Below are positions 1-56,474 of a stretch of DNA of 56,474 nucleotides, in pieces. The notes beneath the pieces are model-generated. The model was not told where the DNA came from. It ran no database searches and saw only the letters and a list, made by a program, of their open reading frames with translations. The stretch lies in contig JAJDDT010000116.1 of NCBI GenBank assembly GCA_029260165.1, positions 64,001 through 120,474 of the forward strand. The letters are read 5' to 3'. Numbering within the stretch: position 1 is the first letter of the stretch; each line of letters begins with the position of its first letter. This DNA is from Phycisphaerae bacterium. GTDB lineage: Bacteria > Planctomycetota > Phycisphaerae > UBA1845. The position numbers were made by a program, and so were the translations under genes.

Positions 1-82
1 CCAACGCAAGCACATCACGCATCGCCTGACTGGCTGCGACAATATCGGGCGTTTGAGATGTCATCCGTTCCGACGTGGACAT
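1..82 (-). CDS. N-terminus of a possible sigma-54-type activator (cut by window edge)
   Basis: Reading leftwards from an ATG at 82 there is an open frame of 27 codons that runs off the window. A second in-frame ATG lies at 64. The segment DIVAASQAMRDVLALA resembles the opening of the AAA+ domain of NtrC/PspF-like sigma-54 activators, where a serine-x-x-methionine stretch precedes the Walker A loop. Walker A and GAFTGA are outside the window, so the family call is inference. No clear Shine-Dalgarno precedes either start. It could also be an unrelated protein with a similar helix. Confidence 0.4.
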   Translation of the reverse strand, partial: MSTSERMTSQTPDIVAASQAMRDVLAL

Positions 83-170
83 GTGATTGTTTATAGATCG
101 GGAATCCCCCCCGGTCCAACCAATGGTCAATTCCCCCTGGCTGGACCGATAACGCTTCAAAAAGCCGCGA

Positions 171-205
171 GCGATCGCGTTGCCCCCTGTGGGCGGCGCG
201 ATCGC
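171..205. repeat. Inverted repeat with 9-bp arms in the first intergenic region
   Basis: The arms GCGATCGCG (171-179) and CGCGATCGC (197-205) are exact reverse complements separated by 17 bases. Each contains the octamer GCGATCGC. The repeat sits between the truncated gene at 1-82 and the 3' end of the methyltransferase at 330. It could form a hairpin, but no T-run follows on either strand, so it is not an obvious intrinsic terminator. Nothing else was recognised in 83-329. Confidence 0.5.
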
Positions 206-329
206 AGGTGAAAGTATTTCGTTTTTCAGTTACCCGCACACCGTGATGTTGCAGGTATCAGTTGTGTCCCGCCGAAATGGTCATGTACCCCGTTGGCAGG
301 CTTGGGGGTTCTCGGGGAAACCGACCCGT

Positions 330-1058
330 TTACCGGGCCTTGCGCGCCACGAACCCAACATGGCCGGGATGCAGGTCCATCCTCCCGTAGCGACGCACCG
401 TTCGCACGCGAAAACCGATGGATCGAAGATCGCCGGCAAGGGCGCTGCTCCGATACAGCTTCAACCGGTGCGTTTCCATGGTACGCCGATACAGTTTTCC
501 GGCCTTGCGAAACGTGACGATTCGTCGGGTCAGTGTCGATGTTTTCCTGTTTTCGTCGATCGTCAGCAGAATGGACCAGTCCCCGCCCTCGAAGTGTCGC
601 TGTGCAGGCCCCATACCTCGTCCCGGCTCAGCCACGTCAAAAATGAACAATCCGCCCGGATCCAGGCACGCGTAAACACGCCGAAAAAGCTGTTTGAGCG
701 CGCGCCGACTCACCCGCCCATCGAACAGATAATTCAGGCATTCACCGGTACTGGTAACCGCATCGCATCCGGGTAGATCAACATCCAGAAAGGAACCACA
801 AACAAACCGCGCCCCGGGTGCCTGCCCCCGCGCGATCGAAATCATAGCACACGACTGATCAATTCCCGTTACGTCAAATCCCCGCCGGACGAGTTGTCTT
901 GCGAGAAGTCCACTGCCGCATCCCAGATCGACCACTCGCCGCCCACCATTTCCGAATCTGCGCACATTCTCAACGATAAACGGAACCGCCCCCCTGGCGA
1001 AGCTATCAAATCCGACATGATGAATGTATGCTAGGTCCGGTTCGTAGTTTTCCCGCAT
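330..1058 (-). CDS. Class I SAM-dependent methyltransferase
   Basis: A 242-residue cytosolic methyltransferase of the Rossmann type. Motif I is clear near residue 43 (VVDLGCGSGLLA), followed by an acidic motif II region (VTGIDQS), a motif III-like region (FVCGSFLDVDLPGCDAV) and a post-motif DPGGLFIFDV strand. These features bind S-adenosylmethionine; the methyl acceptor cannot be read from the sequence. The gene follows moaA on the same strand after about 60 bp, so it may be the last gene of that cluster. The ATG at 1058 fits the fold, since motif I falls at the usual distance. No membrane segment or signal peptide is visible. Confidence 0.85.
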   Translation of the reverse strand: MRENYEPDLAYIHHVGFDSFARGAVPFIVENVRRFGNGGRRVVDLGCGSGLLARQLVRRGFDVTGIDQSCAMISIARGQAPGARFVCGSFLDVDLPGCDAVTSTGECLNYLFDGRVSRRALKQLFRRVYACLDPGGLFIFDVAEPGRGMGPAQRHFEGGDWSILLTIDENRKTSTLTRRIVTFRKAGKLYRRTMETHRLKLYRSSALAGDLRSIGFRVRTVRRYGRMDLHPGHVGFVARKAR

Positions 1059-1120
1059 GACCGGATATCCATCCCTTTGTCATCGCCATCCCGCCCCTGA
1101 AACCGGAACATGGTCGCGCG

Positions 1121-2146
1121 TCAACCGCCGCGCGCGTGCATCTCAAGACGGGGATCCCGTCGCAACTCCGATACGGAAACAAACGTCCCGCGCTGTGGAT
1201 CAATCGTTCGCTGTTCAGCCCCACGATCGATGCGTCCGGACCATCGCGCCCGAATCAAATCGGTCATCGCCCCCATGTCCGCACCTCGTCGCAACGGGGC
1301 TTTCAGATCGAAACCAGAGCGAGCGTACAAACAGGTGTACCACTGACCATCCGCCGTGATCCGGCTCCGGTCGCACTGACCACAAAACGGGGAGGTCGTC
1401 GACGCAATCACCCCGAACGTGGTGCCGTCGGCAAGCTCGAAGCGATTGGCTGGTGCCCGCTTATCCGACGAAACCTCCACAACCGAACCGAATTCAGTTT
1501 CCATCAATCCCAGGATTTCCTGCCGCGACACGACGACATCCCCCGACCACCGCGTCGCTCCACCAACGTCCATGTATTCGATAAACCGTATTTCGGCACC
1601 GGTCTGCCGACCAAACCGAACCATGTCAGCCAACTCATCGTCATTCACCCCACGGATCACGACCATGTTGATCTTCAGGTTTGAAACACCCGCCTCAACA
1701 ACAGCGTCAATTCCCGCCAATGCAGCCGACAACTGATCCGAACCTGTCAGTCGCAGATATCGATCCGAATTCAACGTGTCCAGACTCACCGTCACCCGAT
1801 TCAGCCCCGCCCGTGTCAACGACGAAACCTGATCAGCCAGCAGCACCCCGTTCGTCGTCAGTGCGATGTCATCGAACCGACCCATGTCGGACAACATCGA
1901 AACAAACGTCGGCAAATCCCGACGAATCAGCGGTTCACCCCCGGTCAGCCGAACCTTCGTTACCCCAAGCTCCGCGAACGCCTCAGCCACCAACGCCAAT
2001 TCCTCGTACGAGAGAATCTCCGACCGTGGAATCCAGTCATAGTTCGCCTCCGGCATGCAATACTGACAGCGCAGGTTGCACCGATCCGTCACGGAAATCC
2101 GCAACGACCCCAACGGTCGTCCATGCTCGTCCAGCGTTAATCCCAT
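1121..2146 (-). CDS. moaA: GTP 3',8-cyclase MoaA (molybdenum cofactor, first step)
   Basis: A radical SAM enzyme of 341 residues that converts GTP to 3',8-cyclo-GTP, the first step of molybdopterin synthesis. The N-terminal cluster motif CNLRCQYC sits near residue 23, followed by the SAM-binding LTGGEPLIRRDL and the TTNG segment. The C-terminal second 4Fe-4S site is present as CGQCDRSR with a further cysteine in WYTCLYA. Length and order match the family. The C-terminus lacks the double-glycine tail typical of many MoaA proteins and ends in RGG at best. The ATG at 2146 lies 9 bp after the moaD stop, with GGAGG inside the end of moaD, which suggests translational coupling. Confidence 0.95.
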   Translation of the reverse strand: MGLTLDEHGRPLGSLRISVTDRCNLRCQYCMPEANYDWIPRSEILSYEELALVAEAFAELGVTKVRLTGGEPLIRRDLPTFVSMLSDMGRFDDIALTTNGVLLADQVSSLTRAGLNRVTVSLDTLNSDRYLRLTGSDQLSAALAGIDAVVEAGVSNLKINMVVIRGVNDDELADMVRFGRQTGAEIRFIEYMDVGGATRWSGDVVVSRQEILGLMETEFGSVVEVSSDKRAPANRFELADGTTFGVIASTTSPFCGQCDRSRITADGQWYTCLYARSGFDLKAPLRRGADMGAMTDLIRARWSGRIDRGAEQRTIDPQRGTFVSVSELRRDPRLEMHARGG

Positions 2147-2155
2147 GCTCTGATT

Positions 2156-2431
2156 CTAACCTCCGGACACCGCCTGCATAAAGAGCAACGAATCACCCGA
2201 TACCAGCGGCACGTCCAGATCGTCAAGCCAACGCGTGTTGGTCCCGTTGTGAAAACAAAGGACATGCTCACGCAACGCCCCGGATTCGTCAAACAGGTGC
2301 AACGCCAATGTCGGACGTATTTCGACGATGGCATCCAACGCTCCGGAAATCGTGTTCGCGTCAACCGTCAGGGTATCCCCCTGACCGACCTGCGCTAACA
2401 GGCCTGGCAACTGAATATCAACCGTCACCAT
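2156..2431 (-). CDS. MoaD/ThiS-family ubiquitin-like sulfur carrier
   Basis: A 91-residue beta-grasp protein ending in SGG, the exposed double glycine that is adenylated and thiocarboxylated in MoaD and ThiS. The body (VDIQLPGLLAQVGQG, later PLVSGDSLLFMQAVSGG) follows the MoaD pattern of an N-terminal strand and a final gDxLxxxPxxxGG-like strand. GTG at 2434 and ATG at 2431 are both possible starts; the ATG is preferred. The gene lies between a BNR propeller and moaA. It may supply sulfur to molybdopterin, but no MoaE is present in the window, so a different sulfur-transfer role with the neighbouring propeller cannot be excluded. Confidence 0.85.
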   Translation of the reverse strand: MVTVDIQLPGLLAQVGQGDTLTVDANTISGALDAIVEIRPTLALHLFDESGALREHVLCFHNGTNTRWLDDLDVPLVSGDSLLFMQAVSGG

Positions 2432-2437
2432 CACCGA

Positions 2438-3496
2438 CTACCCGTCCACATACGCATCGACGCACAGAACGCGAGGCAATCGACAGGGCAACGATTTCCA
2501 CGACGCCCCGCAATCAACAGACACATAAACACTGCCCGACGTTGTTCCAAAATAGACCCCGCACGGATCCAGATGATCCGTCACCATCGCGCCTCGCAAA
2601 ACACCCTCGTACGAATGACAGGTTGGAAGCCCGTCACGCATCTCCTCCCAACGGTTCCCGCGGTCAGTCGATCGACAGATGCAAAGCCGACCCTCCTTCG
2701 GCAGGCGATACTCGTCGCTTTCCTGTGGCGCCGCAAACAGCGTTTCCGTCTGCGAATCCATCGCGATGGGAAAACCGAAACCGGACGGCAACCCCTCCTC
2801 GTTCCGCTCCCAGTGATCCCCGCCATCGGTCGATCGAAACATCCCGACATGATCCTGCCGATAGATCCGGTTCGCATCCGTCGGCGATGCCACCAGGCCA
2901 TGCACGCAATACCCGATGTCCGGGTGGTCCTTGTCCTCCAATATAACCGGGATCCCGTCATTTTTGGCTTGCCAGCTCTCACCACCATCATCCGAGCGAA
3001 AAACCCCGACGGCTGAAATCCCACACCAGAGTCGCTTGGGATTCGTCGGATCGATCAGAATCGAATGCGCGCAAAGACCGCCCGCACCCGGACACCACGC
3101 CCCACGCGTCGCGTGTTCGTTCAACCCCGCCACCGGTGACCATATATCCCCGCCATCGGTGCTCCTGAACAGACCTGCCTCGTCGACGCCGGCGTAGATG
3201 GAATCCCCGTTTGCGACGATGCGCCAAATCTGGTTCATCTTCCTTCCACCGTCCCTGGGATACTGCGGGCTTTGGTTGGCCTGTTTCCACTCCCCGAGCG
3301 GGTCGTTCGCACGGTGGATCGCAGAACCATAAACGTCGCTGGCTGTCCCGACGAGAAATGTTCCATCCCGATCGCGCGCCGACGTCGTCACCTTCCAGCC
3401 CTTGAATATCGGACCTTCAATTTTCCAGTCCTGTCGGTCCGAAGAATGGATCACGAATCCGCCCTTGGCTGTCCCCACAATCAGTCGTACGTTCAT
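2438..3496 (-). CDS. BNR/sialidase-like beta-propeller protein
   Basis: About 352 residues built from repeated blades carrying BNR/Asp-box signatures: FRSTDGGDIW, FRSDDGGESW, FRSTDGGDHW, CRSTDRGNRW and VSVDCGASW. Such propellers occur in sialidases, photosystem assembly factors and sortilin-like proteins; the catalytic arginine triad and acid/base residues of true sialidases are not evident, so this is probably not a glycosidase. No signal peptide is visible, which suggests a cytosolic protein. The start at 3496 is preferred because GGGAG lies 9 bases upstream; an in-frame codon at 3529 falls inside an inverted repeat. The stop is followed within 10 bp by moaD, so the two are probably cotranscribed and functionally linked. 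Confidence 0.8.
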   Translation of the reverse strand: MNVRLIVGTAKGGFVIHSSDRQDWKIEGPIFKGWKVTTSARDRDGTFLVGTASDVYGSAIHRANDPLGEWKQANQSPQYPRDGGRKMNQIWRIVANGDSIYAGVDEAGLFRSTDGGDIWSPVAGLNEHATRGAWCPGAGGLCAHSILIDPTNPKRLWCGISAVGVFRSDDGGESWQAKNDGIPVILEDKDHPDIGYCVHGLVASPTDANRIYRQDHVGMFRSTDGGDHWERNEEGLPSGFGFPIAMDSQTETLFAAPQESDEYRLPKEGRLCICRSTDRGNRWEEMRDGLPTCHSYEGVLRGAMVTDHLDPCGVYFGTTSGSVYVSVDCGASWKSLPCRLPRVLCVDAYVDG

Positions 3497-3523
3497 GATT
3501 CGACTCCCTTGGTCGTTTCGTTG

Positions 3524-3537
3524 GTTCACCTGTGAAC
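3524..3537. promoter_or_regulatory. Inverted repeat upstream of the BNR-moaD-moaA cluster
   Basis: GTTCAC and GTGAAC face each other with a 2-bp centre, giving a 14-bp perfect dyad. It lies 28 bp upstream of the preferred BNR start and downstream of the sigma-factor gene on the same strand. Size and position suit an operator for a dimeric repressor or activator, but no regulator is known and no -10/-35 pair was identified next to it. Confidence 0.35.
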
Positions 3538-3580
3538 TCCGCCGTCGTCGCTTCTGCTACGTGGTGCGAAACGCGCTGTC

Positions 3581-4219
3581 TCAATCATTTTCCCGATCCT
3601 GTTTGCCAGGCTCTGAAAGTTCAATAGTTTCTGAAGAGTCAGTGCGCGTCGGACGCAGAAAAGTCGTCAGATAGGCTGCCTCCGCCTCAAATTCCTCGTG
3701 CGTCGAGCACGTTGTCGCGATTTCCCGTCGAATTATCGCAATCAGCTTGCGTCGTGCGATCCAGAGCCGATGCCGATTTTGCGACTGCCCCGCCAAATGA
3801 CCACACAACACCAGGTAATAGGGCGATTTTGTGTCCCGAAGCTCGTCAATGGCGGATTGGGCGAGATGGAGAATCCAGGGGCGATCAAAATCCGGATCAC
3901 GCGTTTCCGCCCGCCAATCCTCGGTTTCCAGCGACACTTCACGCCGACGACGATGTCGATCGATCATCAATCGCTGCGCAATGGTCAGCAGCAGACTCCG
4001 AAATCGTCCACGGGCTGGATCCGCCCTGGTTAAAGTGTCACTTCTCAGGATGCGGACAAACAAGTCCTGACAGATTTCGTCCGCATCCGCATCGCTGACG
4101 CCTTTTCTCAGCAGGAAGTCACGAATCAAGGGACGGTAGCGCTCGGCAAACCGTGTCAGGGCGGCCGGATCGCGATCCCCTGCCTGGCGAATGGTTGTCC
4201 ACATCGTCGTCGGAAACAT
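3581..4219 (-). CDS. ECF-type RNA polymerase sigma factor
   Basis: A 212-residue sigma-70-family protein. Region 2 is clear: LIRDFLLRKGVSDADADEICQD leads into LFVRIL, and FRSLLLTIAQRLMIDRHRRRR matches the region 2.3-2.4 pattern for promoter melting and -10 recognition. The C-terminal region 4 is divergent (HRLWIARRKLIAIIRREIATT) but keeps a helix-turn-helix-like positive stretch. This resembles the planctomycete ECF types genetically paired with protein kinases, and the neighbour starting at 4277 on the other strand is such a kinase. ATG 4219 is preferred over the GTG at 4222. No anti-sigma gene is adjacent, so control by phosphorylation is a reasonable inference. Confidence 0.85.
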   Translation of the reverse strand: MFPTTMWTTIRQAGDRDPAALTRFAERYRPLIRDFLLRKGVSDADADEICQDLFVRILRSDTLTRADPARGRFRSLLLTIAQRLMIDRHRRRREVSLETEDWRAETRDPDFDRPWILHLAQSAIDELRDTKSPYYLVLCGHLAGQSQNRHRLWIARRKLIAIIRREIATTCSTHEEFEAEAAYLTTFLRPTRTDSSETIELSEPGKQDREND

Positions 4220-4276
4220 CACCCACGCATCTTCCCATTTGTGGCGTTACCGGGGCTGCGGTTAATCTGGTACGCG

Positions 4277-6418
4277 ATGACATCGAGCGAAAACATTCTG
4301 ACACAAGCCATCACGCAGGATCTGTTCGGTCTCGTCGGCCTGTCCGAGCCGACCGAAATCAGCGTACCGGACAAATACGATCTCGTTAAGTGTCTGGGGC
4401 GTGGTGGTTTTGGTGTGGTCTATCTTGCGACAGACAAGACGCTGGATCGGCCTGTTGCGTTGAAATTTCTCAACGATGCTCGTCCCATGGACATCGAACG
4501 GTTTCGCCGCGAAGCTCGTTTCACGGCGAGGCTGGAAAACCCCGCCATCGTTCGCATCTACGAATTCGGCGAAACAAACGGTCAGCCTTACATCGCGATG
4601 CAGTACGTCGACGGCGGGAACCTGGCAGACGCGAATCTCGGATTGACGGACACCATTCGCGTTATGCGCGATGTTGCGACCGCGCTGGCGCACGCTCACC
4701 GCGAGGGCATCGTCCACCGCGATTTCAAACCCGCCAACGTCCTGGTCGATCGGTCCGGCAGGGCGTTCATCACCGATTTCGGGATCGCCCGCGACCTGAC
4801 CGGATCGTCCGGCGCGACGATCAGCCATGACGGTGCGGTCATGGGCACCCCTGCGCTCATGCCCCCCGAACAAGCTCGCGGAGAACTGCATTCCATAGAC
4901 GCGCGGTCTGACATTTACGCGTTTGGTGCGAGCCTGTATCTGCTTCTGTGCGGGCGATACCCGTTTAATGGTGACAATCTTGTCGATGTGCTGCACGCCG
5001 TCATCCACGACGATCCACCCATGCCCCGCTCGGTCAACTCGACTATTCCGCGTGCGATCGAGACGAGCATCCTCAAGTGTATGCAGAAACAACGATGCCA
5101 GCGCTACCGGACCATTTGCGAGGTTCGCGACGAGTTGGACACATTTCTGGAGGGTGGCGAGGGTTCCTGCCGATCGTCGGCGTGGTTTCGAAAACTGGTT
5201 GGCGCCAGGCCTGTCGAGACGTCGTCCGATTCGGATGTTTTTCAAACCCTGGGAATCGAGATTCATCGCGAGCTGGCCAACTGGGACGCGACGCTGTACC
5301 GCGTGTCGCGAAGCATCCATCGTTACTATCCGCAACTGGACGCGATTGTTGATCGTCTCACGCAGATACTGTCTGATCGTCCGGATGTCGCGTGGGCGCG
5401 GTTTTATCGGGGGATGGCGTTGTTTCGCCGCGGCAGGCTGGATGATGCGCTGGACGATATGGAACGCACGATTGATCGGCTCGCGAATCAAGCCACTGCG
5501 CAATTCGAGATGGGCAGGTTGTATCTGGCGATGTTTTTGCGCGAGCATGAGCAGGCCCACAAACACATCAGCAAGTCGGGAATGAGACACCATCTGGGTG
5601 AATCGCGAGACCGGTTGCGACAGGCGGAGGTCGCGTTGCGTGAGACGGCTCGGTTGAAAAAAGATGTTCTTCCGTGGCAGGCGGACCTAGCGCGGGCGGT
5701 GGGGCGGTTGGCGGATCAGGACGCCGATGGTTGCATCGATATTTGCGATTGCATGCTGGCTGACGATCCTGATCTTGAGGAGGTCTGGAAACTTCGCGGG
5801 GACGCGATGCGTCTGGCTGGGAGGGAGCCGTTTGAAAGCTACGAGCGGGCGTTGAGTGTTCGCCGCAGTTTTTTCGAGGCAGCGATTGCGGCGGCCAATG
5901 CCTATTTTGAACGCGACGAAATCGAAAAGGGTCGGCAGTCGCTCGAGCAGGCGTTGCACATCCATCCCGAAAACGTCGAGTCCCTCGCGATGTTGGCCCG
6001 TTCCTGTCTGCTCGAATCGCGCACGGCCAGGGAAGCAAAAATACCGCTGATCGAGCGGGGTCTCAAACACGTCGATCATGCGCTGACTCTTGGCGACGGG
6101 GGTTACGATTTGTTTGTCACGCGCGCGGAATTGCTGATGGAAAAGTCGCGTGCCGTCGCGTCGCCGGGTTTAATGACCGACGCGATTGCGGCGTTGTCCT
6201 CTGCGAAATCATTCCCCGGTTGCGAGAATCGGATCAATTTTCTGACCGCCAACGCGATGGTCGAACGCGTCGAATCGGGGGGTGGCGAAAATTCCGAAGA
6301 GGAATTGAGACGCGTGGTTGTCATGGGCGAATCGGTCATCGCGAAAGAACCGGATCAGGCCTTCTGGACCGGCATCATCGACCGTGCCAACGTGTTGCTG
6401 GGCAAACGGGAGAATTAG
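4277..6418 (+). CDS. Ser/Thr protein kinase with C-terminal TPR-like region
   Basis: About 713 residues. The Hanks-type kinase domain occupies roughly the first 290: glycine loop GRGGFGVV, lysine in VALKFL, catalytic HRDFKPANVLV, magnesium-binding DFGIA, an MPPEQ motif in place of APE, and the DIYAFGASLYLLLCGRYPF segment. All catalytic residues are present, so it should be active. The rest contains repeated helical pairs (ARFYRGMALFRRGRLDDALDDM, LEEVWKLRGDAMRLAG, SFFEAAIAAANAYFER) typical of TPR scaffolds that recruit partners. No membrane segment is obvious, so it is probably cytosolic. It is divergent from an ECF sigma gene about 57 bp away, which suggests a kinase-sigma signalling pair. 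The start at ATG 4277 is favoured over an in-frame upstream start at 4241. Confidence 0.9.
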   Translation: MTSSENILTQAITQDLFGLVGLSEPTEISVPDKYDLVKCLGRGGFGVVYLATDKTLDRPVALKFLNDARPMDIERFRREARFTARLENPAIVRIYEFGETNGQPYIAMQYVDGGNLADANLGLTDTIRVMRDVATALAHAHREGIVHRDFKPANVLVDRSGRAFITDFGIARDLTGSSGATISHDGAVMGTPALMPPEQARGELHSIDARSDIYAFGASLYLLLCGRYPFNGDNLVDVLHAVIHDDPPMPRSVNSTIPRAIETSILKCMQKQRCQRYRTICEVRDELDTFLEGGEGSCRSSAWFRKLVGARPVETSSDSDVFQTLGIEIHRELANWDATLYRVSRSIHRYYPQLDAIVDRLTQILSDRPDVAWARFYRGMALFRRGRLDDALDDMERTIDRLANQATAQFEMGRLYLAMFLREHEQAHKHISKSGMRHHLGESRDRLRQAEVALRETARLKKDVLPWQADLARAVGRLADQDADGCIDICDCMLADDPDLEEVWKLRGDAMRLAGREPFESYERALSVRRSFFEAAIAAANAYFERDEIEKGRQSLEQALHIHPENVESLAMLARSCLLESRTAREAKIPLIERGLKHVDHALTLGDGGYDLFVTRAELLMEKSRAVASPGLMTDAIAALSSAKSFPGCENRINFLTANAMVERVESGGGENSEEELRRVVVMGESVIAKEPDQAFWTGIIDRANVLLGKREN

Positions 6419-6427
6419 GCAACCCGG

Positions 6428-7126
6428 TCATTGCCAACCATGCTGTCCGATGAGTTTCACGAATCGGCAGGGAAACAGCTTTTTCCGGACGATTTTGTTA
6501 CGTTTCCGCGTGACGAGAATCAACACCTGCTCCTTCTCTCCGCCGACGGGCAGCACGAGCACACCTCCGTCTGTCAACTGTTCGACCAGTGGGTCGGGAA
6601 TCGTCGGGGCGCCGGCGGTCACAATGATCCCGTCGTAGGGTGCATGTTCCACCCACCCCGCAGTGCCGTCGCCGACCTGAAAGGTGACGTTGGACACGTT
6701 GAGTGTCGCGAGCATCTCCCTCGCTTTTTTTTGCAACGAGCCGATGCGTTCAATCGTCACCACCTCCCGCGCGAGTCGCGAGAGAATGGTCGTTTGATAG
6801 CCGCTCCCGGTTCCAATTTCCAGAATGCGATGGTGTGGCTGAATTTGAAGCTGAGCGGTCATTGACGCGACCATGAATGGCTGACTGATGGTCTGCCCCT
6901 CGGCGATTGGTAACGCCCGGTCCGCAAATGCCTGTTCCTGAAATCGCTCGGGGATGAATCGTTCGCGGGGAACTTTCGCCATCGCGTCGAGCACCCGTTT
7001 GTCTTGGATGCCGCGGGCGGCGATTTGATATCGCACCATTTCCAGACGTGCCGTCTGGTTCGGATCGGTTGTTTGACGTTTCGGTGTCAGTGTTCTGTCA
7101 CCATCATGCGGTCCAATGCCCACCAT
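6428..7126 (-). CDS. pcm: Protein-L-isoaspartate O-methyltransferase
   Basis: A 232-residue SAM-dependent repair enzyme that methylates isoaspartyl residues formed by protein ageing. Family hallmarks are present: RERFIPE, the substrate-recognition segment EGQTISQPFMVA, SAM motif I ILEIGTGSGYQTTIL, the motif VVTIERI, and the C-terminal LVLPVGG strand. The length matches bacterial Pcm with about 25 extra N-terminal residues; a start at the methionine of EMVRYQI is an alternative. It converges with the kinase gene (stops 10 bp apart) and lies downstream of ribD beyond a likely terminator, so it may have its own promoter. Confidence 0.95.
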   Translation of the reverse strand: MVGIGPHDGDRTLTPKRQTTDPNQTARLEMVRYQIAARGIQDKRVLDAMAKVPRERFIPERFQEQAFADRALPIAEGQTISQPFMVASMTAQLQIQPHHRILEIGTGSGYQTTILSRLAREVVTIERIGSLQKKAREMLATLNVSNVTFQVGDGTAGWVEHAPYDGIIVTAGAPTIPDPLVEQLTDGGVLVLPVGGEKEQVLILVTRKRNKIVRKKLFPCRFVKLIGQHGWQ

Positions 7127-7153
7127 CGTAGTCAGCGCGCAGGATTTGGGTAG

Positions 7154-7185
7154 AAAAAAATGACACCGTTTCCCGACTCGGGAAC
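7154..7185 (-). terminator. Intrinsic terminator after ribD
   Basis: Read on the minus strand, GTTCCCG and CGGGAA(A)C form a 7-bp stem with a short loop, followed after about seven bases by a run of seven T. It lies directly after the ribD stop at 7196 and before pcm. The gap between stem and T-run is longer than ideal, so efficiency may be moderate. Confidence 0.55.
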
Positions 7186-7195
7186 CGCGACAGAA

Positions 7196-8308
7196 TCAGC
7201 GGTTCTGGTCGTGCAGTCGAAACCGCCACAGCATGTCATTACCCATGCGCTGCGCGGTGATGTTGCGCGTATCGATCGCCTTTTCAAATGCAATGGATTG
7301 CTCGCGCTGACCGATGATTCGCGGAGATACGAACACGCATATTTCGTCGGCCAACCCCTGGTTGACAAACGACGTGTGCACGGCGGCTCCACCTTCGACG
7401 AGAAGGTTGGTCATCTGACGTTGTCCCGGTATTTCGAGCAATCGCGACAGATTCAGCCGTCCGCGCGAGAGAGGGCACGCAAGGACTTCAATTCCCTCTT
7501 GCCGCAGCCTGGCAGCCTTTTTGGATTTTGTTGCTCCCTGCGAGGCGAAAATAATGGTCGGCGTCTGCGCGGCGGTCCTGACGAGTGCGGCAGAAACGGG
7601 AATTCGAAGCCTTGAATCAAGCACGATGCGGGTGGCGGAACGGCGAATGGGAACATCGCGTGCGGTGAGCAACGGATCGTCGGACAGCACGGTTCCGATA
7701 CCGACGAGGATGCCGTCAACGCGCGCCCGCAACCTATGCACCCAACGGTGGGATTCTGCCCCGGAGATCGCCTTCGATTGATTCTTCGGTGTGCTGATTT
7801 TTCCATCAATGCTCTGGGCCCATTTTTGAATAACGTACGGGCGACGTTTGCCGAGAAGCGTTTCGTACGGGGCGTTCATCTCGCGCGACTCGTGTTCGAG
7901 GCATCCAATGTCCACCCTGATACCGACCTGACGCAATCGCCTGAACCCACGACCAGCCACATGCGGTCCGATATCTCCCGTCGCCGCGACGACGCGTTTG
8001 ATACCAGCCTCGATTAGCGCCTGTGTGCAAGGGGGTGTTTTCCCGTGGTGGCTGCATGGTTCCAATGTGACGTATGCGGTTGCGCCGGTGGTCTTGTTGT
8101 GTTGTTTGTCCGCGTGACCCAGTGCGTGGACCTCGGCATGGGGGCCGCCAAACCTGCGATGATATCCCTCACCAATCACCTTTCCACCTCGGACGAGTAC
8201 ACACCCCACCATCGGGTTAGGCTCGACACGTCCCTGTCCCCGACGGGCGAGCTGGATGGCGCGACGCATGAACGATTCGTCATGTTGTGAGAACCGAGGG
8301 GCAGTCAC
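7196..8308 (-). CDS. ribD: Bifunctional riboflavin biosynthesis deaminase/reductase RibD
   Basis: A 370-residue fusion carrying out the second and third steps of riboflavin synthesis: deamination of the pyrimidine ring and reduction of the ribose side chain. The N-terminal deaminase has PNPMVGCVLV, the zinc and catalytic HAEVHAL and TLEPCSHHGKTPPC. The C-terminal reductase has VGIGTVLSDDPLLTAR, RIVLDSRLRIP and the late LLVEGGAAVHTSF segment. Length is standard. The start is a GTG at 8308 overlapping the lspA stop by 4 bp (GTGA), which indicates coupling to lspA. No FMN riboswitch was seen upstream, and other rib genes are absent from the window. Confidence 0.96.
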   Translation of the reverse strand: MTAPRFSQHDESFMRRAIQLARRGQGRVEPNPMVGCVLVRGGKVIGEGYHRRFGGPHAEVHALGHADKQHNKTTGATAYVTLEPCSHHGKTPPCTQALIEAGIKRVVAATGDIGPHVAGRGFRRLRQVGIRVDIGCLEHESREMNAPYETLLGKRRPYVIQKWAQSIDGKISTPKNQSKAISGAESHRWVHRLRARVDGILVGIGTVLSDDPLLTARDVPIRRSATRIVLDSRLRIPVSAALVRTAAQTPTIIFASQGATKSKKAARLRQEGIEVLACPLSRGRLNLSRLLEIPGQRQMTNLLVEGGAAVHTSFVNQGLADEICVFVSPRIIGQREQSIAFEKAIDTRNITAQRMGNDMLWRFRLHDQNR

Positions 8309-9042
8309 GGTGAATCTTCGTTGGGTGTCGCGTCCGACGTTTCGGTGATCATGCGTCGCTCGAACCAGAAATTGATCAGCAGAAGAATGACACCAGCCAC
8401 CAGCAGCGAATCAGCTATGTTGAACACCCAGGGCCAAACCGGTCGCCCGGAAAATTTCGGTGTGAAGTGCAAAAAGTCGCGAACAACCGGGGTTCTCGTG
8501 ACCTTGATGCGGTCCCGACGGAATGTGCGTGGGGCCTGCCGGTCAAAGGCGGTGCCGATCGTGAGATGCCGATCGGTACTCTTTTCCTCAATCACCAGAC
8601 CAATGTACGACTGCTGCGTTTCAACGTTGGTTACCTGGTCAGCCAACACGAATGATCGGTCGTACAGGTTTCCCAACGAGCCAGCCAGTATCATACCGAG
8701 TGCGATATGCAACGATCGTCGATTCTTCGTGCTTGAGATGAACAGAAACAGGACGAATCCCAATGCGAAGAACGACGCACCGATGAACACCGACGTCATG
8801 CCCTTGCCCATTCCGAACAACGCTCCGGGGTTCAGCGAACGTTGAAAGACCAGCACATTCGGGATGAATTCGCGCGATTCGGTCGGACCGATGGTATCAA
8901 AGGCCCACGCTTTGGACCACAAATCGAAAACCAGACCCAGGGTTGCGACGATCCAAAGCCGGAGATGCGATCCCGTGTCAAAAAAGGCAGACCTCGTTTG
9001 CGCGGTGGGAAGACGGTGATTTGCGTCGTGCGCATCTGTCAT
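8305..9042 (-). CDS. lspA: Lipoprotein signal peptidase II with an internal insertion
   Basis: A 245-residue inner-membrane aspartic peptidase that removes signal peptides from lipoproteins after lipid attachment. Transmembrane helices are visible near residues 28-45, 80-102, 112-125 and 205-225. The catalytic aspartates are in GNLYDRS (D128) and FNIADS (D211). They lie 83 residues apart, against roughly 27 in E. coli LspA, because of a hydrophilic insertion of about 55 residues (ADQVTNVETQQ to RRDRIKVTR) on the periplasmic side. The first 25 residues are also an extension. The gene sits between the TraR/DksA-like gene (6 bp away) and ribD (4-bp overlap). Substrates in this window include several lipoproteins. 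Confidence 0.93.
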   Translation of the reverse strand: MTDAHDANHRLPTAQTRSAFFDTGSHLRLWIVATLGLVFDLWSKAWAFDTIGPTESREFIPNVLVFQRSLNPGALFGMGKGMTSVFIGASFFALGFVLFLFISSTKNRRSLHIALGMILAGSLGNLYDRSFVLADQVTNVETQQSYIGLVIEEKSTDRHLTIGTAFDRQAPRTFRRDRIKVTRTPVVRDFLHFTPKFSGRPVWPWVFNIADSLLVAGVILLLINFWFERRMITETSDATPNEDSP

Positions 9043-9048
9043 CGTGTA

Positions 9049-9771
9049 CTACTGCAGGCGACCCTGCTCGCGCATGTTGGCGTATTCGACACAGAATTTC
9101 GCCCACGGCTTGGCTCGGAGTCGTGATTTGCTGATCGGCAGGTGAGTGGCCAGGCACACACCGTAGGTTTTGTCGACGATGCGATCGATGGCTCCGTCGA
9201 TTTCGTGCACCAGGGTGCGCTCGTTGTCGATCAACCCGAGCGTGAATTCCTGCTCCCAATTGTCCGTGCCAACGTCGGCCATGTGAAGTGGCACTGTAGA
9301 AACGCCGTCCGAATGGTCGTTGCCAAGCGCTTCGTTGGTAAGATGGGCAACATCACCAATCAGTTCCGCGCGCTTTTGGAGCAGAAGCCGCTCAAATTCC
9401 TTCAACTCAACGTCTTTCAGACGTGTTTTGGGAACGGGCTTGTCATCGGGGGCGACGTGAACATTTCGCCTGCCCAGTCTTCGGCTGCGCGATGGCGTTT
9501 TCTTTGCAGTAGCAGTGCGTTTTTGGGTTGTTTTGGGGCTTTTTTTCTTCGGCGACCTGGCCTTGGTGGTCTTCCTGGCGGTGGTTTTCTTTGCTGTACG
9601 CTTCTTTGAGGCGGCTTTTTTCGTCGATTTGGCGGTTGACGTTTTTTTTCTCGATTTGGGCGCGGACCTAGCTGTCGATTTCTTCGCGGCTGACCTTTTG
9701 GTCCTTGCTGCCGACGCCTTCTTTTTCGACGCTACTTTTTTGCTTTTTTTTGAGCTTTTACGCTTTGCCAA
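9049..9771 (-). CDS. TraR/DksA-family protein with Lys-rich histone-like N-terminus
   Basis: Of 240 residues, the first 100 or so are almost entirely Lys, Ala, Ser, Thr and Arg (MAKRKSSKKSKKVASKK onward), resembling histone H1 tails and presumably DNA-binding or disordered. The C-terminal half has the DksA-like coiled-coil segment (ELKEFERLLLQKRAELIGDV) and DNERTLVHEIDGAIDRI, then a zinc-finger region. In that region only two of the four usual cysteines remain: YGVCLATHLPIS has Cys then Thr, and AKFCVEY has Cys then Tyr. Zinc binding may therefore be lost or use the nearby histidine. It leads the lspA-ribD run. DksA proteins modulate RNA polymerase; whether this one does is uncertain. Confidence 0.8.
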   Translation of the reverse strand: MAKRKSSKKSKKVASKKKASAARTKRSAAKKSTARSAPKSRKKTSTAKSTKKAASKKRTAKKTTARKTTKARSPKKKSPKTTQKRTATAKKTPSRSRRLGRRNVHVAPDDKPVPKTRLKDVELKEFERLLLQKRAELIGDVAHLTNEALGNDHSDGVSTVPLHMADVGTDNWEQEFTLGLIDNERTLVHEIDGAIDRIVDKTYGVCLATHLPISKSRLRAKPWAKFCVEYANMREQGRLQ

Positions 9772-9887
9772 CCGGGTCGCATCCGATGAAGTCAGGCGAA
9801 CACATAAACCTTTGTCAACACATGATTAAGAGCGAATACCGATCCGCGTCACCCCGCAGTACAGCCAAATCGCCCCTCTCATTCCAA

Positions 9888-9971
9888 TGCCCGAGAGAGG
9901 ACTCGAACCTCCACCTACTAATGTAGACATGGCCCTCAACCATGCGCGTCTGCCAATTCCGCCACTCGGGC
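9888..9971 (-). tRNA. tRNA-Leu (anticodon GAG)
   Basis: An 84-nt class II tRNA. The acceptor stem is GCCCGAG paired with CTCGGGC plus discriminator A. The D arm contains TGGCGGAATTGGCAGACGC, the anticodon stem CATGG/CCATG encloses the loop TTGAGGG giving anticodon GAG, there is a long variable arm, and the T arm holds GGTTCGAGTCC. It decodes CUC and CUU. No 3' CCA is encoded, so CCA must be added after transcription. It is preceded by a good sigma-70-type promoter. Confidence 0.97.
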
Positions 9972-9988
9972 AATCTCGGTGTGGGCGG

Positions 9989-10017
9989 ATGCTACGATCG
10001 GATTCAAAATGTGTCAA
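9989..10017 (-). promoter_or_regulatory. Sigma-70-type promoter of tRNA-Leu
   Basis: On the minus strand a perfect TTGACA (10017-10012) is followed after 17 bases by TAGCAT (9994-9989). Transcription would begin about 11 bases before the mature tRNA 5' end at 9971, in keeping with a short leader removed by RNase P. Confidence 0.75.
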
Positions 10018-10070
10018 CGGTGCGTGGGTTACAGTGGGAACGCAGGTTTGCGTTTCCAGATATTGACCGA

Positions 10071-10724
10071 CTATTCCAGGCGGCAGTGTCGGACAAGGGC
10101 GGGCGGGAAGTTGCGCACGACGGTGTTTTTCGCGAACTGCGATTGTCGGATGTTGTCGTCAAGGATGGCGGACACTGTTCGCATCTTTCTGCGCGTCTTC
10201 CCGACGGCACACACGGTGCGCAGGCGTCTCATGCCGGCGTATTCAAAATAGCTCAAAACGCCGCCGGGTCGCAGAATCCGCCTGAATACCTTGAAAATGT
10301 CGCGGATGAGGTCCGGCGGGAAGGCGGTGAAGGGGAGACAGGACACGATGTAATCGAACTGGTTTTCGCCCTGAATATCCTGCACGGGACAGGGCAGGAG
10401 TTCGACGCGATCGGCGGCGACGTGCGGAGCGAAATCCGGGCGTGTCAGAACGTGCTGATTCAGATGGTTGGCGAGTTCGGGAATCAGTTCGCAGACGCTG
10501 ACGTGGTCGTCGGGGCCTATGAAGGGCGGGATGCATTTTGTGACGGCTCCGGTTCCCGCGCCGACCTCCAGGAGGCGGGCGGGTTTTTCGGACTGTGAGA
10601 AGGGGCGTAGCAGCGTGTTGGCCAGTCTTTCCGAACTTGGCGCGATGGCACCAACGACACCCGGGTCTGAGAGGAACGCTCTGAAAAACGTGCGGTGAGC
10701 TGATTTGGCCGGGTTTTTGATCAC
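10071..10724 (-). CDS. Phospholipid N-methyltransferase-like SAM methyltransferase
   Basis: A 217-residue protein. The opening RTFFRAFLSDPGVVGAIAPSS matches the start of bacterial phosphatidylethanolamine N-methyltransferases (PmtA type) and related enzymes, followed by SAM motif I (LLEVGAGTGAVTKCI), an acidic motif (VSVCELIPEL) and FDYIVSCLPF, which carries the segment common in this group. RPGGVLSYFEY and the C-terminal helices complete the fold. A role in phospholipid head-group methylation is inferred; an rRNA- or small-molecule-directed enzyme is possible. The GTG start at 10724 follows AGGACGACAGG. It has a strong promoter at 10767-10795. Confidence 0.75.
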   Translation of the reverse strand: MIKNPAKSAHRTFFRAFLSDPGVVGAIAPSSERLANTLLRPFSQSEKPARLLEVGAGTGAVTKCIPPFIGPDDHVSVCELIPELANHLNQHVLTRPDFAPHVAADRVELLPCPVQDIQGENQFDYIVSCLPFTAFPPDLIRDIFKVFRRILRPGGVLSYFEYAGMRRLRTVCAVGKTRRKMRTVSAILDDNIRQSQFAKNTVVRNFPPALVRHCRLE

Positions 10725-10766
10725 CTGTCGTCCTTTCCCAAGGGGTGCGCATCTTGTAAGGGCAAC

Positions 10767-10795
10767 TTTATACAGGACAGAAAAGCATTTTCCAA
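10767..10795 (-). promoter_or_regulatory. Sigma-70-type promoter of the methyltransferase
   Basis: On the minus strand TTGGAA (10795-10790), a 17-base spacer and TATAAA (10772-10767) lie about 40 bp before the GTG start at 10724. Its -35 box directly abuts the -35 box of the divergent promoter at 10796. Confidence 0.65.
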
Positions 10796-10825
10796 TTGAC
10801 TCGGGAATTTTCCTTTTGCTAGAAT
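10796..10825 (+). promoter_or_regulatory. Sigma-70-type promoter of the structured RNA
   Basis: TTGACT (10796-10801), an 18-base spacer and TAGAAT (10820-10825). The expected start, seven bases after the -10 box, is the G at 10832, exactly the first base of the closing stem of the RNA's first folded domain. No long coding frame follows. Confidence 0.7.
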
Positions 10826-11027
10826 TGTGGTGTCAGCAGGGTACCGGTGGCCGACTCGCGAAAATCGGCGTGTTTCGGAAACCGGGAGTATGCTGACCGA
10901 GCGGGGCAACAAGGTCCCGCGCGGTGTGCCCGGTGGCGGCGGTCATCGGGGGGAGTCGGGTCGGAGAATGTGGCCGCGCTACCGGCAGGCAGGACCGGCG
11001 TGTTCCCGTGTGATAAGGAGGTGATTT

Positions 11028-11057
11028 GTGGGTAGTGAAATAGGTATGCTGCCGTAA
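11028..11057 (+). CDS. Possible nine-codon leader peptide
   Basis: A GTG at 11028 opens a frame encoding MGSEIGMLP that stops at TAA 11055-11057. It is preceded by TAAGGAGGTGAT (11014-11025), complementary over 12 bases to the conserved 3' end of 16S rRNA, with six bases between GGAGG and GTG. The stop lies inside the left side of the hairpin at 11048-11085, so a ribosome at the stop would block that hairpin. This is the layout of translation-dependent attenuators. No run of a single amino acid codon suggests a sensed amino acid. Translation itself is inference. Confidence 0.4.
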   Translation: MGSEIGMLP

Positions 11058-11097
11058 AGCAGCGACGCTGCTGCTCTATGGCAGCTACAAAGTATCA

Positions 11098-11136
11098 GGC
11101 TCGTCCCTGCCGATGGTGGGGGCGGGCCGTTTTTTT
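11098..11136 (+). terminator. Strong Rho-independent terminator of the structured RNA
   Basis: GGCTCGTCCC (11098-11107) pairs over ten positions with GGGGCGGGCC (11119-11128), including two G-U pairs, around an 11-base loop, followed by a G and seven T (11130-11136). This is among the clearest terminators in the window. An alternative pairing of 10988-10995 with 11103-11111 could compete with it. Confidence 0.85.
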
Positions 11137-11187
11137 GCATGAACTTGTCCTTGATCGCGGCGGGACGGGGATTTTGGTTGATGGGAA

Positions 11188-11215
11188 TTGACGTACGACG
11201 TCCCGCGTTTAGAAC
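11188..11215 (+). promoter_or_regulatory. Putative promoter of the thioredoxin-TPR gene
   Basis: TTGACG (11188-11193), a 16-base spacer and TAGAAC (11210-11215) lie about 55 bp before the GTG start at 11271. The match is moderate. It lies after the terminator at 11098-11136, so the downstream gene can be expressed independently of the RNA. Confidence 0.5.
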
Positions 11216-11270
11216 ATAAAGGCGGGGTGGTGCTCCACCATTTTGGTATTGAACAACGAGGATGTGAAAC

Positions 11271-12734
11271 GTGAAGAAATTCGGAAGATTTGTGGCGGTG
11301 GTTGTGCTTCTGTGTCTGTCCCCAGCCTGGTCGGCGACGTTGGAACTGGGGTCGGATGCACCCGGGATCAAGGTTGAGAAGTGGGTCAAGGGCAATCCCG
11401 TGGATCTGGCTGCGCGCAAGGGCAAGGGGGTGACGATTGTTGAGTTTTGGGCGACATGGTGTGCGCCATGCGTTCAGAGCGTCCCGCACCTTACCGAGAT
11501 TCAGCACAAATACGCGTCGAAAAATGTTCGCATCGCGGCGATCACTGCCAGGGATCCTGGGAACACCGAGAAAATCGTGCGGGCTTTTGTCGGTCGGATG
11601 GGCGACAAGCTTGATTACGCGGTGGGATTCGATGCGGACGGGGATACCTATGACGCGTACATGACGGCTGCGAGGCAGGAGTCGATTCCGACGGCGTTTA
11701 TCGTCGACAAGCAGGGCAAGGTCGCGTGGATCGGTCATCCGCTGGATGGGATGGACGTGGTGCTGGATCAGGTTGTGGCTGGTACATACGACGTTGCGAG
11801 GATGAAGCGGTTGATTGCGATCGAGGGGAAGATTGAGTCGTTCGCGATGGCGGGGAAATGGAGCGAGATGGTGGGCGCGGTTGACGAAGCGCTGGCGTTG
11901 GACCCTGGGGACATTGACCGATGGATGACGAAGTTTCTGGTTTACGCCTATCAACTCGATGATTCCGTCAAGGCGAACAATGCTGCGATGAAGGCGTTTG
12001 ACCTTGCGGCTGACGATCCGGACAAACTGGCTGAGGTTGCGATGCAGATTGTCAGTGATTCGGATGAGCACGGATACACGAACATGGCGATTTCGCGACT
12101 GGTAACCGCTCGCCGGAAATTTCCCGCAAATGTGAACCTGGGGATTGCGTTTATTCTCGGGGTGGCTGCTTCGGGTCAGACCGATCATGTGGGAGATGTT
12201 GCAACGCAGGTGATCGAGGGATTGCGGCAGGACTCGGCGGGTCTCGGCCAGATTGCCAACGTTCTTTCCGCTCCGGAATTTGCGTCGTTTGGGGCGCCGT
12301 TGGCGAAGAAGGCGATCGATCTCGCCATCGCCCGGGAACCGAAAAACCCTGACCACTACCTGACGAAATTTCGCATTCACCATTCGTCGTTGAACGATGT
12401 TGCGGGCGCTACTGATGCGGGGGAGAGTTTCGTCGAAAACGCTGAGGCTGATGCGAATCTTCTGAACGGGTTTGCGTGGACGCTGCTGAGTGACCCCACG
12501 ATGTCGGGCAAGTATGACGCGCTGGCGGTGACCGCGGCGGAGGCGATGAGGGTCGCTCCGGGTGGTGATGGCTGGTCGCATCTGGAGACGCTTGCGTTGG
12601 CAAAATTCCGTACGGGGAAGGTTAAGGACGCGATCCGGATTCAGGGGGAGGCGATTGCCAAATGCGATCAGGATTTTGCAAAGATGAACCTGCAGGCGGG
12701 TTTGCTGGAATATCAGAAGTCCGGGAAGAAGTGA
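11271..12734 (+). CDS. Exported TlpA-like thioredoxin with TPR-like C-terminus
   Basis: A 487-residue protein with an N-terminal signal peptide (KKFGRFVAVVVLLCLSPAWSA). A TlpA/ResA-like thioredoxin domain follows to about residue 175. Its redox motif WCAPC has cysteines at 64 and 67, preceded by VTIVEFWATW and followed by the cis-proline region SIPTAFIVDKQGKVAWIGHP. The remaining 300 residues are alpha-helical repeats (AVDEALALDPGDIDRWMTKFLVY, AMRVAPGGDGWSHLETLALAKF) that look like degenerate TPRs. It probably acts in the periplasm as a thiol-disulfide reductase with a protein-binding scaffold; the partner is unknown. The GTG start at 11271 follows GAGGATG. Confidence 0.85.
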   Translation: MKKFGRFVAVVVLLCLSPAWSATLELGSDAPGIKVEKWVKGNPVDLAARKGKGVTIVEFWATWCAPCVQSVPHLTEIQHKYASKNVRIAAITARDPGNTEKIVRAFVGRMGDKLDYAVGFDADGDTYDAYMTAARQESIPTAFIVDKQGKVAWIGHPLDGMDVVLDQVVAGTYDVARMKRLIAIEGKIESFAMAGKWSEMVGAVDEALALDPGDIDRWMTKFLVYAYQLDDSVKANNAAMKAFDLAADDPDKLAEVAMQIVSDSDEHGYTNMAISRLVTARRKFPANVNLGIAFILGVAASGQTDHVGDVATQVIEGLRQDSAGLGQIANVLSAPEFASFGAPLAKKAIDLAIAREPKNPDHYLTKFRIHHSSLNDVAGATDAGESFVENAEADANLLNGFAWTLLSDPTMSGKYDALAVTAAEAMRVAPGGDGWSHLETLALAKFRTGKVKDAIRIQGEAIAKCDQDFAKMNLQAGLLEYQKSGKK

Positions 12735-12858
12735 CCGGCCTGCCGACGCGTTTTTGTGTTTCCGTGACGCACAATAATTACGAAGGCTGAGTGATCCCCC
12801 GTTTCTGGAAGACCCGGTGATGCAGTCAGGTTAAACGGTTCATGACTGGAGTTTGGGT

Positions 12859-14226
12859 ATGAAGAGCCAATCGTCGAAAACAGGTCATGGCGGTTCGGAC
12901 CGTGCGGAACCCGTCGAACAGATGGTTGAGAAGCTGATCGAGTCCGGTACGGATGTAACGACCACTCCCGTCAAACGCAGCCTGTATCAGAATGTTGTTG
13001 AGCAATTCAACAAGGCGGCGGATTTGTTGCGGCTGGAGCCTGACATTCGGCGTATTCTGTCGATGACCAAGAACGAGATCGTCGTGAATTTTCCCGTTCG
13101 CCTGGACAACGGCGGGGTGAAGATGTTTACGGGTTATCGCGTTCAGCACAACGATGCGCTGGGTCCGTACAAGGGTGGTTTGCGGTATCACCCGGGTGTG
13201 GATCAGGACGAGGTTCGTGCGCTTGCGAGCTGGATGACGTGGAAGTGTGCGCTTCTTGGTCTGCCGTTTGGTGGGGCCAAGGGAGGCGTGCAGATGGATC
13301 CGGGGGACTATTCGTTGGCGGAGCTGGAGCGTATTTCGCGGCGATTTGTGTATGCGTTGGGCAGTAATGTCGGGCCGGAGTATGACATTCCTGCACCGGA
13401 CATGAACACCAACGCGCAGATCATGGCGTGGTTCCTCGACACTTATCTCTCGACGGTTCCGCCTGCAGAGCGTCACCGTCATATTCATGTCGTGACGGGT
13501 AAGCCGATCGTGTCGGGTGGTAGTGCGGGTCGCGAGAAGGCGACGGGCCAGGGGGTTGTGTTTGCGATTCAGAAATGGGCGGAGGATCGTGGTGTTTCGC
13601 TGGATGGGCTGACGTTTATGGTTCAGGGGTTTGGTAACGTCGGGTCGTGGGCGGCGCGGTTGCTGGTCGAATTGGGGGCGAAGCTGATCGCTGTGGAGGA
13701 TGTGACGGGTGGCACGCGGAATATCGAGGGGATTGATCCTGGGGCGTTGCTCGAGTGGATGGGGATGCATCGTGGTGTTCGCAAGTATCGCGGGGGTCAG
13801 TTTGTCGATCATATCATGTTTCTCAAGACCAAAGCGGATATTTTCATACCGGCTGCCATGGAGAATCAGATAACGGCTGAGACAGCGCCGTGGCTGGACG
13901 TTCGGCTCGTCGTGGAGGCAGCCAACGGACCGACGGACCCCGCAGGGGATGCGGTATTGGCTGAGCGCGGGATTGAGGTTATCCCGGACATTCTTTGTAA
14001 CGCCGGTGGTGTGACGGTCAGTTATTTTGAATGGTTGCAGAACAAGCGTAGCGAGTTTTGGGACCTTGAAGAGGTCGATCGCAAGCTGTGGAGGAAGATG
14101 TCGACTGCGTACGATCGCGTGCGTGACACAGCCGGTGAGTATGAGACGGATTTGCGAACGGCTGCGTATATTGTTGCGATGACGCGACTTGAGAAGGTGT
14201 ATAAGGATCGCGGTATTTTTCCGTAG
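12859..14226 (+). CDS. Glu/Leu/Phe/Val dehydrogenase, probably glutamate dehydrogenase
   Basis: A 455-residue dehydrogenase that reversibly deaminates glutamate to 2-oxoglutarate. Seen motifs: MTWKCALLGLPFGGAKGG with the catalytic and substrate lysines, DIPAPDMNT with the catalytic aspartate, the Rossmann glycine motif VQGFGNVGSWAARLL, and the late VEAANGPTDPAGDAVL and PDILCNAGGVTVSYFEW. Length and motifs fit hexameric GDH. Coenzyme choice cannot be read securely; an acidic residue at the end of the second strand (VEDVTGG) is compatible with NAD. The start at ATG 12859 has GGAG seven bases upstream; an in-frame TTG at 12853 is less likely. It may be monocistronic. Confidence 0.92.
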   Translation: MKSQSSKTGHGGSDRAEPVEQMVEKLIESGTDVTTTPVKRSLYQNVVEQFNKAADLLRLEPDIRRILSMTKNEIVVNFPVRLDNGGVKMFTGYRVQHNDALGPYKGGLRYHPGVDQDEVRALASWMTWKCALLGLPFGGAKGGVQMDPGDYSLAELERISRRFVYALGSNVGPEYDIPAPDMNTNAQIMAWFLDTYLSTVPPAERHRHIHVVTGKPIVSGGSAGREKATGQGVVFAIQKWAEDRGVSLDGLTFMVQGFGNVGSWAARLLVELGAKLIAVEDVTGGTRNIEGIDPGALLEWMGMHRGVRKYRGGQFVDHIMFLKTKADIFIPAAMENQITAETAPWLDVRLVVEAANGPTDPAGDAVLAERGIEVIPDILCNAGGVTVSYFEWLQNKRSEFWDLEEVDRKLWRKMSTAYDRVRDTAGEYETDLRTAAYIVAMTRLEKVYKDRGIFP

Positions 14227-14307
14227 CGGTTTCGTGCGTGATGGCGATGGTTGGCATTTTCGTCATCTGCAAGGGGAGACGCTACATCGTTGGTTGAGCT
14301 GTCGCTT

Positions 14308-15528
14308 CTATTTTTTCGGTTTCAAGTCAAAACATGCGATCCTGTTGAGGCTTCTTGCGTAGAGTTTTCCGTTGTGGATGACCGGTACGGTCCAGCATCG
14401 TCCGGTCAGGATGTCCGCGGTGGTATTGGGGTTGAATCCGTCGGGTGTTACTGGGGCGATTTCCAGTTGACCCTGTTGGCTGAGGAAGAACAGGTGGTCG
14501 CTGGCAAGGACGAGGGTGCCGTGACGTTTGCGGTGCAGTCGCCAATGTTCCTCGCCGGTTTTGAAATCGACGCAGACGAGGGCCTTCTGGTCGCTGGCGT
14601 ATAGCTTTCCGTCGCGAAGGATGCACGACTGGAATTTGTTCATCAATACCTTGTTTCGCCAGACCTCCTCGCCCGACAGTTTGTCCCCGTCCTGCGTGAT
14701 TTTGAACAGGCCACATCCCGTGTGGTATCCCGACGAAACGAAGAGATAACCGTCGTGAAAAATGGGTGAGGCAGCGTTGACGCCCCAATCGGTTTTCCAT
14801 CGCACGCGCCAGACCTCGCGACCGGTTTGGGCTTCGACGATCATCACGCCTTCCGCGGTGAATCCGACGATGTAGCGCTTGCCGTTGAAGGCGAATGGGT
14901 AGGGTGTTGCGTACCCGACGGTGTCGTCGCCGGATTTCCAGAGAAGATCACCGGTTTTTTTGTCGAGTGCGAGCAGGGCACCGTCCCCCTTTCCCGCGCT
15001 GACGATGGCGGCGTTGCCTTCGATCAGGACGGATCCCGAATACCCCCACATCGGCATGTTGTTGAACTGTCTGGACCAGATGGTGCTGCCCGTTTTGGAT
15101 GACGCGCACAGCAGCCTGCCCTTTGCGCCGAGGACGTAAACGCGATCGCCATCGACGGTGGGTGTCGCGCGCGTTCCATCGCCGCCTTGTGGTTCACGGT
15201 AGGCGTTCTCGAATCCGACTTCCCAGATTGTTTCGCCGGTCGTGGTGTTCAGACAGAGCAGCGTTTGTTTTTCGTTTTTGGTGCCGCAGGTGTAGAGACG
15301 ATTTCCGACGCAGGCGAACGAGCTGAAGCTCGATCCGATCTCTTTGCTCCAAAGCGACGGGATTGGCTCGGTCCATTCGGTCTTCAGTCCCGTTTCGTGG
15401 CTGATCCCGTCGTGGTTCGGCCCGCGGAAATTGGGCCAGTCTGCCATCGCGGGTTGCAGTAGCCATGTGGCAGTTGCGATGGCCACGAAACACGGGTTCC
15501 TGAGTTTCGGGTTGTTATGATGATGCAT
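14308..15528 (-). CDS. Secreted PQQ-like beta-propeller protein
   Basis: About 406 residues. The ATG at 15528 is chosen because GGAGG lies eight bases upstream and the protein then begins with a signal peptide (RNPCFVAIATATWLLQPAMA). The mature start DWPNFRGPNHDGIS is the typical planctomycete WPqfRGPxxdG opening. Repeated blades follow, with motifs such as LLCLNTTTGETIWEV, LLCASSKTGSTIWS, LLALDKKTGDLLWKSG and MIVEAQTGREVWRV. It lacks residues of quinoprotein dehydrogenases that would mark it as an enzyme. It resembles BamB-like and PQQ-repeat proteins of unknown function that are abundant in planctomycetes. It converges with the dehydrogenase gene; 14227-14307 holds no clear terminator. Confidence 0.85.
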   Translation of the reverse strand: MHHHNNPKLRNPCFVAIATATWLLQPAMADWPNFRGPNHDGISHETGLKTEWTEPIPSLWSKEIGSSFSSFACVGNRLYTCGTKNEKQTLLCLNTTTGETIWEVGFENAYREPQGGDGTRATPTVDGDRVYVLGAKGRLLCASSKTGSTIWSRQFNNMPMWGYSGSVLIEGNAAIVSAGKGDGALLALDKKTGDLLWKSGDDTVGYATPYPFAFNGKRYIVGFTAEGVMIVEAQTGREVWRVRWKTDWGVNAASPIFHDGYLFVSSGYHTGCGLFKITQDGDKLSGEEVWRNKVLMNKFQSCILRDGKLYASDQKALVCVDFKTGEEHWRLHRKRHGTLVLASDHLFFLSQQGQLEIAPVTPDGFNPNTTADILTGRCWTVPVIHNGKLYARSLNRIACFDLKPKK

Positions 15529-15715
15529 ATTAACGGGCCTCCGGATGATTCGTTGTCCGGCAAGCCTATCGGAGTGTTGAGCGGTTCTCAAGGAACAACG
15601 AGGTTTGTTGGGGTGGCTGGCGGATATTTTCGCCTGTAGGATGTTCGTGGTCACCGGTACGTTTGCCGGCCAATCGGGTTTTCGGGTTGTTCGTCAGGAA
15701 CAGGAGCGCATTGTC

Positions 15716-16117
15716 ATGATTTCGCCAGGGAAGAAATTTGCATCGTGTGTTTGTGCCGTGGTCATTTCTGTTGGGTTGATCGGATGCGAGAAGAAAAGCG
15801 AGACGAGCGAGCCATCGTCGGGCGCCAAGTCCGAGTCGGGTGCGAAATCCGAGTCGATCGTCGTGTCAGCAGAGGGAATTGCAATCGATGCCAAGTTGAA
15901 GATGGTCGGTTTGCTGGCCGCGGCGGATGCGGTTGACGGAGCGACCGACAAAACCGTCACCAAATGTGCGGGCTGTGCGTTGGCGATGAACGGCAAGGCT
16001 GCCAACGCGATCAAATTTGAAGGGTATTCCATGCATTTTTGTTCAACAGGTTGCCGTGATCATTTCAACGAGGATTTTAAGAAGTCGGTTCTCGCACTGA
16101 CGATTCCGGGCAAATAA
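15716..16117 (+). CDS. Lipoprotein with TRASH/YHS-like metal-binding motif
   Basis: A 133-residue lipoprotein. The ATG at 15716 has AGGAG nine bases upstream. The signal peptide ends in the lipobox LIGC, so the mature protein begins at that cysteine and is anchored in a membrane by LspA processing. A low-complexity linker (SEPSSGAKSESGAKSES) follows. The C-terminal domain has KCAGCALAMNGKAANAIKFEG, then YSMHFCSTGC and an aromatic-rich helix, a pattern like TRASH or YHS domains that bind copper, zinc or other metals. It may buffer or sense metal outside the cytoplasm. It lies between genes on both strands and has no obvious operon partner. Confidence 0.75.
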   Translation: MISPGKKFASCVCAVVISVGLIGCEKKSETSEPSSGAKSESGAKSESIVVSAEGIAIDAKLKMVGLLAAADAVDGATDKTVTKCAGCALAMNGKAANAIKFEGYSMHFCSTGCRDHFNEDFKKSVLALTIPGK

Positions 16118-16163
16118 TCGGGACAGAAGGTATCTGGAAGCGATCGCGGTCGCGGAATTCGTC

Positions 16164-17696
16164 ATGAAATGCAGGCAGTGTGGCTATCGACTCTGGAACC
16201 TCGTTTCGCGTGAGTGCCCGGAGTGTGGCGAGTCATTTTCGCCCGCCGAATTTCAGTTCACGCCGAACACCGTGCAATTCTGCTGCCCGCACTGCTCGCA
16301 ACCCTATTACGGAACGGATGAGAATGGGCTGCCGACGCCGCGGAGTTTCAACTGCATAGGCTGCCATCGCGATATCAGTCTTGACCAGATGGTTCTCTTT
16401 CCCGTCGACGCCGACGAGGAGGCGACGATCTCCGAAACGCATCCGTGGCTTGATCGCGAGAATCGCGGATTTTTTCGGCGATTCTGGTCGGGCGTTTATG
16501 TGGCGATGTTTCAGCCGGGGAGGATGATCCGGATCGTGCCACCCGACAGCTCGCTGGGGTCAGCATGGTCGTTCGGGATGCTTGCGAACCTCTGTTTTGT
16601 GCTGGTTGCGTCCTCGTTTTCCGTTCTCTTTGTCGCGTTGTTTCTGGCTGGCACGCGCGGAGCATTCCCGGGAGGTGGAGCGGGAGGTGTCGCCCCGAGC
16701 CTGGGGATGTTTGGGATCGGTATGTTCGCCGGAGTCGGTTGTGCGGGTGTTGGCGCATTACTTGTGATTGCGCTGGGTGTGCTTGTCTGGGGCGCGGTGA
16801 CACAATTGCTTCTCAAACTCACCGGATCCACCGGACACACAATCGGGCGGACCTATCAATGCCTTCTCTACAGCGGTGGCGCGAACGCCCTGACGATGGT
16901 TCCGTTCTGCGGTGGATACGTCGGATGGATCTGGTGGCTTGTGAGCGCGGTGGTGGCGGTCAGGGAGGGGCAAAAGGTCAGCGGCGTGAGGGCGGGTTTC
17001 GCGGTGCTCACGCCGCCGCTGGTGATGGCTGGTATGTCTGTCGTCCTGTACGCGATATGGATCGTGTCGATTCTGAACGCAAACCCAGCCTTTCAAAACG
17101 TCGGGAATCAGCCATTTTCTTTCATGACGGATTCGCAAAAAGTCGGAAACATCGCCGGTGCGCAGGAACTCTACGCCAATCTGTATCCGGAGGCGACCGG
17201 CCAACAACACCCCGTTGTCCTTGTTCAACAGGAGTTGCTCGTCGCCGATGATTTTATCGCGACCGGCTCGAAAACATCGCTCGACGACATTCCGATCGGA
17301 TCGGTCACACTGCGTGAGTTTCTCAAGCTCGACGAGAATCGACAGACCCGTGCGGCAAAGGAAGCCACGAAGCTGCTGCCCGCCGCCGGTGAATCGTATC
17401 GTGTGGGCGATGCTGTTTTTGTCGGACTCGGTGACAAGACTGAGTGGGTGACCCCGGGTACCTGGGAATTGTTCATCTATCCGGACATGTCGTTTAATAC
17501 CACCAAGCCATTGGTTTATTGGGTCATGTTCTCCGACGGTCACCTTGAATCGCTGCCGCTTCATACGTTCATGCAGCGTCTTGAGGCGCAAAACAAGTTC
17601 CGCGCGGAACAGGGCCAACCACCCATTCCCGCGCCATCCATGTTGAGGCAGTTGCCGTCCGGTCCCGGTGTTGAAGAACCGTCGGACGAGGAATAA
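16164..17696 (+). CDS. Zinc-ribbon / YIP1-like multispanning membrane protein
   Basis: A 510-residue protein beginning with two zinc ribbons: MKCRQCGYRL...CPECG near residues 1-22 and FCCPHCSQPYY...CIGCHRD near 39-70. A YIP1-like membrane domain follows, with long hydrophobic helices near residues 135-160, 175-215, 235-265 and 275-305 and the segment RPGR/IVPPDSSLGSAWSFG that precedes YIP1 helices in bacterial homologues. The C-terminal 200 residues are soluble and lack a recognised fold. The function is unknown; such proteins are common in planctomycetes. The small zinc-ribbon protein beginning at 17855 lies 158 bp downstream on the same strand, possibly in one transcript. Confidence 0.7.
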   Translation: MKCRQCGYRLWNLVSRECPECGESFSPAEFQFTPNTVQFCCPHCSQPYYGTDENGLPTPRSFNCIGCHRDISLDQMVLFPVDADEEATISETHPWLDRENRGFFRRFWSGVYVAMFQPGRMIRIVPPDSSLGSAWSFGMLANLCFVLVASSFSVLFVALFLAGTRGAFPGGGAGGVAPSLGMFGIGMFAGVGCAGVGALLVIALGVLVWGAVTQLLLKLTGSTGHTIGRTYQCLLYSGGANALTMVPFCGGYVGWIWWLVSAVVAVREGQKVSGVRAGFAVLTPPLVMAGMSVVLYAIWIVSILNANPAFQNVGNQPFSFMTDSQKVGNIAGAQELYANLYPEATGQQHPVVLVQQELLVADDFIATGSKTSLDDIPIGSVTLREFLKLDENRQTRAAKEATKLLPAAGESYRVGDAVFVGLGDKTEWVTPGTWELFIYPDMSFNTTKPLVYWVMFSDGHLESLPLHTFMQRLEAQNKFRAEQGQPPIPAPSMLRQLPSGPGVEEPSDEE

Positions 17697-17854
17697 AAGT
17701 TTGCCGCGTTGACGATTGCGCCAACGAAGAAGCCGCGCGATCGCCGATGGTGGTTACGATCGACTGGTCGTTGGTATTTCTCGCGGACATGGGTGTATTC
17801 AAGCAGGAGAGTCCACCGAATGGGTGCGACCTGTCCATCAACCGGAGTCACCGT

Positions 17855-18349
17855 GTGTCCGATTCCGCAAACACACCGTACTGTGATCACTGCGGCTACA
17901 GTCTCAAGGGGCTGACCGAGTCGTCGAAGTGTCCCGAGTGCGGCAAGCCGTTGGTTGAGGTGCTGATGCGCGAGTCGTTTCCGGGTCGCCGGGGGTATCG
18001 GTATCAATCGAAAAAGAAAATCCTCGGTTGGCCTCTGATTTCAATCGCGACGGGTCCGTTTCGCGATGAGCGGGTTGGCCGCCCCGTCGGGATCATTGCC
18101 ATTGGGGATTACCCGAAGGGCGTGGTCGCAATAGGCGCTATTTGTCTGGGGTTTGTCAGCATCGGCGGACTGCCGATTGGTTTGGTTTCACTGGGCGGGG
18201 TTTCACTCGGTCTGCTCGCGGTTGGCGGTTGCGCGTTGGGTGTCGTTGCGGTGGGCGGGGTGTCGATCGGTGTGTGGGCTGTCGGTGGTACCGCCTGTTA
18301 TGTTCTGGCGGGCTGGGGCGGAAGTACGATTCAGATCCCGTTTCCGTAG
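17855..18349 (+). CDS. Zinc-ribbon protein with seven hydrophobic decapeptide repeats
   Basis: A 164-residue protein. The GTG at 17855 is chosen because CGGAG lies seven bases upstream and the product then starts directly before the ribbon YCDHCGYSLKGL...KCPECGKPL; an ATG at 17747 would add 36 residues without known similarity. After a basic linker, residues encoded by 18092-18301 form seven ten-residue units of pattern hydrophobic-hydrophobic-Ala/Ser-Ile/Leu/Val-Gly-Gly-x-x-hydrophobic-Gly, for example FVSIGGLPIG, LVSLGGVSLG and VVAVGGVSIG. The period of ten and the small residues suggest a regular solenoid or packed membrane structure. The function is unknown. A link with the YIP1-like neighbour is plausible. 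Confidence 0.65.
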   Translation: MSDSANTPYCDHCGYSLKGLTESSKCPECGKPLVEVLMRESFPGRRGYRYQSKKKILGWPLISIATGPFRDERVGRPVGIIAIGDYPKGVVAIGAICLGFVSIGGLPIGLVSLGGVSLGLLAVGGCALGVVAVGGVSIGVWAVGGTACYVLAGWGGSTIQIPFP

Positions 18350-18433
18350 AATCATTGTCGGGCGATTGATCGCGCCGACCGTTTCGATTTCGCCGAAGCA
18401 TCCGGAAACCGGAAAATGCTCCGCGGGCAACGG

Positions 18434-20380
18434 TTATGGCTGCGGTTGCAGGGATACGCCGGACCACGACTGCGTAGCCGCCCCGTTGCCGACGATCAGG
18501 TTGCGGAAGTGCAGGAGATCGACCGGGTTGACCGTGCCGCTTCGGTCCGTATCGATGAAATCCTCGCGCGTCCCGAATTCCGGGGCGATGACCTCGAACA
18601 CGAGCTGGCGAAAACGAAACAGATCGAACGGGCTGACGGTCGCGCTCTGGTCCACGTCGCCTGGCAGGAAACCGATATCAATACGGTCCGATTCGTCCAC
18701 GCCCGGTCCCTGGTTGCCCAGATCGACGATCCGCCGACCGGCGAAATCCTCGACGTCCGCCACGATGGTTGTCCACGCGCCGACCGGAATGGGTGAGGAA
18801 AGCGTCAACGTCACGTTGATGTTATTCGATGTTTCAACCGCCACGATGGTCGGGGTTGCGACAGCCTCATCCGCGGCAATGGTGAACGCGTCAATCGTCA
18901 ACCCGCCCCCTTCGTTCATGTTGATGTCTCGCACGGGTTTGTTGAACGTGAGTTGAATCGTGTCGATTCCGAGATCAAGGTCGAACCCATTGGAGCTTTC
19001 GTCCCGTGGATCGATGTATCCGCTTGGGGGAATGGTGCTCCCGCCGTCATGCACGATGGCCGGTGGAGCGCTGGCCAGTTCGACCGCGTCGAGCGTGGCC
19101 CGTGCGTCGATTCGACCGGCTCCGAAGAACTCGTCATACCCGACGGCACCAAGGTCAACAGCGTTGTCGCGCAGGAATCCGCGGATTTCCTCAATGGTCA
19201 GAGTCGGATCAATGCTGAGCATCAATGCGATCAGTCCGGAGACGTGCGGAGCAGCCTGCGAAGTGCCCTCGAGCGTCCCATAGGCGGTTGCTTCGGTTGC
19301 AAATGTTGAGTGAATCGCGACGCCCGGTGCACTGATATCGATGTAATCTCCGAAATTCGAGGCAAAGTATCGGGCATCATTGATGTCGGTGGCTGCCACC
19401 GCGATCGCACCAGGATAGGCCGCCGGGAAATACAGCACCGCCGAGTTGTTGTTTCCCGCAGCGCCAACGACCACCACATCGTTGTCATGTGCATATTCGA
19501 CAGCGTCCCGAAGAATCCCCGCACCGCCGGGGCCGCCGGCCGAGTAATTGACGACGTCGGCACCGTTGTCCACCGCGTATTCGATCGCCTCTGCGATCGC
19601 AGCCCAGGTGCCGTTCAAACCATTGAGCACCTGTAGCGGCATGACCGTGCATTGTGCGACACCGGCGATTCCCTTTTGGTTGTTCGTTGATGCCGCGAGG
19701 ATTCCCATCACATGCGTGCCGTGATCGCCCTGGGCTCCGAAAGTGGCGGGGTTGTTGTCATTGTTCATGAAATCCCAGCCACGGAAATCGTCGACGAATC
19801 CGTTGCCGTCGTCGTCGATTCCGTTGACCGGATCGCTGTTTGCCCAAATCCTTGTGTCTGCGAAATCCTCGTGATCCAACCGGAATCCGCTGTCAGCCAC
19901 CGCGACAACCACGCCTCCACGACCAACGGTCAAATCCCACGCCTCCGGCAGGCGGATGGTTTGCGGACCATATTGCTCCGTCGAGAACAAAATGTCATTG
20001 GGAGAGAAGGCTGCGCGTGTGATGTAATTCGGATGCGCGTAGGCAACGGACGGCAACGCCGATAACCTGGCCGCTGCCTCAGGAACGTCTTCGCCGGGTT
20101 GAAGCTTGATTATTCGGACGCGGGCCAAGGGGTGGGGTGTACCTGGTTTCCCCTTGGCGAATGGCGCATGGCGCATTTTTCGCCAATGGACCTCACCAGT
20201 GACGCAATCCTTCGCACAACGCAGCTCACGTTTGGCGGGAATATTCTTGTAGCCCACGATGACCTCGCCGGGCACATATTCCGGTTCGTTGGCTGCGTTG
20301 ACCCGCCCCGCGTTTGCGATCGCGGGAATCATTGCTCCAACGATCAATGCCACAACCACTGACAACGATTTCGGTCCCAT
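18434..20380 (-). CDS. Secreted subtilisin-like serine protease with dockerin-like C-terminus
   Basis: A 648-residue protein with a signal peptide (SLSVVVALIVGAMIPAIANA). An I9-like propeptide region (VPGEVIVGYKN to SVAYAHPNYI) precedes the S8 domain. The triad is visible: Asp in VVVAVADSGFRLDH, His in HGTHVMGILA and Ser in GTSQAAPHVSGL, with the oxyanion Asn in GAAGNNNS. An Ig/FN3-like segment (residues ~470-570) follows. The C-terminus has two dockerin-like calcium loops, GDVDQSATVSPFDLFRFRQLV and DTDRSGTVNPVDLLHFRN, spaced as in type I dockerins. It should be exported and active outside the cytoplasm. No cohesin partner is seen here. GGAG lies 10 bases before the ATG at 20380. Confidence 0.93.
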   Translation of the reverse strand: MGPKSLSVVVALIVGAMIPAIANAGRVNAANEPEYVPGEVIVGYKNIPAKRELRCAKDCVTGEVHWRKMRHAPFAKGKPGTPHPLARVRIIKLQPGEDVPEAAARLSALPSVAYAHPNYITRAAFSPNDILFSTEQYGPQTIRLPEAWDLTVGRGGVVVAVADSGFRLDHEDFADTRIWANSDPVNGIDDDGNGFVDDFRGWDFMNNDNNPATFGAQGDHGTHVMGILAASTNNQKGIAGVAQCTVMPLQVLNGLNGTWAAIAEAIEYAVDNGADVVNYSAGGPGGAGILRDAVEYAHDNDVVVVGAAGNNNSAVLYFPAAYPGAIAVAATDINDARYFASNFGDYIDISAPGVAIHSTFATEATAYGTLEGTSQAAPHVSGLIALMLSIDPTLTIEEIRGFLRDNAVDLGAVGYDEFFGAGRIDARATLDAVELASAPPAIVHDGGSTIPPSGYIDPRDESSNGFDLDLGIDTIQLTFNKPVRDINMNEGGGLTIDAFTIAADEAVATPTIVAVETSNNINVTLTLSSPIPVGAWTTIVADVEDFAGRRIVDLGNQGPGVDESDRIDIGFLPGDVDQSATVSPFDLFRFRQLVFEVIAPEFGTREDFIDTDRSGTVNPVDLLHFRNLIVGNGAATQSWSGVSLQPQP

Positions 20381-20452
20381 TCTGCGTCACTCCATCTCGA
20401 CGTTTGATTCGCGATTGCCAAATGATAGGCCTGCAAAATCGCCAATCTCCCG

Positions 20453-20481
20453 ATTATACCGAGGTTGACCGGACGATAACA
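20453..20481 (-). promoter_or_regulatory. Putative promoter of the subtilase gene
   Basis: On the minus strand a perfect TATAAT (20458-20453) has a weak -35-like TGTTAT 17 bases upstream. It lies about 70 bp before the protease start at 20380. The rest of 20381-20685 (305 bases) holds the leaders of the protease and the HDOD gene; no gene was recognised there. Confidence 0.45.
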
Positions 20482-20685
20482 GGTGGCACCGGAAAAAGGT
20501 CCGATATTACAGTCTCACACGAAAAGAACACGCGAGCAGGGGGGAATCAAAGGCCACCGCATCCCAGGCGGGTTTCGTTATTCGGGCCATGATTGACCAG
20601 ACCCCGCCAAACCAGCCCACTCTGCAAGCCGATATCAGTTCCGGTGAATCGTATGGTGACAGTTGGTAACACCCCGGAGGGTATC

Positions 20686-21666
20686 ATGTCCGAGCAGGCA
20701 ACATCCGCGATTGGCACAGAGTGGGCCAATGAGATTCTCGACAACGTCAGAATTCCGTCGCTGCCGGAGGCTGCGTCCGAGCTGCTCTCGGTCTGCCGGG
20801 ATTCCGAAGCAGGCGCTTCCGATCTGGTCGAGGTGATTGAACTCGACCCAGCCCTGACCGCCCGATTGCTCAAGGTCGCCAACGGTGCGTTCTTCGGGCA
20901 GCGCGGAAAGGTCGGGACGCTCGGCAGGGCGGTGGTCGTGCTCGGCAACGAGTACATCCGTGTGGCTGCCCTGGGTTTCTATGTAGCAAACACGATGAAA
21001 CAGGTTGTTCCCAACGGGTTCAACATGCGCGACTTCTGGCGGGACAGCGTTCTGCGTGCCTGCCTGTCGCGACAACTCGCTCAAAGGGTCAACGACAGCC
21101 CCACCGAGCAGGCGTTCATCGTCGGTCTTCTTTCGGACGTCGGAACGTTGGCGCTGTCCAGTCATTTCGGGCAAAAGCACGCGGAGTGTCTGCAGCGTTG
21201 TCGCTGGGACTGGGATCGCCGTCTCTCGGTCGAGCGCTCCTGCCTCGGTGTCGATCACGCAGAACTCGGAAAACTCCTCGCAGAACGATGGAGCTTTCCC
21301 GAAGACCTTGTCCATGCGATCGGAAGACACTGGGACAAGCCTCCGATGCAGAAGACGTCCGACGTCCAGCAGCAGCTTTGGCAGATCGCGTATTTCTGTT
21401 CCCTGCTGCCTTTCTCCATGGATCGCCAGACGGTGAAGGTGCCCGATTCGCTCCGACTGTTGGCGTTGTCCGCTTTCGGTCTTTCCTTTGAAGGGCTTTC
21501 TGCCGTCTTCACCGAGACGGTTGAACAGTTCAATGCGATCCAGGCTGTGTTCACCGCGGTCCTCCCGCACGACTGCGATGCACAGGCGATCATGGACGAA
21601 GCTGCTCGAATGATTCAATCTCTGGACGTCGAAAACGAGGACGCGATATCGGACGCGAATCCCTGA
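20686..21666 (+). CDS. HDOD-domain signalling protein
   Basis: A 326-residue single-domain protein. The HDOD signature is clear: IPSLPEAASELL, IELDPALTARLLKVANGAFFG, the start of the helical bundle with VVLGNEYIRVAALG, DFWRDSVLRACLSRQLA and AFIVGLLSDVGTLALSSHF, where the HD-domain histidine-aspartate is replaced by Ser-Asp. HDOD proteins usually bind partners or nucleotides rather than hydrolyse phosphodiesters. The ATG at 20686 has GGAGG six bases upstream; longer in-frame starts lack this. The gene may be regulated separately from the HDOD response regulator at 52.0-53.2 kb. Its target is unknown. Confidence 0.85.
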   Translation: MSEQATSAIGTEWANEILDNVRIPSLPEAASELLSVCRDSEAGASDLVEVIELDPALTARLLKVANGAFFGQRGKVGTLGRAVVVLGNEYIRVAALGFYVANTMKQVVPNGFNMRDFWRDSVLRACLSRQLAQRVNDSPTEQAFIVGLLSDVGTLALSSHFGQKHAECLQRCRWDWDRRLSVERSCLGVDHAELGKLLAERWSFPEDLVHAIGRHWDKPPMQKTSDVQQQLWQIAYFCSLLPFSMDRQTVKVPDSLRLLALSAFGLSFEGLSAVFTETVEQFNAIQAVFTAVLPHDCDAQAIMDEAARMIQSLDVENEDAISDANP

Positions 21667-21808
21667 CAGTGCCTGACAACGATTGGCCCATAACTGAAAA
21701 ATCGATCGACCGGGGACTGTCCCATCGCCGGTCGTTGACGGGATCCACGTTCAGGGGTGTGCTGCCCGCACGACTATCGGTCGCCCGGTCCGGCTTACCC
21801 TTCGGACG

Positions 21809-21838
21809 TTGACAGTGATCATCGCGGTGCCAAAGAAT
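21809..21838 (+). promoter_or_regulatory. Putative promoter of the polysaccharide genes
   Basis: A perfect TTGACA (21809-21814), an 18-base spacer and AAGAAT (21833-21838) lie about 70 bp before the start at 21916. The -10 match is four of six. Upstream, CGACCGG and CCGGTCG (about 21707-21738) form an inverted repeat after the HDOD gene without a T-run. Confidence 0.4.
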
Positions 21839-21915
21839 GCAGTGATCGCCATGCGTTTTTTGGGGGTCATTGCGTCTAACCGTCGATTTTCGTTGTCGCA
21901 ATTTGGGGATAGAGC

Positions 21916-23010
21916 ATGAGCAACAAACCGGTCGCCGTGATTCTGGCAGGTGTGCACGACTGGGGTGCGTGTCCCCTCAACCGTGCCTGCATCAAACCGC
22001 TCGCACCCATCGCCAACCGACCCATCATGGAAACGGTCCTGTTGCGTCTCCACGATGCGGGCGTCTCTCAGGCGATCATCTGCTCCAACGGACTGTCCGC
22101 ACTGATCCGGGATACGATCGGAGATGGTTCCGCGCTGGACATGCAGGTGTCGTATCGTGACGACACGATGCCCAGAGGACCTGCAGGCTGCGTGAAGGAC
22201 GCGACCGAGGGGATCGACGCTGACGATGTGGTTGTTGTGGAATCATCCATCATCCCGTTTTTCGATCTGAAGGAAATGATCGACGCCCATCGCAGTGGAC
22301 GTGCTGTTCTGACGGTCGCTTCAAAAACCTCCTCGACTTCTGATGAAGTTCACTCGCCGGTCGGCGTCTACGTCTTCTCCAAAAAAGCGCTGGACCATGT
22401 GGGTCCGGACGGATTTCAGGACATCAAGGAGTCGCTCATTCCGACGCTGCATCGCGCTGGTGAGCGAGCCGACGTGTATCGCACCGACGGACAAGCCCCC
22501 AGACTGACGGGAATCGCCAGCTATTTCGCGTTAAACGATTGGGCGCTCAAGCGGGCTGCCATGGGCGCCTGGGATGCTGACGGCTATTACGCCGAAGGCA
22601 CCGCCATGATTCACCTCAGTGCAAGGGTATCCAGTAACGCGAAACTTCTCGGACCTGTCATGGTAGGCCCCAACGCCGTTATCGAGGACCACGCTATTGT
22701 CGTCGGGCCCACCTCGGTGGGGGAATACGCCATCGTCGAAGCGGGTGCGGTCGTCTCGCGATCGTCATTGTGGGCACGCTCCATCGTCGAAGCGGGTGCT
22801 CAGGTGGACCGATGTCTGGTGGCTGAGGACGCCGTCGTCTCGGACGCGGAACGGCACACCAGGATGGTGTGCGTTGCTGAAATACCCAATTCCAAAAACG
22901 CGACGCCGGCAAAGGCTGATAACCCAATCGCCACAGCAGCGCAGGATGTCGCCGGCCCACACGACCCGTCCGAATCAATGGCGGTCCAGGCCAACAAACC
23001 GACCGACTGA
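21916..23010 (+). CDS. Sugar-nucleotidyltransferase-like protein with left-handed beta-helix (degenerate)
   Basis: A 364-residue protein with a GT-A-like nucleotidyltransferase domain (residues 1-220) and a left-handed beta-helix (AKLLGPVMVGPNAVIEDHAIVVGPTSV onward). The layout resembles mannose-1-phosphate guanylyltransferase or GlmU. The catalytic loop is altered: the family has AGGxGTRLxPLT followed by a PKPL lysine, whereas here VILAGVHDWGACPLNRACIKPLA has lost the Gly-Gly and Arg but keeps a Lys-Pro-Leu. The following NRPIMETVLLRL and the VVVESSII segment, in place of the usual metal aspartate strand, also diverge. It may be a non-catalytic scaffold or an enzyme with altered chemistry. 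It lies directly upstream of a sugar transferase, implying a role in surface polysaccharide. Confidence 0.7.
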   Translation: MSNKPVAVILAGVHDWGACPLNRACIKPLAPIANRPIMETVLLRLHDAGVSQAIICSNGLSALIRDTIGDGSALDMQVSYRDDTMPRGPAGCVKDATEGIDADDVVVVESSIIPFFDLKEMIDAHRSGRAVLTVASKTSSTSDEVHSPVGVYVFSKKALDHVGPDGFQDIKESLIPTLHRAGERADVYRTDGQAPRLTGIASYFALNDWALKRAAMGAWDADGYYAEGTAMIHLSARVSSNAKLLGPVMVGPNAVIEDHAIVVGPTSVGEYAIVEAGAVVSRSSLWARSIVEAGAQVDRCLVAEDAVVSDAERHTRMVCVAEIPNSKNATPAKADNPIATAAQDVAGPHDPSESMAVQANKPTD

Positions 23011-23157
23011 TTTATCGGACCAGTCGTTCAGCCACGAATTTCCAGGCAACAGTCAACCAGATCGTATGGTGAACAAAAGGACTCGGCGGATGCATAGCGC
23101 TCTGCGCCGGAGCGTTCGCCTGTTTGGACACGCCAGCAACAGAGGCACCGTACAATC

Positions 23158-24927
23158 ATGACAACGCACTGCGTCATTTGCGACACCAGACCCGAATGTC
23201 TGAGCAGTTTCGGAGAGACCCATTCAATTCTGACTCTGCCCCTCGGGACGCGATACATCTTCTCCGAGGTAGCAAGAAGTCTGCGAAACATCGGCGTCAC
23301 TGACATATCCATCGTTCCGGGATTTGAACCGGATGTCACATACGAGGGGAGACTCGTCGCCGCCGCCCCCGAGTGCTCGATTTCGATCGTCGAACCGACG
23401 CATCGCGGGGAGTTCCTGCACAACGGTGAATCGTCCGATACGATTATCTTCGCTGACCCGCGTTATTGGCCTGTTTATGGTTTCGATTTCTCCCAGATAT
23501 TGTCCACCTTCCAGGAACAGTTTGTCCCTTCATTCTCCATGCATGTCGATCCGCATGCCGACGATCGCGTCGAACGCATCGTGACCGACGCCTCCGGAAA
23601 CATAAAACGAATCCAGCGGACATTCGACAAGATGCGGTGGTCCAACGCAGACGGCACCGTCGTCCCCTGCTGTGTCATGTCGCGGGAATCCGCACAGGCA
23701 AATGCGCGTTTCCCACTGCAAAGCATGCGTCAGCAGTTGGCATCACGGGCGATTCCCATTCGTGATATTCCCGAGTCCGCGCCATGCCTCGATCTGTGTG
23801 AAACGTCCGATCTCCATCGACTCAGTTGCTCCACCGCTACGGACCCGACCCGGAAAGACCGCCAGATCCTCGTCGAAAGTCGCGATCACAAGGGGCTGCG
23901 CATCGCCGAAGGCGCGACCGTCGACCGAACCGCAAGGTTCATCGGTGACGTCATCATCAATGCCGATGCACACGTTGGAAGACAGGCCACCGTGATCGGA
24001 CCGACGGTCGTCGGTCGAGGCGCCATGATAGGACGAGGCTCGATCGTCGCGAATGCCGTCGTGTACGACCGCGCCATTGTCGAGCCGGGGTCCGCCATTT
24101 ACCACGAGGTCCTGGTCAATCGTCAGATTCCCATGGGAGAGATTGATCCAGACGATATGCAGGTGCTGCCGGACCGCGAGGACGATGGCGTGTTCAGCGT
24201 TGTCCAGGGCGATGCCCACGAGACAACCCGTGTCGAGCGTCGCCGGACGATGACCCTTTTTGCCAAACGAACGATCGATATCATTGCGTCAGCCTGCGGG
24301 TTGGTCATTCTCAGTCCGGTGCTCCTGCTGACGGCCTTGCTCGTCAGACTGACGTCACCAGGACCGCTTTTTTTCATCCATCACCGCGAGGGAAAAGACG
24401 GAAAGGAATTTGGTTGCATCAAGTTCCGAACCATGGCCAGGGATGCCCATACCCGGCAGCGCGCCATGGCTGAGGAAAATGAATCGGACGGTCCGCAATT
24501 CGTGATCGCCCGCGATCCGCGCGTCACACCGATAGGCGACTTCCTGAGAAAAACCAATCTCGACGAACTGCCTCAGCTCCTGAACGTCCTTCTCGGACAG
24601 ATGAGCCTGGTCGGTCCCAGACCCTCGCCGTTCCGCGAGAATCAAATCTGCGGTCCGTGGCGGCGGGCGAGATTGTCGGTGCGCCCGGGGATCACAGGTT
24701 TGTGGCAAATCTGTCGCCACGACCGCGATCAGGGGGATTTTCATCAATGGATTCACTATGACCTCGCCTATGTCCGCGAGATGTCTGTCTGGCTGGACCT
24801 GAAAATCCTTGGCTACACGATCACCAGCGCAGGCGGCAAAAAGAACGTACCCATGGAAAAGGTTCTGCCGCCGAAAACCACGCGCAGGAAACACGGGAAC
24901 ATCGATTCAATCGCAGCGGCGGTGTGA
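23158..24927 (+). CDS. Fusion of degenerate nucleotidyltransferase, beta-helix and bacterial sugar transferase
   Basis: A 589-residue protein with three parts. The first 240 residues weakly resemble a nucleotidyltransferase without its signature. Residues about 250-330 form a left-handed beta-helix (VDRTARFIGDVIINADAHVGRQATVIGPTVV). The C-terminal 210 residues are a PglC/WcaJ-type phosphoglycosyl transferase: the re-entrant membrane helix TIDIIASACGLVILSPVLLL, GPLFFIHHREGKDGKEFGCIKFRTM, LDELPQLLNVLLGQMSLVGPRP and RPGITGLWQICRH. That domain attaches a sugar phosphate to undecaprenyl phosphate at the inner membrane. The four N-terminal helices usual in WcaJ are absent. It is probably cotranscribed with the gene at 21916; the combination may commit a nucleotide sugar to exopolysaccharide. 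Confidence 0.85.
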   Translation: MTTHCVICDTRPECLSSFGETHSILTLPLGTRYIFSEVARSLRNIGVTDISIVPGFEPDVTYEGRLVAAAPECSISIVEPTHRGEFLHNGESSDTIIFADPRYWPVYGFDFSQILSTFQEQFVPSFSMHVDPHADDRVERIVTDASGNIKRIQRTFDKMRWSNADGTVVPCCVMSRESAQANARFPLQSMRQQLASRAIPIRDIPESAPCLDLCETSDLHRLSCSTATDPTRKDRQILVESRDHKGLRIAEGATVDRTARFIGDVIINADAHVGRQATVIGPTVVGRGAMIGRGSIVANAVVYDRAIVEPGSAIYHEVLVNRQIPMGEIDPDDMQVLPDREDDGVFSVVQGDAHETTRVERRRTMTLFAKRTIDIIASACGLVILSPVLLLTALLVRLTSPGPLFFIHHREGKDGKEFGCIKFRTMARDAHTRQRAMAEENESDGPQFVIARDPRVTPIGDFLRKTNLDELPQLLNVLLGQMSLVGPRPSPFRENQICGPWRRARLSVRPGITGLWQICRHDRDQGDFHQWIHYDLAYVREMSVWLDLKILGYTITSAGGKKNVPMEKVLPPKTTRRKHGNIDSIAAAV

Positions 24928-25011
24928 TGTGGCGTGGCGTTTGCAGCGTGAGATGATCCAGCGACTCGTGGCAGACGGTTTGATGCGTCATGAGCACGAG
25001 GGTACCCCGCT

Positions 25012-25099
25012 TTCATGGGTGGCCCACCTCTTTAGAGGTGGGGGACTCGATTTCCGGTCTGGATTCGACTCCCCCACGGCTGAAGCCATGGGCCACCCA
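25012..25099. repeat. 88-bp palindromic repeat, copy 1
   Basis: Bounded by exact 11-bp inverted ends TGGGTGGCCCA (25016-25026) and TGGGCCACCCA (25089-25099). Inside are the hairpin CCACCTC-TTTA-GAGGTGG and facing arms GTGGGGGACTCGA / TCGACTCCCCCAC (12 of 13 paired). Copy 2 at 29307-29393 is almost identical except in the central loop. No transposase is nearby. It resembles a REP/MITE-type element and lies in the 214-base gap between the sugar transferase and the PilZ gene; no gene is seen in that gap. Confidence 0.8.
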
Positions 25100-25141
25100 A
25101 TCATACAATCATCAAACCATCAAACGACGAGTAACGAAGCA

Positions 25142-25510
25142 CTAATCGGCTGATGTGTGTTTGAACCTCGCACCGACCTTGAACCCGCCGATCGTCTGCG
25201 TGGCGTGTCGTATCACAATGGGTACCCAGGAGGTGGCATCGTCCTCATCTCCACACCTCCGTATGTCGGCTTCGTCACGTTTGTCAAACCGTTGCTTGCA
25301 GACAAATCCGACACCTTCCGTGCTCAGGCTGCTGCCTCGTGCGATCAATGTCCGACCCTTGTGGCGAATTTCCAACGGCTCGGACCACTCGAAATAGCGG
25401 GTCGATGTACGCTTGCCGAGATACGAATCCTCGTTGGCTTCTCCCGATTCGCAATACTCGGTCAGCCAATGATTGATAATGGTCCGATGTGCCTCGGCGA
25501 TGTTTCCCAT
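25142..25510 (-). CDS. PilZ-domain-like protein
   Basis: A 122-residue protein. The ATG at 25510 is supported by GGAGA 10 bases upstream. The N-terminal helix is followed by GKRTSTRY, which contains the positively charged stretch expected for the RxxxR c-di-GMP motif, and later by ARGSSLSTEGVGF, resembling the (D/N)xSxxG motif with Thr-Glu-Gly. The beta-barrel end IGGFKVGARF is typical. It could bind c-di-GMP, although the second motif is not canonical. It follows the CpaE-like gene by about 57 bp on the same strand, so it may link c-di-GMP to pilus or motility control. Confidence 0.65.
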   Translation of the reverse strand: MGNIAEAHRTIINHWLTEYCESGEANEDSYLGKRTSTRYFEWSEPLEIRHKGRTLIARGSSLSTEGVGFVCKQRFDKRDEADIRRCGDEDDATSWVPIVIRHATQTIGGFKVGARFKHTSAD

Positions 25511-25567
25511 GACGTATTCTCCGGGTTCTGTCTCAAGGCCGGAATTTCGCAAGCCGCATCATGCGTG

Positions 25568-26743
25568 CTATTTCCTGCCGAGGATCTTCCCGAATATCCC
25601 GGCAGACTTCTTTTTCGGAGAGTCGGACGCATACTCCGGTGCGAGCTTCCTTGCCATTTCCGCGATCGCAGCCTTGGCTTTGCTGGCTGGCGCGTCCGCT
25701 CCGATGGGGTGTCCCAAATCGGTCGCCGCGGAGACGAATTGATAATCGTTGGGAATCCCCGCAAAAACCGGTCGGCGGAAGTGCGACTCGACGTCTTCCA
25801 GCGTGATGCGCTCGAAGGCACCGTCGCTGCGGTTCACCACAATCTCGATACGATCCTCCTCCGCCCCCATCTGCTTGAGCGACTCGCAGACTCGCGTCGC
25901 GTTGCGAATCGGTGGTACACCCAGTTGTGTGACGACCAGGATGTGGTTTGCGTCGCGGACCGCCATCGCGGAATGGAAGTTGTACGACCGCGGCAGGTCA
26001 ACAACGATGTGCGGAAAGCGCTTGCCCGCCAACTGAAACATCGCCAGGATACCGTCCGGCGTGATATCACGCGCATGTTCCATATGGTCAGGCCGACCCA
26101 GAACCGATACCCCGCTGGGAAGGTCCACAAACGCCGCGCAGGTCGTTTCGGCGTCAACGTCCGCCCCTTCATGGCAGATGTCTGCGATGCTGTACTTCGG
26201 TGTGCAATCGAACGCGCAACACACGTCACCGTACTCCAGATTGAGGTCGACCAGACCGGTCGGCTCCTTTGTCAGGGATGCCAGCTCAACCGCCAGATTG
26301 CACGCGATCGTTGTCGCACCAACCCCTCCGGACGAGCCAACCACGCAAATGCGCTTCGAGTGCGCGGAGACCGCCCGCGTTGTGGGTCGAAGCCGATACA
26401 ACGCGCTTTCCATATCCTCCGGGTCGACAGGCGTCGTGATGAACTGCCCGCATCCCGAACGCATCGCCTGAATGATAAACGTCGCATCGGTCCGACCGCT
26501 GATGCCCAGAATTCCACACTCCGAATGAGTCTGCGAGATACGCTCGACGACGTCGATGGCACCCAGCGTGTCCAGATCGATGGCAACAACGTCCACGTCC
26601 TGGCTCGCAAGGCAGTTCATCAACTCGTCAACGGATCGATAAACCTCGACAAGACGCACTGAGGGTGAGTCAGCCAACGGCTTCTCAATGTTGCTGTTTT
26701 GCGGAGTATCCGAATACAGAACGATGCTTATTTTCGATGGCAT
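25568..26743 (-). CDS. CpaE/TadZ-like MinD-family ATPase
   Basis: A 391-residue protein. Residues 1-120 look like a degenerate receiver-type domain (ISIVLYSDTPQNSNIEKPLAD, VDVVAIDLDTLGAIDVV, GILGISGRTDATF). The ATPase domain starts with CVVGSSGGVGATTIACNLA, a deviant Walker A that lacks the usual KGG lysine but has the GGVGATT of CpaE/TadZ proteins. Then come VDLNLEYGDVCCAF, VVDLPRSYNFHSAMAV and VVNRSDGAFERIT. Such proteins place Flp/Tad pilus machinery at the cell pole. No other tad genes (cpaF, tadB, flp) are in the window. The gene precedes the PilZ gene in a likely operon. Confidence 0.85.
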   Translation of the reverse strand: MPSKISIVLYSDTPQNSNIEKPLADSPSVRLVEVYRSVDELMNCLASQDVDVVAIDLDTLGAIDVVERISQTHSECGILGISGRTDATFIIQAMRSGCGQFITTPVDPEDMESALYRLRPTTRAVSAHSKRICVVGSSGGVGATTIACNLAVELASLTKEPTGLVDLNLEYGDVCCAFDCTPKYSIADICHEGADVDAETTCAAFVDLPSGVSVLGRPDHMEHARDITPDGILAMFQLAGKRFPHIVVDLPRSYNFHSAMAVRDANHILVVTQLGVPPIRNATRVCESLKQMGAEEDRIEIVVNRSDGAFERITLEDVESHFRRPVFAGIPNDYQFVSAATDLGHPIGADAPASKAKAAIAEMARKLAPEYASDSPKKKSAGIFGKILGRK

Positions 26744-27021
26744 GGCAGACTCATCGGGCCAATCTTTTCGTCAACAATCGCACGTCCGCACGGCGACACA
26801 TCTACCTCATCGTCCAAACAGGACGCTCCCATGCGTCCCAAACCACACAAGCCCGATCACCGAACCATGCTCCGATAATCACCTGACTGCCGATCGCAGT
26901 TTCCGATTGCCCAAAATATTCAACCCAATGTCGCCGTCCATGCCCTCGAAGGACGATCGAATCGCCGTTATCATGCACGCCGTCCGAAAAGCAGGAGAAT
27001 GTCCAGTCTGGGAGCGGAATT

Positions 27022-27807
27022 ATGGGCGTATTATCGGAAAAACATGCAATCGTCTGCGGAAGCACACAGGGCATTGGCTGGGCGTGTGCACACGAAATCG
27101 CGACACAGGGGGCGAGCGTCACCCTTTTTGCACGCAGCGAGTCCGCCCTCAGGGAACGCGTTGCGGAACTGCCAACCGAAGACGGTCAGGTCCATGGCTA
27201 CATCGTCGCGGATTTCACCAGTCCCGATTCGGTCAAGGACGCCGCCCACAAACACATCGACGCCGGCGCGATCGTCGATATCCTCGTAAACAACACCGGT
27301 GGGCCACCCTCAGGTCCGATAACCGAAGCCCATTCCACCGCCTTCCAGGCCGCCTTCGCAAAGCACGTCGTCAACAACCACAACATCCTTCAAAGCGTTC
27401 TCCCAGGCATGAAGGAACGCTCGTTTGGACGAATTGTTAACATCATCTCGACGTCGGTTTTCCAACCGATCAAGGGGCTTGGCGTCTCCAACACCATTCG
27501 CGCCGCCGTCGCAAACTGGTCACGCACCGTCTCCTCCGAGGTAGCGACATTCGGTGTCACCATCAACAACGTCCTTCCCGGATACACCGATACCGAACGA
27601 CTCAACCACCTGTTTGAAGCCAAGTCCAAACGCACCGGCCAATCTCCCGAGGCCATCCGCCAAACCGCCATCGACAGCATTCCCACCGGTCGGATGGCTG
27701 ACCCGAAGGAAATCGCCGCCGTCGTCGCGTTTCTCGCATCACCCGCCGCAAGCTACGTCAACGGCGTGAACATGCCCGTCGATGGCGGACGACTCGCGTC
27801 GCAATAA
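27022..27807 (+). CDS. SDR-family oxidoreductase lacking the YxxxK motif
   Basis: A 261-residue protein with the SDR cofactor loop (CGSTQGIGWACAHEIA), the NNTGGPPSGP strand end and the C-terminal VNGVNMPVDGG. The expected YxxxK catalytic pair is replaced by SNTIR in GVSNTIRAAVANW; the serine upstream, ISTSVF, remains. GGAG seven bases upstream supports ATG 27022. It is the first gene of the convergent plus-strand arm with amnC- and amnD-like genes, so a role in tryptophan or aminomuconate catabolism is inferred. Similar divergent SDRs occur beside kynurenine genes in other bacteria as far as I recall, but the reaction is not known to me. Confidence 0.85.
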   Translation: MGVLSEKHAIVCGSTQGIGWACAHEIATQGASVTLFARSESALRERVAELPTEDGQVHGYIVADFTSPDSVKDAAHKHIDAGAIVDILVNNTGGPPSGPITEAHSTAFQAAFAKHVVNNHNILQSVLPGMKERSFGRIVNIISTSVFQPIKGLGVSNTIRAAVANWSRTVSSEVATFGVTINNVLPGYTDTERLNHLFEAKSKRTGQSPEAIRQTAIDSIPTGRMADPKEIAAVVAFLASPAASYVNGVNMPVDGGRLASQ

Positions 27808-27811
27808 AACC

Positions 27812-29257
27812 ATGGAAAACATCGCCAATTACATCAACGGAGAAATGGTCGCTCCCGCGTCGGGCGAATACCTCGACAACGTCGATCCCGCACGCGGCGA
27901 GGTCTACAGCCGGGTTCCCGACAGCGACGAACGCGACATCGACAAGGCAGTCGCCGCCGCAAGGCAGGCGTTCCCGGAGTGGTCCAAAACCCCGTCGGCC
28001 CAGCGCACGAAAATCATGCTCCGCATCGCCGACCTGCTCGAACAGAGAATCGACGAATTCGCCCGCGCCGAATGCATCGACAACGGTAAACCGATCAGCC
28101 TCGCACGAACCCTCGACATCCCACGCGCTGTCGCCAACACCCGCTTCTTCGCAACATCAATCACCCATTTCGCCACCGAAGCCCACCCGATAGACGACAC
28201 CGCCATCAACTACACCCTCCGCAACCCGCGAGGCGTCGCCGGCATCATCTCACCCTGGAACCTGCCACTGTATCTGTTCACCTGGAAAATCTCGCCCGCC
28301 CTCGCGACCGGTAACACCGTCGTCGCCAAACCATCCGAAATCACACCCATGACCGCTTACATGTACAGCCGGCTCTGCATCGAAGCCGGTCTGCCCCCGG
28401 GTGTGCTCAACGTCGTCCATGGCCAGGGTGCCAAAACGGGCGCCGCCCTCGTCGCCCACCGAGACGTCCCAACCGTTTCCTTCACCGGCGGAACCAGGAC
28501 AGGTCAATCCATCGCGATTGCCACCGCCCCCAGGTTCAAGAAGGTGTCCCTCGAAATGGGCGGTAAGAACCCCAACATCGTTTTCGCCGACGCAAACCTC
28601 GAACAAGCCCTCGCCGGCAGCGTCCGCGCCTCCTTCGCAAACCAGGGACAGGTCTGCCTCTGCGGATCGAGATTATTCGTCGAGCAATCAATCCACGATC
28701 GGTTCCTCGACCGCTTCGTCGCGATGACCAGGAAACTCAACGTCGGCGATCCGTTGGAGGATGGCACCGACCAGGGCGCCGTCGTCTCCAGGCAACACCT
28801 CGAAAAAATCAAGGGCTACGTCGAACTCGCAAAGCAGGAGGGCGGTCAGGTTCTCTGCGGCGGAAAATCACCCGATCTCATAAACGACCGCTGCAAGGAT
28901 GGCCACTTCTTCGAGCCGACCGTCATCACCGGTTTGAACACCGCCTGCCGCGTCAATCGGGAGGAAATCTTCGGACCCGTCGTATGCGTCATCCCGTTCA
29001 AGGACGAGCAACAGGTTATTGAGTACGCAAACAGCACCGACTATGGTCTGTCCGCCTCGATCTGGACGAACGACATTTCCCGCGCCCACCGCGTCGCAGC
29101 CAATCTGCAATCCGGCACCGTGTGGATCAACGCATGGATGATCCGCGACCTCCGCGTCCCCTTCGGAGGCATGAAATCCAGCGGCGTCGGCAGAGAGGGA
29201 GGCCTGGAATCACTAAGATTCTTCACGGAACCGAAAAATGTGTGCGTCAATATATAG
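27812..29257 (+). CDS. amnC: 2-Aminomuconate 6-semialdehyde dehydrogenase
   Basis: A 481-residue NAD-dependent aldehyde dehydrogenase. Motifs include the cofactor-binding PWNLPLYLFTWKISPALATGN, the glycine motif SFTGGTRTGQSI, the general base in SLEMGGKNPNIVF, the nucleophile in NQGQVCLCGSR and the late EEIFGPVVCVIPF. The family assignment within ALDHs rests on the neighbours: acmsd and amnD-like genes make oxidation of 2-aminomuconate semialdehyde to 2-aminomuconate the expected reaction. ATG 27812 fits the family start (NYINGEMV); a frame opening at 27782 would overlap the SDR gene. It follows the SDR stop by 4 bp, so the two are cotranscribed. Confidence 0.88.
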   Translation: MENIANYINGEMVAPASGEYLDNVDPARGEVYSRVPDSDERDIDKAVAAARQAFPEWSKTPSAQRTKIMLRIADLLEQRIDEFARAECIDNGKPISLARTLDIPRAVANTRFFATSITHFATEAHPIDDTAINYTLRNPRGVAGIISPWNLPLYLFTWKISPALATGNTVVAKPSEITPMTAYMYSRLCIEAGLPPGVLNVVHGQGAKTGAALVAHRDVPTVSFTGGTRTGQSIAIATAPRFKKVSLEMGGKNPNIVFADANLEQALAGSVRASFANQGQVCLCGSRLFVEQSIHDRFLDRFVAMTRKLNVGDPLEDGTDQGAVVSRQHLEKIKGYVELAKQEGGQVLCGGKSPDLINDRCKDGHFFEPTVITGLNTACRVNREEIFGPVVCVIPFKDEQQVIEYANSTDYGLSASIWTNDISRAHRVAANLQSGTVWINAWMIRDLRVPFGGMKSSGVGREGGLESLRFFTEPKNVCVNI

Positions 29258-29306
29258 TTGCTGTTCGACTTACTATAGAAGGTGGCAATTCGGTGGGTGC
29301 CCCACG

Positions 29307-29393
29307 TTCATGGGTGGCCCACCTCTTTAGAGGTGGGGGACTCGATTTGAAATGCGAATCGACTCCCCCACGGCTAAAGCCATGGGCCACCCA
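29307..29393. repeat. 87-bp palindromic repeat, copy 2
   Basis: Same element as at 25012-25099: ends TGGGTGGCCCA (29311-29321) and TGGGCCACCCA (29383-29393), the same internal hairpin, and a changed central loop. It separates the amnC- and amnD-like genes within the 266-base gap. RNA from this site could fold into a long hairpin and modulate expression of the downstream gene. No target duplication was identified. Confidence 0.8.
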
Positions 29394-29396
29394 ACC

Positions 29397-29429
29397 CAAT
29401 GTAGCGTCACCCCTTGTGGGTGACGGGAA
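29397..29429. repeat. 33-bp hairpin repeat, copy a
   Basis: Begins CAATGTAGCG and contains GTCACCC-CTTGT-GGGTGAC, a perfect 7-bp hairpin. It follows the palindromic repeat after three bases. Copy b at 29991 differs by one base. A function as a bidirectional terminator or RNA-stability element is possible. Confidence 0.7.
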
Positions 29430-29523
29430 AACCAGAGAGCGTCGGCGAATCGATCACACGACGATCAGGTTGAAACGGAACCAACAACAGAAATCACCGG
29501 TTTGACCCAAAAAGGCGAAACCA

Positions 29524-29943
29524 ATGAGCGAAAGTATCCAGAGTCAAAAAGCCCCCGAACCCGTCGGTGCCTACCCACACGCCAAACGCGTCGGCCACCT
29601 GCTGTTCCTGTCGGGTGTCGGTCCGCGCAAACGTGGCACGAAGGAAATCCCCGGCGTCACGCTAGATAACAAAGGCCACATCGCCGGCTACGACATCGAA
29701 GTGCAGTGTCATTCCGTCTTTGAAAACGTCCGCACCGTCGTCGAAGACTCCGGTTCAAGCTGGGACCGCATCGTCGACGTCACCGTCTTCTTAACAAACA
29801 TGAAAGACGACTTCGCAAAATACAACAAACTCTACGCCGAGTATTTCAAAGACAACCAGCCTGCCCGCACCACCGTCGAAGTCACCGCCCTGCCAACCCC
29901 GATCGCCATTGAACTAAAAGTCATCGCCACCATCCCGGAGTAA
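29524..29943 (+). CDS. amnD: RidA-family 2-aminomuconate deaminase
   Basis: A 139-residue RidA/YjgF-family protein. It has the AYPHAKRVGHLLFLSGVGPR opening, the VRTVVEDSGSSWDRIVDVTVFLTNM core and QPARTTVEVTALP with the conserved arginine that binds substrate carboxylate in this family. Given the adjacent amnC-like gene and acmsd, the best reading is deamination of 2-aminomuconate to 4-oxalocrotonate with release of ammonia. RidA proteins that destroy reactive enamines look similar, so context carries the assignment. It lies 266 bp after amnC with repeats between, so it may have an additional promoter. Confidence 0.85.
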   Translation: MSESIQSQKAPEPVGAYPHAKRVGHLLFLSGVGPRKRGTKEIPGVTLDNKGHIAGYDIEVQCHSVFENVRTVVEDSGSSWDRIVDVTVFLTNMKDDFAKYNKLYAEYFKDNQPARTTVEVTALPTPIAIELKVIATIPE

Positions 29944-29990
29944 CTCGGCGATTCTCCTGATGCGCCGCCACCGCGCGTGTGTGACGCATT

Positions 29991-30023
29991 CAATGTAGCG
30001 TCACCCCTTGTGGGTGGCGGGAA
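29991..30023. repeat. 33-bp hairpin repeat, copy b
   Basis: Differs from copy a at one position (GGGTGGC instead of GGGTGAC), which keeps the stem through a G-U pair. It lies between the convergent amnD and kynB genes, whose stops are 145 bp apart, where a bidirectional terminator would be useful. No T-run follows. Confidence 0.7.
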
Positions 30024-30088
30024 TACAATGGGTCTTCCGCAGGCTCGGAATGCTCCGCACACTGTCACGCTGCGCGGGCACTCTCCAA

Positions 30089-30706
30089 TCAGATCGTCCG
30101 CAAAATCGCCCGCACCGGACTCGCATCAAACCCCACCAACCTCAAGGGCAACGCGATCAATTCATAAATCCCCGGCGCCACGTCGGACAAGACAACCCCC
30201 TCGAGGATGGCCATGTCGTTCGCAAGGAACCGCTGATGCGCGGGCAGGTCCTTCGAGTGAAACAAGTCAACACTCGGCGTATCGATCCCGATCAGCCTGA
30301 CCCCCTTCGCATGCAGCCCGTCAACCAACCCCGGCTCCAACCCCGCAAAATCCTCGTTGAAATCCGTCGGATCAGGATATGTCCCCGTCGCAATCAACAC
30401 GCGGGATTCGACTATTTCCTCTGTCAACATATCAGTGGCCACGCGAACCCCACGACCGACATCAACACGCACCACCTGACACCGCCCGAGGTAATAGTCA
30501 GGATCGCGTTCATCAATCGAAGGCGCACCAACCCCATAATGATTCGGTCCATCCACATGCGCCCCAAGATGCACCGTCCCGTGCAGCGTCGACAGCGTCA
30601 GATGATCTCCGCGAGACATGTCGCAAAGAACCTCGCGCGACGGCGGCGTATCCCCAGGCCAAACCGCCAGCGACTCGGTGACAGGTGGTGTGATGTCGTA
30701 AATCAT
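30089..30706 (-). CDS. kynB: Kynurenine formamidase (arylformamidase)
   Basis: A 205-residue metal-dependent cyclase-family hydrolase that removes the formyl group of N-formylkynurenine. The signature is near residues 45-60: HGTVHLGAHVDGPNHY, supplying the metal-binding histidines and aspartate. SLAVWPGDTPP near the N-terminus and GIDTPSVDLFHSKDLPAH later are typical of KynB. It is the last gene of the minus-strand operon, downstream of kynA by 27 bp. Length matches the roughly 210 residues usual for the family. Confidence 0.93.
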   Translation of the reverse strand: MIYDITPPVTESLAVWPGDTPPSREVLCDMSRGDHLTLSTLHGTVHLGAHVDGPNHYGVGAPSIDERDPDYYLGRCQVVRVDVGRGVRVATDMLTEEIVESRVLIATGTYPDPTDFNEDFAGLEPGLVDGLHAKGVRLIGIDTPSVDLFHSKDLPAHQRFLANDMAILEGVVLSDVAPGIYELIALPLRLVGFDASPVRAILRTI

Positions 30707-30733
30707 CGCAGAATCAAACCATCGACCGCCCGA

Positions 30734-31516
30734 TTACAATCGGTGTCGAATCGCCCAAAGGTCTGGAAAAACCGACATGAACAGCGACTTCTTGAGAAAC
30801 GCAACGCCCAACGATCCACCCGATCCCTGCTTGCTCCCGATCGTGCGCTCAACCATTTTCACATGTCGATAACGCCACTCCTGCAAACCCTCATCAAAAT
30901 CGGTCATCGATTCAAACAGAATCGTCATCCCCGGATCGTTTCGATACAAACGCTCAATCCCATCCTGAACCGTTCCGTTGGCCACGTTAGGCTCCGTCGC
31001 TTCCCGATTGCGAATCTCACCCGGTATCGTCACGTCGTGCTGCTCGAGAAGATCATAAAAATGATCGACAACCGTCCGCTCGGTCAACCGTCGCTGCATC
31101 GTCGCATAATAAGGCCCGTCAACATCGTGATATTCCAGCGTGTCCTGACGCTTGTATCCCAGAACAAACTCAAATTCGCGAAACTGCGCCGATTGAAAAC
31201 CGCTCGCAGTGTCAAGCCGATCGCGAAAACTCGTGAACGACATCGGCGTCATCGTCTCGAGAATATCCAACTGCCCGACGAGCGTCTTCATGATCGTGCG
31301 ACATCGCTTGAATGCGTGAATCGATCCGAACACATCGTCAGCCGAAAACAATGTCTTGATCCGATCAAGCTCATGCAACAACTGTTTGAACCAAAGCTCA
31401 TACACCTGATGAATGATGATAAACAGCATCTCGTCATGCTCCGCCGGTGACGACGCAGGCTCCTGCAAATCCAGCAACGCATCAATCTTGAGATAACTTC
31501 CGTAGGTCAGTGTCAT
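30734..31516 (-). CDS. kynA: Tryptophan 2,3-dioxygenase
   Basis: A 260-residue heme enzyme that opens the indole ring of tryptophan to give N-formylkynurenine, the first step of the pathway. Motifs: LTYGSYLKIDALL, FIIIHQVYELWFKQLLHELD with the substrate-site histidine, and WRYRHVKMVERTIGSKQGSGGSLG with the proximal heme histidine. It is slightly shorter than many bacterial forms (about 280). The start follows the kmo stop by 5 bp, so it is in the same operon. Confidence 0.96.
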   Translation of the reverse strand: MTLTYGSYLKIDALLDLQEPASSPAEHDEMLFIIIHQVYELWFKQLLHELDRIKTLFSADDVFGSIHAFKRCRTIMKTLVGQLDILETMTPMSFTSFRDRLDTASGFQSAQFREFEFVLGYKRQDTLEYHDVDGPYYATMQRRLTERTVVDHFYDLLEQHDVTIPGEIRNREATEPNVANGTVQDGIERLYRNDPGMTILFESMTDFDEGLQEWRYRHVKMVERTIGSKQGSGGSLGVAFLKKSLFMSVFPDLWAIRHRL

Positions 31517-31521
31517 AACAA

Positions 31522-32865
31522 TCAGAATATCCAGAGAAACAAGGTCATAAGAACAACGGCAAACAGCGTCGCAATCGCCCAGCCCGCACTCTGCACCTTC
31601 AACTCCTGATTCCGCGCGCGACGAACAGCCTCAGCATACGGAATCCGCGAAAACGTAATCATCGAATAAAGCGGCACATACCACCCGGGAAACCATGCGT
31701 GCAACAGACGCTCACGTTTCTTCTTCCGCAAAAACGACGGTGATCCGACATGATCCCGCATCTCCTTGAAATTCGCGATCGCCAGTCTCGCAAGCGTGTC
31801 CACATGCTTCTTGCGTCGCCCGTGATAAGTCGAGAGGACCGCCCCCCAGTCCGGAGCGAATTCCCCCACGCAATCCATGAAGATTTCGCAATCCTCAAAT
31901 CCCGCGTTGATACCCTGACCGTAAAACGGCACCACCGCGTGGGCAGCGTCACCGACCAACACCACCTTGTCCTGGTAGTGCCACGGACTGCAACGAACCG
32001 TCACCAGCGAACTCGATGGATTCGCAAAATAGTCATCCTCCAGCGTCGGCAGGTGTTCCACCGCGTCCGGAAAATGCTCCGCAAAAAACGACGTCACGTC
32101 ACCCCTGGTTTCGAGCGCGTCAAAACTCAGCGGACCCTTCATTGGCCAGAACAACGTGCAGGTAAACGACCCGTTCGCGTTCGGCAACGCGATCATCATG
32201 TACGACCGCCTTGGCCAGATGTGCAACGCGTTCTTCTCGATCCGAAAACCACCACCCTCCGCCGCCGGAATCGTCAGTTCCTTGTAACCGTGCTCAAGGT
32301 AGTCCTGACGATAATCAAACAGATCGGTTCGCTGCATGCGAGCGCGGACCGCCGAAAAAGCCCCGTCCGCACCGATCAGGAGGTTCGACTCAACCCGCGA
32401 TGTTTCCCCGGTCTCGCCATCCACAAAATCCGCCGACGGCGAATCCAGATCAGCCTCAACACACCGTTTGTTAAAATGCAGCGAAACGTTGTCCTGCGCG
32501 CCGGCTGCGTTGAGCAGATCAATATTCAACTGCCCCCGCGATACCGAGTTGATATACTCCTCGGGATTTTTGCTATAGGGTTGATAGCTCCGCGACCCGT
32601 CCTCACCATGAATCAAGCGACCCGGCATCGCCACCGCAGACTCAAGCACGGTCTCAGCCAACCCCGCCCGCTCCAATGCGTGCACACCGCGCACGGACAA
32701 CGCAAGGTTGATCGATCGACCCGGACCACCCTCACCCAAGCGCAGGTCCGGACGTTTTTCGTACAACGCAACCCGATAGCCCTTCTGACCCAGCATCGTT
32801 GCCAGCAGCGCACCCGCCAACCCCGCACCGGCTATCGTGATCTTCGGATGTTCTTTCTCGCCCAT
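31522..32865 (-). CDS. kmo: Kynurenine 3-monooxygenase with C-terminal membrane helix
   Basis: A 447-residue FAD enzyme that hydroxylates kynurenine. The dinucleotide motif ITIAGAGLAGALLATML opens the protein; the second FAD site is VVLVGDAAHAVVPFYGQGINAGFEDC, and the motif GADGAFSAVR is present. The last 25 residues (GWAIATLFAVVLMTLFLWIF) form a strongly hydrophobic helix that would anchor the enzyme to the membrane. Mammalian KMO has a C-terminal anchor; the well-known Pseudomonas enzyme does not. The gene lies between kynU and kynA with gaps under 10 bp. Confidence 0.95.
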   Translation of the reverse strand: MGEKEHPKITIAGAGLAGALLATMLGQKGYRVALYEKRPDLRLGEGGPGRSINLALSVRGVHALERAGLAETVLESAVAMPGRLIHGEDGSRSYQPYSKNPEEYINSVSRGQLNIDLLNAAGAQDNVSLHFNKRCVEADLDSPSADFVDGETGETSRVESNLLIGADGAFSAVRARMQRTDLFDYRQDYLEHGYKELTIPAAEGGGFRIEKNALHIWPRRSYMMIALPNANGSFTCTLFWPMKGPLSFDALETRGDVTSFFAEHFPDAVEHLPTLEDDYFANPSSSLVTVRCSPWHYQDKVVLVGDAAHAVVPFYGQGINAGFEDCEIFMDCVGEFAPDWGAVLSTYHGRRKKHVDTLARLAIANFKEMRDHVGSPSFLRKKKRERLLHAWFPGWYVPLYSMITFSRIPYAEAVRRARNQELKVQSAGWAIATLFAVVLMTLFLWIF

Positions 32866-32874
32866 ATTCTGCGC

Positions 32875-34173
32875 CTAACCCACCGCGTCAGCCAACACCC
32901 TCGCAAATCGCCACACGTCCACAAACGTGTTGTACAACGGAACCGGCGCAGCGCGAATCACGTCAGGCTCGCGAAAATCGCAGATCACGCCCGCCTCCTC
33001 CAGAGCAGCAAACCGCTCCCTCGCACGATCATGCACCAGAATCGACAACTGACAACCATGCGCACGGGGGTCACGCGGCGTGACAATCTCGAAAACCCCG
33101 CCCGCGTCGCGCTCCAGCAGAAACCGCAAAAACCCCGTCAGTTTCCACGATTTCTCCCGCAACATCGGCATCGTCGCCTCTTCGAATATCTCGATCGACG
33201 CCTTCACCGGCGTCAGCGAAAAAATCGGTGGATTACTGATCTGCCAACCGTCCGCCCCCGCGCGAGGCGTGAATTCAGGCTGCAGGTGCATCCTGAACCG
33301 CGTGTCCGGGTCATTCCCCCACCAACCCGCAAACCGAGGCAACCCCAAATTCCTCCCGTGTCGTTCGTGAACAAAACATCCCCCCACCGCGCCAGGCCCC
33401 GAATTCAAATACTTGTAATTGCACCACACCGCGAAATCGACCTCCCAGTCGTGCAACCACAGCTCAACGTTGCCCACCGCGTGCGCCATGTCCCACCCGA
33501 CAACGCACCCCTGCTTTTTCGCCGCCGCTGTCATCGTCGCAATGTCAAAAAACTGCCCCGTTAAAAAATTCACTCCCGCCGGAACGAACAACGCAATCTC
33601 ATGACCACGCTCGTCCAACAGGTCCAGCACGTCTTCCGTCCGAATCGTGTGTTCACCGGATCGAGGCTGCAACAAAATCAACGCGTCAGCCGGATCATAC
33701 CCATGACATTTCAACTGCGACTTGACGGCGTAGGTGTCCGACGGAAAAGCCGTGTCTTCGATCACGATCCTGTATCGATCCGACGTCGGACGATAAAACG
33801 TCGCCATCATCAAATGCAAATTGACCGTCAGGCTGTTCATCATTACGACTTCGCCGGGTTTCGCACCAACAAGCTTCGCACCCGACTCGCGAAACATCTC
33901 ATGATACGAATACCATGGACGACGCCCCCGAAAATGACCCTCCACCCCATGAATCGCCCAGTCCTCAAGCTCCTCGTTGAGATACTGTCGAACTGTCGCA
34001 GGCTGCAACCCCAGCGAATTGCCCGCCAGATAGGTCGCAGGCTCCCCGTTCGCCGCCCGCGGGATCAAAAACCGCTCGCGAAACCCAGCCAGCGGGTCCG
34101 CCGCGTCCATTCGCCTTGCGAACGCCTCGCTCGCTTCAAACGCGGGCAACGATGTCGGGGATTCCCTGCTCAT
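32875..34173 (-). CDS. kynU: Kynureninase
   Basis: A 432-residue PLP enzyme that cleaves 3-hydroxykynurenine to 3-hydroxyanthranilate and alanine. Seen: DPLAGFRERFLIP, YLAGNSLGLQP, VGWDMAHAVGNVELWLHDW and the PLP-binding lysine in VWCNYKYLNSGPGAVGG. Length and motifs match the family. It starts 3 bp after the ACMSD gene stop. With kmo directly downstream, the preferred substrate is likely 3-hydroxykynurenine rather than kynurenine. Confidence 0.96.
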   Translation of the reverse strand: MSRESPTSLPAFEASEAFARRMDAADPLAGFRERFLIPRAANGEPATYLAGNSLGLQPATVRQYLNEELEDWAIHGVEGHFRGRRPWYSYHEMFRESGAKLVGAKPGEVVMMNSLTVNLHLMMATFYRPTSDRYRIVIEDTAFPSDTYAVKSQLKCHGYDPADALILLQPRSGEHTIRTEDVLDLLDERGHEIALFVPAGVNFLTGQFFDIATMTAAAKKQGCVVGWDMAHAVGNVELWLHDWEVDFAVWCNYKYLNSGPGAVGGCFVHERHGRNLGLPRFAGWWGNDPDTRFRMHLQPEFTPRAGADGWQISNPPIFSLTPVKASIEIFEEATMPMLREKSWKLTGFLRFLLERDAGGVFEIVTPRDPRAHGCQLSILVHDRARERFAALEEAGVICDFREPDVIRAAPVPLYNTFVDVWRFARVLADAVG

Positions 34174-34176
34174 GAT

Positions 34177-35193
34177 CTACGCCCCCGCAAACGCGTCAGC
34201 CCGCAAATTCAAAAACGCGAGCGCGGTCCCAGCCAACAACCGATGCCTCGTCTCATCAGACAAGTCCGTCATCGACTCAATCATCCGCCCCGGATGCTGC
34301 TCCCCCAGCGGAAACGGGTAATCACTCCCCAACGCCACCCGATCCGCACCGACCAGATCGATCAGATACCGAAGCGCCTCCGCATCGTGCACCAGCGAAT
34401 CCACATAAAATTTCCCAGCGTACGACCGCGGGTTCACCGGATTGTCCTTCGCGCACAAATCGGGGCGCACGTCAAACCCATGCTCGATTCGACCGATTGT
34501 CCCGGGAAACGATCCGCCACCATGGGCAAATGCAATCCGCAGATCAGGCAACCGTTCCAACACCCCGCCAAAAATCAACGAGCAAATCGCCCGGCACGTC
34601 TCTGCCGGCATCCCCACCAACCACGGCAACCAATAATCCGGCATCTCCGATTTGCCCATCATGTCCCACGGATGAACAAACACCGCCGCCCCGATCCTGG
34701 CCGCGTGTTCAAATACCGGAAACATCTCCTGCGCATTCAAGTTCCAGTCGTTGACATGCGTTCCGATCTCGACCCCCGCCAACCCCAGTTCCCCCACGCA
34801 ACGGTCCAGCTCCCGACATGCCAATTCCGGATCCTGCATCGGCAACGTCCCAAGACCCACAAACCGCGTCGGATGGTCCCGGCAAACGCCCGCGATGTGA
34901 TCATTCAACAGTTGCGACAAATCAAGCGTGTCTTCAGGTTTTGCCCAATAGCCGAACATCACAGGCACGGTCGACAGCACCTGTACCGAAACCCCCGTCG
35001 CGTCGCAATCGCCGATGCGTGCAACCGGGTCCCAACTGTTCGACTCGATTTCCCGAAAACACCGATTCCCCATCAGCATTTTCGCCCCGCAGGGACGATG
35101 ATGCATCAGCCGGACGAATCCCGGATACCCGTACCGTTCCTCAAGGTCAGGCCAGTTCTCAGGCAGAATATGCGTGTGCAGATCGATCTTCAT
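34177..35193 (-). CDS. 2-Amino-3-carboxymuconate-6-semialdehyde decarboxylase
   Basis: A 338-residue amidohydrolase-family zinc enzyme (ACMSD) that decarboxylates the ring-cleavage product of 3-hydroxyanthranilate, diverting it from quinolinate and NAD toward catabolism. The zinc motif HTH is in MKIDLHTHILPE; further metal ligands are in the FVHPWDMMG and ALGSDYPFPLGE segments, and FAHGGGSFPGTIGRI matches the family. The start is taken at MKIDLHTH (35193); an in-frame start at 35226 would add 11 residues and abut the previous stop. Fourth position in the pathway and second gene in the operon. Confidence 0.93.
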   Translation of the reverse strand: MKIDLHTHILPENWPDLEERYGYPGFVRLMHHRPCGAKMLMGNRCFREIESNSWDPVARIGDCDATGVSVQVLSTVPVMFGYWAKPEDTLDLSQLLNDHIAGVCRDHPTRFVGLGTLPMQDPELACRELDRCVGELGLAGVEIGTHVNDWNLNAQEMFPVFEHAARIGAAVFVHPWDMMGKSEMPDYWLPWLVGMPAETCRAICSLIFGGVLERLPDLRIAFAHGGGSFPGTIGRIEHGFDVRPDLCAKDNPVNPRSYAGKFYVDSLVHDAEALRYLIDLVGADRVALGSDYPFPLGEQHPGRMIESMTDLSDETRHRLLAGTALAFLNLRADAFAGA

Positions 35194-35226
35194 CGCGACC
35201 ACCCCATCCCCATCCGGTCGCAACAA

Positions 35227-35748
35227 TTATCCGGGTTTCGTCGGCGGCTCCAGTTTCGCACCACATTTTTCGCAGATTCGTTTCCCGTCGTCCGCCCAGA
35301 AACTCTCCAGAATAGGCTTGAGCAACGCAAGGTCGGTCATGTAAACCGACTCTTCAAAAATAATGTGATCGCAACCGTCGCAGTAGAACCGAACACGATC
35401 ATTCTGCCCAACAGGCCGTTCATGCTCGATCAGAAGCCCGACCGAGTTGGCTGGCCGTTGCGGCGAATGTGGCACGAGCGGTGGCAACAGGAAAATCTCC
35501 CCCTCCCTGACGTGCAAATCGCGACGCTGACCCTCCTCGATGATCTTCAGTGTGATGTCACCCTCGAGTTGATAGAAAAACTCCTCGGTCGGGTTGATGT
35601 GGTAGTCCTTGCGAACGTTAGGCCCGCCAACCACCGACACCATAAACTGTCGATCCTTCCACACCGGGATCAACCCCACGGGAGGTTTGAGCTGATCGCG
35701 ATGCTCATCAATCCACTGCTTGAAATTCAGGGTGTTCAGTTGCGACAT
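35227..35748 (-). CDS. 3-Hydroxyanthranilate 3,4-dioxygenase
   Basis: A 173-residue cupin (HAAO/NbaC) that opens the ring of 3-hydroxyanthranilate. The iron-binding cupin residues lie in DYHINPTEEFFYQLEG, and PLVPHSPQRP carries the next histidine. The C-terminus has CDGC and CEKC, a rubredoxin-like second metal site found in bacterial members. Length matches. It is the first gene of the minus-strand operon and lies 55 bp downstream of a good promoter. Confidence 0.95.
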   Translation of the reverse strand: MSQLNTLNFKQWIDEHRDQLKPPVGLIPVWKDRQFMVSVVGGPNVRKDYHINPTEEFFYQLEGDITLKIIEEGQRRDLHVREGEIFLLPPLVPHSPQRPANSVGLLIEHERPVGQNDRVRFYCDGCDHIIFEESVYMTDLALLKPILESFWADDGKRICEKCGAKLEPPTKPG

Positions 35749-35802
35749 AGCTGGATTTCTCCGTCAAGAAAATTGTCATTTCCCGTCCGAACGGACAACG
35801 CG

Positions 35803-35832
35803 ATCGTAACTCGCCAGGCGCGACAGTGTCAA
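35803..35832 (-). promoter_or_regulatory. Putative promoter of the kynurenine operon
   Basis: On the minus strand a perfect TTGACA (35832-35827), an 18-base spacer and TACGAT (35808-35803) lie about 55 bp before the 3-hydroxyanthranilate dioxygenase start. The -10 match is four of six. No operator or leader peptide with tryptophan codons was seen nearby. Confidence 0.6.
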
Positions 35833-35858
35833 ATGGGCCTGTCAGTCAGCGATCCGCG

Positions 35859-35887
35859 TGGTCATTTTCCGCAAACCCGAATATAGT
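35859..35887 (+). promoter_or_regulatory. Putative promoter of the RND efflux operon
   Basis: TGGTCA (35859-35864), a 17-base spacer and TATAGT (35882-35887) lie about 85 bp before the membrane-fusion protein start. The -35 is weak. It is divergent from the kynurenine operon promoter across the same 223-base gap. Confidence 0.45.
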
Positions 35888-35971
35888 CCCATGACCGGCA
35901 GGACAACCGGGAACCTGTCGGAAAGCGGTGAGTGACACGCAGGATTCATCAACGGGAGCAGCAAACGAACA

Positions 35972-37279
35972 ATGGCGTCCTACCGAAATCGAGTCGTGGT
36001 CTCCGTCGTTTTGATCCTGATCCTGCTCGGATCGGGCGCAGGCGTGTCCCAATGGTTGGTCGCCCGCAAACCAGACCCGGAACGCGTCGATGTCACCAGG
36101 CCTCCACCCGTCGTCGAGATTTTTCAAACCGTCCGCGCCGACGTGCCGCTCAATTTCACCGGATATGGCACCGCCCGTGCGGACCACCACGTTTCCATCG
36201 CCGCCGAAGTCAACGGCCAGGTCGTCGAGGTTCCCGACGATATCAACGACGGCGCGTTTGTCACCAGAGGCCAACTGCTGTTGCGAATCGATGATCGTGA
36301 TTATCAGCGACAACTCGACCGCGCCAGCGCGCAGGTCGCAAACATCCACGCCCAACTCAACGCCATCGATATCGAACGCGACAACGTCGAAAAGCTCGTC
36401 TCCATCGCAGCGCAGGAGGTCGACATCGCCCGCCGCGAATTGAAACGCCTCTCCGACCTGTTCGAGGGAGCCAACGCCTCGAGTCGTGAATACGACCTGA
36501 CCAACCGCACCTACCAAACCGCCCGACGTGTCTGGCAGGGTCTGGTCAGTCAGTTTGAACAGCTCGCACCCCGCCGCCAATCGCTCACCGCCACCCTGGC
36601 TGCCCGCGAGGCGGACGTCGCCCTCGCCGCCCTCAACGTCGAACGATGCCGCGTCACCGCACCGTTCGAGGGGCAGGTTGAACGATTGGTTGTTGATCAG
36701 GGCGATCGTGCGCAAATCGGCATGGAGCTGCTCCGAATGATGGACGGTCGCCATATCGAAATCCCCATCGAACTGCCCGCCTCGAACCGACCGTTTGTCG
36801 AGGTCAATGCCAACTGCACACTCGCCGTTGAAAGCATGTCAGGCTTCTCCTGGACCGGAAACGTCGCCCGGATCGCACCCGCAGCTGACGCCCTCAGTCG
36901 CACATTTTCCGTTTTCGTCGAGGTCGACAACGGCGACCAGCCCACCCCGCTCACGCCGGGGTTTTTCGTCACCGCCCTCGTTGAGGGACCGGTTCTCAGG
37001 AACGTTCTAACCGTCCCGCGAAGCGCCATCGTCTCCGATTCTGTTTTCGTCGCGCAGGATAAGAACGCCAGAAAGCGGTCCATCCACGTCACCCGAACCG
37101 TCGGCAGTCTCGCCGTCGTCGAGGGGGAACTGGTCGACGGCGACCTCGTCATAGTCTCCAATCTCGACATCATCGAGGATGGTCACGAAATTCGCCTGAA
37201 CGTCCCGGGTGATTCTGCAAACGACGACCAGTCAATTGCAAGCTCCGAATCGAACGCCAAAAACGGAGCGTCGCGGTGA
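35972..37279 (+). CDS. RND efflux periplasmic adaptor (membrane fusion protein)
   Basis: A 435-residue protein with an N-terminal membrane anchor (VVVSVVLILILLGSGAGVSQWLV). The biotinyl-lipoyl-like hairpin begins with PLNFTGYGTARADHHVSIAAEVNGQV and resumes with CRVTAPFEGQVERLVVDQGDRAQIG. A coiled-coil hairpin (residues about 105-215) and the membrane-proximal barrel (TPGFFVTALVEG) follow. Such adaptors bridge an inner-membrane RND pump and an outer-membrane channel. The stop overlaps the pump start by 4 bp (GTGA), indicating coupling. No TolC-like gene is present in the window, so the outer channel is encoded elsewhere. Confidence 0.92.
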   Translation: MASYRNRVVVSVVLILILLGSGAGVSQWLVARKPDPERVDVTRPPPVVEIFQTVRADVPLNFTGYGTARADHHVSIAAEVNGQVVEVPDDINDGAFVTRGQLLLRIDDRDYQRQLDRASAQVANIHAQLNAIDIERDNVEKLVSIAAQEVDIARRELKRLSDLFEGANASSREYDLTNRTYQTARRVWQGLVSQFEQLAPRRQSLTATLAAREADVALAALNVERCRVTAPFEGQVERLVVDQGDRAQIGMELLRMMDGRHIEIPIELPASNRPFVEVNANCTLAVESMSGFSWTGNVARIAPAADALSRTFSVFVEVDNGDQPTPLTPGFFVTALVEGPVLRNVLTVPRSAIVSDSVFVAQDKNARKRSIHVTRTVGSLAVVEGELVDGDLVIVSNLDIIEDGHEIRLNVPGDSANDDQSIASSESNAKNGASR

Positions 37280-40200
37280 AATCACTCCCTCGTTTCAGCG
37301 TGGAAAACCCCGTGCTCGTCGGTCTGGTCACCGCAGCCATCCTTGTCGGTGGCATCTATGCGGGCGCGACGCTTCTCCGCGAGATGTTCCCCGAATTCAC
37401 CCCGGAATCGGTCATGATCACGACCGTCTACCCCGGAGCCACCCCGGCTGAGGTCGAAAAAGGCATCTCCATCAAAATCGAGGAGGTCGTCAAGGACATC
37501 GAGGAAGTCGAGGAGATGCGCACCACGATCGGTGAAGGCTTCAGCACCATCAACGCCATCCTCTTCAGCGACGTCGATGATGTCGATCAGGTCGCCAACG
37601 ACATCAAAGCCGCCATCGACACCATCCCGCGCGAGGATTTCCCCGAAGATGCCGAGGAACCCACCGTCGCCGCCTTTGAACCCTTCCTCCCGGTGATCAA
37701 CATCTCCTACTACGGAGACCTCGACGAACGCACGCTCAAGGACGTCGGCGAACAGCTCCGCGACGATCTGCTGGCCATCCCGGGCGTCACAAAGGTCGTG
37801 CTCCAGGGAACCCGCGCCGACGAGATCAGCGTCGAGGTGACCCCCGACAAACTCATCGAACACAAATTGTCCTTCATGGAAATCGGCGACGCCGTCACCC
37901 GCGCCAATCTCGACCTTCCCGGCGGGCAGATCAAGACCGCCTCGTCAAACGTCTCCGTTCGCACACTCGGCGAAAAGGACCAGGCTGAACCCATAAGCCA
38001 AATCATCGTCCGCAGCGAGAATAACGGAAAGGTCATCCGCCTCGGCGACATCGCCAACGTCCGCGACACGTTTGAAGACACCGATCTCTACGGCAGGTTC
38101 AACGCCAAACCCACCATCATGTGCACGGTTTTCAAGACATCGACGCAGGACGCCGTCGGCATCGCCGCCAAAGTCAAAGCCCTCGTCGCCGGGAAGATGG
38201 GCGAATCGCTCGAAAGGGATTGGTGGGCGGAAACAAAATACGCTCTCGGCATCCGCGACGACATCGAACAGGTCTACGCCAATGCGCTGACCCAACCCTA
38301 TCCGTCGGGCGGCACTCTCAAAACATCCACCAACCTCGCGAGATTCATCGAAGGCAGACTCGACCTGCTCAAACGCAACGGCTTCTGGGGCTTGATATTC
38401 GTCTTCACCTCGCTGCTCATTTTCCTCGACTGGCGCGTCGCCTTCTGGGTCATGTTCGGTCTGTTGCTCTCCATCCTCGGCACCGTCGTCGCCATGAAGT
38501 TCATGGGCATCTCGCTCAATCTGATCAGCATGTTTGGCTTGATCGTCGTTCTGGGGCTGCTCGTGGATGACGCCATCGTCGTCGGCGAACGCATCTTCAC
38601 CAAGGTCGAACAAGGTCAGGAACCGAAACTCGCCGCTGTCTCCGGCGCAGAAGAAGTCACCTGGCCTGTCGTCTGCGCGATCCTCACCACCATCGTCGCA
38701 TTCGCACCGCTCCTGTTCATCGAAGGCGTCATCGGCGACTTCATGGGCGTTCTCCCGGTCATCGCCATCATCGCCCTCAGCATCTCACTCTTCGAAGCGC
38801 TCACCGTCCTGCCATCCCACCTCGCGGACTGGCTCAAACTCAAAACAGACAACCAGCCCGCCACCGCTCCAAAACAACCGACCAGGCTGCAACGCACTCG
38901 CGAATATGTGCTTAAGGAGTTGATCTACGCGAACTATGAGAAGCTCTTGAGAAAGGCGGTTTCCTACCGTTATGTGACGGTCGCCTCGCTGGTCGCCATG
39001 CTCGTCGTTGTTGGTGGAATGGTCGAGGGAGGCGTGGTCCCGTTTGTGTTCATCCAGAAAATGGACTCCGAAACCATCACCGTCAACATCAAGATGCCGG
39101 TCGGAACCCCCATCGCCAGGACCGCAGCCGCCATCGTCAACATCGAACAAGCCGCCGTCAAACTTCCCGAACTCGACTCCCTCTACACCGTCATCGGCGT
39201 GCAGTATTCCCAGGAAGGCCAATCCGCGGACAACGGAACCCACCTCGGACAACTCATCGTCGAGCTTACCCCTGTTGATGAACGAGAACGCGACAGCGAA
39301 ACCCTGCTCCGTGAACTCCGGGTCGCCTCCCAGGGGATTCCCGGTGTCAACGCCGTGAAATTCGAGAGCGTCCACGGTGGGCCTGGAGGAAAAGCCGTCC
39401 AGATCGAAATCAGCCACGAAGACCCCGGACAACTCCGACTCGTCGCGGACGAATTCAAGGAACACCTCCGACAATACGCAGGCATCTTCGACGTCGATGA
39501 CGACATGGACCCGGGCAGACCCGAAGTCAAAATCGAACTGCTCGACTCCGCCCGCGCCGTTGGTCTCACCACGCAATCACTGGCATCGCAGGTTCGTGCA
39601 GCCTTCTATGGACTGGAAGCACGCAAAATCCAGCGCGACCGCGAAGACGTCAAAATCATGGTTCGCTATCCGGAAGAACATCGAAAAAACATCACCGATA
39701 TCGAAAAAATGTGGGTCGCCACGCAGGATGGCACGCTCGTTCCCTTCAGGGAAGTCGCAAAACTCAGCGAAGGCAGATCCTACGCCTCCATCAAACGAGT
39801 CGACCAGAAGCGAACCGTCGCCATCACCGCCGACGTCGATCAAGCCACCGGAAACGCCGACCGGATCACCGAGGATATCGCCAAACTCTTCCCCCAATAC
39901 ACCGCACAATACCCCGGCCTGACTTTTGAATTCGGCGGTGAAAAAAAGGAGTTCAACAAAGCCTTCGGATCCATCCGACGCGACTTCCTCATCGCCGCGG
40001 GACTGATCTACGTTATCCTCGCCGCACTCTTCAAGAGCTACATCCAACCGCTCATCGTCATGACCGCCATCCCCTTCGGTTTCATCGGAGCCGTCCTCGG
40101 ACACTGGGTCATGGGCTATCCCCTCACCATGCTCTCGCTCATCGGACTCGTCGCGCTCACCGGCATCGTCGTCAACGACTCCCTGATCCTGATCGATTAC

Positions 40201-40518
40201 CTCAACCACCGACGTGCCGAAGGCATGAAACCCTGCGACGCCACCATCGAAGCGGGCGTTTCAAGACTCCGTGCCATTCTGCTAACCTCCATCACCACCG
40301 TCCTGGGACTCGCTCCGCTGCTTCTCGAAACGTCTTTCCAGGCCAGATTCCTCATCCCGATGGGCCTGTCCATCGCCGGGGGGGTCGCCTTCGCAACCGT
40401 CCTGACCCTCGTCGGCGTCCCCTGCATCTACCTGATCTTCGTTGACTTCCAACAACTCCTGACGCGCGTCGTCCGCTTCTTCGACCTTCGCATCAAAGAC
40501 ACCACCATCGCGGAGTAG
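37276..40518 (+). CDS. RND-family efflux transporter
   Basis: A 1080-residue inner-membrane proton-driven pump of the AcrB superfamily. The N-terminal helix VENPVLVGLVTAAILVGGIYAG is followed by YPGATPAEVEKGISIKIEE, the usual start of the periplasmic porter domain. The proton-relay motif is GLLVDDAIVVGERIFTKVE in helix 4. The second half repeats the pattern (MDSETITVNIKMPVGTPIARTAA, later IGLVALTGIVVNDSLILIDYLN). Length is typical. The family cannot be narrowed to drug or metal export by sequence alone; the divergence from CusA and AcrB signatures favours an uncharacterised subgroup. GTG start at 37276. Confidence 0.93.
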   Translation: MKSLPRFSVENPVLVGLVTAAILVGGIYAGATLLREMFPEFTPESVMITTVYPGATPAEVEKGISIKIEEVVKDIEEVEEMRTTIGEGFSTINAILFSDVDDVDQVANDIKAAIDTIPREDFPEDAEEPTVAAFEPFLPVINISYYGDLDERTLKDVGEQLRDDLLAIPGVTKVVLQGTRADEISVEVTPDKLIEHKLSFMEIGDAVTRANLDLPGGQIKTASSNVSVRTLGEKDQAEPISQIIVRSENNGKVIRLGDIANVRDTFEDTDLYGRFNAKPTIMCTVFKTSTQDAVGIAAKVKALVAGKMGESLERDWWAETKYALGIRDDIEQVYANALTQPYPSGGTLKTSTNLARFIEGRLDLLKRNGFWGLIFVFTSLLIFLDWRVAFWVMFGLLLSILGTVVAMKFMGISLNLISMFGLIVVLGLLVDDAIVVGERIFTKVEQGQEPKLAAVSGAEEVTWPVVCAILTTIVAFAPLLFIEGVIGDFMGVLPVIAIIALSISLFEALTVLPSHLADWLKLKTDNQPATAPKQPTRLQRTREYVLKELIYANYEKLLRKAVSYRYVTVASLVAMLVVVGGMVEGGVVPFVFIQKMDSETITVNIKMPVGTPIARTAAAIVNIEQAAVKLPELDSLYTVIGVQYSQEGQSADNGTHLGQLIVELTPVDERERDSETLLRELRVASQGIPGVNAVKFESVHGGPGGKAVQIEISHEDPGQLRLVADEFKEHLRQYAGIFDVDDDMDPGRPEVKIELLDSARAVGLTTQSLASQVRAAFYGLEARKIQRDREDVKIMVRYPEEHRKNITDIEKMWVATQDGTLVPFREVAKLSEGRSYASIKRVDQKRTVAITADVDQATGNADRITEDIAKLFPQYTAQYPGLTFEFGGEKKEFNKAFGSIRRDFLIAAGLIYVILAALFKSYIQPLIVMTAIPFGFIGAVLGHWVMGYPLTMLSLIGLVALTGIVVNDSLILIDYLNHRRAEGMKPCDATIEAGVSRLRAILLTSITTVLGLAPLLLETSFQARFLIPMGLSIAGGVAFATVLTLVGVPCIYLIFVDFQQLLTRVVRFFDLRIKDTTIAE

Positions 40519-40552
40519 GCGACCACGTCCGGGGAACGCACCGCGAACCGCG

Positions 40553-41293
40553 TCACGCAACCGTCCTGACCTTCCCCGACAATATCCGCGAAACCCCAGC
40601 CCCCAACCAATACGTCCCCCACGCAAAAACAACCGCCAACACTGCCGACAAGACCATCACAGTCCCCACCGTCACAACGCCCACACCCCCAAGCGCCCCC
40701 TCCCCCTCCGCCAGTTCTCCCAACAACCGAAACACATCGTCCGACCGCATCGCCACCGCAGTCGGCTCATCCAGTCCCCCCGACAACATCCCCACCCGCG
40801 TCACAACCACCGAACCCATCTCATAGAAATCACCAGGCAGATTCGTCAACGGTGCCAACCCCACCACCAGACCCACACCAAAAACCACCGCCCCCCGACG
40901 CCGACCCGCCAGCTTCAACAACGGCACCCCAATCAACACCGACAACACAAATGGCGCAAAATCTGTCGCAAGGTAAACAAAATCCGACCCACCAGTATCC
41001 CAACCCGTCAATCGCCCCGCGTACTCACTCCCCGACCTCACATACGGAAAAACCTCCGCCAAAAAGGCCCCACCATATTTCCCGTCAATCCGCAACTCTG
41101 TCACCGTCCCACCGGTCGCCATGCACCCCCACGCATGCAGCAACTCGTGGATCGGCACATACACAAACCACGTCACCACCGCCGACAACAAAATCACCAC
41201 CGCCGCCCGTCCACGACGGTCATTCCCCACCAGCTGCCGGTCCAGGCCAGCCGCCAGATCAAGAACAGGAGTAAGAAAAAATCGCCCAATCAT
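40553..41293 (-). CDS. Membrane protein with HExxH zinc-peptidase motif
   Basis: A 246-residue protein with hydrophobic helices near residues 30-48, 100-125, 130-150 and 205-235. The first helix carries PIHELLHAWGC, a HExxH motif that in site-2-protease-like (M50) and DUF3267-type proteins binds zinc inside the membrane. A matching downstream ligand is not certain: LTNLPGDFYEMG could contribute an aspartate as in NPDG-type motifs. It might be an intramembrane protease or an inactive relative. It converges with the RND gene; its stop lies 35 bp from that of the pump. Confidence 0.65.
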   Translation of the reverse strand: MIGRFFLTPVLDLAAGLDRQLVGNDRRGRAAVVILLSAVVTWFVYVPIHELLHAWGCMATGGTVTELRIDGKYGGAFLAEVFPYVRSGSEYAGRLTGWDTGGSDFVYLATDFAPFVLSVLIGVPLLKLAGRRRGAVVFGVGLVVGLAPLTNLPGDFYEMGSVVVTRVGMLSGGLDEPTAVAMRSDDVFRLLGELAEGEGALGGVGVVTVGTVMVLSAVLAVVFAWGTYWLGAGVSRILSGKVRTVA

Positions 41294-41406
41294 AACGCCG
41301 GAGTATACCAGTCAATCGCAAATCAAACGAGCACCGTCAAAAAAACAGTCACATTGCAATGAAATCCGAACCCGTGACATCTCCTTGCAACCGCACATCG
41401 CATTCG

Positions 41407-41431
41407 GGTACGATCCGCGTTCAATCGTACC
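41407..41431. repeat. Inverted repeat in the divergent gap before the VCBS gene
   Basis: GGTACGAT (41407-41414) and ATCGTACC (41424-41431) are exact reverse complements with a 9-base spacer. The repeat lies about 43 bp upstream of the VCBS gene start, with a GATAAT (41447-41452) between. It may be an operator or hairpin. No clear -35 box was found. Confidence 0.4.
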
Positions 41432-41473
41432 GGTGCGGGCCACGCCGATAATATCGATCTGAAAGGGAACTCC

Positions 41474-43078
41474 GTGACCAATCCCCGTACGCATCTCCAT
41501 GCAGCGCTGACACTCCTGACCGTTTCACTTCTCGCTTTCACCGCGCCCGCCGTCGCAGGCCCCACCGTCGTCTTCAACGACATCTCCGCCTCCGCAGGGA
41601 TCGAACTCACCGGCGTCCTCACCGAATCCCTCTGCTGGGGTGACTACGACAACGACGGCGACCCCGACCTCTACCTCACCAACCAGAACGTCGCCAACAA
41701 CCTCTTCCGCAACGACGGCGGCGGATCATTCACCGACGTCACCACCGAAGCGGGCGTCGGCAGCACACTCTGGGGTGTCGGTTGCGCCTTCGGAGACCTC
41801 GACAACGATGGCGACCTCGATCTCTACCTCGTCAACTTCGGGTCAGGCGCAGACGCCCTCTACCGAAACGACGGACCCACAGGACCAGGCGGTGCCTACC
41901 AGTTCACCGACGTCGCCGCCTCCGCACAAACCACCCTCGACCGTTCCAGCCGCGGGATGGCCTTTGTCGACTACGACCGCGACGGACTCCTCGATATCTA
42001 CGTCAATTCAATCGGAAACGACATCCTTTACCACAATCTCGGTAACCTTATTTTCCAGGACGTCGCATCTTCCGTCGGCGTCATCAACAACGGTGGACAG
42101 GGCGTCGGCGTCGTCCCCACAGACGTTAACAACGACGGTTGGGTCGACCTCTTCACCGGAAACCGAAGCAACGACATCAACCGACTCTACATCAACAACA
42201 ACGGCGTCTACACCGACGTCGCCACCACCGTCGGCATCACCAAGGTAGGCCTCGGCATGGGCGTCCTCTCGCTCGACTTCGACAACGACCTCGACTTCGA
42301 CCTCTACTGGACAACCTGGCCTGCACAGACAAACGCCCTCTACGAAAACACCCTCGGAGACGCCACCACATTCACCGACATCAACGTATCCTCCAACACC
42401 ACCGACGCAGGCGGATGGGGCATCTCCTGCAACCCCGGCGATGTCGATAACGATGGTTGGGAAGACATGTTCATCACCAACGGCTTTGACCCCTCCTCCA
42501 CCGCAAACGTCCTCTTCCGAAACAACCAGAACAACACCTTTGCCGACGTCACCGCCGCACTCGGGGGCGCACTCTTCGACGGTCGCGGTGCCGCCTTCGC
42601 AGACTTCGACCTCGACGGCGACATGGACCTCTGCGTCACAGCCGACGCAGGCCAACCCAACAAACTATGGGAAAACGTCACCAACAACGGCAACCACTGG
42701 GTCACCCTCAAACTCGTCGGCGACTCCAGCAACCGATCCGCCTTCGGTGCCCGCGTCGAAGTCACCACCAACCTCACCACCATCGTCAAGGAAGTCAGCG
42801 GCGGTGCGGGCAGAGGATCCACCAACGACCCACCACTCGAATTCGGCCTCGGAGCAGCCACAACAATCCAACAGGTGAGCATCCGCTGGCCCAACGGCAA
42901 CACCACCACCCACAACAACCTCGCCATCGATCAGTTCCACACCCTCAACGAAGCCCAGGGACCCGCCGTCCCCGCCGTCTCAACCTGGGGAATGATCGTC
43001 CTCATGCTCGCCTTGCTCTTAGTGGCCACTCTGATCATGCGCAGACCAGACGCATTCCGAAACAAATCCCTGTCCTGA
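41474..43078 (+). CDS. Secreted VCBS/FG-GAP and UnbV repeat protein with IPTL-CTERM-like tail
   Basis: A 534-residue protein with a signal peptide (LLTVSLLAFTAPAVAG). Seven calcium-binding propeller repeats are visible, such as WGDYDNDGDPDLYLTN, FGDLDNDGDLDLYLVN, PTDVNNDGWVDLF and FADFDLDGDMDLCVT. An ASPIC/UnbV domain follows (NGNHWVTLKLVGDSSNRSAFGARVEV, later VSIRWPNGNTTTH). The C-terminus VPAVSTWGMIVLMLALLLVATLIMRR is a Pro-x-x-Ser-x-Trp-Gly helix plus arginines, as in IPTL-CTERM sorting signals. It is therefore probably surface-anchored or processed by a dedicated sorting enzyme. GTG start at 41474 with AAGGG seven bases upstream. Confidence 0.88.
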   Translation: MTNPRTHLHAALTLLTVSLLAFTAPAVAGPTVVFNDISASAGIELTGVLTESLCWGDYDNDGDPDLYLTNQNVANNLFRNDGGGSFTDVTTEAGVGSTLWGVGCAFGDLDNDGDLDLYLVNFGSGADALYRNDGPTGPGGAYQFTDVAASAQTTLDRSSRGMAFVDYDRDGLLDIYVNSIGNDILYHNLGNLIFQDVASSVGVINNGGQGVGVVPTDVNNDGWVDLFTGNRSNDINRLYINNNGVYTDVATTVGITKVGLGMGVLSLDFDNDLDFDLYWTTWPAQTNALYENTLGDATTFTDINVSSNTTDAGGWGISCNPGDVDNDGWEDMFITNGFDPSSTANVLFRNNQNNTFADVTAALGGALFDGRGAAFADFDLDGDMDLCVTADAGQPNKLWENVTNNGNHWVTLKLVGDSSNRSAFGARVEVTTNLTTIVKEVSGGAGRGSTNDPPLEFGLGAATTIQQVSIRWPNGNTTTHNNLAIDQFHTLNEAQGPAVPAVSTWGMIVLMLALLLVATLIMRRPDAFRNKSLS

Positions 43079-43230
43079 TCCATCATCGCCCCTTGTTCGC
43101 ACGCACTGGACGAGACCAGCCCCACCAGCCAACGAACACGCTTCGTGAAAAATAAAAAAATCCTACCACGCCAAACCCAGGCCACGTCGACACTTGGGCC
43201 ACTTCTCGCGATACCCTCCCCAAAAACCTC

Positions 43231-43259
43231 TTGACCCAAACATTTCCCAAATCTATAGT
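43231..43259 (+). promoter_or_regulatory. Sigma-70-type promoter of the DinB-like gene
   Basis: TTGACC (43231-43236), a 17-base spacer and TATAGT (43254-43259) lie 43 bp before the start at 43303. This is a five-of-six match in both boxes. Confidence 0.72.
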
Positions 43260-43302
43260 ACACCTGCGGGTCGGGGGACCACAGCACGAAGGAGCAACAA
43301 CA

Positions 43303-43821
43303 ATGCTCGAAACAATCAGGCAAACACTCGCCAACCAGTTTGAAGCGGCTCTTTGCGCCCTTCACTTTCCCATCGACCAATGCCCCGACGACCAGTGGCT
43401 CCTTCCCGTCGCCAACCATTTGTTCTGCCAGACCGCGTTTCACGCCCTTGTCTACACCGATCTCTTCCTGGGGGATTCGATCGATGCCCTCAAACAACAG
43501 GCGTTTCACCGCGAAAACACAAACATTTTCCGTGACTACGAGGAATTCGAGGACCGCATCCCCGTTCTCAGGTACGACAGGGACTTCATCCAACAATACC
43601 TCGCCCACTGTCGATCGAAAGCTGCCTCGGTCATCGCCGCCGAAACGAAGGATTCCATCGCCCAGGTCTCGCCGTTTGGCCACCTGCCCTTCGCCCGCGC
43701 CGAAATGCACCTGCACAACATCCGCCACATCCAGCACCACGCCGCCCAACTCTCCCTTCGACTCCGACAAGCCGGAGACCCCAAAATCCCCTGGGCAAAA
43801 TCCGGCTGGCGCGATCCCTGA
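43303..43821 (+). CDS. DinB-like putative metal-dependent protein
   Basis: A 172-residue protein. ATG 43303 is supported by AAGGAG nine bases upstream and a strong promoter. The four-helix pattern of DinB/YfiT proteins is suggested by PVANHLFCQTAFHALVYTDLFLG with a histidine near helix 2 and HLHNIRHIQHHAAQLSLRLRQ with the histidine pair near the end, compatible with the three-histidine metal site. DinB relatives act as thiol-dependent transferases or hydrolases; the substrate is unknown. It appears monocistronic. A longer frame from 43231 would start in the promoter, so it was not used. Confidence 0.7.
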   Translation: MLETIRQTLANQFEAALCALHFPIDQCPDDQWLLPVANHLFCQTAFHALVYTDLFLGDSIDALKQQAFHRENTNIFRDYEEFEDRIPVLRYDRDFIQQYLAHCRSKAASVIAAETKDSIAQVSPFGHLPFARAEMHLHNIRHIQHHAAQLSLRLRQAGDPKIPWAKSGWRDP

Positions 43822-43917
43822 TCACCGTCCCGCCTTAACCCACCGCCCCCGTTGTGCTAGACTCTCGGCAGGTCCGACGATCGGACATCAACCAGACCTG
43901 TTTGCATGGAAAACGTT

Positions 43918-45924
43918 ATGAAATACCGAACCCCTCTTTTCGTCATCGTCGCGCTGCTGTCAGCCTCACCCATCCTCGCCATCGAAACGAACTTCAACCG
44001 CACCGCGGGCGAGATGAAACGCGAGATCGACAACCACCTCGCCGCCGCCCAAACCCTGCTCGACCAGATCCTCGCCGTCGATGGCGACCGCAACGTCAAA
44101 AACACCCTCGTTCCAATGAACGAAATGAACATCCATCTCAGCAACGCCGCAAGCAAATCCGAACTGCTCAGCGCCGTTCATCCGGAAAAATCCGTCCGCG
44201 AAGCCGCCGACGCAGGCTCACAAGCCGTCGCGAAATTCGCAACCGAACTCTCGCTCAACCGTGATCTTTTCAACGCCGTCCAGACCGTCGACGTCTCCAA
44301 ATCAGACGCGGAAACCAAACGCGTCGTCTTCCGCACGCTCCGCGATTTCCGCCGCTCCGGCGTCGATCGCGACGACGAAACCCGCCAGCGCGTCAAAATG
44401 ATTCAGGACGACATCGTCAAAATAGGCCAACAATTCGACCGCAACATCGCCGAAGACGTGAGACACATCAAACTCGACAGCCCCGGCGACCTCGCAGGAT
44501 TGCCCGACGATTACATCCGCGACCATGCCCCCGGCGACGACGGAAAAATCACCATCACCACCAACTACCCCGACTACGTCCCGTTCATGAAGTACGCCGA
44601 CAGCACCGACGCCCGCCGACGCATGTACGACGTCTACCGGCACCGCGGATTCCCCAATAACCTCGAAGCCCTCAGCAAACTCACCGCCAAACGACACGAA
44701 CTCGCCACACTCCTCGGTTACAACAACTGGGCTGAGTACATCACCGAAGACAAGATGATCGGCAACGACGAAGCCGTCGAAGCCTTCATCAACAAAATCG
44801 CCGAACTCGCAAAACCCCCGTCGCGAAACGACATCACCGAACTCCTCGCCTACAAAAAGCAACACGATCCCGCCGCCACGCAGATTTTCGACTACGAGGC
44901 AGGCTACTTCGCTGAGAAGGTCAAGGGCGAAAAATTCAATTTCAGCTCACAGGAAGCGCGACCCTATTTCGAATTTGGCCGCGTGCAACAAGGACTGTTC
45001 GATGTCACCGGGCGACTCTTCAACATCCAGTTCCGACCCGCCGGGAACGTCAGACTCTGGCACGAAAACGTCACCTGCTGGGATCTCTACGACGGCGACA
45101 AAATCCTGGGCCGATTCCTCCTCGACCTCCACCCACGCGAGGGCAAGTACAAACACGCCGCCTGTTTCACCTACCAGACAGGCGTCAAAGGCAAACAAAT
45201 CCCGATCAACGCACTCGTCTGCAACTTCCCCAATCCCAAAACCACCTCCGGACCAGCCATGATGGAACATGGGGATGTCGTCACCTTTTTCCACGAGTTT
45301 GGCCACCTGCTCCACGCCATCTTCGCCGGTCACCACGAATGGGTGGACGTCGGCGGTATCAGCACGGAGTGGGATTTCGTCGAAGCCCCGTCACAAATGC
45401 TCGAGGAATGGTGCTGGAATGTGGACGTGCTGCAAATGTTCGGCAAACACCACAGAACCAACGAACCCATCCCCGCCGAAATGGTCGCCAAAATGCGCGC
45501 CGCCAGTGATTTCGGAAAAGCCACCTGGGTCCGACAGCAGATGTTCTACGCCTCCATGTCGCTCAACTTCCACAACCAGGACCCCACCGCCTTTTACACC
45601 ACCGACCTCGTGAAGGAACTGGCCCAAAAATACGCGCCCTATGCCTATGTGCCCGACACCTACATGCACTGCGCGTTTGGCCACCTCAACGGCTACTCCG
45701 CCATCTACTACACCTACATGTGGTCGCTGGTCATCGCCAAGGACATGTTCAGCGAGTTTGAGAAAAACGGCATCTTCGACAAGGAAACCGCCCGGCGTTA
45801 CCGAAGGGCTGTTCTGTCCACCGGTGGTTCCGACGACGCAGCCAATCTCGTCGAACAGTTTCTGGGCAGACCCTATCGTTTCAATGCCTACGGCGACTGG
45901 CTCAAGGGCAAGCCCAAACGGTAG
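43918..45924 (+). CDS. M3-family oligopeptidase (thimet oligopeptidase-like), probably exported
   Basis: A 668-residue zinc metallopeptidase. The N-terminal KYRTPLFVIVALLSASPILA is a signal peptide, unusual for the cytosolic oligopeptidases of E. coli but found in exported relatives. The active site is HEFGH in VVTFFHEFGHLLHAIF, with the third zinc ligand in the downstream segment STEWDFVEAPSQMLEEW. YMHCAFGHLNGYSAIYYTYMWS near the end is the typical substrate-binding region. It would cleave short peptides in the periplasm or at the surface. The start at 43918 is preferred over an upstream in-frame ATG at 43906. Confidence 0.9.
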   Translation: MKYRTPLFVIVALLSASPILAIETNFNRTAGEMKREIDNHLAAAQTLLDQILAVDGDRNVKNTLVPMNEMNIHLSNAASKSELLSAVHPEKSVREAADAGSQAVAKFATELSLNRDLFNAVQTVDVSKSDAETKRVVFRTLRDFRRSGVDRDDETRQRVKMIQDDIVKIGQQFDRNIAEDVRHIKLDSPGDLAGLPDDYIRDHAPGDDGKITITTNYPDYVPFMKYADSTDARRRMYDVYRHRGFPNNLEALSKLTAKRHELATLLGYNNWAEYITEDKMIGNDEAVEAFINKIAELAKPPSRNDITELLAYKKQHDPAATQIFDYEAGYFAEKVKGEKFNFSSQEARPYFEFGRVQQGLFDVTGRLFNIQFRPAGNVRLWHENVTCWDLYDGDKILGRFLLDLHPREGKYKHAACFTYQTGVKGKQIPINALVCNFPNPKTTSGPAMMEHGDVVTFFHEFGHLLHAIFAGHHEWVDVGGISTEWDFVEAPSQMLEEWCWNVDVLQMFGKHHRTNEPIPAEMVAKMRAASDFGKATWVRQQMFYASMSLNFHNQDPTAFYTTDLVKELAQKYAPYAYVPDTYMHCAFGHLNGYSAIYYTYMWSLVIAKDMFSEFEKNGIFDKETARRYRRAVLSTGGSDDAANLVEQFLGRPYRFNAYGDWLKGKPKR

Positions 45925-45935
45925 TGCATTTTTGC

Positions 45936-45953
45936 GTCAAAAACATTTTTGAC
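45936..45953 (+). terminator. Weak terminator-like hairpin after the oligopeptidase gene
   Basis: GTCAAAAA (45936-45943) and TTTTTGAC (45946-45953) form an 8-bp A/T-rich stem with a 2-base loop, 11 bp after the stop at 45924. The stem lacks the usual GC content and no separate T-run follows, so it may not terminate well. Confidence 0.35.
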
Positions 45954-46072
45954 TAACCAACGCGAATCCGTCATGTCTATCGACGTGGACGTTCAGTGTG
46001 TGAACATTGGGCGAGAGCATTGGAAATCAGCAAAACCGTCGGGCAATCCCCGTCAATTCAAAGGAGGCTCCC

Positions 46073-46297
46073 ATGACACGCTTCGCAACCCTGATCGCCA
46101 TCACCGCCGTCACCATCTCAAACATGGGCTGCGTGGTCGCCGTCGGCAACAAGGGCACCTTCTCCAATCCCCGGCATTTGCAAGCCGTCGAACTCGACAA
46201 CGACATCTACATCGTCAATGTCAAAACCAACGAAGTCCGCAAAATCCCCCGCGAAAAAATCGAAAACGCCGAAGTGGCGCACGAACATGCCGATTAG
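46073..46297 (+). CDS. Small putative lipoprotein
   Basis: A 74-residue protein. ATG 46073 is preceded by AAAGGAGG with seven bases spacing, an unusually strong ribosome-binding site. The signal peptide ends near NMGC, resembling a lipobox although Asn-Met at -3/-2 is not canonical. The mature part is short (VVAVGNKGTFSNPRHLQAVELDNDIYIVNVKTNEVRKI) and has no recognised domain. It probably sits in the inner or outer membrane. It is the last gene in the region with a C-rich plus strand. Confidence 0.65.
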   Translation: MTRFATLIAITAVTISNMGCVVAVGNKGTFSNPRHLQAVELDNDIYIVNVKTNEVRKIPREKIENAEVAHEHAD

Positions 46298-46383
46298 CAA
46301 CGACCGGCGTTGCACCGCCAGGGCAACTCTTTCCGCGTGCCGATGATTCCAATATCATTGCGGGGAGAACGAAGGCGGCACGC

Positions 46384-47109
46384 ATGAATGACACGACGAT
46401 CACAGCGCTGGTTGCGACGGCAGCGTCGATTGGATTTGTCCACACAGTGGCTGGTCCGGATCACTACCTGCCTTTCATTGCCATGTCGCGGGCGCGCGGT
46501 TGGCGATTGCCCAAAACGCTGGCGATTACCGCAGTGTGCGGTCTCGGTCATGTGCTCGGCTCGATCGTAATCGGTGTCGCCGTGATTACCGTGACCGGCC
46601 TGACGCTGGACAAGGCGGTGTGGTTTGAATCAGCGCGTGGAGCGCTCGCGGGTTGGTTGTTGTTGAGCTTCGGCGTCGCGTACATGTTGTGGGGTATTCG
46701 CCGGGCAATCAACAACAAGCCTCACGCACATTGGCACATTCACGAAGACGGGACGACACATCGCCACGAACACAATCATCATGGCGATCATGCTCATGTA
46801 CACAATGACGACACCAAATCGATCACGCCCTGGGTGTTGTTCACCATTTTTGTGTTTGGACCCTGCGAGGTGTTGATACCGGTGTTGATGGTGCCTGCGG
46901 CTGAGTTGAGTTGGTCGGGGCTTGTGCTGGTGACGGGTGTTTTTGCCTTTGCGACGGTTGCGACGATGACGATCATCGTGTTGGCGACATTGGCGGGGCT
47001 GTCGCGATTCTCGTTTCCATCGTTGGAACGATACGCCCACGCGACGGCTGGTTTCGCACTGGCATCGTGCGGTGCGGCGATTCAGATCGGACTCCAGGTG
47101 CCATCATGA
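46384..47109 (+). CDS. HupE/UreH/NiCoT-like membrane metal transporter
   Basis: A 241-residue membrane protein with about six helices (FVHTVAGPDHYLPFIAMSRA, ITAVCGLGHVLGSIVIGVAV, ALAGWLLLSFGVAYMLWG, TPWVLFTIFVFGPCEVLIPV and two more). Histidines in VHTVAGPDHY and GLGHVLG match the metal-transport motif of NiCoT/UreH proteins. A central loop is very rich in histidine (PHAHWHIHEDGTTHRHEHNHH...HVH), a likely metal-binding site in the cytoplasm. Nickel or cobalt is plausible, but no urease or hydrogenase gene is near. The stop overlaps the maoC-like start by 4 bp (ATGA). Confidence 0.75.
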   Translation: MNDTTITALVATAASIGFVHTVAGPDHYLPFIAMSRARGWRLPKTLAITAVCGLGHVLGSIVIGVAVITVTGLTLDKAVWFESARGALAGWLLLSFGVAYMLWGIRRAINNKPHAHWHIHEDGTTHRHEHNHHGDHAHVHNDDTKSITPWVLFTIFVFGPCEVLIPVLMVPAAELSWSGLVLVTGVFAFATVATMTIIVLATLAGLSRFSFPSLERYAHATAGFALASCGAAIQIGLQVPS

Positions 47110-47588
47110 GCGACACAACACCATTGAAGCCAACGCGACGCGACACGCTGCAGGTCGGCGACACGGGGCAGTTCAGCAAAACGCTCACCGAGCACGACGT
47201 CTTCGCGTTTGCCGATGCGTCGGGCGATCACAATCCGTTGCACATTGACGAAACGTACGCGAAGGAATCGGTTTTCAAGGATCGTATTGCACACGGTATT
47301 CTGACGGCTGGGATCATTTCGACCGTGCTGGGCAGCGTACTGCCGGGATTGGGGACGATTTTTGTCGAGCTGCATGTTCGGTTTCTCAAGCCCGTGTACT
47401 TCAATGACAAAATCACAGCCACCGGGACGGTGACAGAAATCATCAACCCGAAACGCGTGCGTTTGATGGTGGCGTGTGTAAACCAGCATGGCAGGGATGT
47501 TGCGATCGGCAATGCCATCGTCATTCCACCGGAAGAGACCCAGATTCTGGGAACAGGCAATACGGCACCGGTTACCACCCCACAGTGA
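47106..47588 (+). CDS. MaoC-like (R)-specific enoyl-CoA hydratase
   Basis: A 160-residue hot-dog-fold protein. The hydratase 2 motif is visible: FADASGDHNPLHIDETYA with the catalytic aspartate and histidine, then FKDRIAHGILTAGIISTVLG. Such enzymes add water to trans-2-enoyl-CoA and can link beta-oxidation to polyester synthesis; no PHA synthase is in the window. It starts at ATG 47106 overlapping the transporter stop, and its stop overlaps the glycosyltransferase GTG start, so three unrelated functions are translationally chained. Confidence 0.9.
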   Translation: MSDTTPLKPTRRDTLQVGDTGQFSKTLTEHDVFAFADASGDHNPLHIDETYAKESVFKDRIAHGILTAGIISTVLGSVLPGLGTIFVELHVRFLKPVYFNDKITATGTVTEIINPKRVRLMVACVNQHGRDVAIGNAIVIPPEETQILGTGNTAPVTTPQ

Positions 47589-49309
47589 TCCGCACGGATA
47601 CGAAACAATCCGCCCTGAAACAACATTGGTATCTGATTTTTGTGTTCGCCTGCGCACTGATCGTGCGTCTGGTCTACCTCGCGACGATTGATGATTTCAT
47701 TCTGGTGACTCACCTCGTGGGGGATGCAGCCGGCTACGATCAATGGGCACGAACGCTGGTCGCTGATGGTTGGCGTTGGCCCGAAACGTTTTATCAGGCG
47801 CCGTTGTATCCCTATTTTGTCGCGATTGTTTACAAATTCACCGGCGAGGATGCCATGGCGGTTCGCGTTGTTCAGTGCATTCTGGGATCGGTCGGATGTG
47901 CGTTGATGGCATGGTCGGCCAGTCGGTTTTTCTCGCATCGTGCGGGATTGGCGACGGGTTTGATCCTTGCGTTCTACGCACCCGCGATTTTTTTCGATGG
48001 AATCCTGCAAAAAACATCCGTTGGTTTCTTTCTGCTGGCGACGGTCATCGCACTGATCGCGTCGCAGGTTCGACGAGCGGTCGTCTGGAGATGGGCAATA
48101 CTCGGTCTGGTGATGGGACTGTTGGCGTTGACGCGTGAAAACGCGATGGCGTTGGTGCCGGTCCTGGGGATCTGGTGCCTGATCCACACACGCGGGTGCG
48201 ATGTTCGAACGCGACTGGTTTCGCCGATCCTGTTTCTTTTCGGGTTTGGCGTCGGTGTCGCGCCGGCTGCTATTCACAACCATCGCGCGGGTGGTGAGTT
48301 TGCGATCACGACGTTTCAACTCGGTCCGAATCTTTATATCGGAAATCATGACGGAGCCACGGGCAGATATGACCCGATGATCCCCGGTCGCGAGACGCCG
48401 GAGTTTGAACGCACGGATGCGACGAATCTCGCGGAGCAGGCTGTCGGTCGCGAATTGTCGCCGAAACAGGTGTCGGACTATTGGCTTGGGGAATCGTTGG
48501 ATTACATTCGCGAGCACCCGTTCGATTGGGCGAAGCTCCTCGCCTTCAAGACAGCTTTGACGTTCAATCAGTACGAGATTCCGGATACGGAGAGTTTCGA
48601 GCTGTATTGCGGGGCATCGTGGTGGCTTCGCTCGTTTGCGCTGGTTGGGCATTTCGGACTGATTCTTCCGTTGGGCGTCGTTGGCGCGTTCCTGACATGG
48701 TCGCAGCGCAAAAGATTGGCCGTCCTTTACGCGGTGTTCGTCGTCATGACGGTTGCGATCGCGGTGTTCTATCTTTTTGGTCGTTATCGATTTCCGCTCG
48801 TCCCGGTCCTCGCCATTTTTTCCGGTGCGGGCGTGGTGGGGTTGATCGAACGAATGAAATCGCACGACTGGAGAAGCGTCGCGCCAGCCCTGGTCGCCGC
48901 CATTGTTGTCGCGATCCCCTGTCAATGGCGGATCAATCCGGAGGCGGAGCTGCACGCGTCGCAACTGGGTAACCTCGGGGTTGCACTGGTACTTGAAAAT
49001 CGGCTTCCCGAGGCGATTCCGCATTTTGAACGTGCCATCGAGCTTCATTCGTCGGCCTCCCGGTTGCGACAATTTCTGGCGCAGGGTTTCGCGCAGATGG
49101 GCCGCTTTTCGGAGGCGATTCGGCATTATCGTGTGGCACTTGAATCGCGATCTGACGACGCCAACCTGCATTTCAACCTTGCTGTCGCGTTGGAAAACGT
49201 TGGTGACCGCGAAAATGCGATTCGTCACTATTTTGAAGCCTATCGCCTGAATCCGGAGGATTTGGAGGTGAAAAGGGCCGTTGAGCGTTTTTCCCGGCCC
49301 GTCCGATAA
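47585..49309 (+). CDS. PMT/GT39-like membrane glycosyltransferase with C-terminal TPRs
   Basis: A 574-residue protein with an N-terminal hydrophobic helix (WYLIFVFACALIVRLVYLA) followed by GDAAGYDQWARTLVADGW, which carries the acidic residue and DxxxY-type pattern of dolichyl/undecaprenyl-phosphate-sugar dependent glycosyltransferases. About ten further helices follow (for instance GLATGLILAFYAPAIFFDG, AILGLVMGLLALTRENAMAL). The C-terminal 120 residues are TPRs (LGNLGVALVLENRLPEAIPHF, LHFNLAVALENVGDRENAIRHY). It probably transfers a sugar to proteins or glycans outside the membrane. The GTG at 47585 overlaps the maoC stop (GTGA). Confidence 0.82.
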   Translation: MIRTDTKQSALKQHWYLIFVFACALIVRLVYLATIDDFILVTHLVGDAAGYDQWARTLVADGWRWPETFYQAPLYPYFVAIVYKFTGEDAMAVRVVQCILGSVGCALMAWSASRFFSHRAGLATGLILAFYAPAIFFDGILQKTSVGFFLLATVIALIASQVRRAVVWRWAILGLVMGLLALTRENAMALVPVLGIWCLIHTRGCDVRTRLVSPILFLFGFGVGVAPAAIHNHRAGGEFAITTFQLGPNLYIGNHDGATGRYDPMIPGRETPEFERTDATNLAEQAVGRELSPKQVSDYWLGESLDYIREHPFDWAKLLAFKTALTFNQYEIPDTESFELYCGASWWLRSFALVGHFGLILPLGVVGAFLTWSQRKRLAVLYAVFVVMTVAIAVFYLFGRYRFPLVPVLAIFSGAGVVGLIERMKSHDWRSVAPALVAAIVVAIPCQWRINPEAELHASQLGNLGVALVLENRLPEAIPHFERAIELHSSASRLRQFLAQGFAQMGRFSEAIRHYRVALESRSDDANLHFNLAVALENVGDRENAIRHYFEAYRLNPEDLEVKRAVERFSRPVR

Positions 49310-49479
49310 ATTTCGGTTGACCGGGCAGTTGGTGAATTTTATGAAACCATAGTCGGCTGTGTCGATTGGCCGATATCCTGGAATGCAGCGCGGTCTCGCG
49401 GCGCCTGTGCGCGTCTGCGTTGGCGGTTCGGGATGTGGAAGATGACCCTGATATTTCAAGAAGAAATGGAGCTCCAGCT

Positions 49480-50049
49480 ATGAAAACACGCCTACTGTCA
49501 CTGTTGGTATTGCCGATGGCGCTGACCTCGATCGCCTGTTTCCCACCGATGCCGACCGGGACGCTCGACACGCTGGACCCTGCGACCGATGACAAGGACG
49601 GTGACGGCTTCCTGGAACTGGCTGCGTGCGGTTCGAGTTCCAATGACGGCACGATTGCCATAAGGGTGGCCAACTCGATCACGCGCGAGCAGGCGGCTGC
49701 GTTGGCGGGGCAGGAGATTCCCGGTTTTATCGGTGTGTCCATTCAGATGACGATCAATCGCATCTATCCGGACGGTGAGGTCTGTACCGACACCGCCAAC
49801 GAAGAGCTTGGGCCTTTTGAGCTGGCGGTCGAAGCCAACTGCCCCGATCGTGTGGAAGCCACCGTCGACGTGCTCATCAACATACCGTTTGCCGGTACGC
49901 AACCGGTGTTTTCGCAGACGTTTACGGCCTCCAGCATCGGTGAGCGAGCGGATACCGCCTTTGAGTGCAACAAGTTGATCGAGGTCGTGGCTGAGCTGGA
50001 TGAGAACACCGGTCAGCCCACGGCGGACATCGAAGTGAAGGATCAGTAG
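49480..50049 (+). CDS. Putative lipoprotein of unknown function
   Basis: A 189-residue protein. ATG 49480 has GGAG about 9 bases upstream. The signal peptide (LLSLLVLPMALTSIAC) ends in a good lipobox, so the mature protein is lipid-anchored. The start of the mature protein is a Pro/Thr/Asp-rich linker (PPMPTGTLDTLDPATDDKDGDG), which might bind calcium; four further cysteines could form disulfides. No domain was recognised. A strong terminator follows at 50098-50135, so this is probably a transcript end. Confidence 0.65.
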   Translation: MKTRLLSLLVLPMALTSIACFPPMPTGTLDTLDPATDDKDGDGFLELAACGSSSNDGTIAIRVANSITREQAAALAGQEIPGFIGVSIQMTINRIYPDGEVCTDTANEELGPFELAVEANCPDRVEATVDVLINIPFAGTQPVFSQTFTASSIGERADTAFECNKLIEVVAELDENTGQPTADIEVKDQ

Positions 50050-50097
50050 ACGGGGTCGAACGCGGCTCGTCGGTCGCGAGCCACCCGGACAGACATC

Positions 50098-50135
50098 AAT
50101 CCGCCTGCCGCATCCATCGCGGTGGGCGGATTTTT
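50098..50135 (+). terminator. Rho-independent terminator
   Basis: AATCCGCC (50098-50105) pairs with GGCGGATT (50125-50132), with inner CCGC/GCGG pairs, followed by a T-run (50131-50135). It lies about 50 bp after the lipoprotein stop. The stem is long and GC-rich. Confidence 0.8.
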
Positions 50136-50254
50136 CATGGTTACGGTAAGGCGCACGCGTTGATCGGCAACGACGTCGGCAAGCCCGCATTGATTCCGCC
50201 GGTGGCCACGATACACTGTGGGTCTCCGCTGTGAACGGGTGACGGGTTGTGAAC

Positions 50255-50707
50255 ATGAAGCTGACTGCGATTCTTGAGAAAAACTGCGTTTGCGTACCGA
50301 TGAAGGCGACCGACAAGGAGTCTGCCATTACCGAACTGGTCGATCTGCTCGGGGAAAGTGGGCAGTTGGCTGATCGTGAGCAGGTTTTGAGCGCTGTTCT
50401 TCAGCGGGAAAAAACCGCTTCGACGGGGATTGGGCACGGATTGGCGGTTCCGCATGGGAAGTCGGCGGGGTGCAGGAAGCTGGTGATGGCGATTGGGAAG
50501 CCGAGCCCGCCGATGGATTTCGGTGCCAAGGATGGCAAGCCTGTGGAATTCATCGTGCTGCTGGCGAGTCCTCCGGATCAGACGGGTCCGCATATTCAGG
50601 CGCTGGCGCGGATTTCACGATTGATGCTGACGGAAGAGTTTCGAGTGGCCATGTCGCGTGCGAGTTCGTCGGACGAGTTGTGGCAGGTTATTGTTGAGTA
50701 CGAGTAG
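50255..50707 (+). CDS. PTS EIIA(Ntr)-like protein
   Basis: A 150-residue EIIA domain of the fructose/nitrogen class. The phosphorylatable histidine lies in GIGHGLAVPHGKS; VEFIVLLASPP and GPHIQALARISRLM match the family. EIIA(Ntr) proteins control potassium transport and other processes by phosphorylation state. No EI, HPr or EIIB/C genes are in the window. ATG 50255 is preferred over the GTG at 50249. It stands alone between two terminators or convergent genes. Confidence 0.85.
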   Translation: MKLTAILEKNCVCVPMKATDKESAITELVDLLGESGQLADREQVLSAVLQREKTASTGIGHGLAVPHGKSAGCRKLVMAIGKPSPPMDFGAKDGKPVEFIVLLASPPDQTGPHIQALARISRLMLTEEFRVAMSRASSSDELWQVIVEYE

Positions 50708-50815
50708 GGGCGAGGCTTCTGAAGCGTCGGTGGGACTGCCGGCCAAAGCCATTGACGGGTGAGTCGCGGATGGTGACGGCGGGTGGGCTACCAGGGGCTG
50801 GTGAACCTGAATTGC

Positions 50816-50829
50816 CAGGTCGCGACCTG
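50816..50829. repeat. 14-bp perfect palindrome between convergent genes
   Basis: CAGGTCGCGACCTG reads the same on both strands. It lies between the convergent EIIA gene and the last response regulator, about 35 bp before the regulator's stop. It may be a binding site or a short hairpin; no T-run follows. Confidence 0.35.
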
Positions 50830-50863
50830 ACCTACCGGGCTCATGTCATCTTTTCCGGTTCGC

Positions 50864-52033
50864 CTACACTTGTGCGGCTGCGGGTGAGCAGGCGTCGGTT
50901 CGTACGAAGACTCGAACAGGTTCCCTGATCCTGCGCTTGCGGCCGAAGTTTTTGAGTCGCTGACACATTGAGGATGTCACCTCCTGCCCCTTGCCGACCA
51001 GCATGGTGCCATCCTCTGTCATCACATCGTCTGCCAGTGTCATCGACGTCGTAAGATCCTTCAGTCGAACTTCCCGGATTTCGAGTGCCTCCTCAAGACC
51101 GGTGACTGCTTCAAGGGCCTTGAGTATCTCGGGGTCGTACCATCCCGTGCGTTCTCGAAGCTCGATACCTGCATCCAGCTCCGTCAGGCCTGTCCATTTG
51201 AGGGTGTTGTAGTCCATTGCGACCTTGAGTATCCGTGCCCCAAGGGGGATGTCCTTTCCTGTCACCGGGTTCGACGCAGTACCTGATCCGTCGAAGCGCC
51301 TGTTCTGGTGTGCGATGATATCGGCTGTACCCTTCAGTCTGGGAATGTTTGCGACCAGGCTACGACCGGCCTCCGGGTGCGCCTCGAACATCTCGGATTC
51401 TTCGGGTGTGAGCGGTTTGCGGTGGTAAACCTTTTCCAGTGTTTCGGGCGGAATTGTCACGCATCCGATCTGGGACAACATGGCTGCGATTTCGACTTCC
51501 CATGCTTTTTCGACGTTAAGCTCCCTGCAGAGTTGGCCGACGATGCGGCGATTGCGCGATGCGTGACCAAACGCTGTGGGGTTGGTCAGTGAGAGGACGT
51601 CGTTGAGAACCTTGATACTGCCGCGGAGCGTTTTTCCGAGCAGCTCTTTTTCTGCTGTCACGAGCCGATACTGCTCGATCCCGGCGGTAAGCGACTTCGC
51701 GAGGGCTTCGGGGGGACAGGGCTTGGACAGGAACCGGAAGATGTTTCCTTCATTGACGGCGTTGATCGCGGTTTGCTGGTCCGAGTTGCCGGTTAACATC
51801 ATTCGCACGGTTTCGGGTGCTCTTTTTCTTGCCGCTGCCAGGAATTGAGCACCGTCCATGCCGGGCATCCGCATGTCGGAAACGATCACCGCATAAGGTT
51901 TCTGCGCATCGAGCATTCCCAGCGCCTGCTCCCCGCCCAGCGCCGTTTCGATCTGGAATTGTTTCCGCAGGCCGCGCCGGTAGGCGTCCAGTACGTTCTG
52001 TTCGTCGTCAACACAGAGGATTCTCGCGATCAT
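50864..52033 (-). CDS. Response regulator with degenerate HD-GYP-like domain
   Basis: A 389-residue protein. The receiver domain (ILCVDDEQNVLDAY, phosphoacceptor in VIVSDMRMPGMDG, MLTGNSD, LSKPC) is complete. The output domain follows the HD-GYP layout (HASRNRRIVGQLCREL, PPETLEKVYHRKPLTPEE, MFEAHPEAGRSLV, HQNRRFDGSG, ARILKVAMDYNTL) but the HD dyad is replaced by SQ in AAMLSQIGCVTIP and the GYP by GTA. It should not hydrolyse c-di-GMP and may bind it or a partner. A C-terminal extension adds about 85 residues. Its ATG overlaps the stop of the preceding HDOD regulator by 4 bp. Confidence 0.85.
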   Translation of the reverse strand: MIARILCVDDEQNVLDAYRRGLRKQFQIETALGGEQALGMLDAQKPYAVIVSDMRMPGMDGAQFLAAARKRAPETVRMMLTGNSDQQTAINAVNEGNIFRFLSKPCPPEALAKSLTAGIEQYRLVTAEKELLGKTLRGSIKVLNDVLSLTNPTAFGHASRNRRIVGQLCRELNVEKAWEVEIAAMLSQIGCVTIPPETLEKVYHRKPLTPEESEMFEAHPEAGRSLVANIPRLKGTADIIAHQNRRFDGSGTASNPVTGKDIPLGARILKVAMDYNTLKWTGLTELDAGIELRERTGWYDPEILKALEAVTGLEEALEIREVRLKDLTTSMTLADDVMTEDGTMLVGKGQEVTSSMCQRLKNFGRKRRIREPVRVFVRTDACSPAAAQV

Positions 52034-53241
52034 GCTTCTGCTCCGACCTGTGAGGCTTCCTGACATGCTGTTTGCCAGATCGGCAATCGATCCGCCAGAC
52101 CGACTTCATTGAGATAATCGCAATCCAGTCCCCCCTGGCCCGCAACCTGTTTTTCGGTGCTCCGCTCGTGTGCGAAAGCATTCGCAACATGTACCGCCGT
52201 GAGTGGGGCGAAGGAATCCCCCAGGGATTTTTTCGGGCAGTGGTGGAAGGCGGTGGCTTCAACGATTGTATCCGGAAGGCCCCAGAGTCCGAGCAGGTAA
52301 GCGCCGACCTCGGCATGCGTTGCACCGAGGACTGCTCGCTCTGCCTCGCAGAGTGAAGCATGCTGTTCCTGCATGAGTGCCATGACCTCACGGTACTGGT
52401 CGGGCATGTTCTGGGCGAGGATGAGCTTGCCGATATCGTGCAGGAACCCTGCCATGAAGGAGGCTTCGACGATGTCTGTCGCGGTTTTCTCGGCGTTCGC
52501 TATCTGCTTTGCGATCGTTGCGGTTTCCGAAGAGTGTTTCTGCACGGACTCCGGGGTCAGCCCCTCAACGGCAGGGCCTTCAAACTGTGAGAAAACGTCG
52601 AGGCCGAGAACGAGGGCCTTGAGTGTTTCGGTGCCCAACAGACTTGCTGCCTGGGCCGGGCTCGATACCTGGCGGGGAAGTCCGAAGAAAGCCGAGTTGA
52701 CCAGTTGCAGTATTTTGGTTGTCATGCCGGGGTCTTCAGCCACGATGTCACCAATGCGTTTGACCGAAGCGTCCGGGTAGTTAAGCTCTTCCATGATTTC
52801 CGTGTAGAGGGTGGGCATGCTTGGTACAGATTTCAACTGCGACAACGTCTGCGTGAGTGTTTCGTCCGTCAGGAGGTTGCGAAGGGCAAAGGCATGGTTG
52901 ATCGTTTGTTTCAGTTTTTCCGGATCGCACGGTTTCGCCAGGAACTGGTGAGCCACGCCGATCGATTTTATGGTTTCTTCCCTGGACGATTGTCCTGAGA
53001 GGACGATGCGTACGATCTGCGAATGTTGTCGCATCACCCTGGTCAGGAGCGCAGCGCCATCCATGCCGGGCATTCGCATGTCAGAGACGATGACGTCAAA
53101 ACGATCCTTCGCCAGGGTTTCCAATGCCTCGGCGCCGTTGTTGACGAACGCCATCTCCCACTCCTTGCGCATTGGGCGCAGCAACCGTTTGAGTCCGTCG
53201 AGGATTTTCGTCTCGTCGTCAACGAAGAGTATCTTTTTCAT
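52030..53241 (-). CDS. Response regulator with HDOD output domain
   Basis: A 403-residue protein. The receiver domain (ILFVDDETKILDGLKRLL, phosphoacceptor in VIVSDMRMPGMDG, VLSGQSS, LAKPC) is complete. The HDOD domain starts at SVPSMPTLYTEIMEEL and contains DPGMTTKILQLVNSAFFG, FMAGFLHDIGKLILAQ with an intact HD pair, and GATHAEVGAYLLGLWGLP. It presumably transmits phosphorylation to a partner. ATG 53241 has AGGAG nine bases upstream and overlaps the preceding HD-GYP regulator's stop by 4 bp. A long upstream frame to 53430 is the end of the preceding gene in another frame. Confidence 0.92.
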   Translation of the reverse strand: MKKILFVDDETKILDGLKRLLRPMRKEWEMAFVNNGAEALETLAKDRFDVIVSDMRMPGMDGAALLTRVMRQHSQIVRIVLSGQSSREETIKSIGVAHQFLAKPCDPEKLKQTINHAFALRNLLTDETLTQTLSQLKSVPSMPTLYTEIMEELNYPDASVKRIGDIVAEDPGMTTKILQLVNSAFFGLPRQVSSPAQAASLLGTETLKALVLGLDVFSQFEGPAVEGLTPESVQKHSSETATIAKQIANAEKTATDIVEASFMAGFLHDIGKLILAQNMPDQYREVMALMQEQHASLCEAERAVLGATHAEVGAYLLGLWGLPDTIVEATAFHHCPKKSLGDSFAPLTAVHVANAFAHERSTEKQVAGQGGLDCDYLNEVGLADRLPIWQTACQEASQVGAEA

Positions 53242-54380
53242 GTGGCGCACTCCTGGGGCAGATGGCACAACGCCACATCGGACAGGTCCGCGCGGATCGA
53301 TCTGAATTCCTCCAATGATCGTTCGAAAGCTCCAAATACAAGGGGATCGAAGTGTCGCCCGGCCTCCTCGTTCATTAATTCCATCACGCGGGCTTCTGTA
53401 AACGGCGGCTTGTACGGCCTTTCCGAGCACAGGGCGTCATACACATCGGCCAGTGCGACAATCCGGGACTCCAGAGGAATCGCTTCTCCCGACAGGCCTG
53501 CCGGATAGCCTGTTCCATTCCACCTTTCGTGGTGGGTCATTGCGATGGATGCCGCCATCTTCATCATGGCGTTGTCGGCGGGTTTCACGGACGCAGGCGA
53601 ACGGTCCGGGTTCTGCGACAGAATGGCGATTCCGGGTCGCGCATCGCCGCACAGGATGTCAGCTCCGATCGCGCAATGTCGTTGCATGATCCCGCGTTCC
53701 TCGAGCGTCAGCGGACCTTGCTTGAGGAGGATGTTGTCCGGGATTCCGATTTTGCCGATGTCATGAAGCGGGCTTGCCAGAAAAATTGTCTCGACGAAGT
53801 CGCGGTCTTTTCTCAACGCGCGTGCGAGGACGCGGCTGTAGCAGCCAACCCTGACGATATGGTTGCCGGTTTCCTCGTCACGATATTCGGCGGCCTTGCC
53901 GAGGCGCCAGATGATGTTCAGTCGTGAATCGACAAGTTCGGCGGTTCGCTCGTCAACCTGTCGCTCAAGGACCGCGTTCTGGTCTTTCAGCCTGTCCTGA
54001 TGCTCCTTGAGACGAATCGCGCTGCGGAGACGCGCGACCAGGTCCTGTGAATCCACCGGTTTGTTGAGCAGGTCAGAAGCGCCCAGATCCAGGGCACGGC
54101 GTTTGAGTCCACTGTCGTTGCGACCGGTCAGGATAATGACGGGAATGTCGCGGGTCCGGTCAGTGCCTCGAATTTTCTGAAGCAGCGTGAGACCGTCCAT
54201 GCCGGGCATGTCAACGTCCGACACGATTGCATCCACGTCGGTTTCGCATACCTCACGCAGGGCTTCATCTGCGCTCTCTGCAAAGTGCATGTCCCAGCGG
54301 ATTCGCTCGGCGCGCAGCATGCGCCGCAGTCCATCCAGGACGTTCGGCTCGTCATCAACAAAGAGGATTCGCCGTTTCAT
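53238..54380 (-). CDS. Response regulator with HD-GYP (c-di-GMP phosphodiesterase) output
   Basis: A 380-residue RpfG-type regulator. The receiver has ILFVDDEPNVLDGL, the phosphoacceptor in VSDVDMPGMDG, ILTGRND and NKPVDS. The HD-GYP domain has GNHIVRVGCYSRVL, SPLHDIGKIGIPDNIL with the HD dyad, MTHHERWNGTGYPAG with the GYP motif, and VALADVYDAL. All catalytic residues are present, so it should hydrolyse c-di-GMP. It overlaps the upstream histidine kinase by 26 bp and the HDOD regulator by 4 bp, so the kinase is probably its phosphodonor. An intact PilZ protein elsewhere in the window could be a downstream reader. Confidence 0.94.
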   Translation of the reverse strand: MKRRILFVDDEPNVLDGLRRMLRAERIRWDMHFAESADEALREVCETDVDAIVSDVDMPGMDGLTLLQKIRGTDRTRDIPVIILTGRNDSGLKRRALDLGASDLLNKPVDSQDLVARLRSAIRLKEHQDRLKDQNAVLERQVDERTAELVDSRLNIIWRLGKAAEYRDEETGNHIVRVGCYSRVLARALRKDRDFVETIFLASPLHDIGKIGIPDNILLKQGPLTLEERGIMQRHCAIGADILCGDARPGIAILSQNPDRSPASVKPADNAMMKMAASIAMTHHERWNGTGYPAGLSGEAIPLESRIVALADVYDALCSERPYKPPFTEARVMELMNEEAGRHFDPLVFGAFERSLEEFRSIRADLSDVALCHLPQECAT

Positions 54381-56085
54381 GATCTCGCGTTTCCGCCGGT
54401 TTGTTCGGTTTCTCGTCGATCGGAAGTCGGATGGTAAAAGTTGTTCCCTTGCCGACCCTGCTCTCGATGTCAATTGTTCCGCCGTGTTTCTGAACCACAA
54501 CGCTGCGGGCGATGGTCAATCCCTGCCCCGTTCCCTTGCCGACCTCCTTCGTGGTGAAGAATGGTTCGAACACCTTGGCACAGACTCCGGCGGCCATTCC
54601 GGCGCCGGTGTCGCTGATACAAATCTCAGCCCAATCGCCGTCCTGCCGCGTCGAAACGGTGATCGCTCCCTTCTCACCGCTGTCTTTTCCTACGACATCA
54701 GTGATCGCATGGGCAGCGTTCACGATAATGTTCAGGACGACCTGATTGAAATCACCCAGCAGGCAGGGCACCGGCGGCAGCGCAGAATCCAGCTCCAGGT
54801 TCATCTCAGCGACGTATTTCCACTCGTTTCGACTGACGGTGATTGTGCTCTCGATGGCTTTGTTGAGATCGGCTGGCTGTTTGTCGTTCCCACCTGGATG
54901 TGAGAACTCCTTCATGGAACGAACGATGGTGGCTACACGCTCGACGCCCTCGAGCGATTGTTCGATGGCTTTGGGGATCTCCTCAAAAACGTACTCCAGG
55001 TCTGCTTTTTCGACAGCGGCTTTAACTTCAGCAAGCAACTCCGCGGTCACGGTGCCTTCCATGGCGGCGTTGCGGAGCCGTTCATAATTTTGCAGCAACG
55101 AACTCAGATCGGTGAATGCGTTCTGTTGGAATCGAGTGTTATCGCCGACGAACTGGATCGGTGTGTTGATTTCGTGTGCGATGCCGGCAGCAAGCTGCCC
55201 GATGGATTCCATTTTCTGTGCGTGGAGAAGCTGAGCATGGGTAGCCTTGAGCTGTTCCTGTTCCTCCTGAAGCTTCAGATTCATCCGGGCGAGGGTCTGC
55301 TCGGCTTTCTTACGAGCGGTGATATTCTGCTTGACGGCGAGGAAGTGAGTAATCGTTCCTTCAGTATTTCGGATGGGCGAGATACTGGCTGTCTCCCAAT
55401 ACACCTCGCCGCTTTTCTTCCTGTTTTCAAACTCACCGGTCCATGTTTTTCCACCGAGGATCGTATTCCACAAGGCTTTGTATGCCTTCTTAGGCCACTT
55501 TCCTGACTTGAGTATTCGCGGATTCTGCCCAACGGCTTCTTTCGCGGTGTAGCCTGTGACCTCGGTGAAACGAGGATTGACGTATTCGATGGTACCCTGT
55601 GTATCGGTGATGACGACCGACGCGGGGCTTTGTTCCACGGCCACTGACAGCATCTGGAGCTCCTCCTCCACACGCTTGCGCTCTGTTATATCGCGGGCGA
55701 TTCCCAATACACCCACAAGCCTGCCCCGGCTGTCATGCATCGGTGTTCTGACGGTTTCGAGCAGTTCTGTGTGTCCGTCATCTGCGTAGGAGACTTCCTC
55801 TTCATTTGTGCAGGGTTGTCCTGTGGCGATGGCGGCCTGGTCTTTCTCACGGGAGAAGTCTGCCAGGTTCTCGTCCACAAAGTCGTCATCCGTTTTGCCC
55901 ACAATTTCGGACTGTGTGGTGCCATACAGGCGCTCGAATTTTCGGTTGCAGGCGAGGTAGACACCTTCCGGATTTTTCAACCATACGAGGTCAGGCAATG
56001 TCTCGATCAACATGCGCAGCTGTGCTTCACCGTTCCGTTGAGCCTCCTCCGTGAGCGCTTTACGGGTTTTAGTCGTTTGGTTCAT
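54355..56085 (-). CDS. PAS-domain sensor histidine kinase
   Basis: A 576-residue soluble kinase. Two PAS domains lie near residues 20-135 (IETLPDLVWLKNPEGVYLACN) and 147-265 (AVEQSPASVVITDTQGTIEYVN), each followed by a PAC-like segment. A coiled coil leads to the phosphoacceptor helix MESIGQLAAGIAHEINTPIQF near residue 305. The ATPase has the N box VVLNIIVNAAHAI, CISDTGAGMAAG and GKGTGQGLTIA. No transmembrane segment or cytochrome-type cofactor motif is evident, so it senses a cytosolic cue. It is the second gene of a five-gene minus-strand operon and should phosphorylate the three regulators downstream. Start at ATG 56085 lies 8 bp after the HTH gene stop. Confidence 0.93.
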   Translation of the reverse strand: MNQTTKTRKALTEEAQRNGEAQLRMLIETLPDLVWLKNPEGVYLACNRKFERLYGTTQSEIVGKTDDDFVDENLADFSREKDQAAIATGQPCTNEEEVSYADDGHTELLETVRTPMHDSRGRLVGVLGIARDITERKRVEEELQMLSVAVEQSPASVVITDTQGTIEYVNPRFTEVTGYTAKEAVGQNPRILKSGKWPKKAYKALWNTILGGKTWTGEFENRKKSGEVYWETASISPIRNTEGTITHFLAVKQNITARKKAEQTLARMNLKLQEEQEQLKATHAQLLHAQKMESIGQLAAGIAHEINTPIQFVGDNTRFQQNAFTDLSSLLQNYERLRNAAMEGTVTAELLAEVKAAVEKADLEYVFEEIPKAIEQSLEGVERVATIVRSMKEFSHPGGNDKQPADLNKAIESTITVSRNEWKYVAEMNLELDSALPPVPCLLGDFNQVVLNIIVNAAHAITDVVGKDSGEKGAITVSTRQDGDWAEICISDTGAGMAAGVCAKVFEPFFTTKEVGKGTGQGLTIARSVVVQKHGGTIDIESRVGKGTTFTIRLPIDEKPNKPAETRDHETANPLC

Positions 56086-56093
56086 GGAATCAT

Positions 56094-56333
56094 CTACCGA
56101 ATAAACCAGGTGGTTACGCAGCACCAGGGTGCATCATGACTCCGGGCCTCTGCGTCATGACTGCCATGCTCCCGGAGGTATTTCCGAATCGCCTTCTCTG
56201 GAAACCGCCGGATGCGACCGATCCTGTGCCCCTGCAATGCACCGTCCGTGGCGACCCGGCAGGCAGCTTCTGAAGACATTTGCAGGAATTCAGCGACCTG
56301 CCTGATGGGGAGGACTTTGCGGATGGTGTTCAT
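56094..56333 (-). CDS. Excisionase/MerR-like small DNA-binding protein
   Basis: A 79-residue protein. The opening LPIRQVAEFLQMSSEAACRVATDGALQGHRIGRIRRF matches the winged-helix of excisionase-family and MerR-like HTH domains: a helix-turn-helix, then a wing ending in Arg-Arg-Phe. The C-terminal tail (SHDAEARSHDAPWCC) is not conserved. ATG 56333 has AGGTG five bases upstream; a GTG at 56339 is possible. It precedes a histidine kinase gene by 8 bp and lies beside a possible operator at 56344-56360, so it may regulate the operon. No integrase is near. Confidence 0.7.
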   Translation of the reverse strand: MNTIRKVLPIRQVAEFLQMSSEAACRVATDGALQGHRIGRIRRFPEKAIRKYLREHGSHDAEARSHDAPWCCVTTWFIR

Positions 56334-56343
56334 GGGCACCTCG

Positions 56344-56360
56344 TTGCGTATCTAACGCAA
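56344..56360. promoter_or_regulatory. Possible operator upstream of the HTH gene
   Basis: TTGCGT (56344-56349) and ACGCAA (56355-56360) are exact inverted repeats with a 5-base spacer, about 11 bp from the HTH start. Autoregulation of the HTH-kinase operon is a reasonable reading. No promoter boxes were seen around it. Confidence 0.4.
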
Positions 56361-56380
56361 AAAAACGGTACACCGCCTGA

Positions 56381-56474
56381 CACACGGCCTGACCCACACG
56401 GCCTGACCCACACGGCCTGACCCACACGGCCTGACCCACACGGCCTGACCCACACGGCCTGACCCACACGGCCT
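56381..56474. repeat. 14-bp tandem repeat running off the window end
   Basis: Six exact copies of CACACGGCCTGACC (from 56381 to 56464) and ten bases of a seventh fill the last 94 bases; a degenerate copy precedes them near 56371. The true length is unknown because the window ends here. Confidence 0.9.

Follow-up and report, generated by a model that had tools for sequence, protein, structure and literature searches.

What kind of RNA, if any, is encoded at positions 10832 to 11136 in the genome of a Phycisphaerae bacterium was the question addressed here. A preliminary description of the window (the whole stretch of DNA analysed, 56,474 nucleotides) had proposed for this locus a structured RNA with its own promoter and terminator, either an undescribed small RNA or a leader of the lineage. 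The locus was analysed by sequence scans, folding, Rfam comparison, searches of related genomes, and covariation and swap tests, and the following features were assigned:

10796..10825, forward strand: sigma-70-type promoter TTGACT-18-TAGAAT, from a consensus scan; predicted RNA start near 10832
10832..11136, forward strand: whole predicted RNA of about 305 nt, from promoter and terminator, fold and a same-genus homologue
10832..10897, forward strand: 5′ domain with closing stem GTCAGCA/TGCTGAC and inner hairpin A, from the fold with pairs checked
10898..10923, forward strand: hairpin B, from the fold; covaries in three subfamily alignments
10929..10950, forward strand: hairpin C, 9 bp, with the strongest covariation of the RNA
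10951-10954/11004-11007 and 10959-10962/10993-10996, forward strand: helix D, tentative in the window, where the pairs are possible
10973..10986, forward strand: hairpin E, tentative in the window, from covariation in family f10 only and swap tests
11015..11025, forward strand: extended Shine-Dalgarno sequence AAGGAGGTGAT, complementary to the 16S rRNA 3′ end
11028..11057, forward strand: putative micro-ORF MGSEIGMLP with GTG start, 9 codons and TAA stop (11055-11057)
11031..11037, forward strand: GGTAGTG, ORF side of a proposed pseudoknot with loop E (10977-10983), duplex estimate −8.7 kcal/mol
11048..11085, forward strand: 3′ hairpin, apical loop region with GACG, 5′ arm containing the last codons and the stop, from fold and covariation
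11098..11136, forward strand: intrinsic terminator with seven T, from a sequence scan, covariation and T runs in homologues

The promoter, for which a start at 10832 had been proposed before, was recovered by the scan; it matches 10 of 12 consensus bases and carries a TG ahead of the −10 hexamer. Four promoter-like sites, this one included, were found in 3101 bases (both strands), for which shuffling gave a mean of 1.3. The promoter recurs at the same distance in homologues: a promoter-like hexamer pair (at least 10 of 12 bases) with a start 190-270 nt 5′ of the Shine-Dalgarno sequence was present in 31 of 103 loci, compared with 1 of 103 by the same criterion in each of two control windows. 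The terminator hairpin (11098-11128) has 14 pairs, 10 of them G-C, and a 3-nt loop, and is followed by seven T at 11130-11136; the preliminary description was right about the seven T, while its stem of 10 bp was an under-count. Terminator-like sites are common in the region (5 found, 4.0 expected). The terminator pairs covary in f1, the window's own family, and by one pair in f4 and f8 taken together, and in 89 of 107 loci four consecutive T are found 50-140 nt past the micro-ORF stop. The 305-nt stretch has a fold energy of −153 kcal/mol (z = −5.17; matched by none of 100 shuffles), the pairs of the closing stem seen earlier were confirmed at 10832-10838 and 10891-10897, and closing stems in homologues look alike by eye (no count). 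A nearly full-length homologue in the same genus, found by blastn, is 76% identical. Judged from its sequence, 10832-11136 looks like an autonomous RNA gene equipped with a promoter and a terminator of its own.

Comparison with Rfam 15 yielded no match over threshold at the locus, the best one below being HSR-omega_2 (14 bits, E = 3), and in ten relatives only a tRNA exceeded the gathering score. The hallmarks of RNase P RNA, tmRNA and 6S RNA had not been recognised in the locus, and these RNAs were located over cut-off on other contigs of the genome (C107, C8 and C7, respectively). For SRP RNA, the model of the small bacterial form (RF00169) was without a match in the whole genome, and no Rfam model matched the locus. 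Names below threshold (HSR-omega, Leu_leader, microRNAs, CC2171) were judged to be noise or matches to the Shine-Dalgarno sequence. The consensus of CC2171 (RF01867, a Caulobacter sRNA) has AAAGGAGGTGATCCAGTG in common with the RNA, but its scores of 20.9-30.3 bits in four of the ten relatives compare with a threshold of 75, and the likeness was discounted because the letters that clearly match are the Shine-Dalgarno sequence and the start, which are common to any perfect 16S complement. In the window's own genome the only match of this model (17.2 bits) lies away from the locus, and the name CC2171 was found together with Caulobacter neither in the literature searched nor among the wider-search matches listed. 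No description of such an RNA from Phycisphaerae was found in the literature searched, with subscription papers and preprints lying outside. The table in the available part of PMC2864571 assigns the Rhodopirellula-1 motif to Proteobacteria and Planctomycetes and gives no Rfam number for it.

A blastn search of 60 relatives matched ten, eight of which carry the element on reading, and six of these eight were matched only by the 3′ part (window positions 10993-11139). A pattern made from the 3′ part was found in 21 of 397 genomes of the class with one match each, and the reversed pattern in none of the 397. Three covariance models of the 3′ part, R1 to R3, each built on the matches of the previous one and applied at E <= 0.01 to overlapping draws of class genomes, matched 92 of 397, 120 of 397 and 119 of 347 genomes, respectively, a few of the weak matches being false; with R3 each genome was matched once, and the second matches per genome with R1 and R2 are due to opposite-strand echoes at the same place. 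Reading covered 127 model matches from a part of the matching genomes, and 124 loci were kept. Among the 48 weaker or new matches read, the anatomy was present in 45 and absent in L205, L206 and L224, which were dropped before the counts together with L009 and L010; L206 has a Shine-Dalgarno sequence and a GTG, but its ORF runs over 50 codons. The identical L018 and the near-identical L020 were omitted beside L017, and repeat fetches of one locus were counted once. One alignment step left out L203, L204, L209 and the opposite-strand echo of a palindromic hairpin, the true strand of the echo locus being kept.

The kept loci span 14 families of one class. With a stricter pattern, 45 stretches were retrieved from genome contigs, 43 labelled as planctomycetes (mostly MAGs of Phycisphaerae or Phycisphaerales) and one each labelled 'bacterium' and Streptomyces, and two exact-pattern scans of viral contigs revealed no copies. 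In 392 genomes of the phylum R1 matched only the window's own genome, which is weak evidence for absence elsewhere because R1 also misses family f10, which is found by R2 and R3. Some genomes of the window's own family gave no R3 match (e.g. G002, G009, G015, G022 and G023), and these gaps may indistinguishably be missing contigs, divergence or true loss. At L230 (183-273) the 3′ part of the RNA lies, by eye, directly behind the end of an apparent transposase gene, as though the 5′ domain had been lost to an insertion element. In this comparison, which lay apart from the Rhodopirellula-1 consensus, the RNA appears to be an undescribed family of the class Phycisphaerae of about 300 bases and a single copy per genome. 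The earlier proposal that the lineage has here an undescribed small RNA or leader is borne out by the class-wide recurrence, the covarying helices described below and the lack of an Rfam family above threshold; the three contrary outcomes it had named did not occur, as covariation is present, homologues exist beyond this genome and no good Rfam match was found.

Absent from the preliminary description are the Shine-Dalgarno sequence at 11015-11025 and the micro-ORF at 11028-11057. The corresponding 16S rRNA tail CTGGATCACCTCCTT was found in the window's own genome, and 89 of 107 loci have a complementarity of 13-16 nt to the 16S 3′ end (G-U allowed). In all 79 loci read first, GGAGGTG precedes a start codon (ATG, GTG or TTG) at a distance of 11-12 nt, and a stop comes after 6-14 codons. 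The start-codon count is partly circular, as a pattern requiring TG at this place had supplied 12 of the 20 sequences used for R1, and three matches lacking the anatomy were dropped. An in-frame stop after 5-14 codons occurs in 106 of 107 loci, compared with 5 and 12 of 107 in the other two frames, and as a control, among 3193 NTG codons elsewhere in these loci 13.6% run into a stop after 6-14 codons. The start codons of the 124 kept loci are GTG (96), TTG (16) and ATG (12) and the stop codons TAG (74), TAA (33) and TGA (17); two loci of family f26 have GAGGTG in place of GGAGGTG. The micro-ORF comprises 6-14 codons, usually 9 to 13, in 123 of these loci, the sole exception being L209, where an insertion extends the frame to 23 codons, and it ends inside or beside the conserved 3′ hairpin. 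The distance from the start to the arm of this hairpin is 20, 23 or 26 nt in 73 of 107 loci, that is, it varies in steps of three, by which the stop is kept inside the stem. At a distance of 21 or 24 nt (ten loci), nine frames stop just 5′ of the stem and that of L092 reaches codon 14. In the remaining 24 loci the arm was placed 13, 16 or 17 nt past the start, most probably due to the crude search expression also catching an earlier CTGT. The RNA very probably carries a translated micro-ORF, and for this reason the label 'purely non-coding' would be unsuitable.

The extended Shine-Dalgarno sequence might itself be the purpose of the RNA, which would then occupy or test 30S subunits or 70S ribosomes (as a decoy, in hibernation or as a proof-run message), with the micro-ORF as ribosome exit. 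The length of the complementarity, the tail confirmed in the own genome and the single copy per genome argue for this reading, as do the extended Shine-Dalgarno sequences reported for Staphylococcus aureus in the accessible part of PMC13009471. A start codon, a frame and a pairing with the ORF would be superfluous for a mere decoy, and the reading is considered quite improbable.

The helices were assessed by covariation. In a structure-free alignment of 59 of 79 loci (20 divergent loci left out), hairpin C supplies the top one among 19,802 column pairs, and nine more pairs of the helices C, B and the 3′ hairpin are within the top 54; the other 44 of these 54 are not helix pairs and can be explained by relatedness. 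Three subfamily alignments of 25, 28 and 31 sequences (f10, f4 with f8, and f1 without L203 and L204) had 14, 7 and 17 of 53 consensus pairs above the 99th percentile, where 0.53 would be expected, with structures predicted from the same alignments and relatedness uncorrected. High-covariation pairs lie in B, C and the 3′ hairpin in all three subfamilies, and in D and E in f10 only. For the 3′ hairpin, 82 double changes were counted compared with 24.9 in shuffles, in an alignment fitted to the hairpin. Helix D, which surrounds hairpin E and has its 3′ end just ahead of the Shine-Dalgarno sequence, covaries in f10, is predicted without high covariation in f4 with f8 and is unpredicted in f1. 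For the window itself, the lowest-energy fold has a different pairing at hairpin C, and the free fold is better than the consensus arrangement of C, D and E by 9.7 kcal/mol, the pseudoknot not being counted; the same-genus locus L002 folds C freely, but not D and E. Family f13 (L101, L103, L106, L110, L202, L207, L208 and L211) has, by eye, a further hairpin inserted into the 3′ loop, and the 7-base loop of this hairpin (e.g. TGCGATT) resembles a T-loop. L203 and L204 (genus g9) retain the Shine-Dalgarno sequence, the micro-ORF and the stop, but their 3′ hairpin is reduced to a minimum, with the stop within or close to its loop, which makes them a natural deletion variant. In f1, f4 and f8 the loop of hairpin A contains a conserved GGGC, for which a pairing just 5′ of the Shine-Dalgarno sequence is predicted that would compete with helix D.

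Two hairpins of the RNA have related loops: GGCG in the window and mostly GACG in relatives for hairpin C, and GACG or AACG for the 3′ hairpin across loci. Together with the complex 5′ domain they bring to mind a ligand-binding riboswitch controlling the micro-ORF, for example a relative of mini-ykkC, which is the guanidine-II riboswitch. A loose text search located GACG near hairpin C in 111 of 124 loci and ACG past the stop in 119 of 124. The loops are GACG or similar, compared with ACGR given for mini-ykkC in the consulted part of PMC2864571, and no Rfam riboswitch matched in the window or the ten relatives; this explanation is regarded as hardly probable at all.

Loop E is complementary to the early codons of the micro-ORF (2-4, up to 5) and changes along with them: the loop/ORF pairs are CGCUACC/GGUAGUG in the window, CACUACC/GGUAGUG in L002, AUCACC/GGUGAU in L068, UUUACC/GGUAAA in L099, UUCGCC/GGCGAA in L088 and UCACUC/GAGUGA in L075. 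This complementarity was examined by swapping partners between loci, in a test region chosen after the examples had been noticed by eye in the same sequences. For a wide region, 0 of 20000 permutations were as good as the own partners. For a narrow region in 107 loci, the own pairing scored 12.24 compared with 11.13 after swaps among all loci and 11.54 after swaps within families (0 of 5000 as good in both cases), and in 124 loci the own pairing was matched by 1 of 10000 swaps, both overall and within family. The Shine-Dalgarno sequence or the 3′ stem as partner of loop E gave no excess over swaps in 107 loci, nor did three other upstream windows against the ORF, one of which fell below its swaps (z −2.7). 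A scan over the 124 loci had one peak (z 6.4 at −40..−25), the next two upstream windows reaching 2.3 and 2.0. By family, the numbers of swaps as good among 5000 were 24 (f5), 111 (f10), 141 (f8), 181 (f4), 475 (f1) and 3979 (f13); taken singly the families thus show a modest signal, which is not significant in f1, the window's family, and absent in f13. Because the examples had been seen before the test, 17 loci fetched later were checked separately, and the trend in them was the same but not significant (896 of 10000 swaps as good, and 3646 of 10000 for swaps within families). A pairing of loop E with the micro-ORF is supported statistically by these comparisons.

The encoded peptides differ strongly across families (e.g. 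MKGDKR, MGSEIGMLP and MTNCDCTKGLRT), and within groups they share motifs. The motif C-x-(K/R/Q/G/S)-G-L is present in 34 of the 37 peptides of f10, f20, f22, f24 and f26. Of these 34, 24 have D ahead of C, 27 have K or R in the third position and 29 have R or H following L; the other three of the 37 retain G-L-R. In this group six different codons specify the conserved Leu and five (AAG, AAA, AGA, AGG and CGA) the K/R site, and Cys is TGT in 34 of 34. In a second group of 34 loci picked by their ending (group a), (I/L)-G-x-L recurs, with ATA in 33 and GGT in 32. The RNA could be a regulated mRNA, in which the structured 5′ domain would control translation and the micropeptide of 9-13 residues would itself be the product. 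The two recurring motifs, and the Leu maintained through six codons, are in favour of such a product, but both groups were chosen by regular expressions, so that part of the conservation is pre-selected, and the peptides differ between families and are as short as 6 residues. In addition, the near-fixed single codons (TGT 34/34, ATA 33/34), kept despite synonyms, point to an RNA or tRNA constraint. A micropeptide as product is considered unlikely. Peptide and nucleotide constraints both seem to be at work on the micro-ORF; they are inseparable because stem and proposed pseudoknot each take up part of the ORF and because regular expressions were used to choose the groups.

The genomic surroundings were surveyed for 79 loci, with open reading frames of at least 90 codons within up to 1.5-3 kb per side for nearly all of them. 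No cluster of same-strand downstream genes exceeded 5 of the 79 loci, on which ground a stand-alone RNA is preferred over a leader. The commonest neighbour, seen in 11 loci, is a gene upstream in divergent orientation, methyltransferase-like by Pfam in the window. Among 47 loci belonging to six families, neighbours that recur frequently were upstream, and the largest downstream same-strand group among the twelve clusters listed comprised 4 loci. In 19 loci, namely 17 of 25 in f10 and both loci of f26, a protein of about 60 residues without Pfam match is encoded upstream on the strand of the RNA, and in L198 it lies about 270-450 nt 5′ of the Shine-Dalgarno sequence; a gene for an ABC-3 metal permease is upstream in 11 f10 loci, often with the protein of about 60 residues behind it, and neither was found in other families among the 124 loci. 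The RNA is therefore not bound to one pathway by its surroundings. Elsewhere in the window, an ORF on the reverse strand (9049-9771) has a long lysine/alanine-rich N-terminal tail, and its end presumably resembles DksA/TraR proteins.

A transcription attenuator of an adjacent gene, in which the position of the ribosome on the micro-ORF would decide on termination, would agree with the leader-peptide anatomy, the terminator and, in the window, the thioredoxin-fold gene downstream at 11271 on the same strand. The low recurrence of downstream genes argues against it, and the 3′ hairpin and the terminator share no arm by eye (no count), which leaves an attenuator very unlikely.

Sequence comparison establishes a recurring predicted RNA gene that has a promoter and a terminator, helices that covary, and a reading frame whose start, phase and stop are maintained. 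We infer from this comparison that the RNA is transcribed and translated, that ribosomes open its pseudoknot and hairpin, and that its output is in trans. An even chance is given to the reading as a stand-alone, ribosome-operated RNA switch of leader-peptide type. Such an RNA would be transcribed from its own promoter and end at its own terminator, and its 5′ half would fold into hairpins, of which B and C are supported by covariation in three subfamilies and D and E in one. Loop E would pair with codons 2-5 of the micro-ORF and leave the extended Shine-Dalgarno sequence in the connecting strand. A 30S subunit may then bind this very strong site, start at GTG, ATG or TTG and break the loop-ORF pairing, and the ribosome would read 6-14 codons, stop inside or just before the 3′ hairpin and open its 5′ arm. 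The RNA could thereby exist in two forms, locked when ribosome-free and open when ribosome-engaged, as in leader-peptide attenuators but with no attached gene, and the output would be in trans, through a protein bound to the RNA or a segment released from it, or would lie in the stability of the RNA itself. Only tentatively, as a proposal that may well be wrong, this is extended to an autonomous RNA machine that captures a ribosome by a near-maximal Shine-Dalgarno sequence and leads it over about ten codons through pseudoknot and hairpin, the passage itself being the signal; it would sense or test ribosomes and answer in trans, with no regulated gene on the transcript and no conventional protein product.

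Several known systems resemble the ribosome-operated switch in part. Leader-peptide attenuators likewise have a short ORF with a strong ribosome-binding site, as predicted here, but a conserved downstream gene on the same transcript is lacking, and because this attached gene is one defining feature the RNA was not filed among them. In dual-function sRNAs such as SgrS and RNAIII, one RNA is both structured and coding. The predicted RNA likewise combines structure with a putative ORF, which is much shorter here; its autonomy and ORF are supported by the sequence, and it is not known to pair with a target. In the peTrpL leader-peptide system of Sinorhizobium meliloti, the sRNA is rnTrpL. According to the available part of PMC7298713, peTrpL also involves a short translated ORF and a structured leader RNA, with a product acting away from its operon; the differences are that no downstream gene recurs here, that the ORF is very short and that a 5′ domain of about 185 nt with loop-ORF pairing precedes it. 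The cyanobacterial Downstream-peptide family (RF01704) had no match at the locus or in the ten relatives. The Downstream-peptide motif is known as a glutamine riboswitch. Together with yfr6 it is presented, as far as the accessible text of PMC2864571 goes, as an RNA of about 250 nt with a structured 5′ part followed by a short conserved ORF, but these ORFs have 17-100 residues and belong to another phylum. In the regulatory uORF toiL, which senses ribosome-targeting drugs, the position of the ribosome on a short ORF alters RNA pairing as proposed here, whereas toiL controls a gene on the same transcript (PMC12121999, consulted in part) and none recurs here.

For the PVC group, the table of a review lists 8 distinct sRNAs (PMC9029176, available part). 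Few sRNAs are thus annotated in this part of the bacteria. Its single copy, its presence in 14 families, the absence of a recurring downstream gene and the micro-ORF kept in frame indicate that the RNA is probably important to its hosts. It would represent a natural case in which the crossing of about ten codons by a ribosome may itself be the output, a question which a cell-free system can address.
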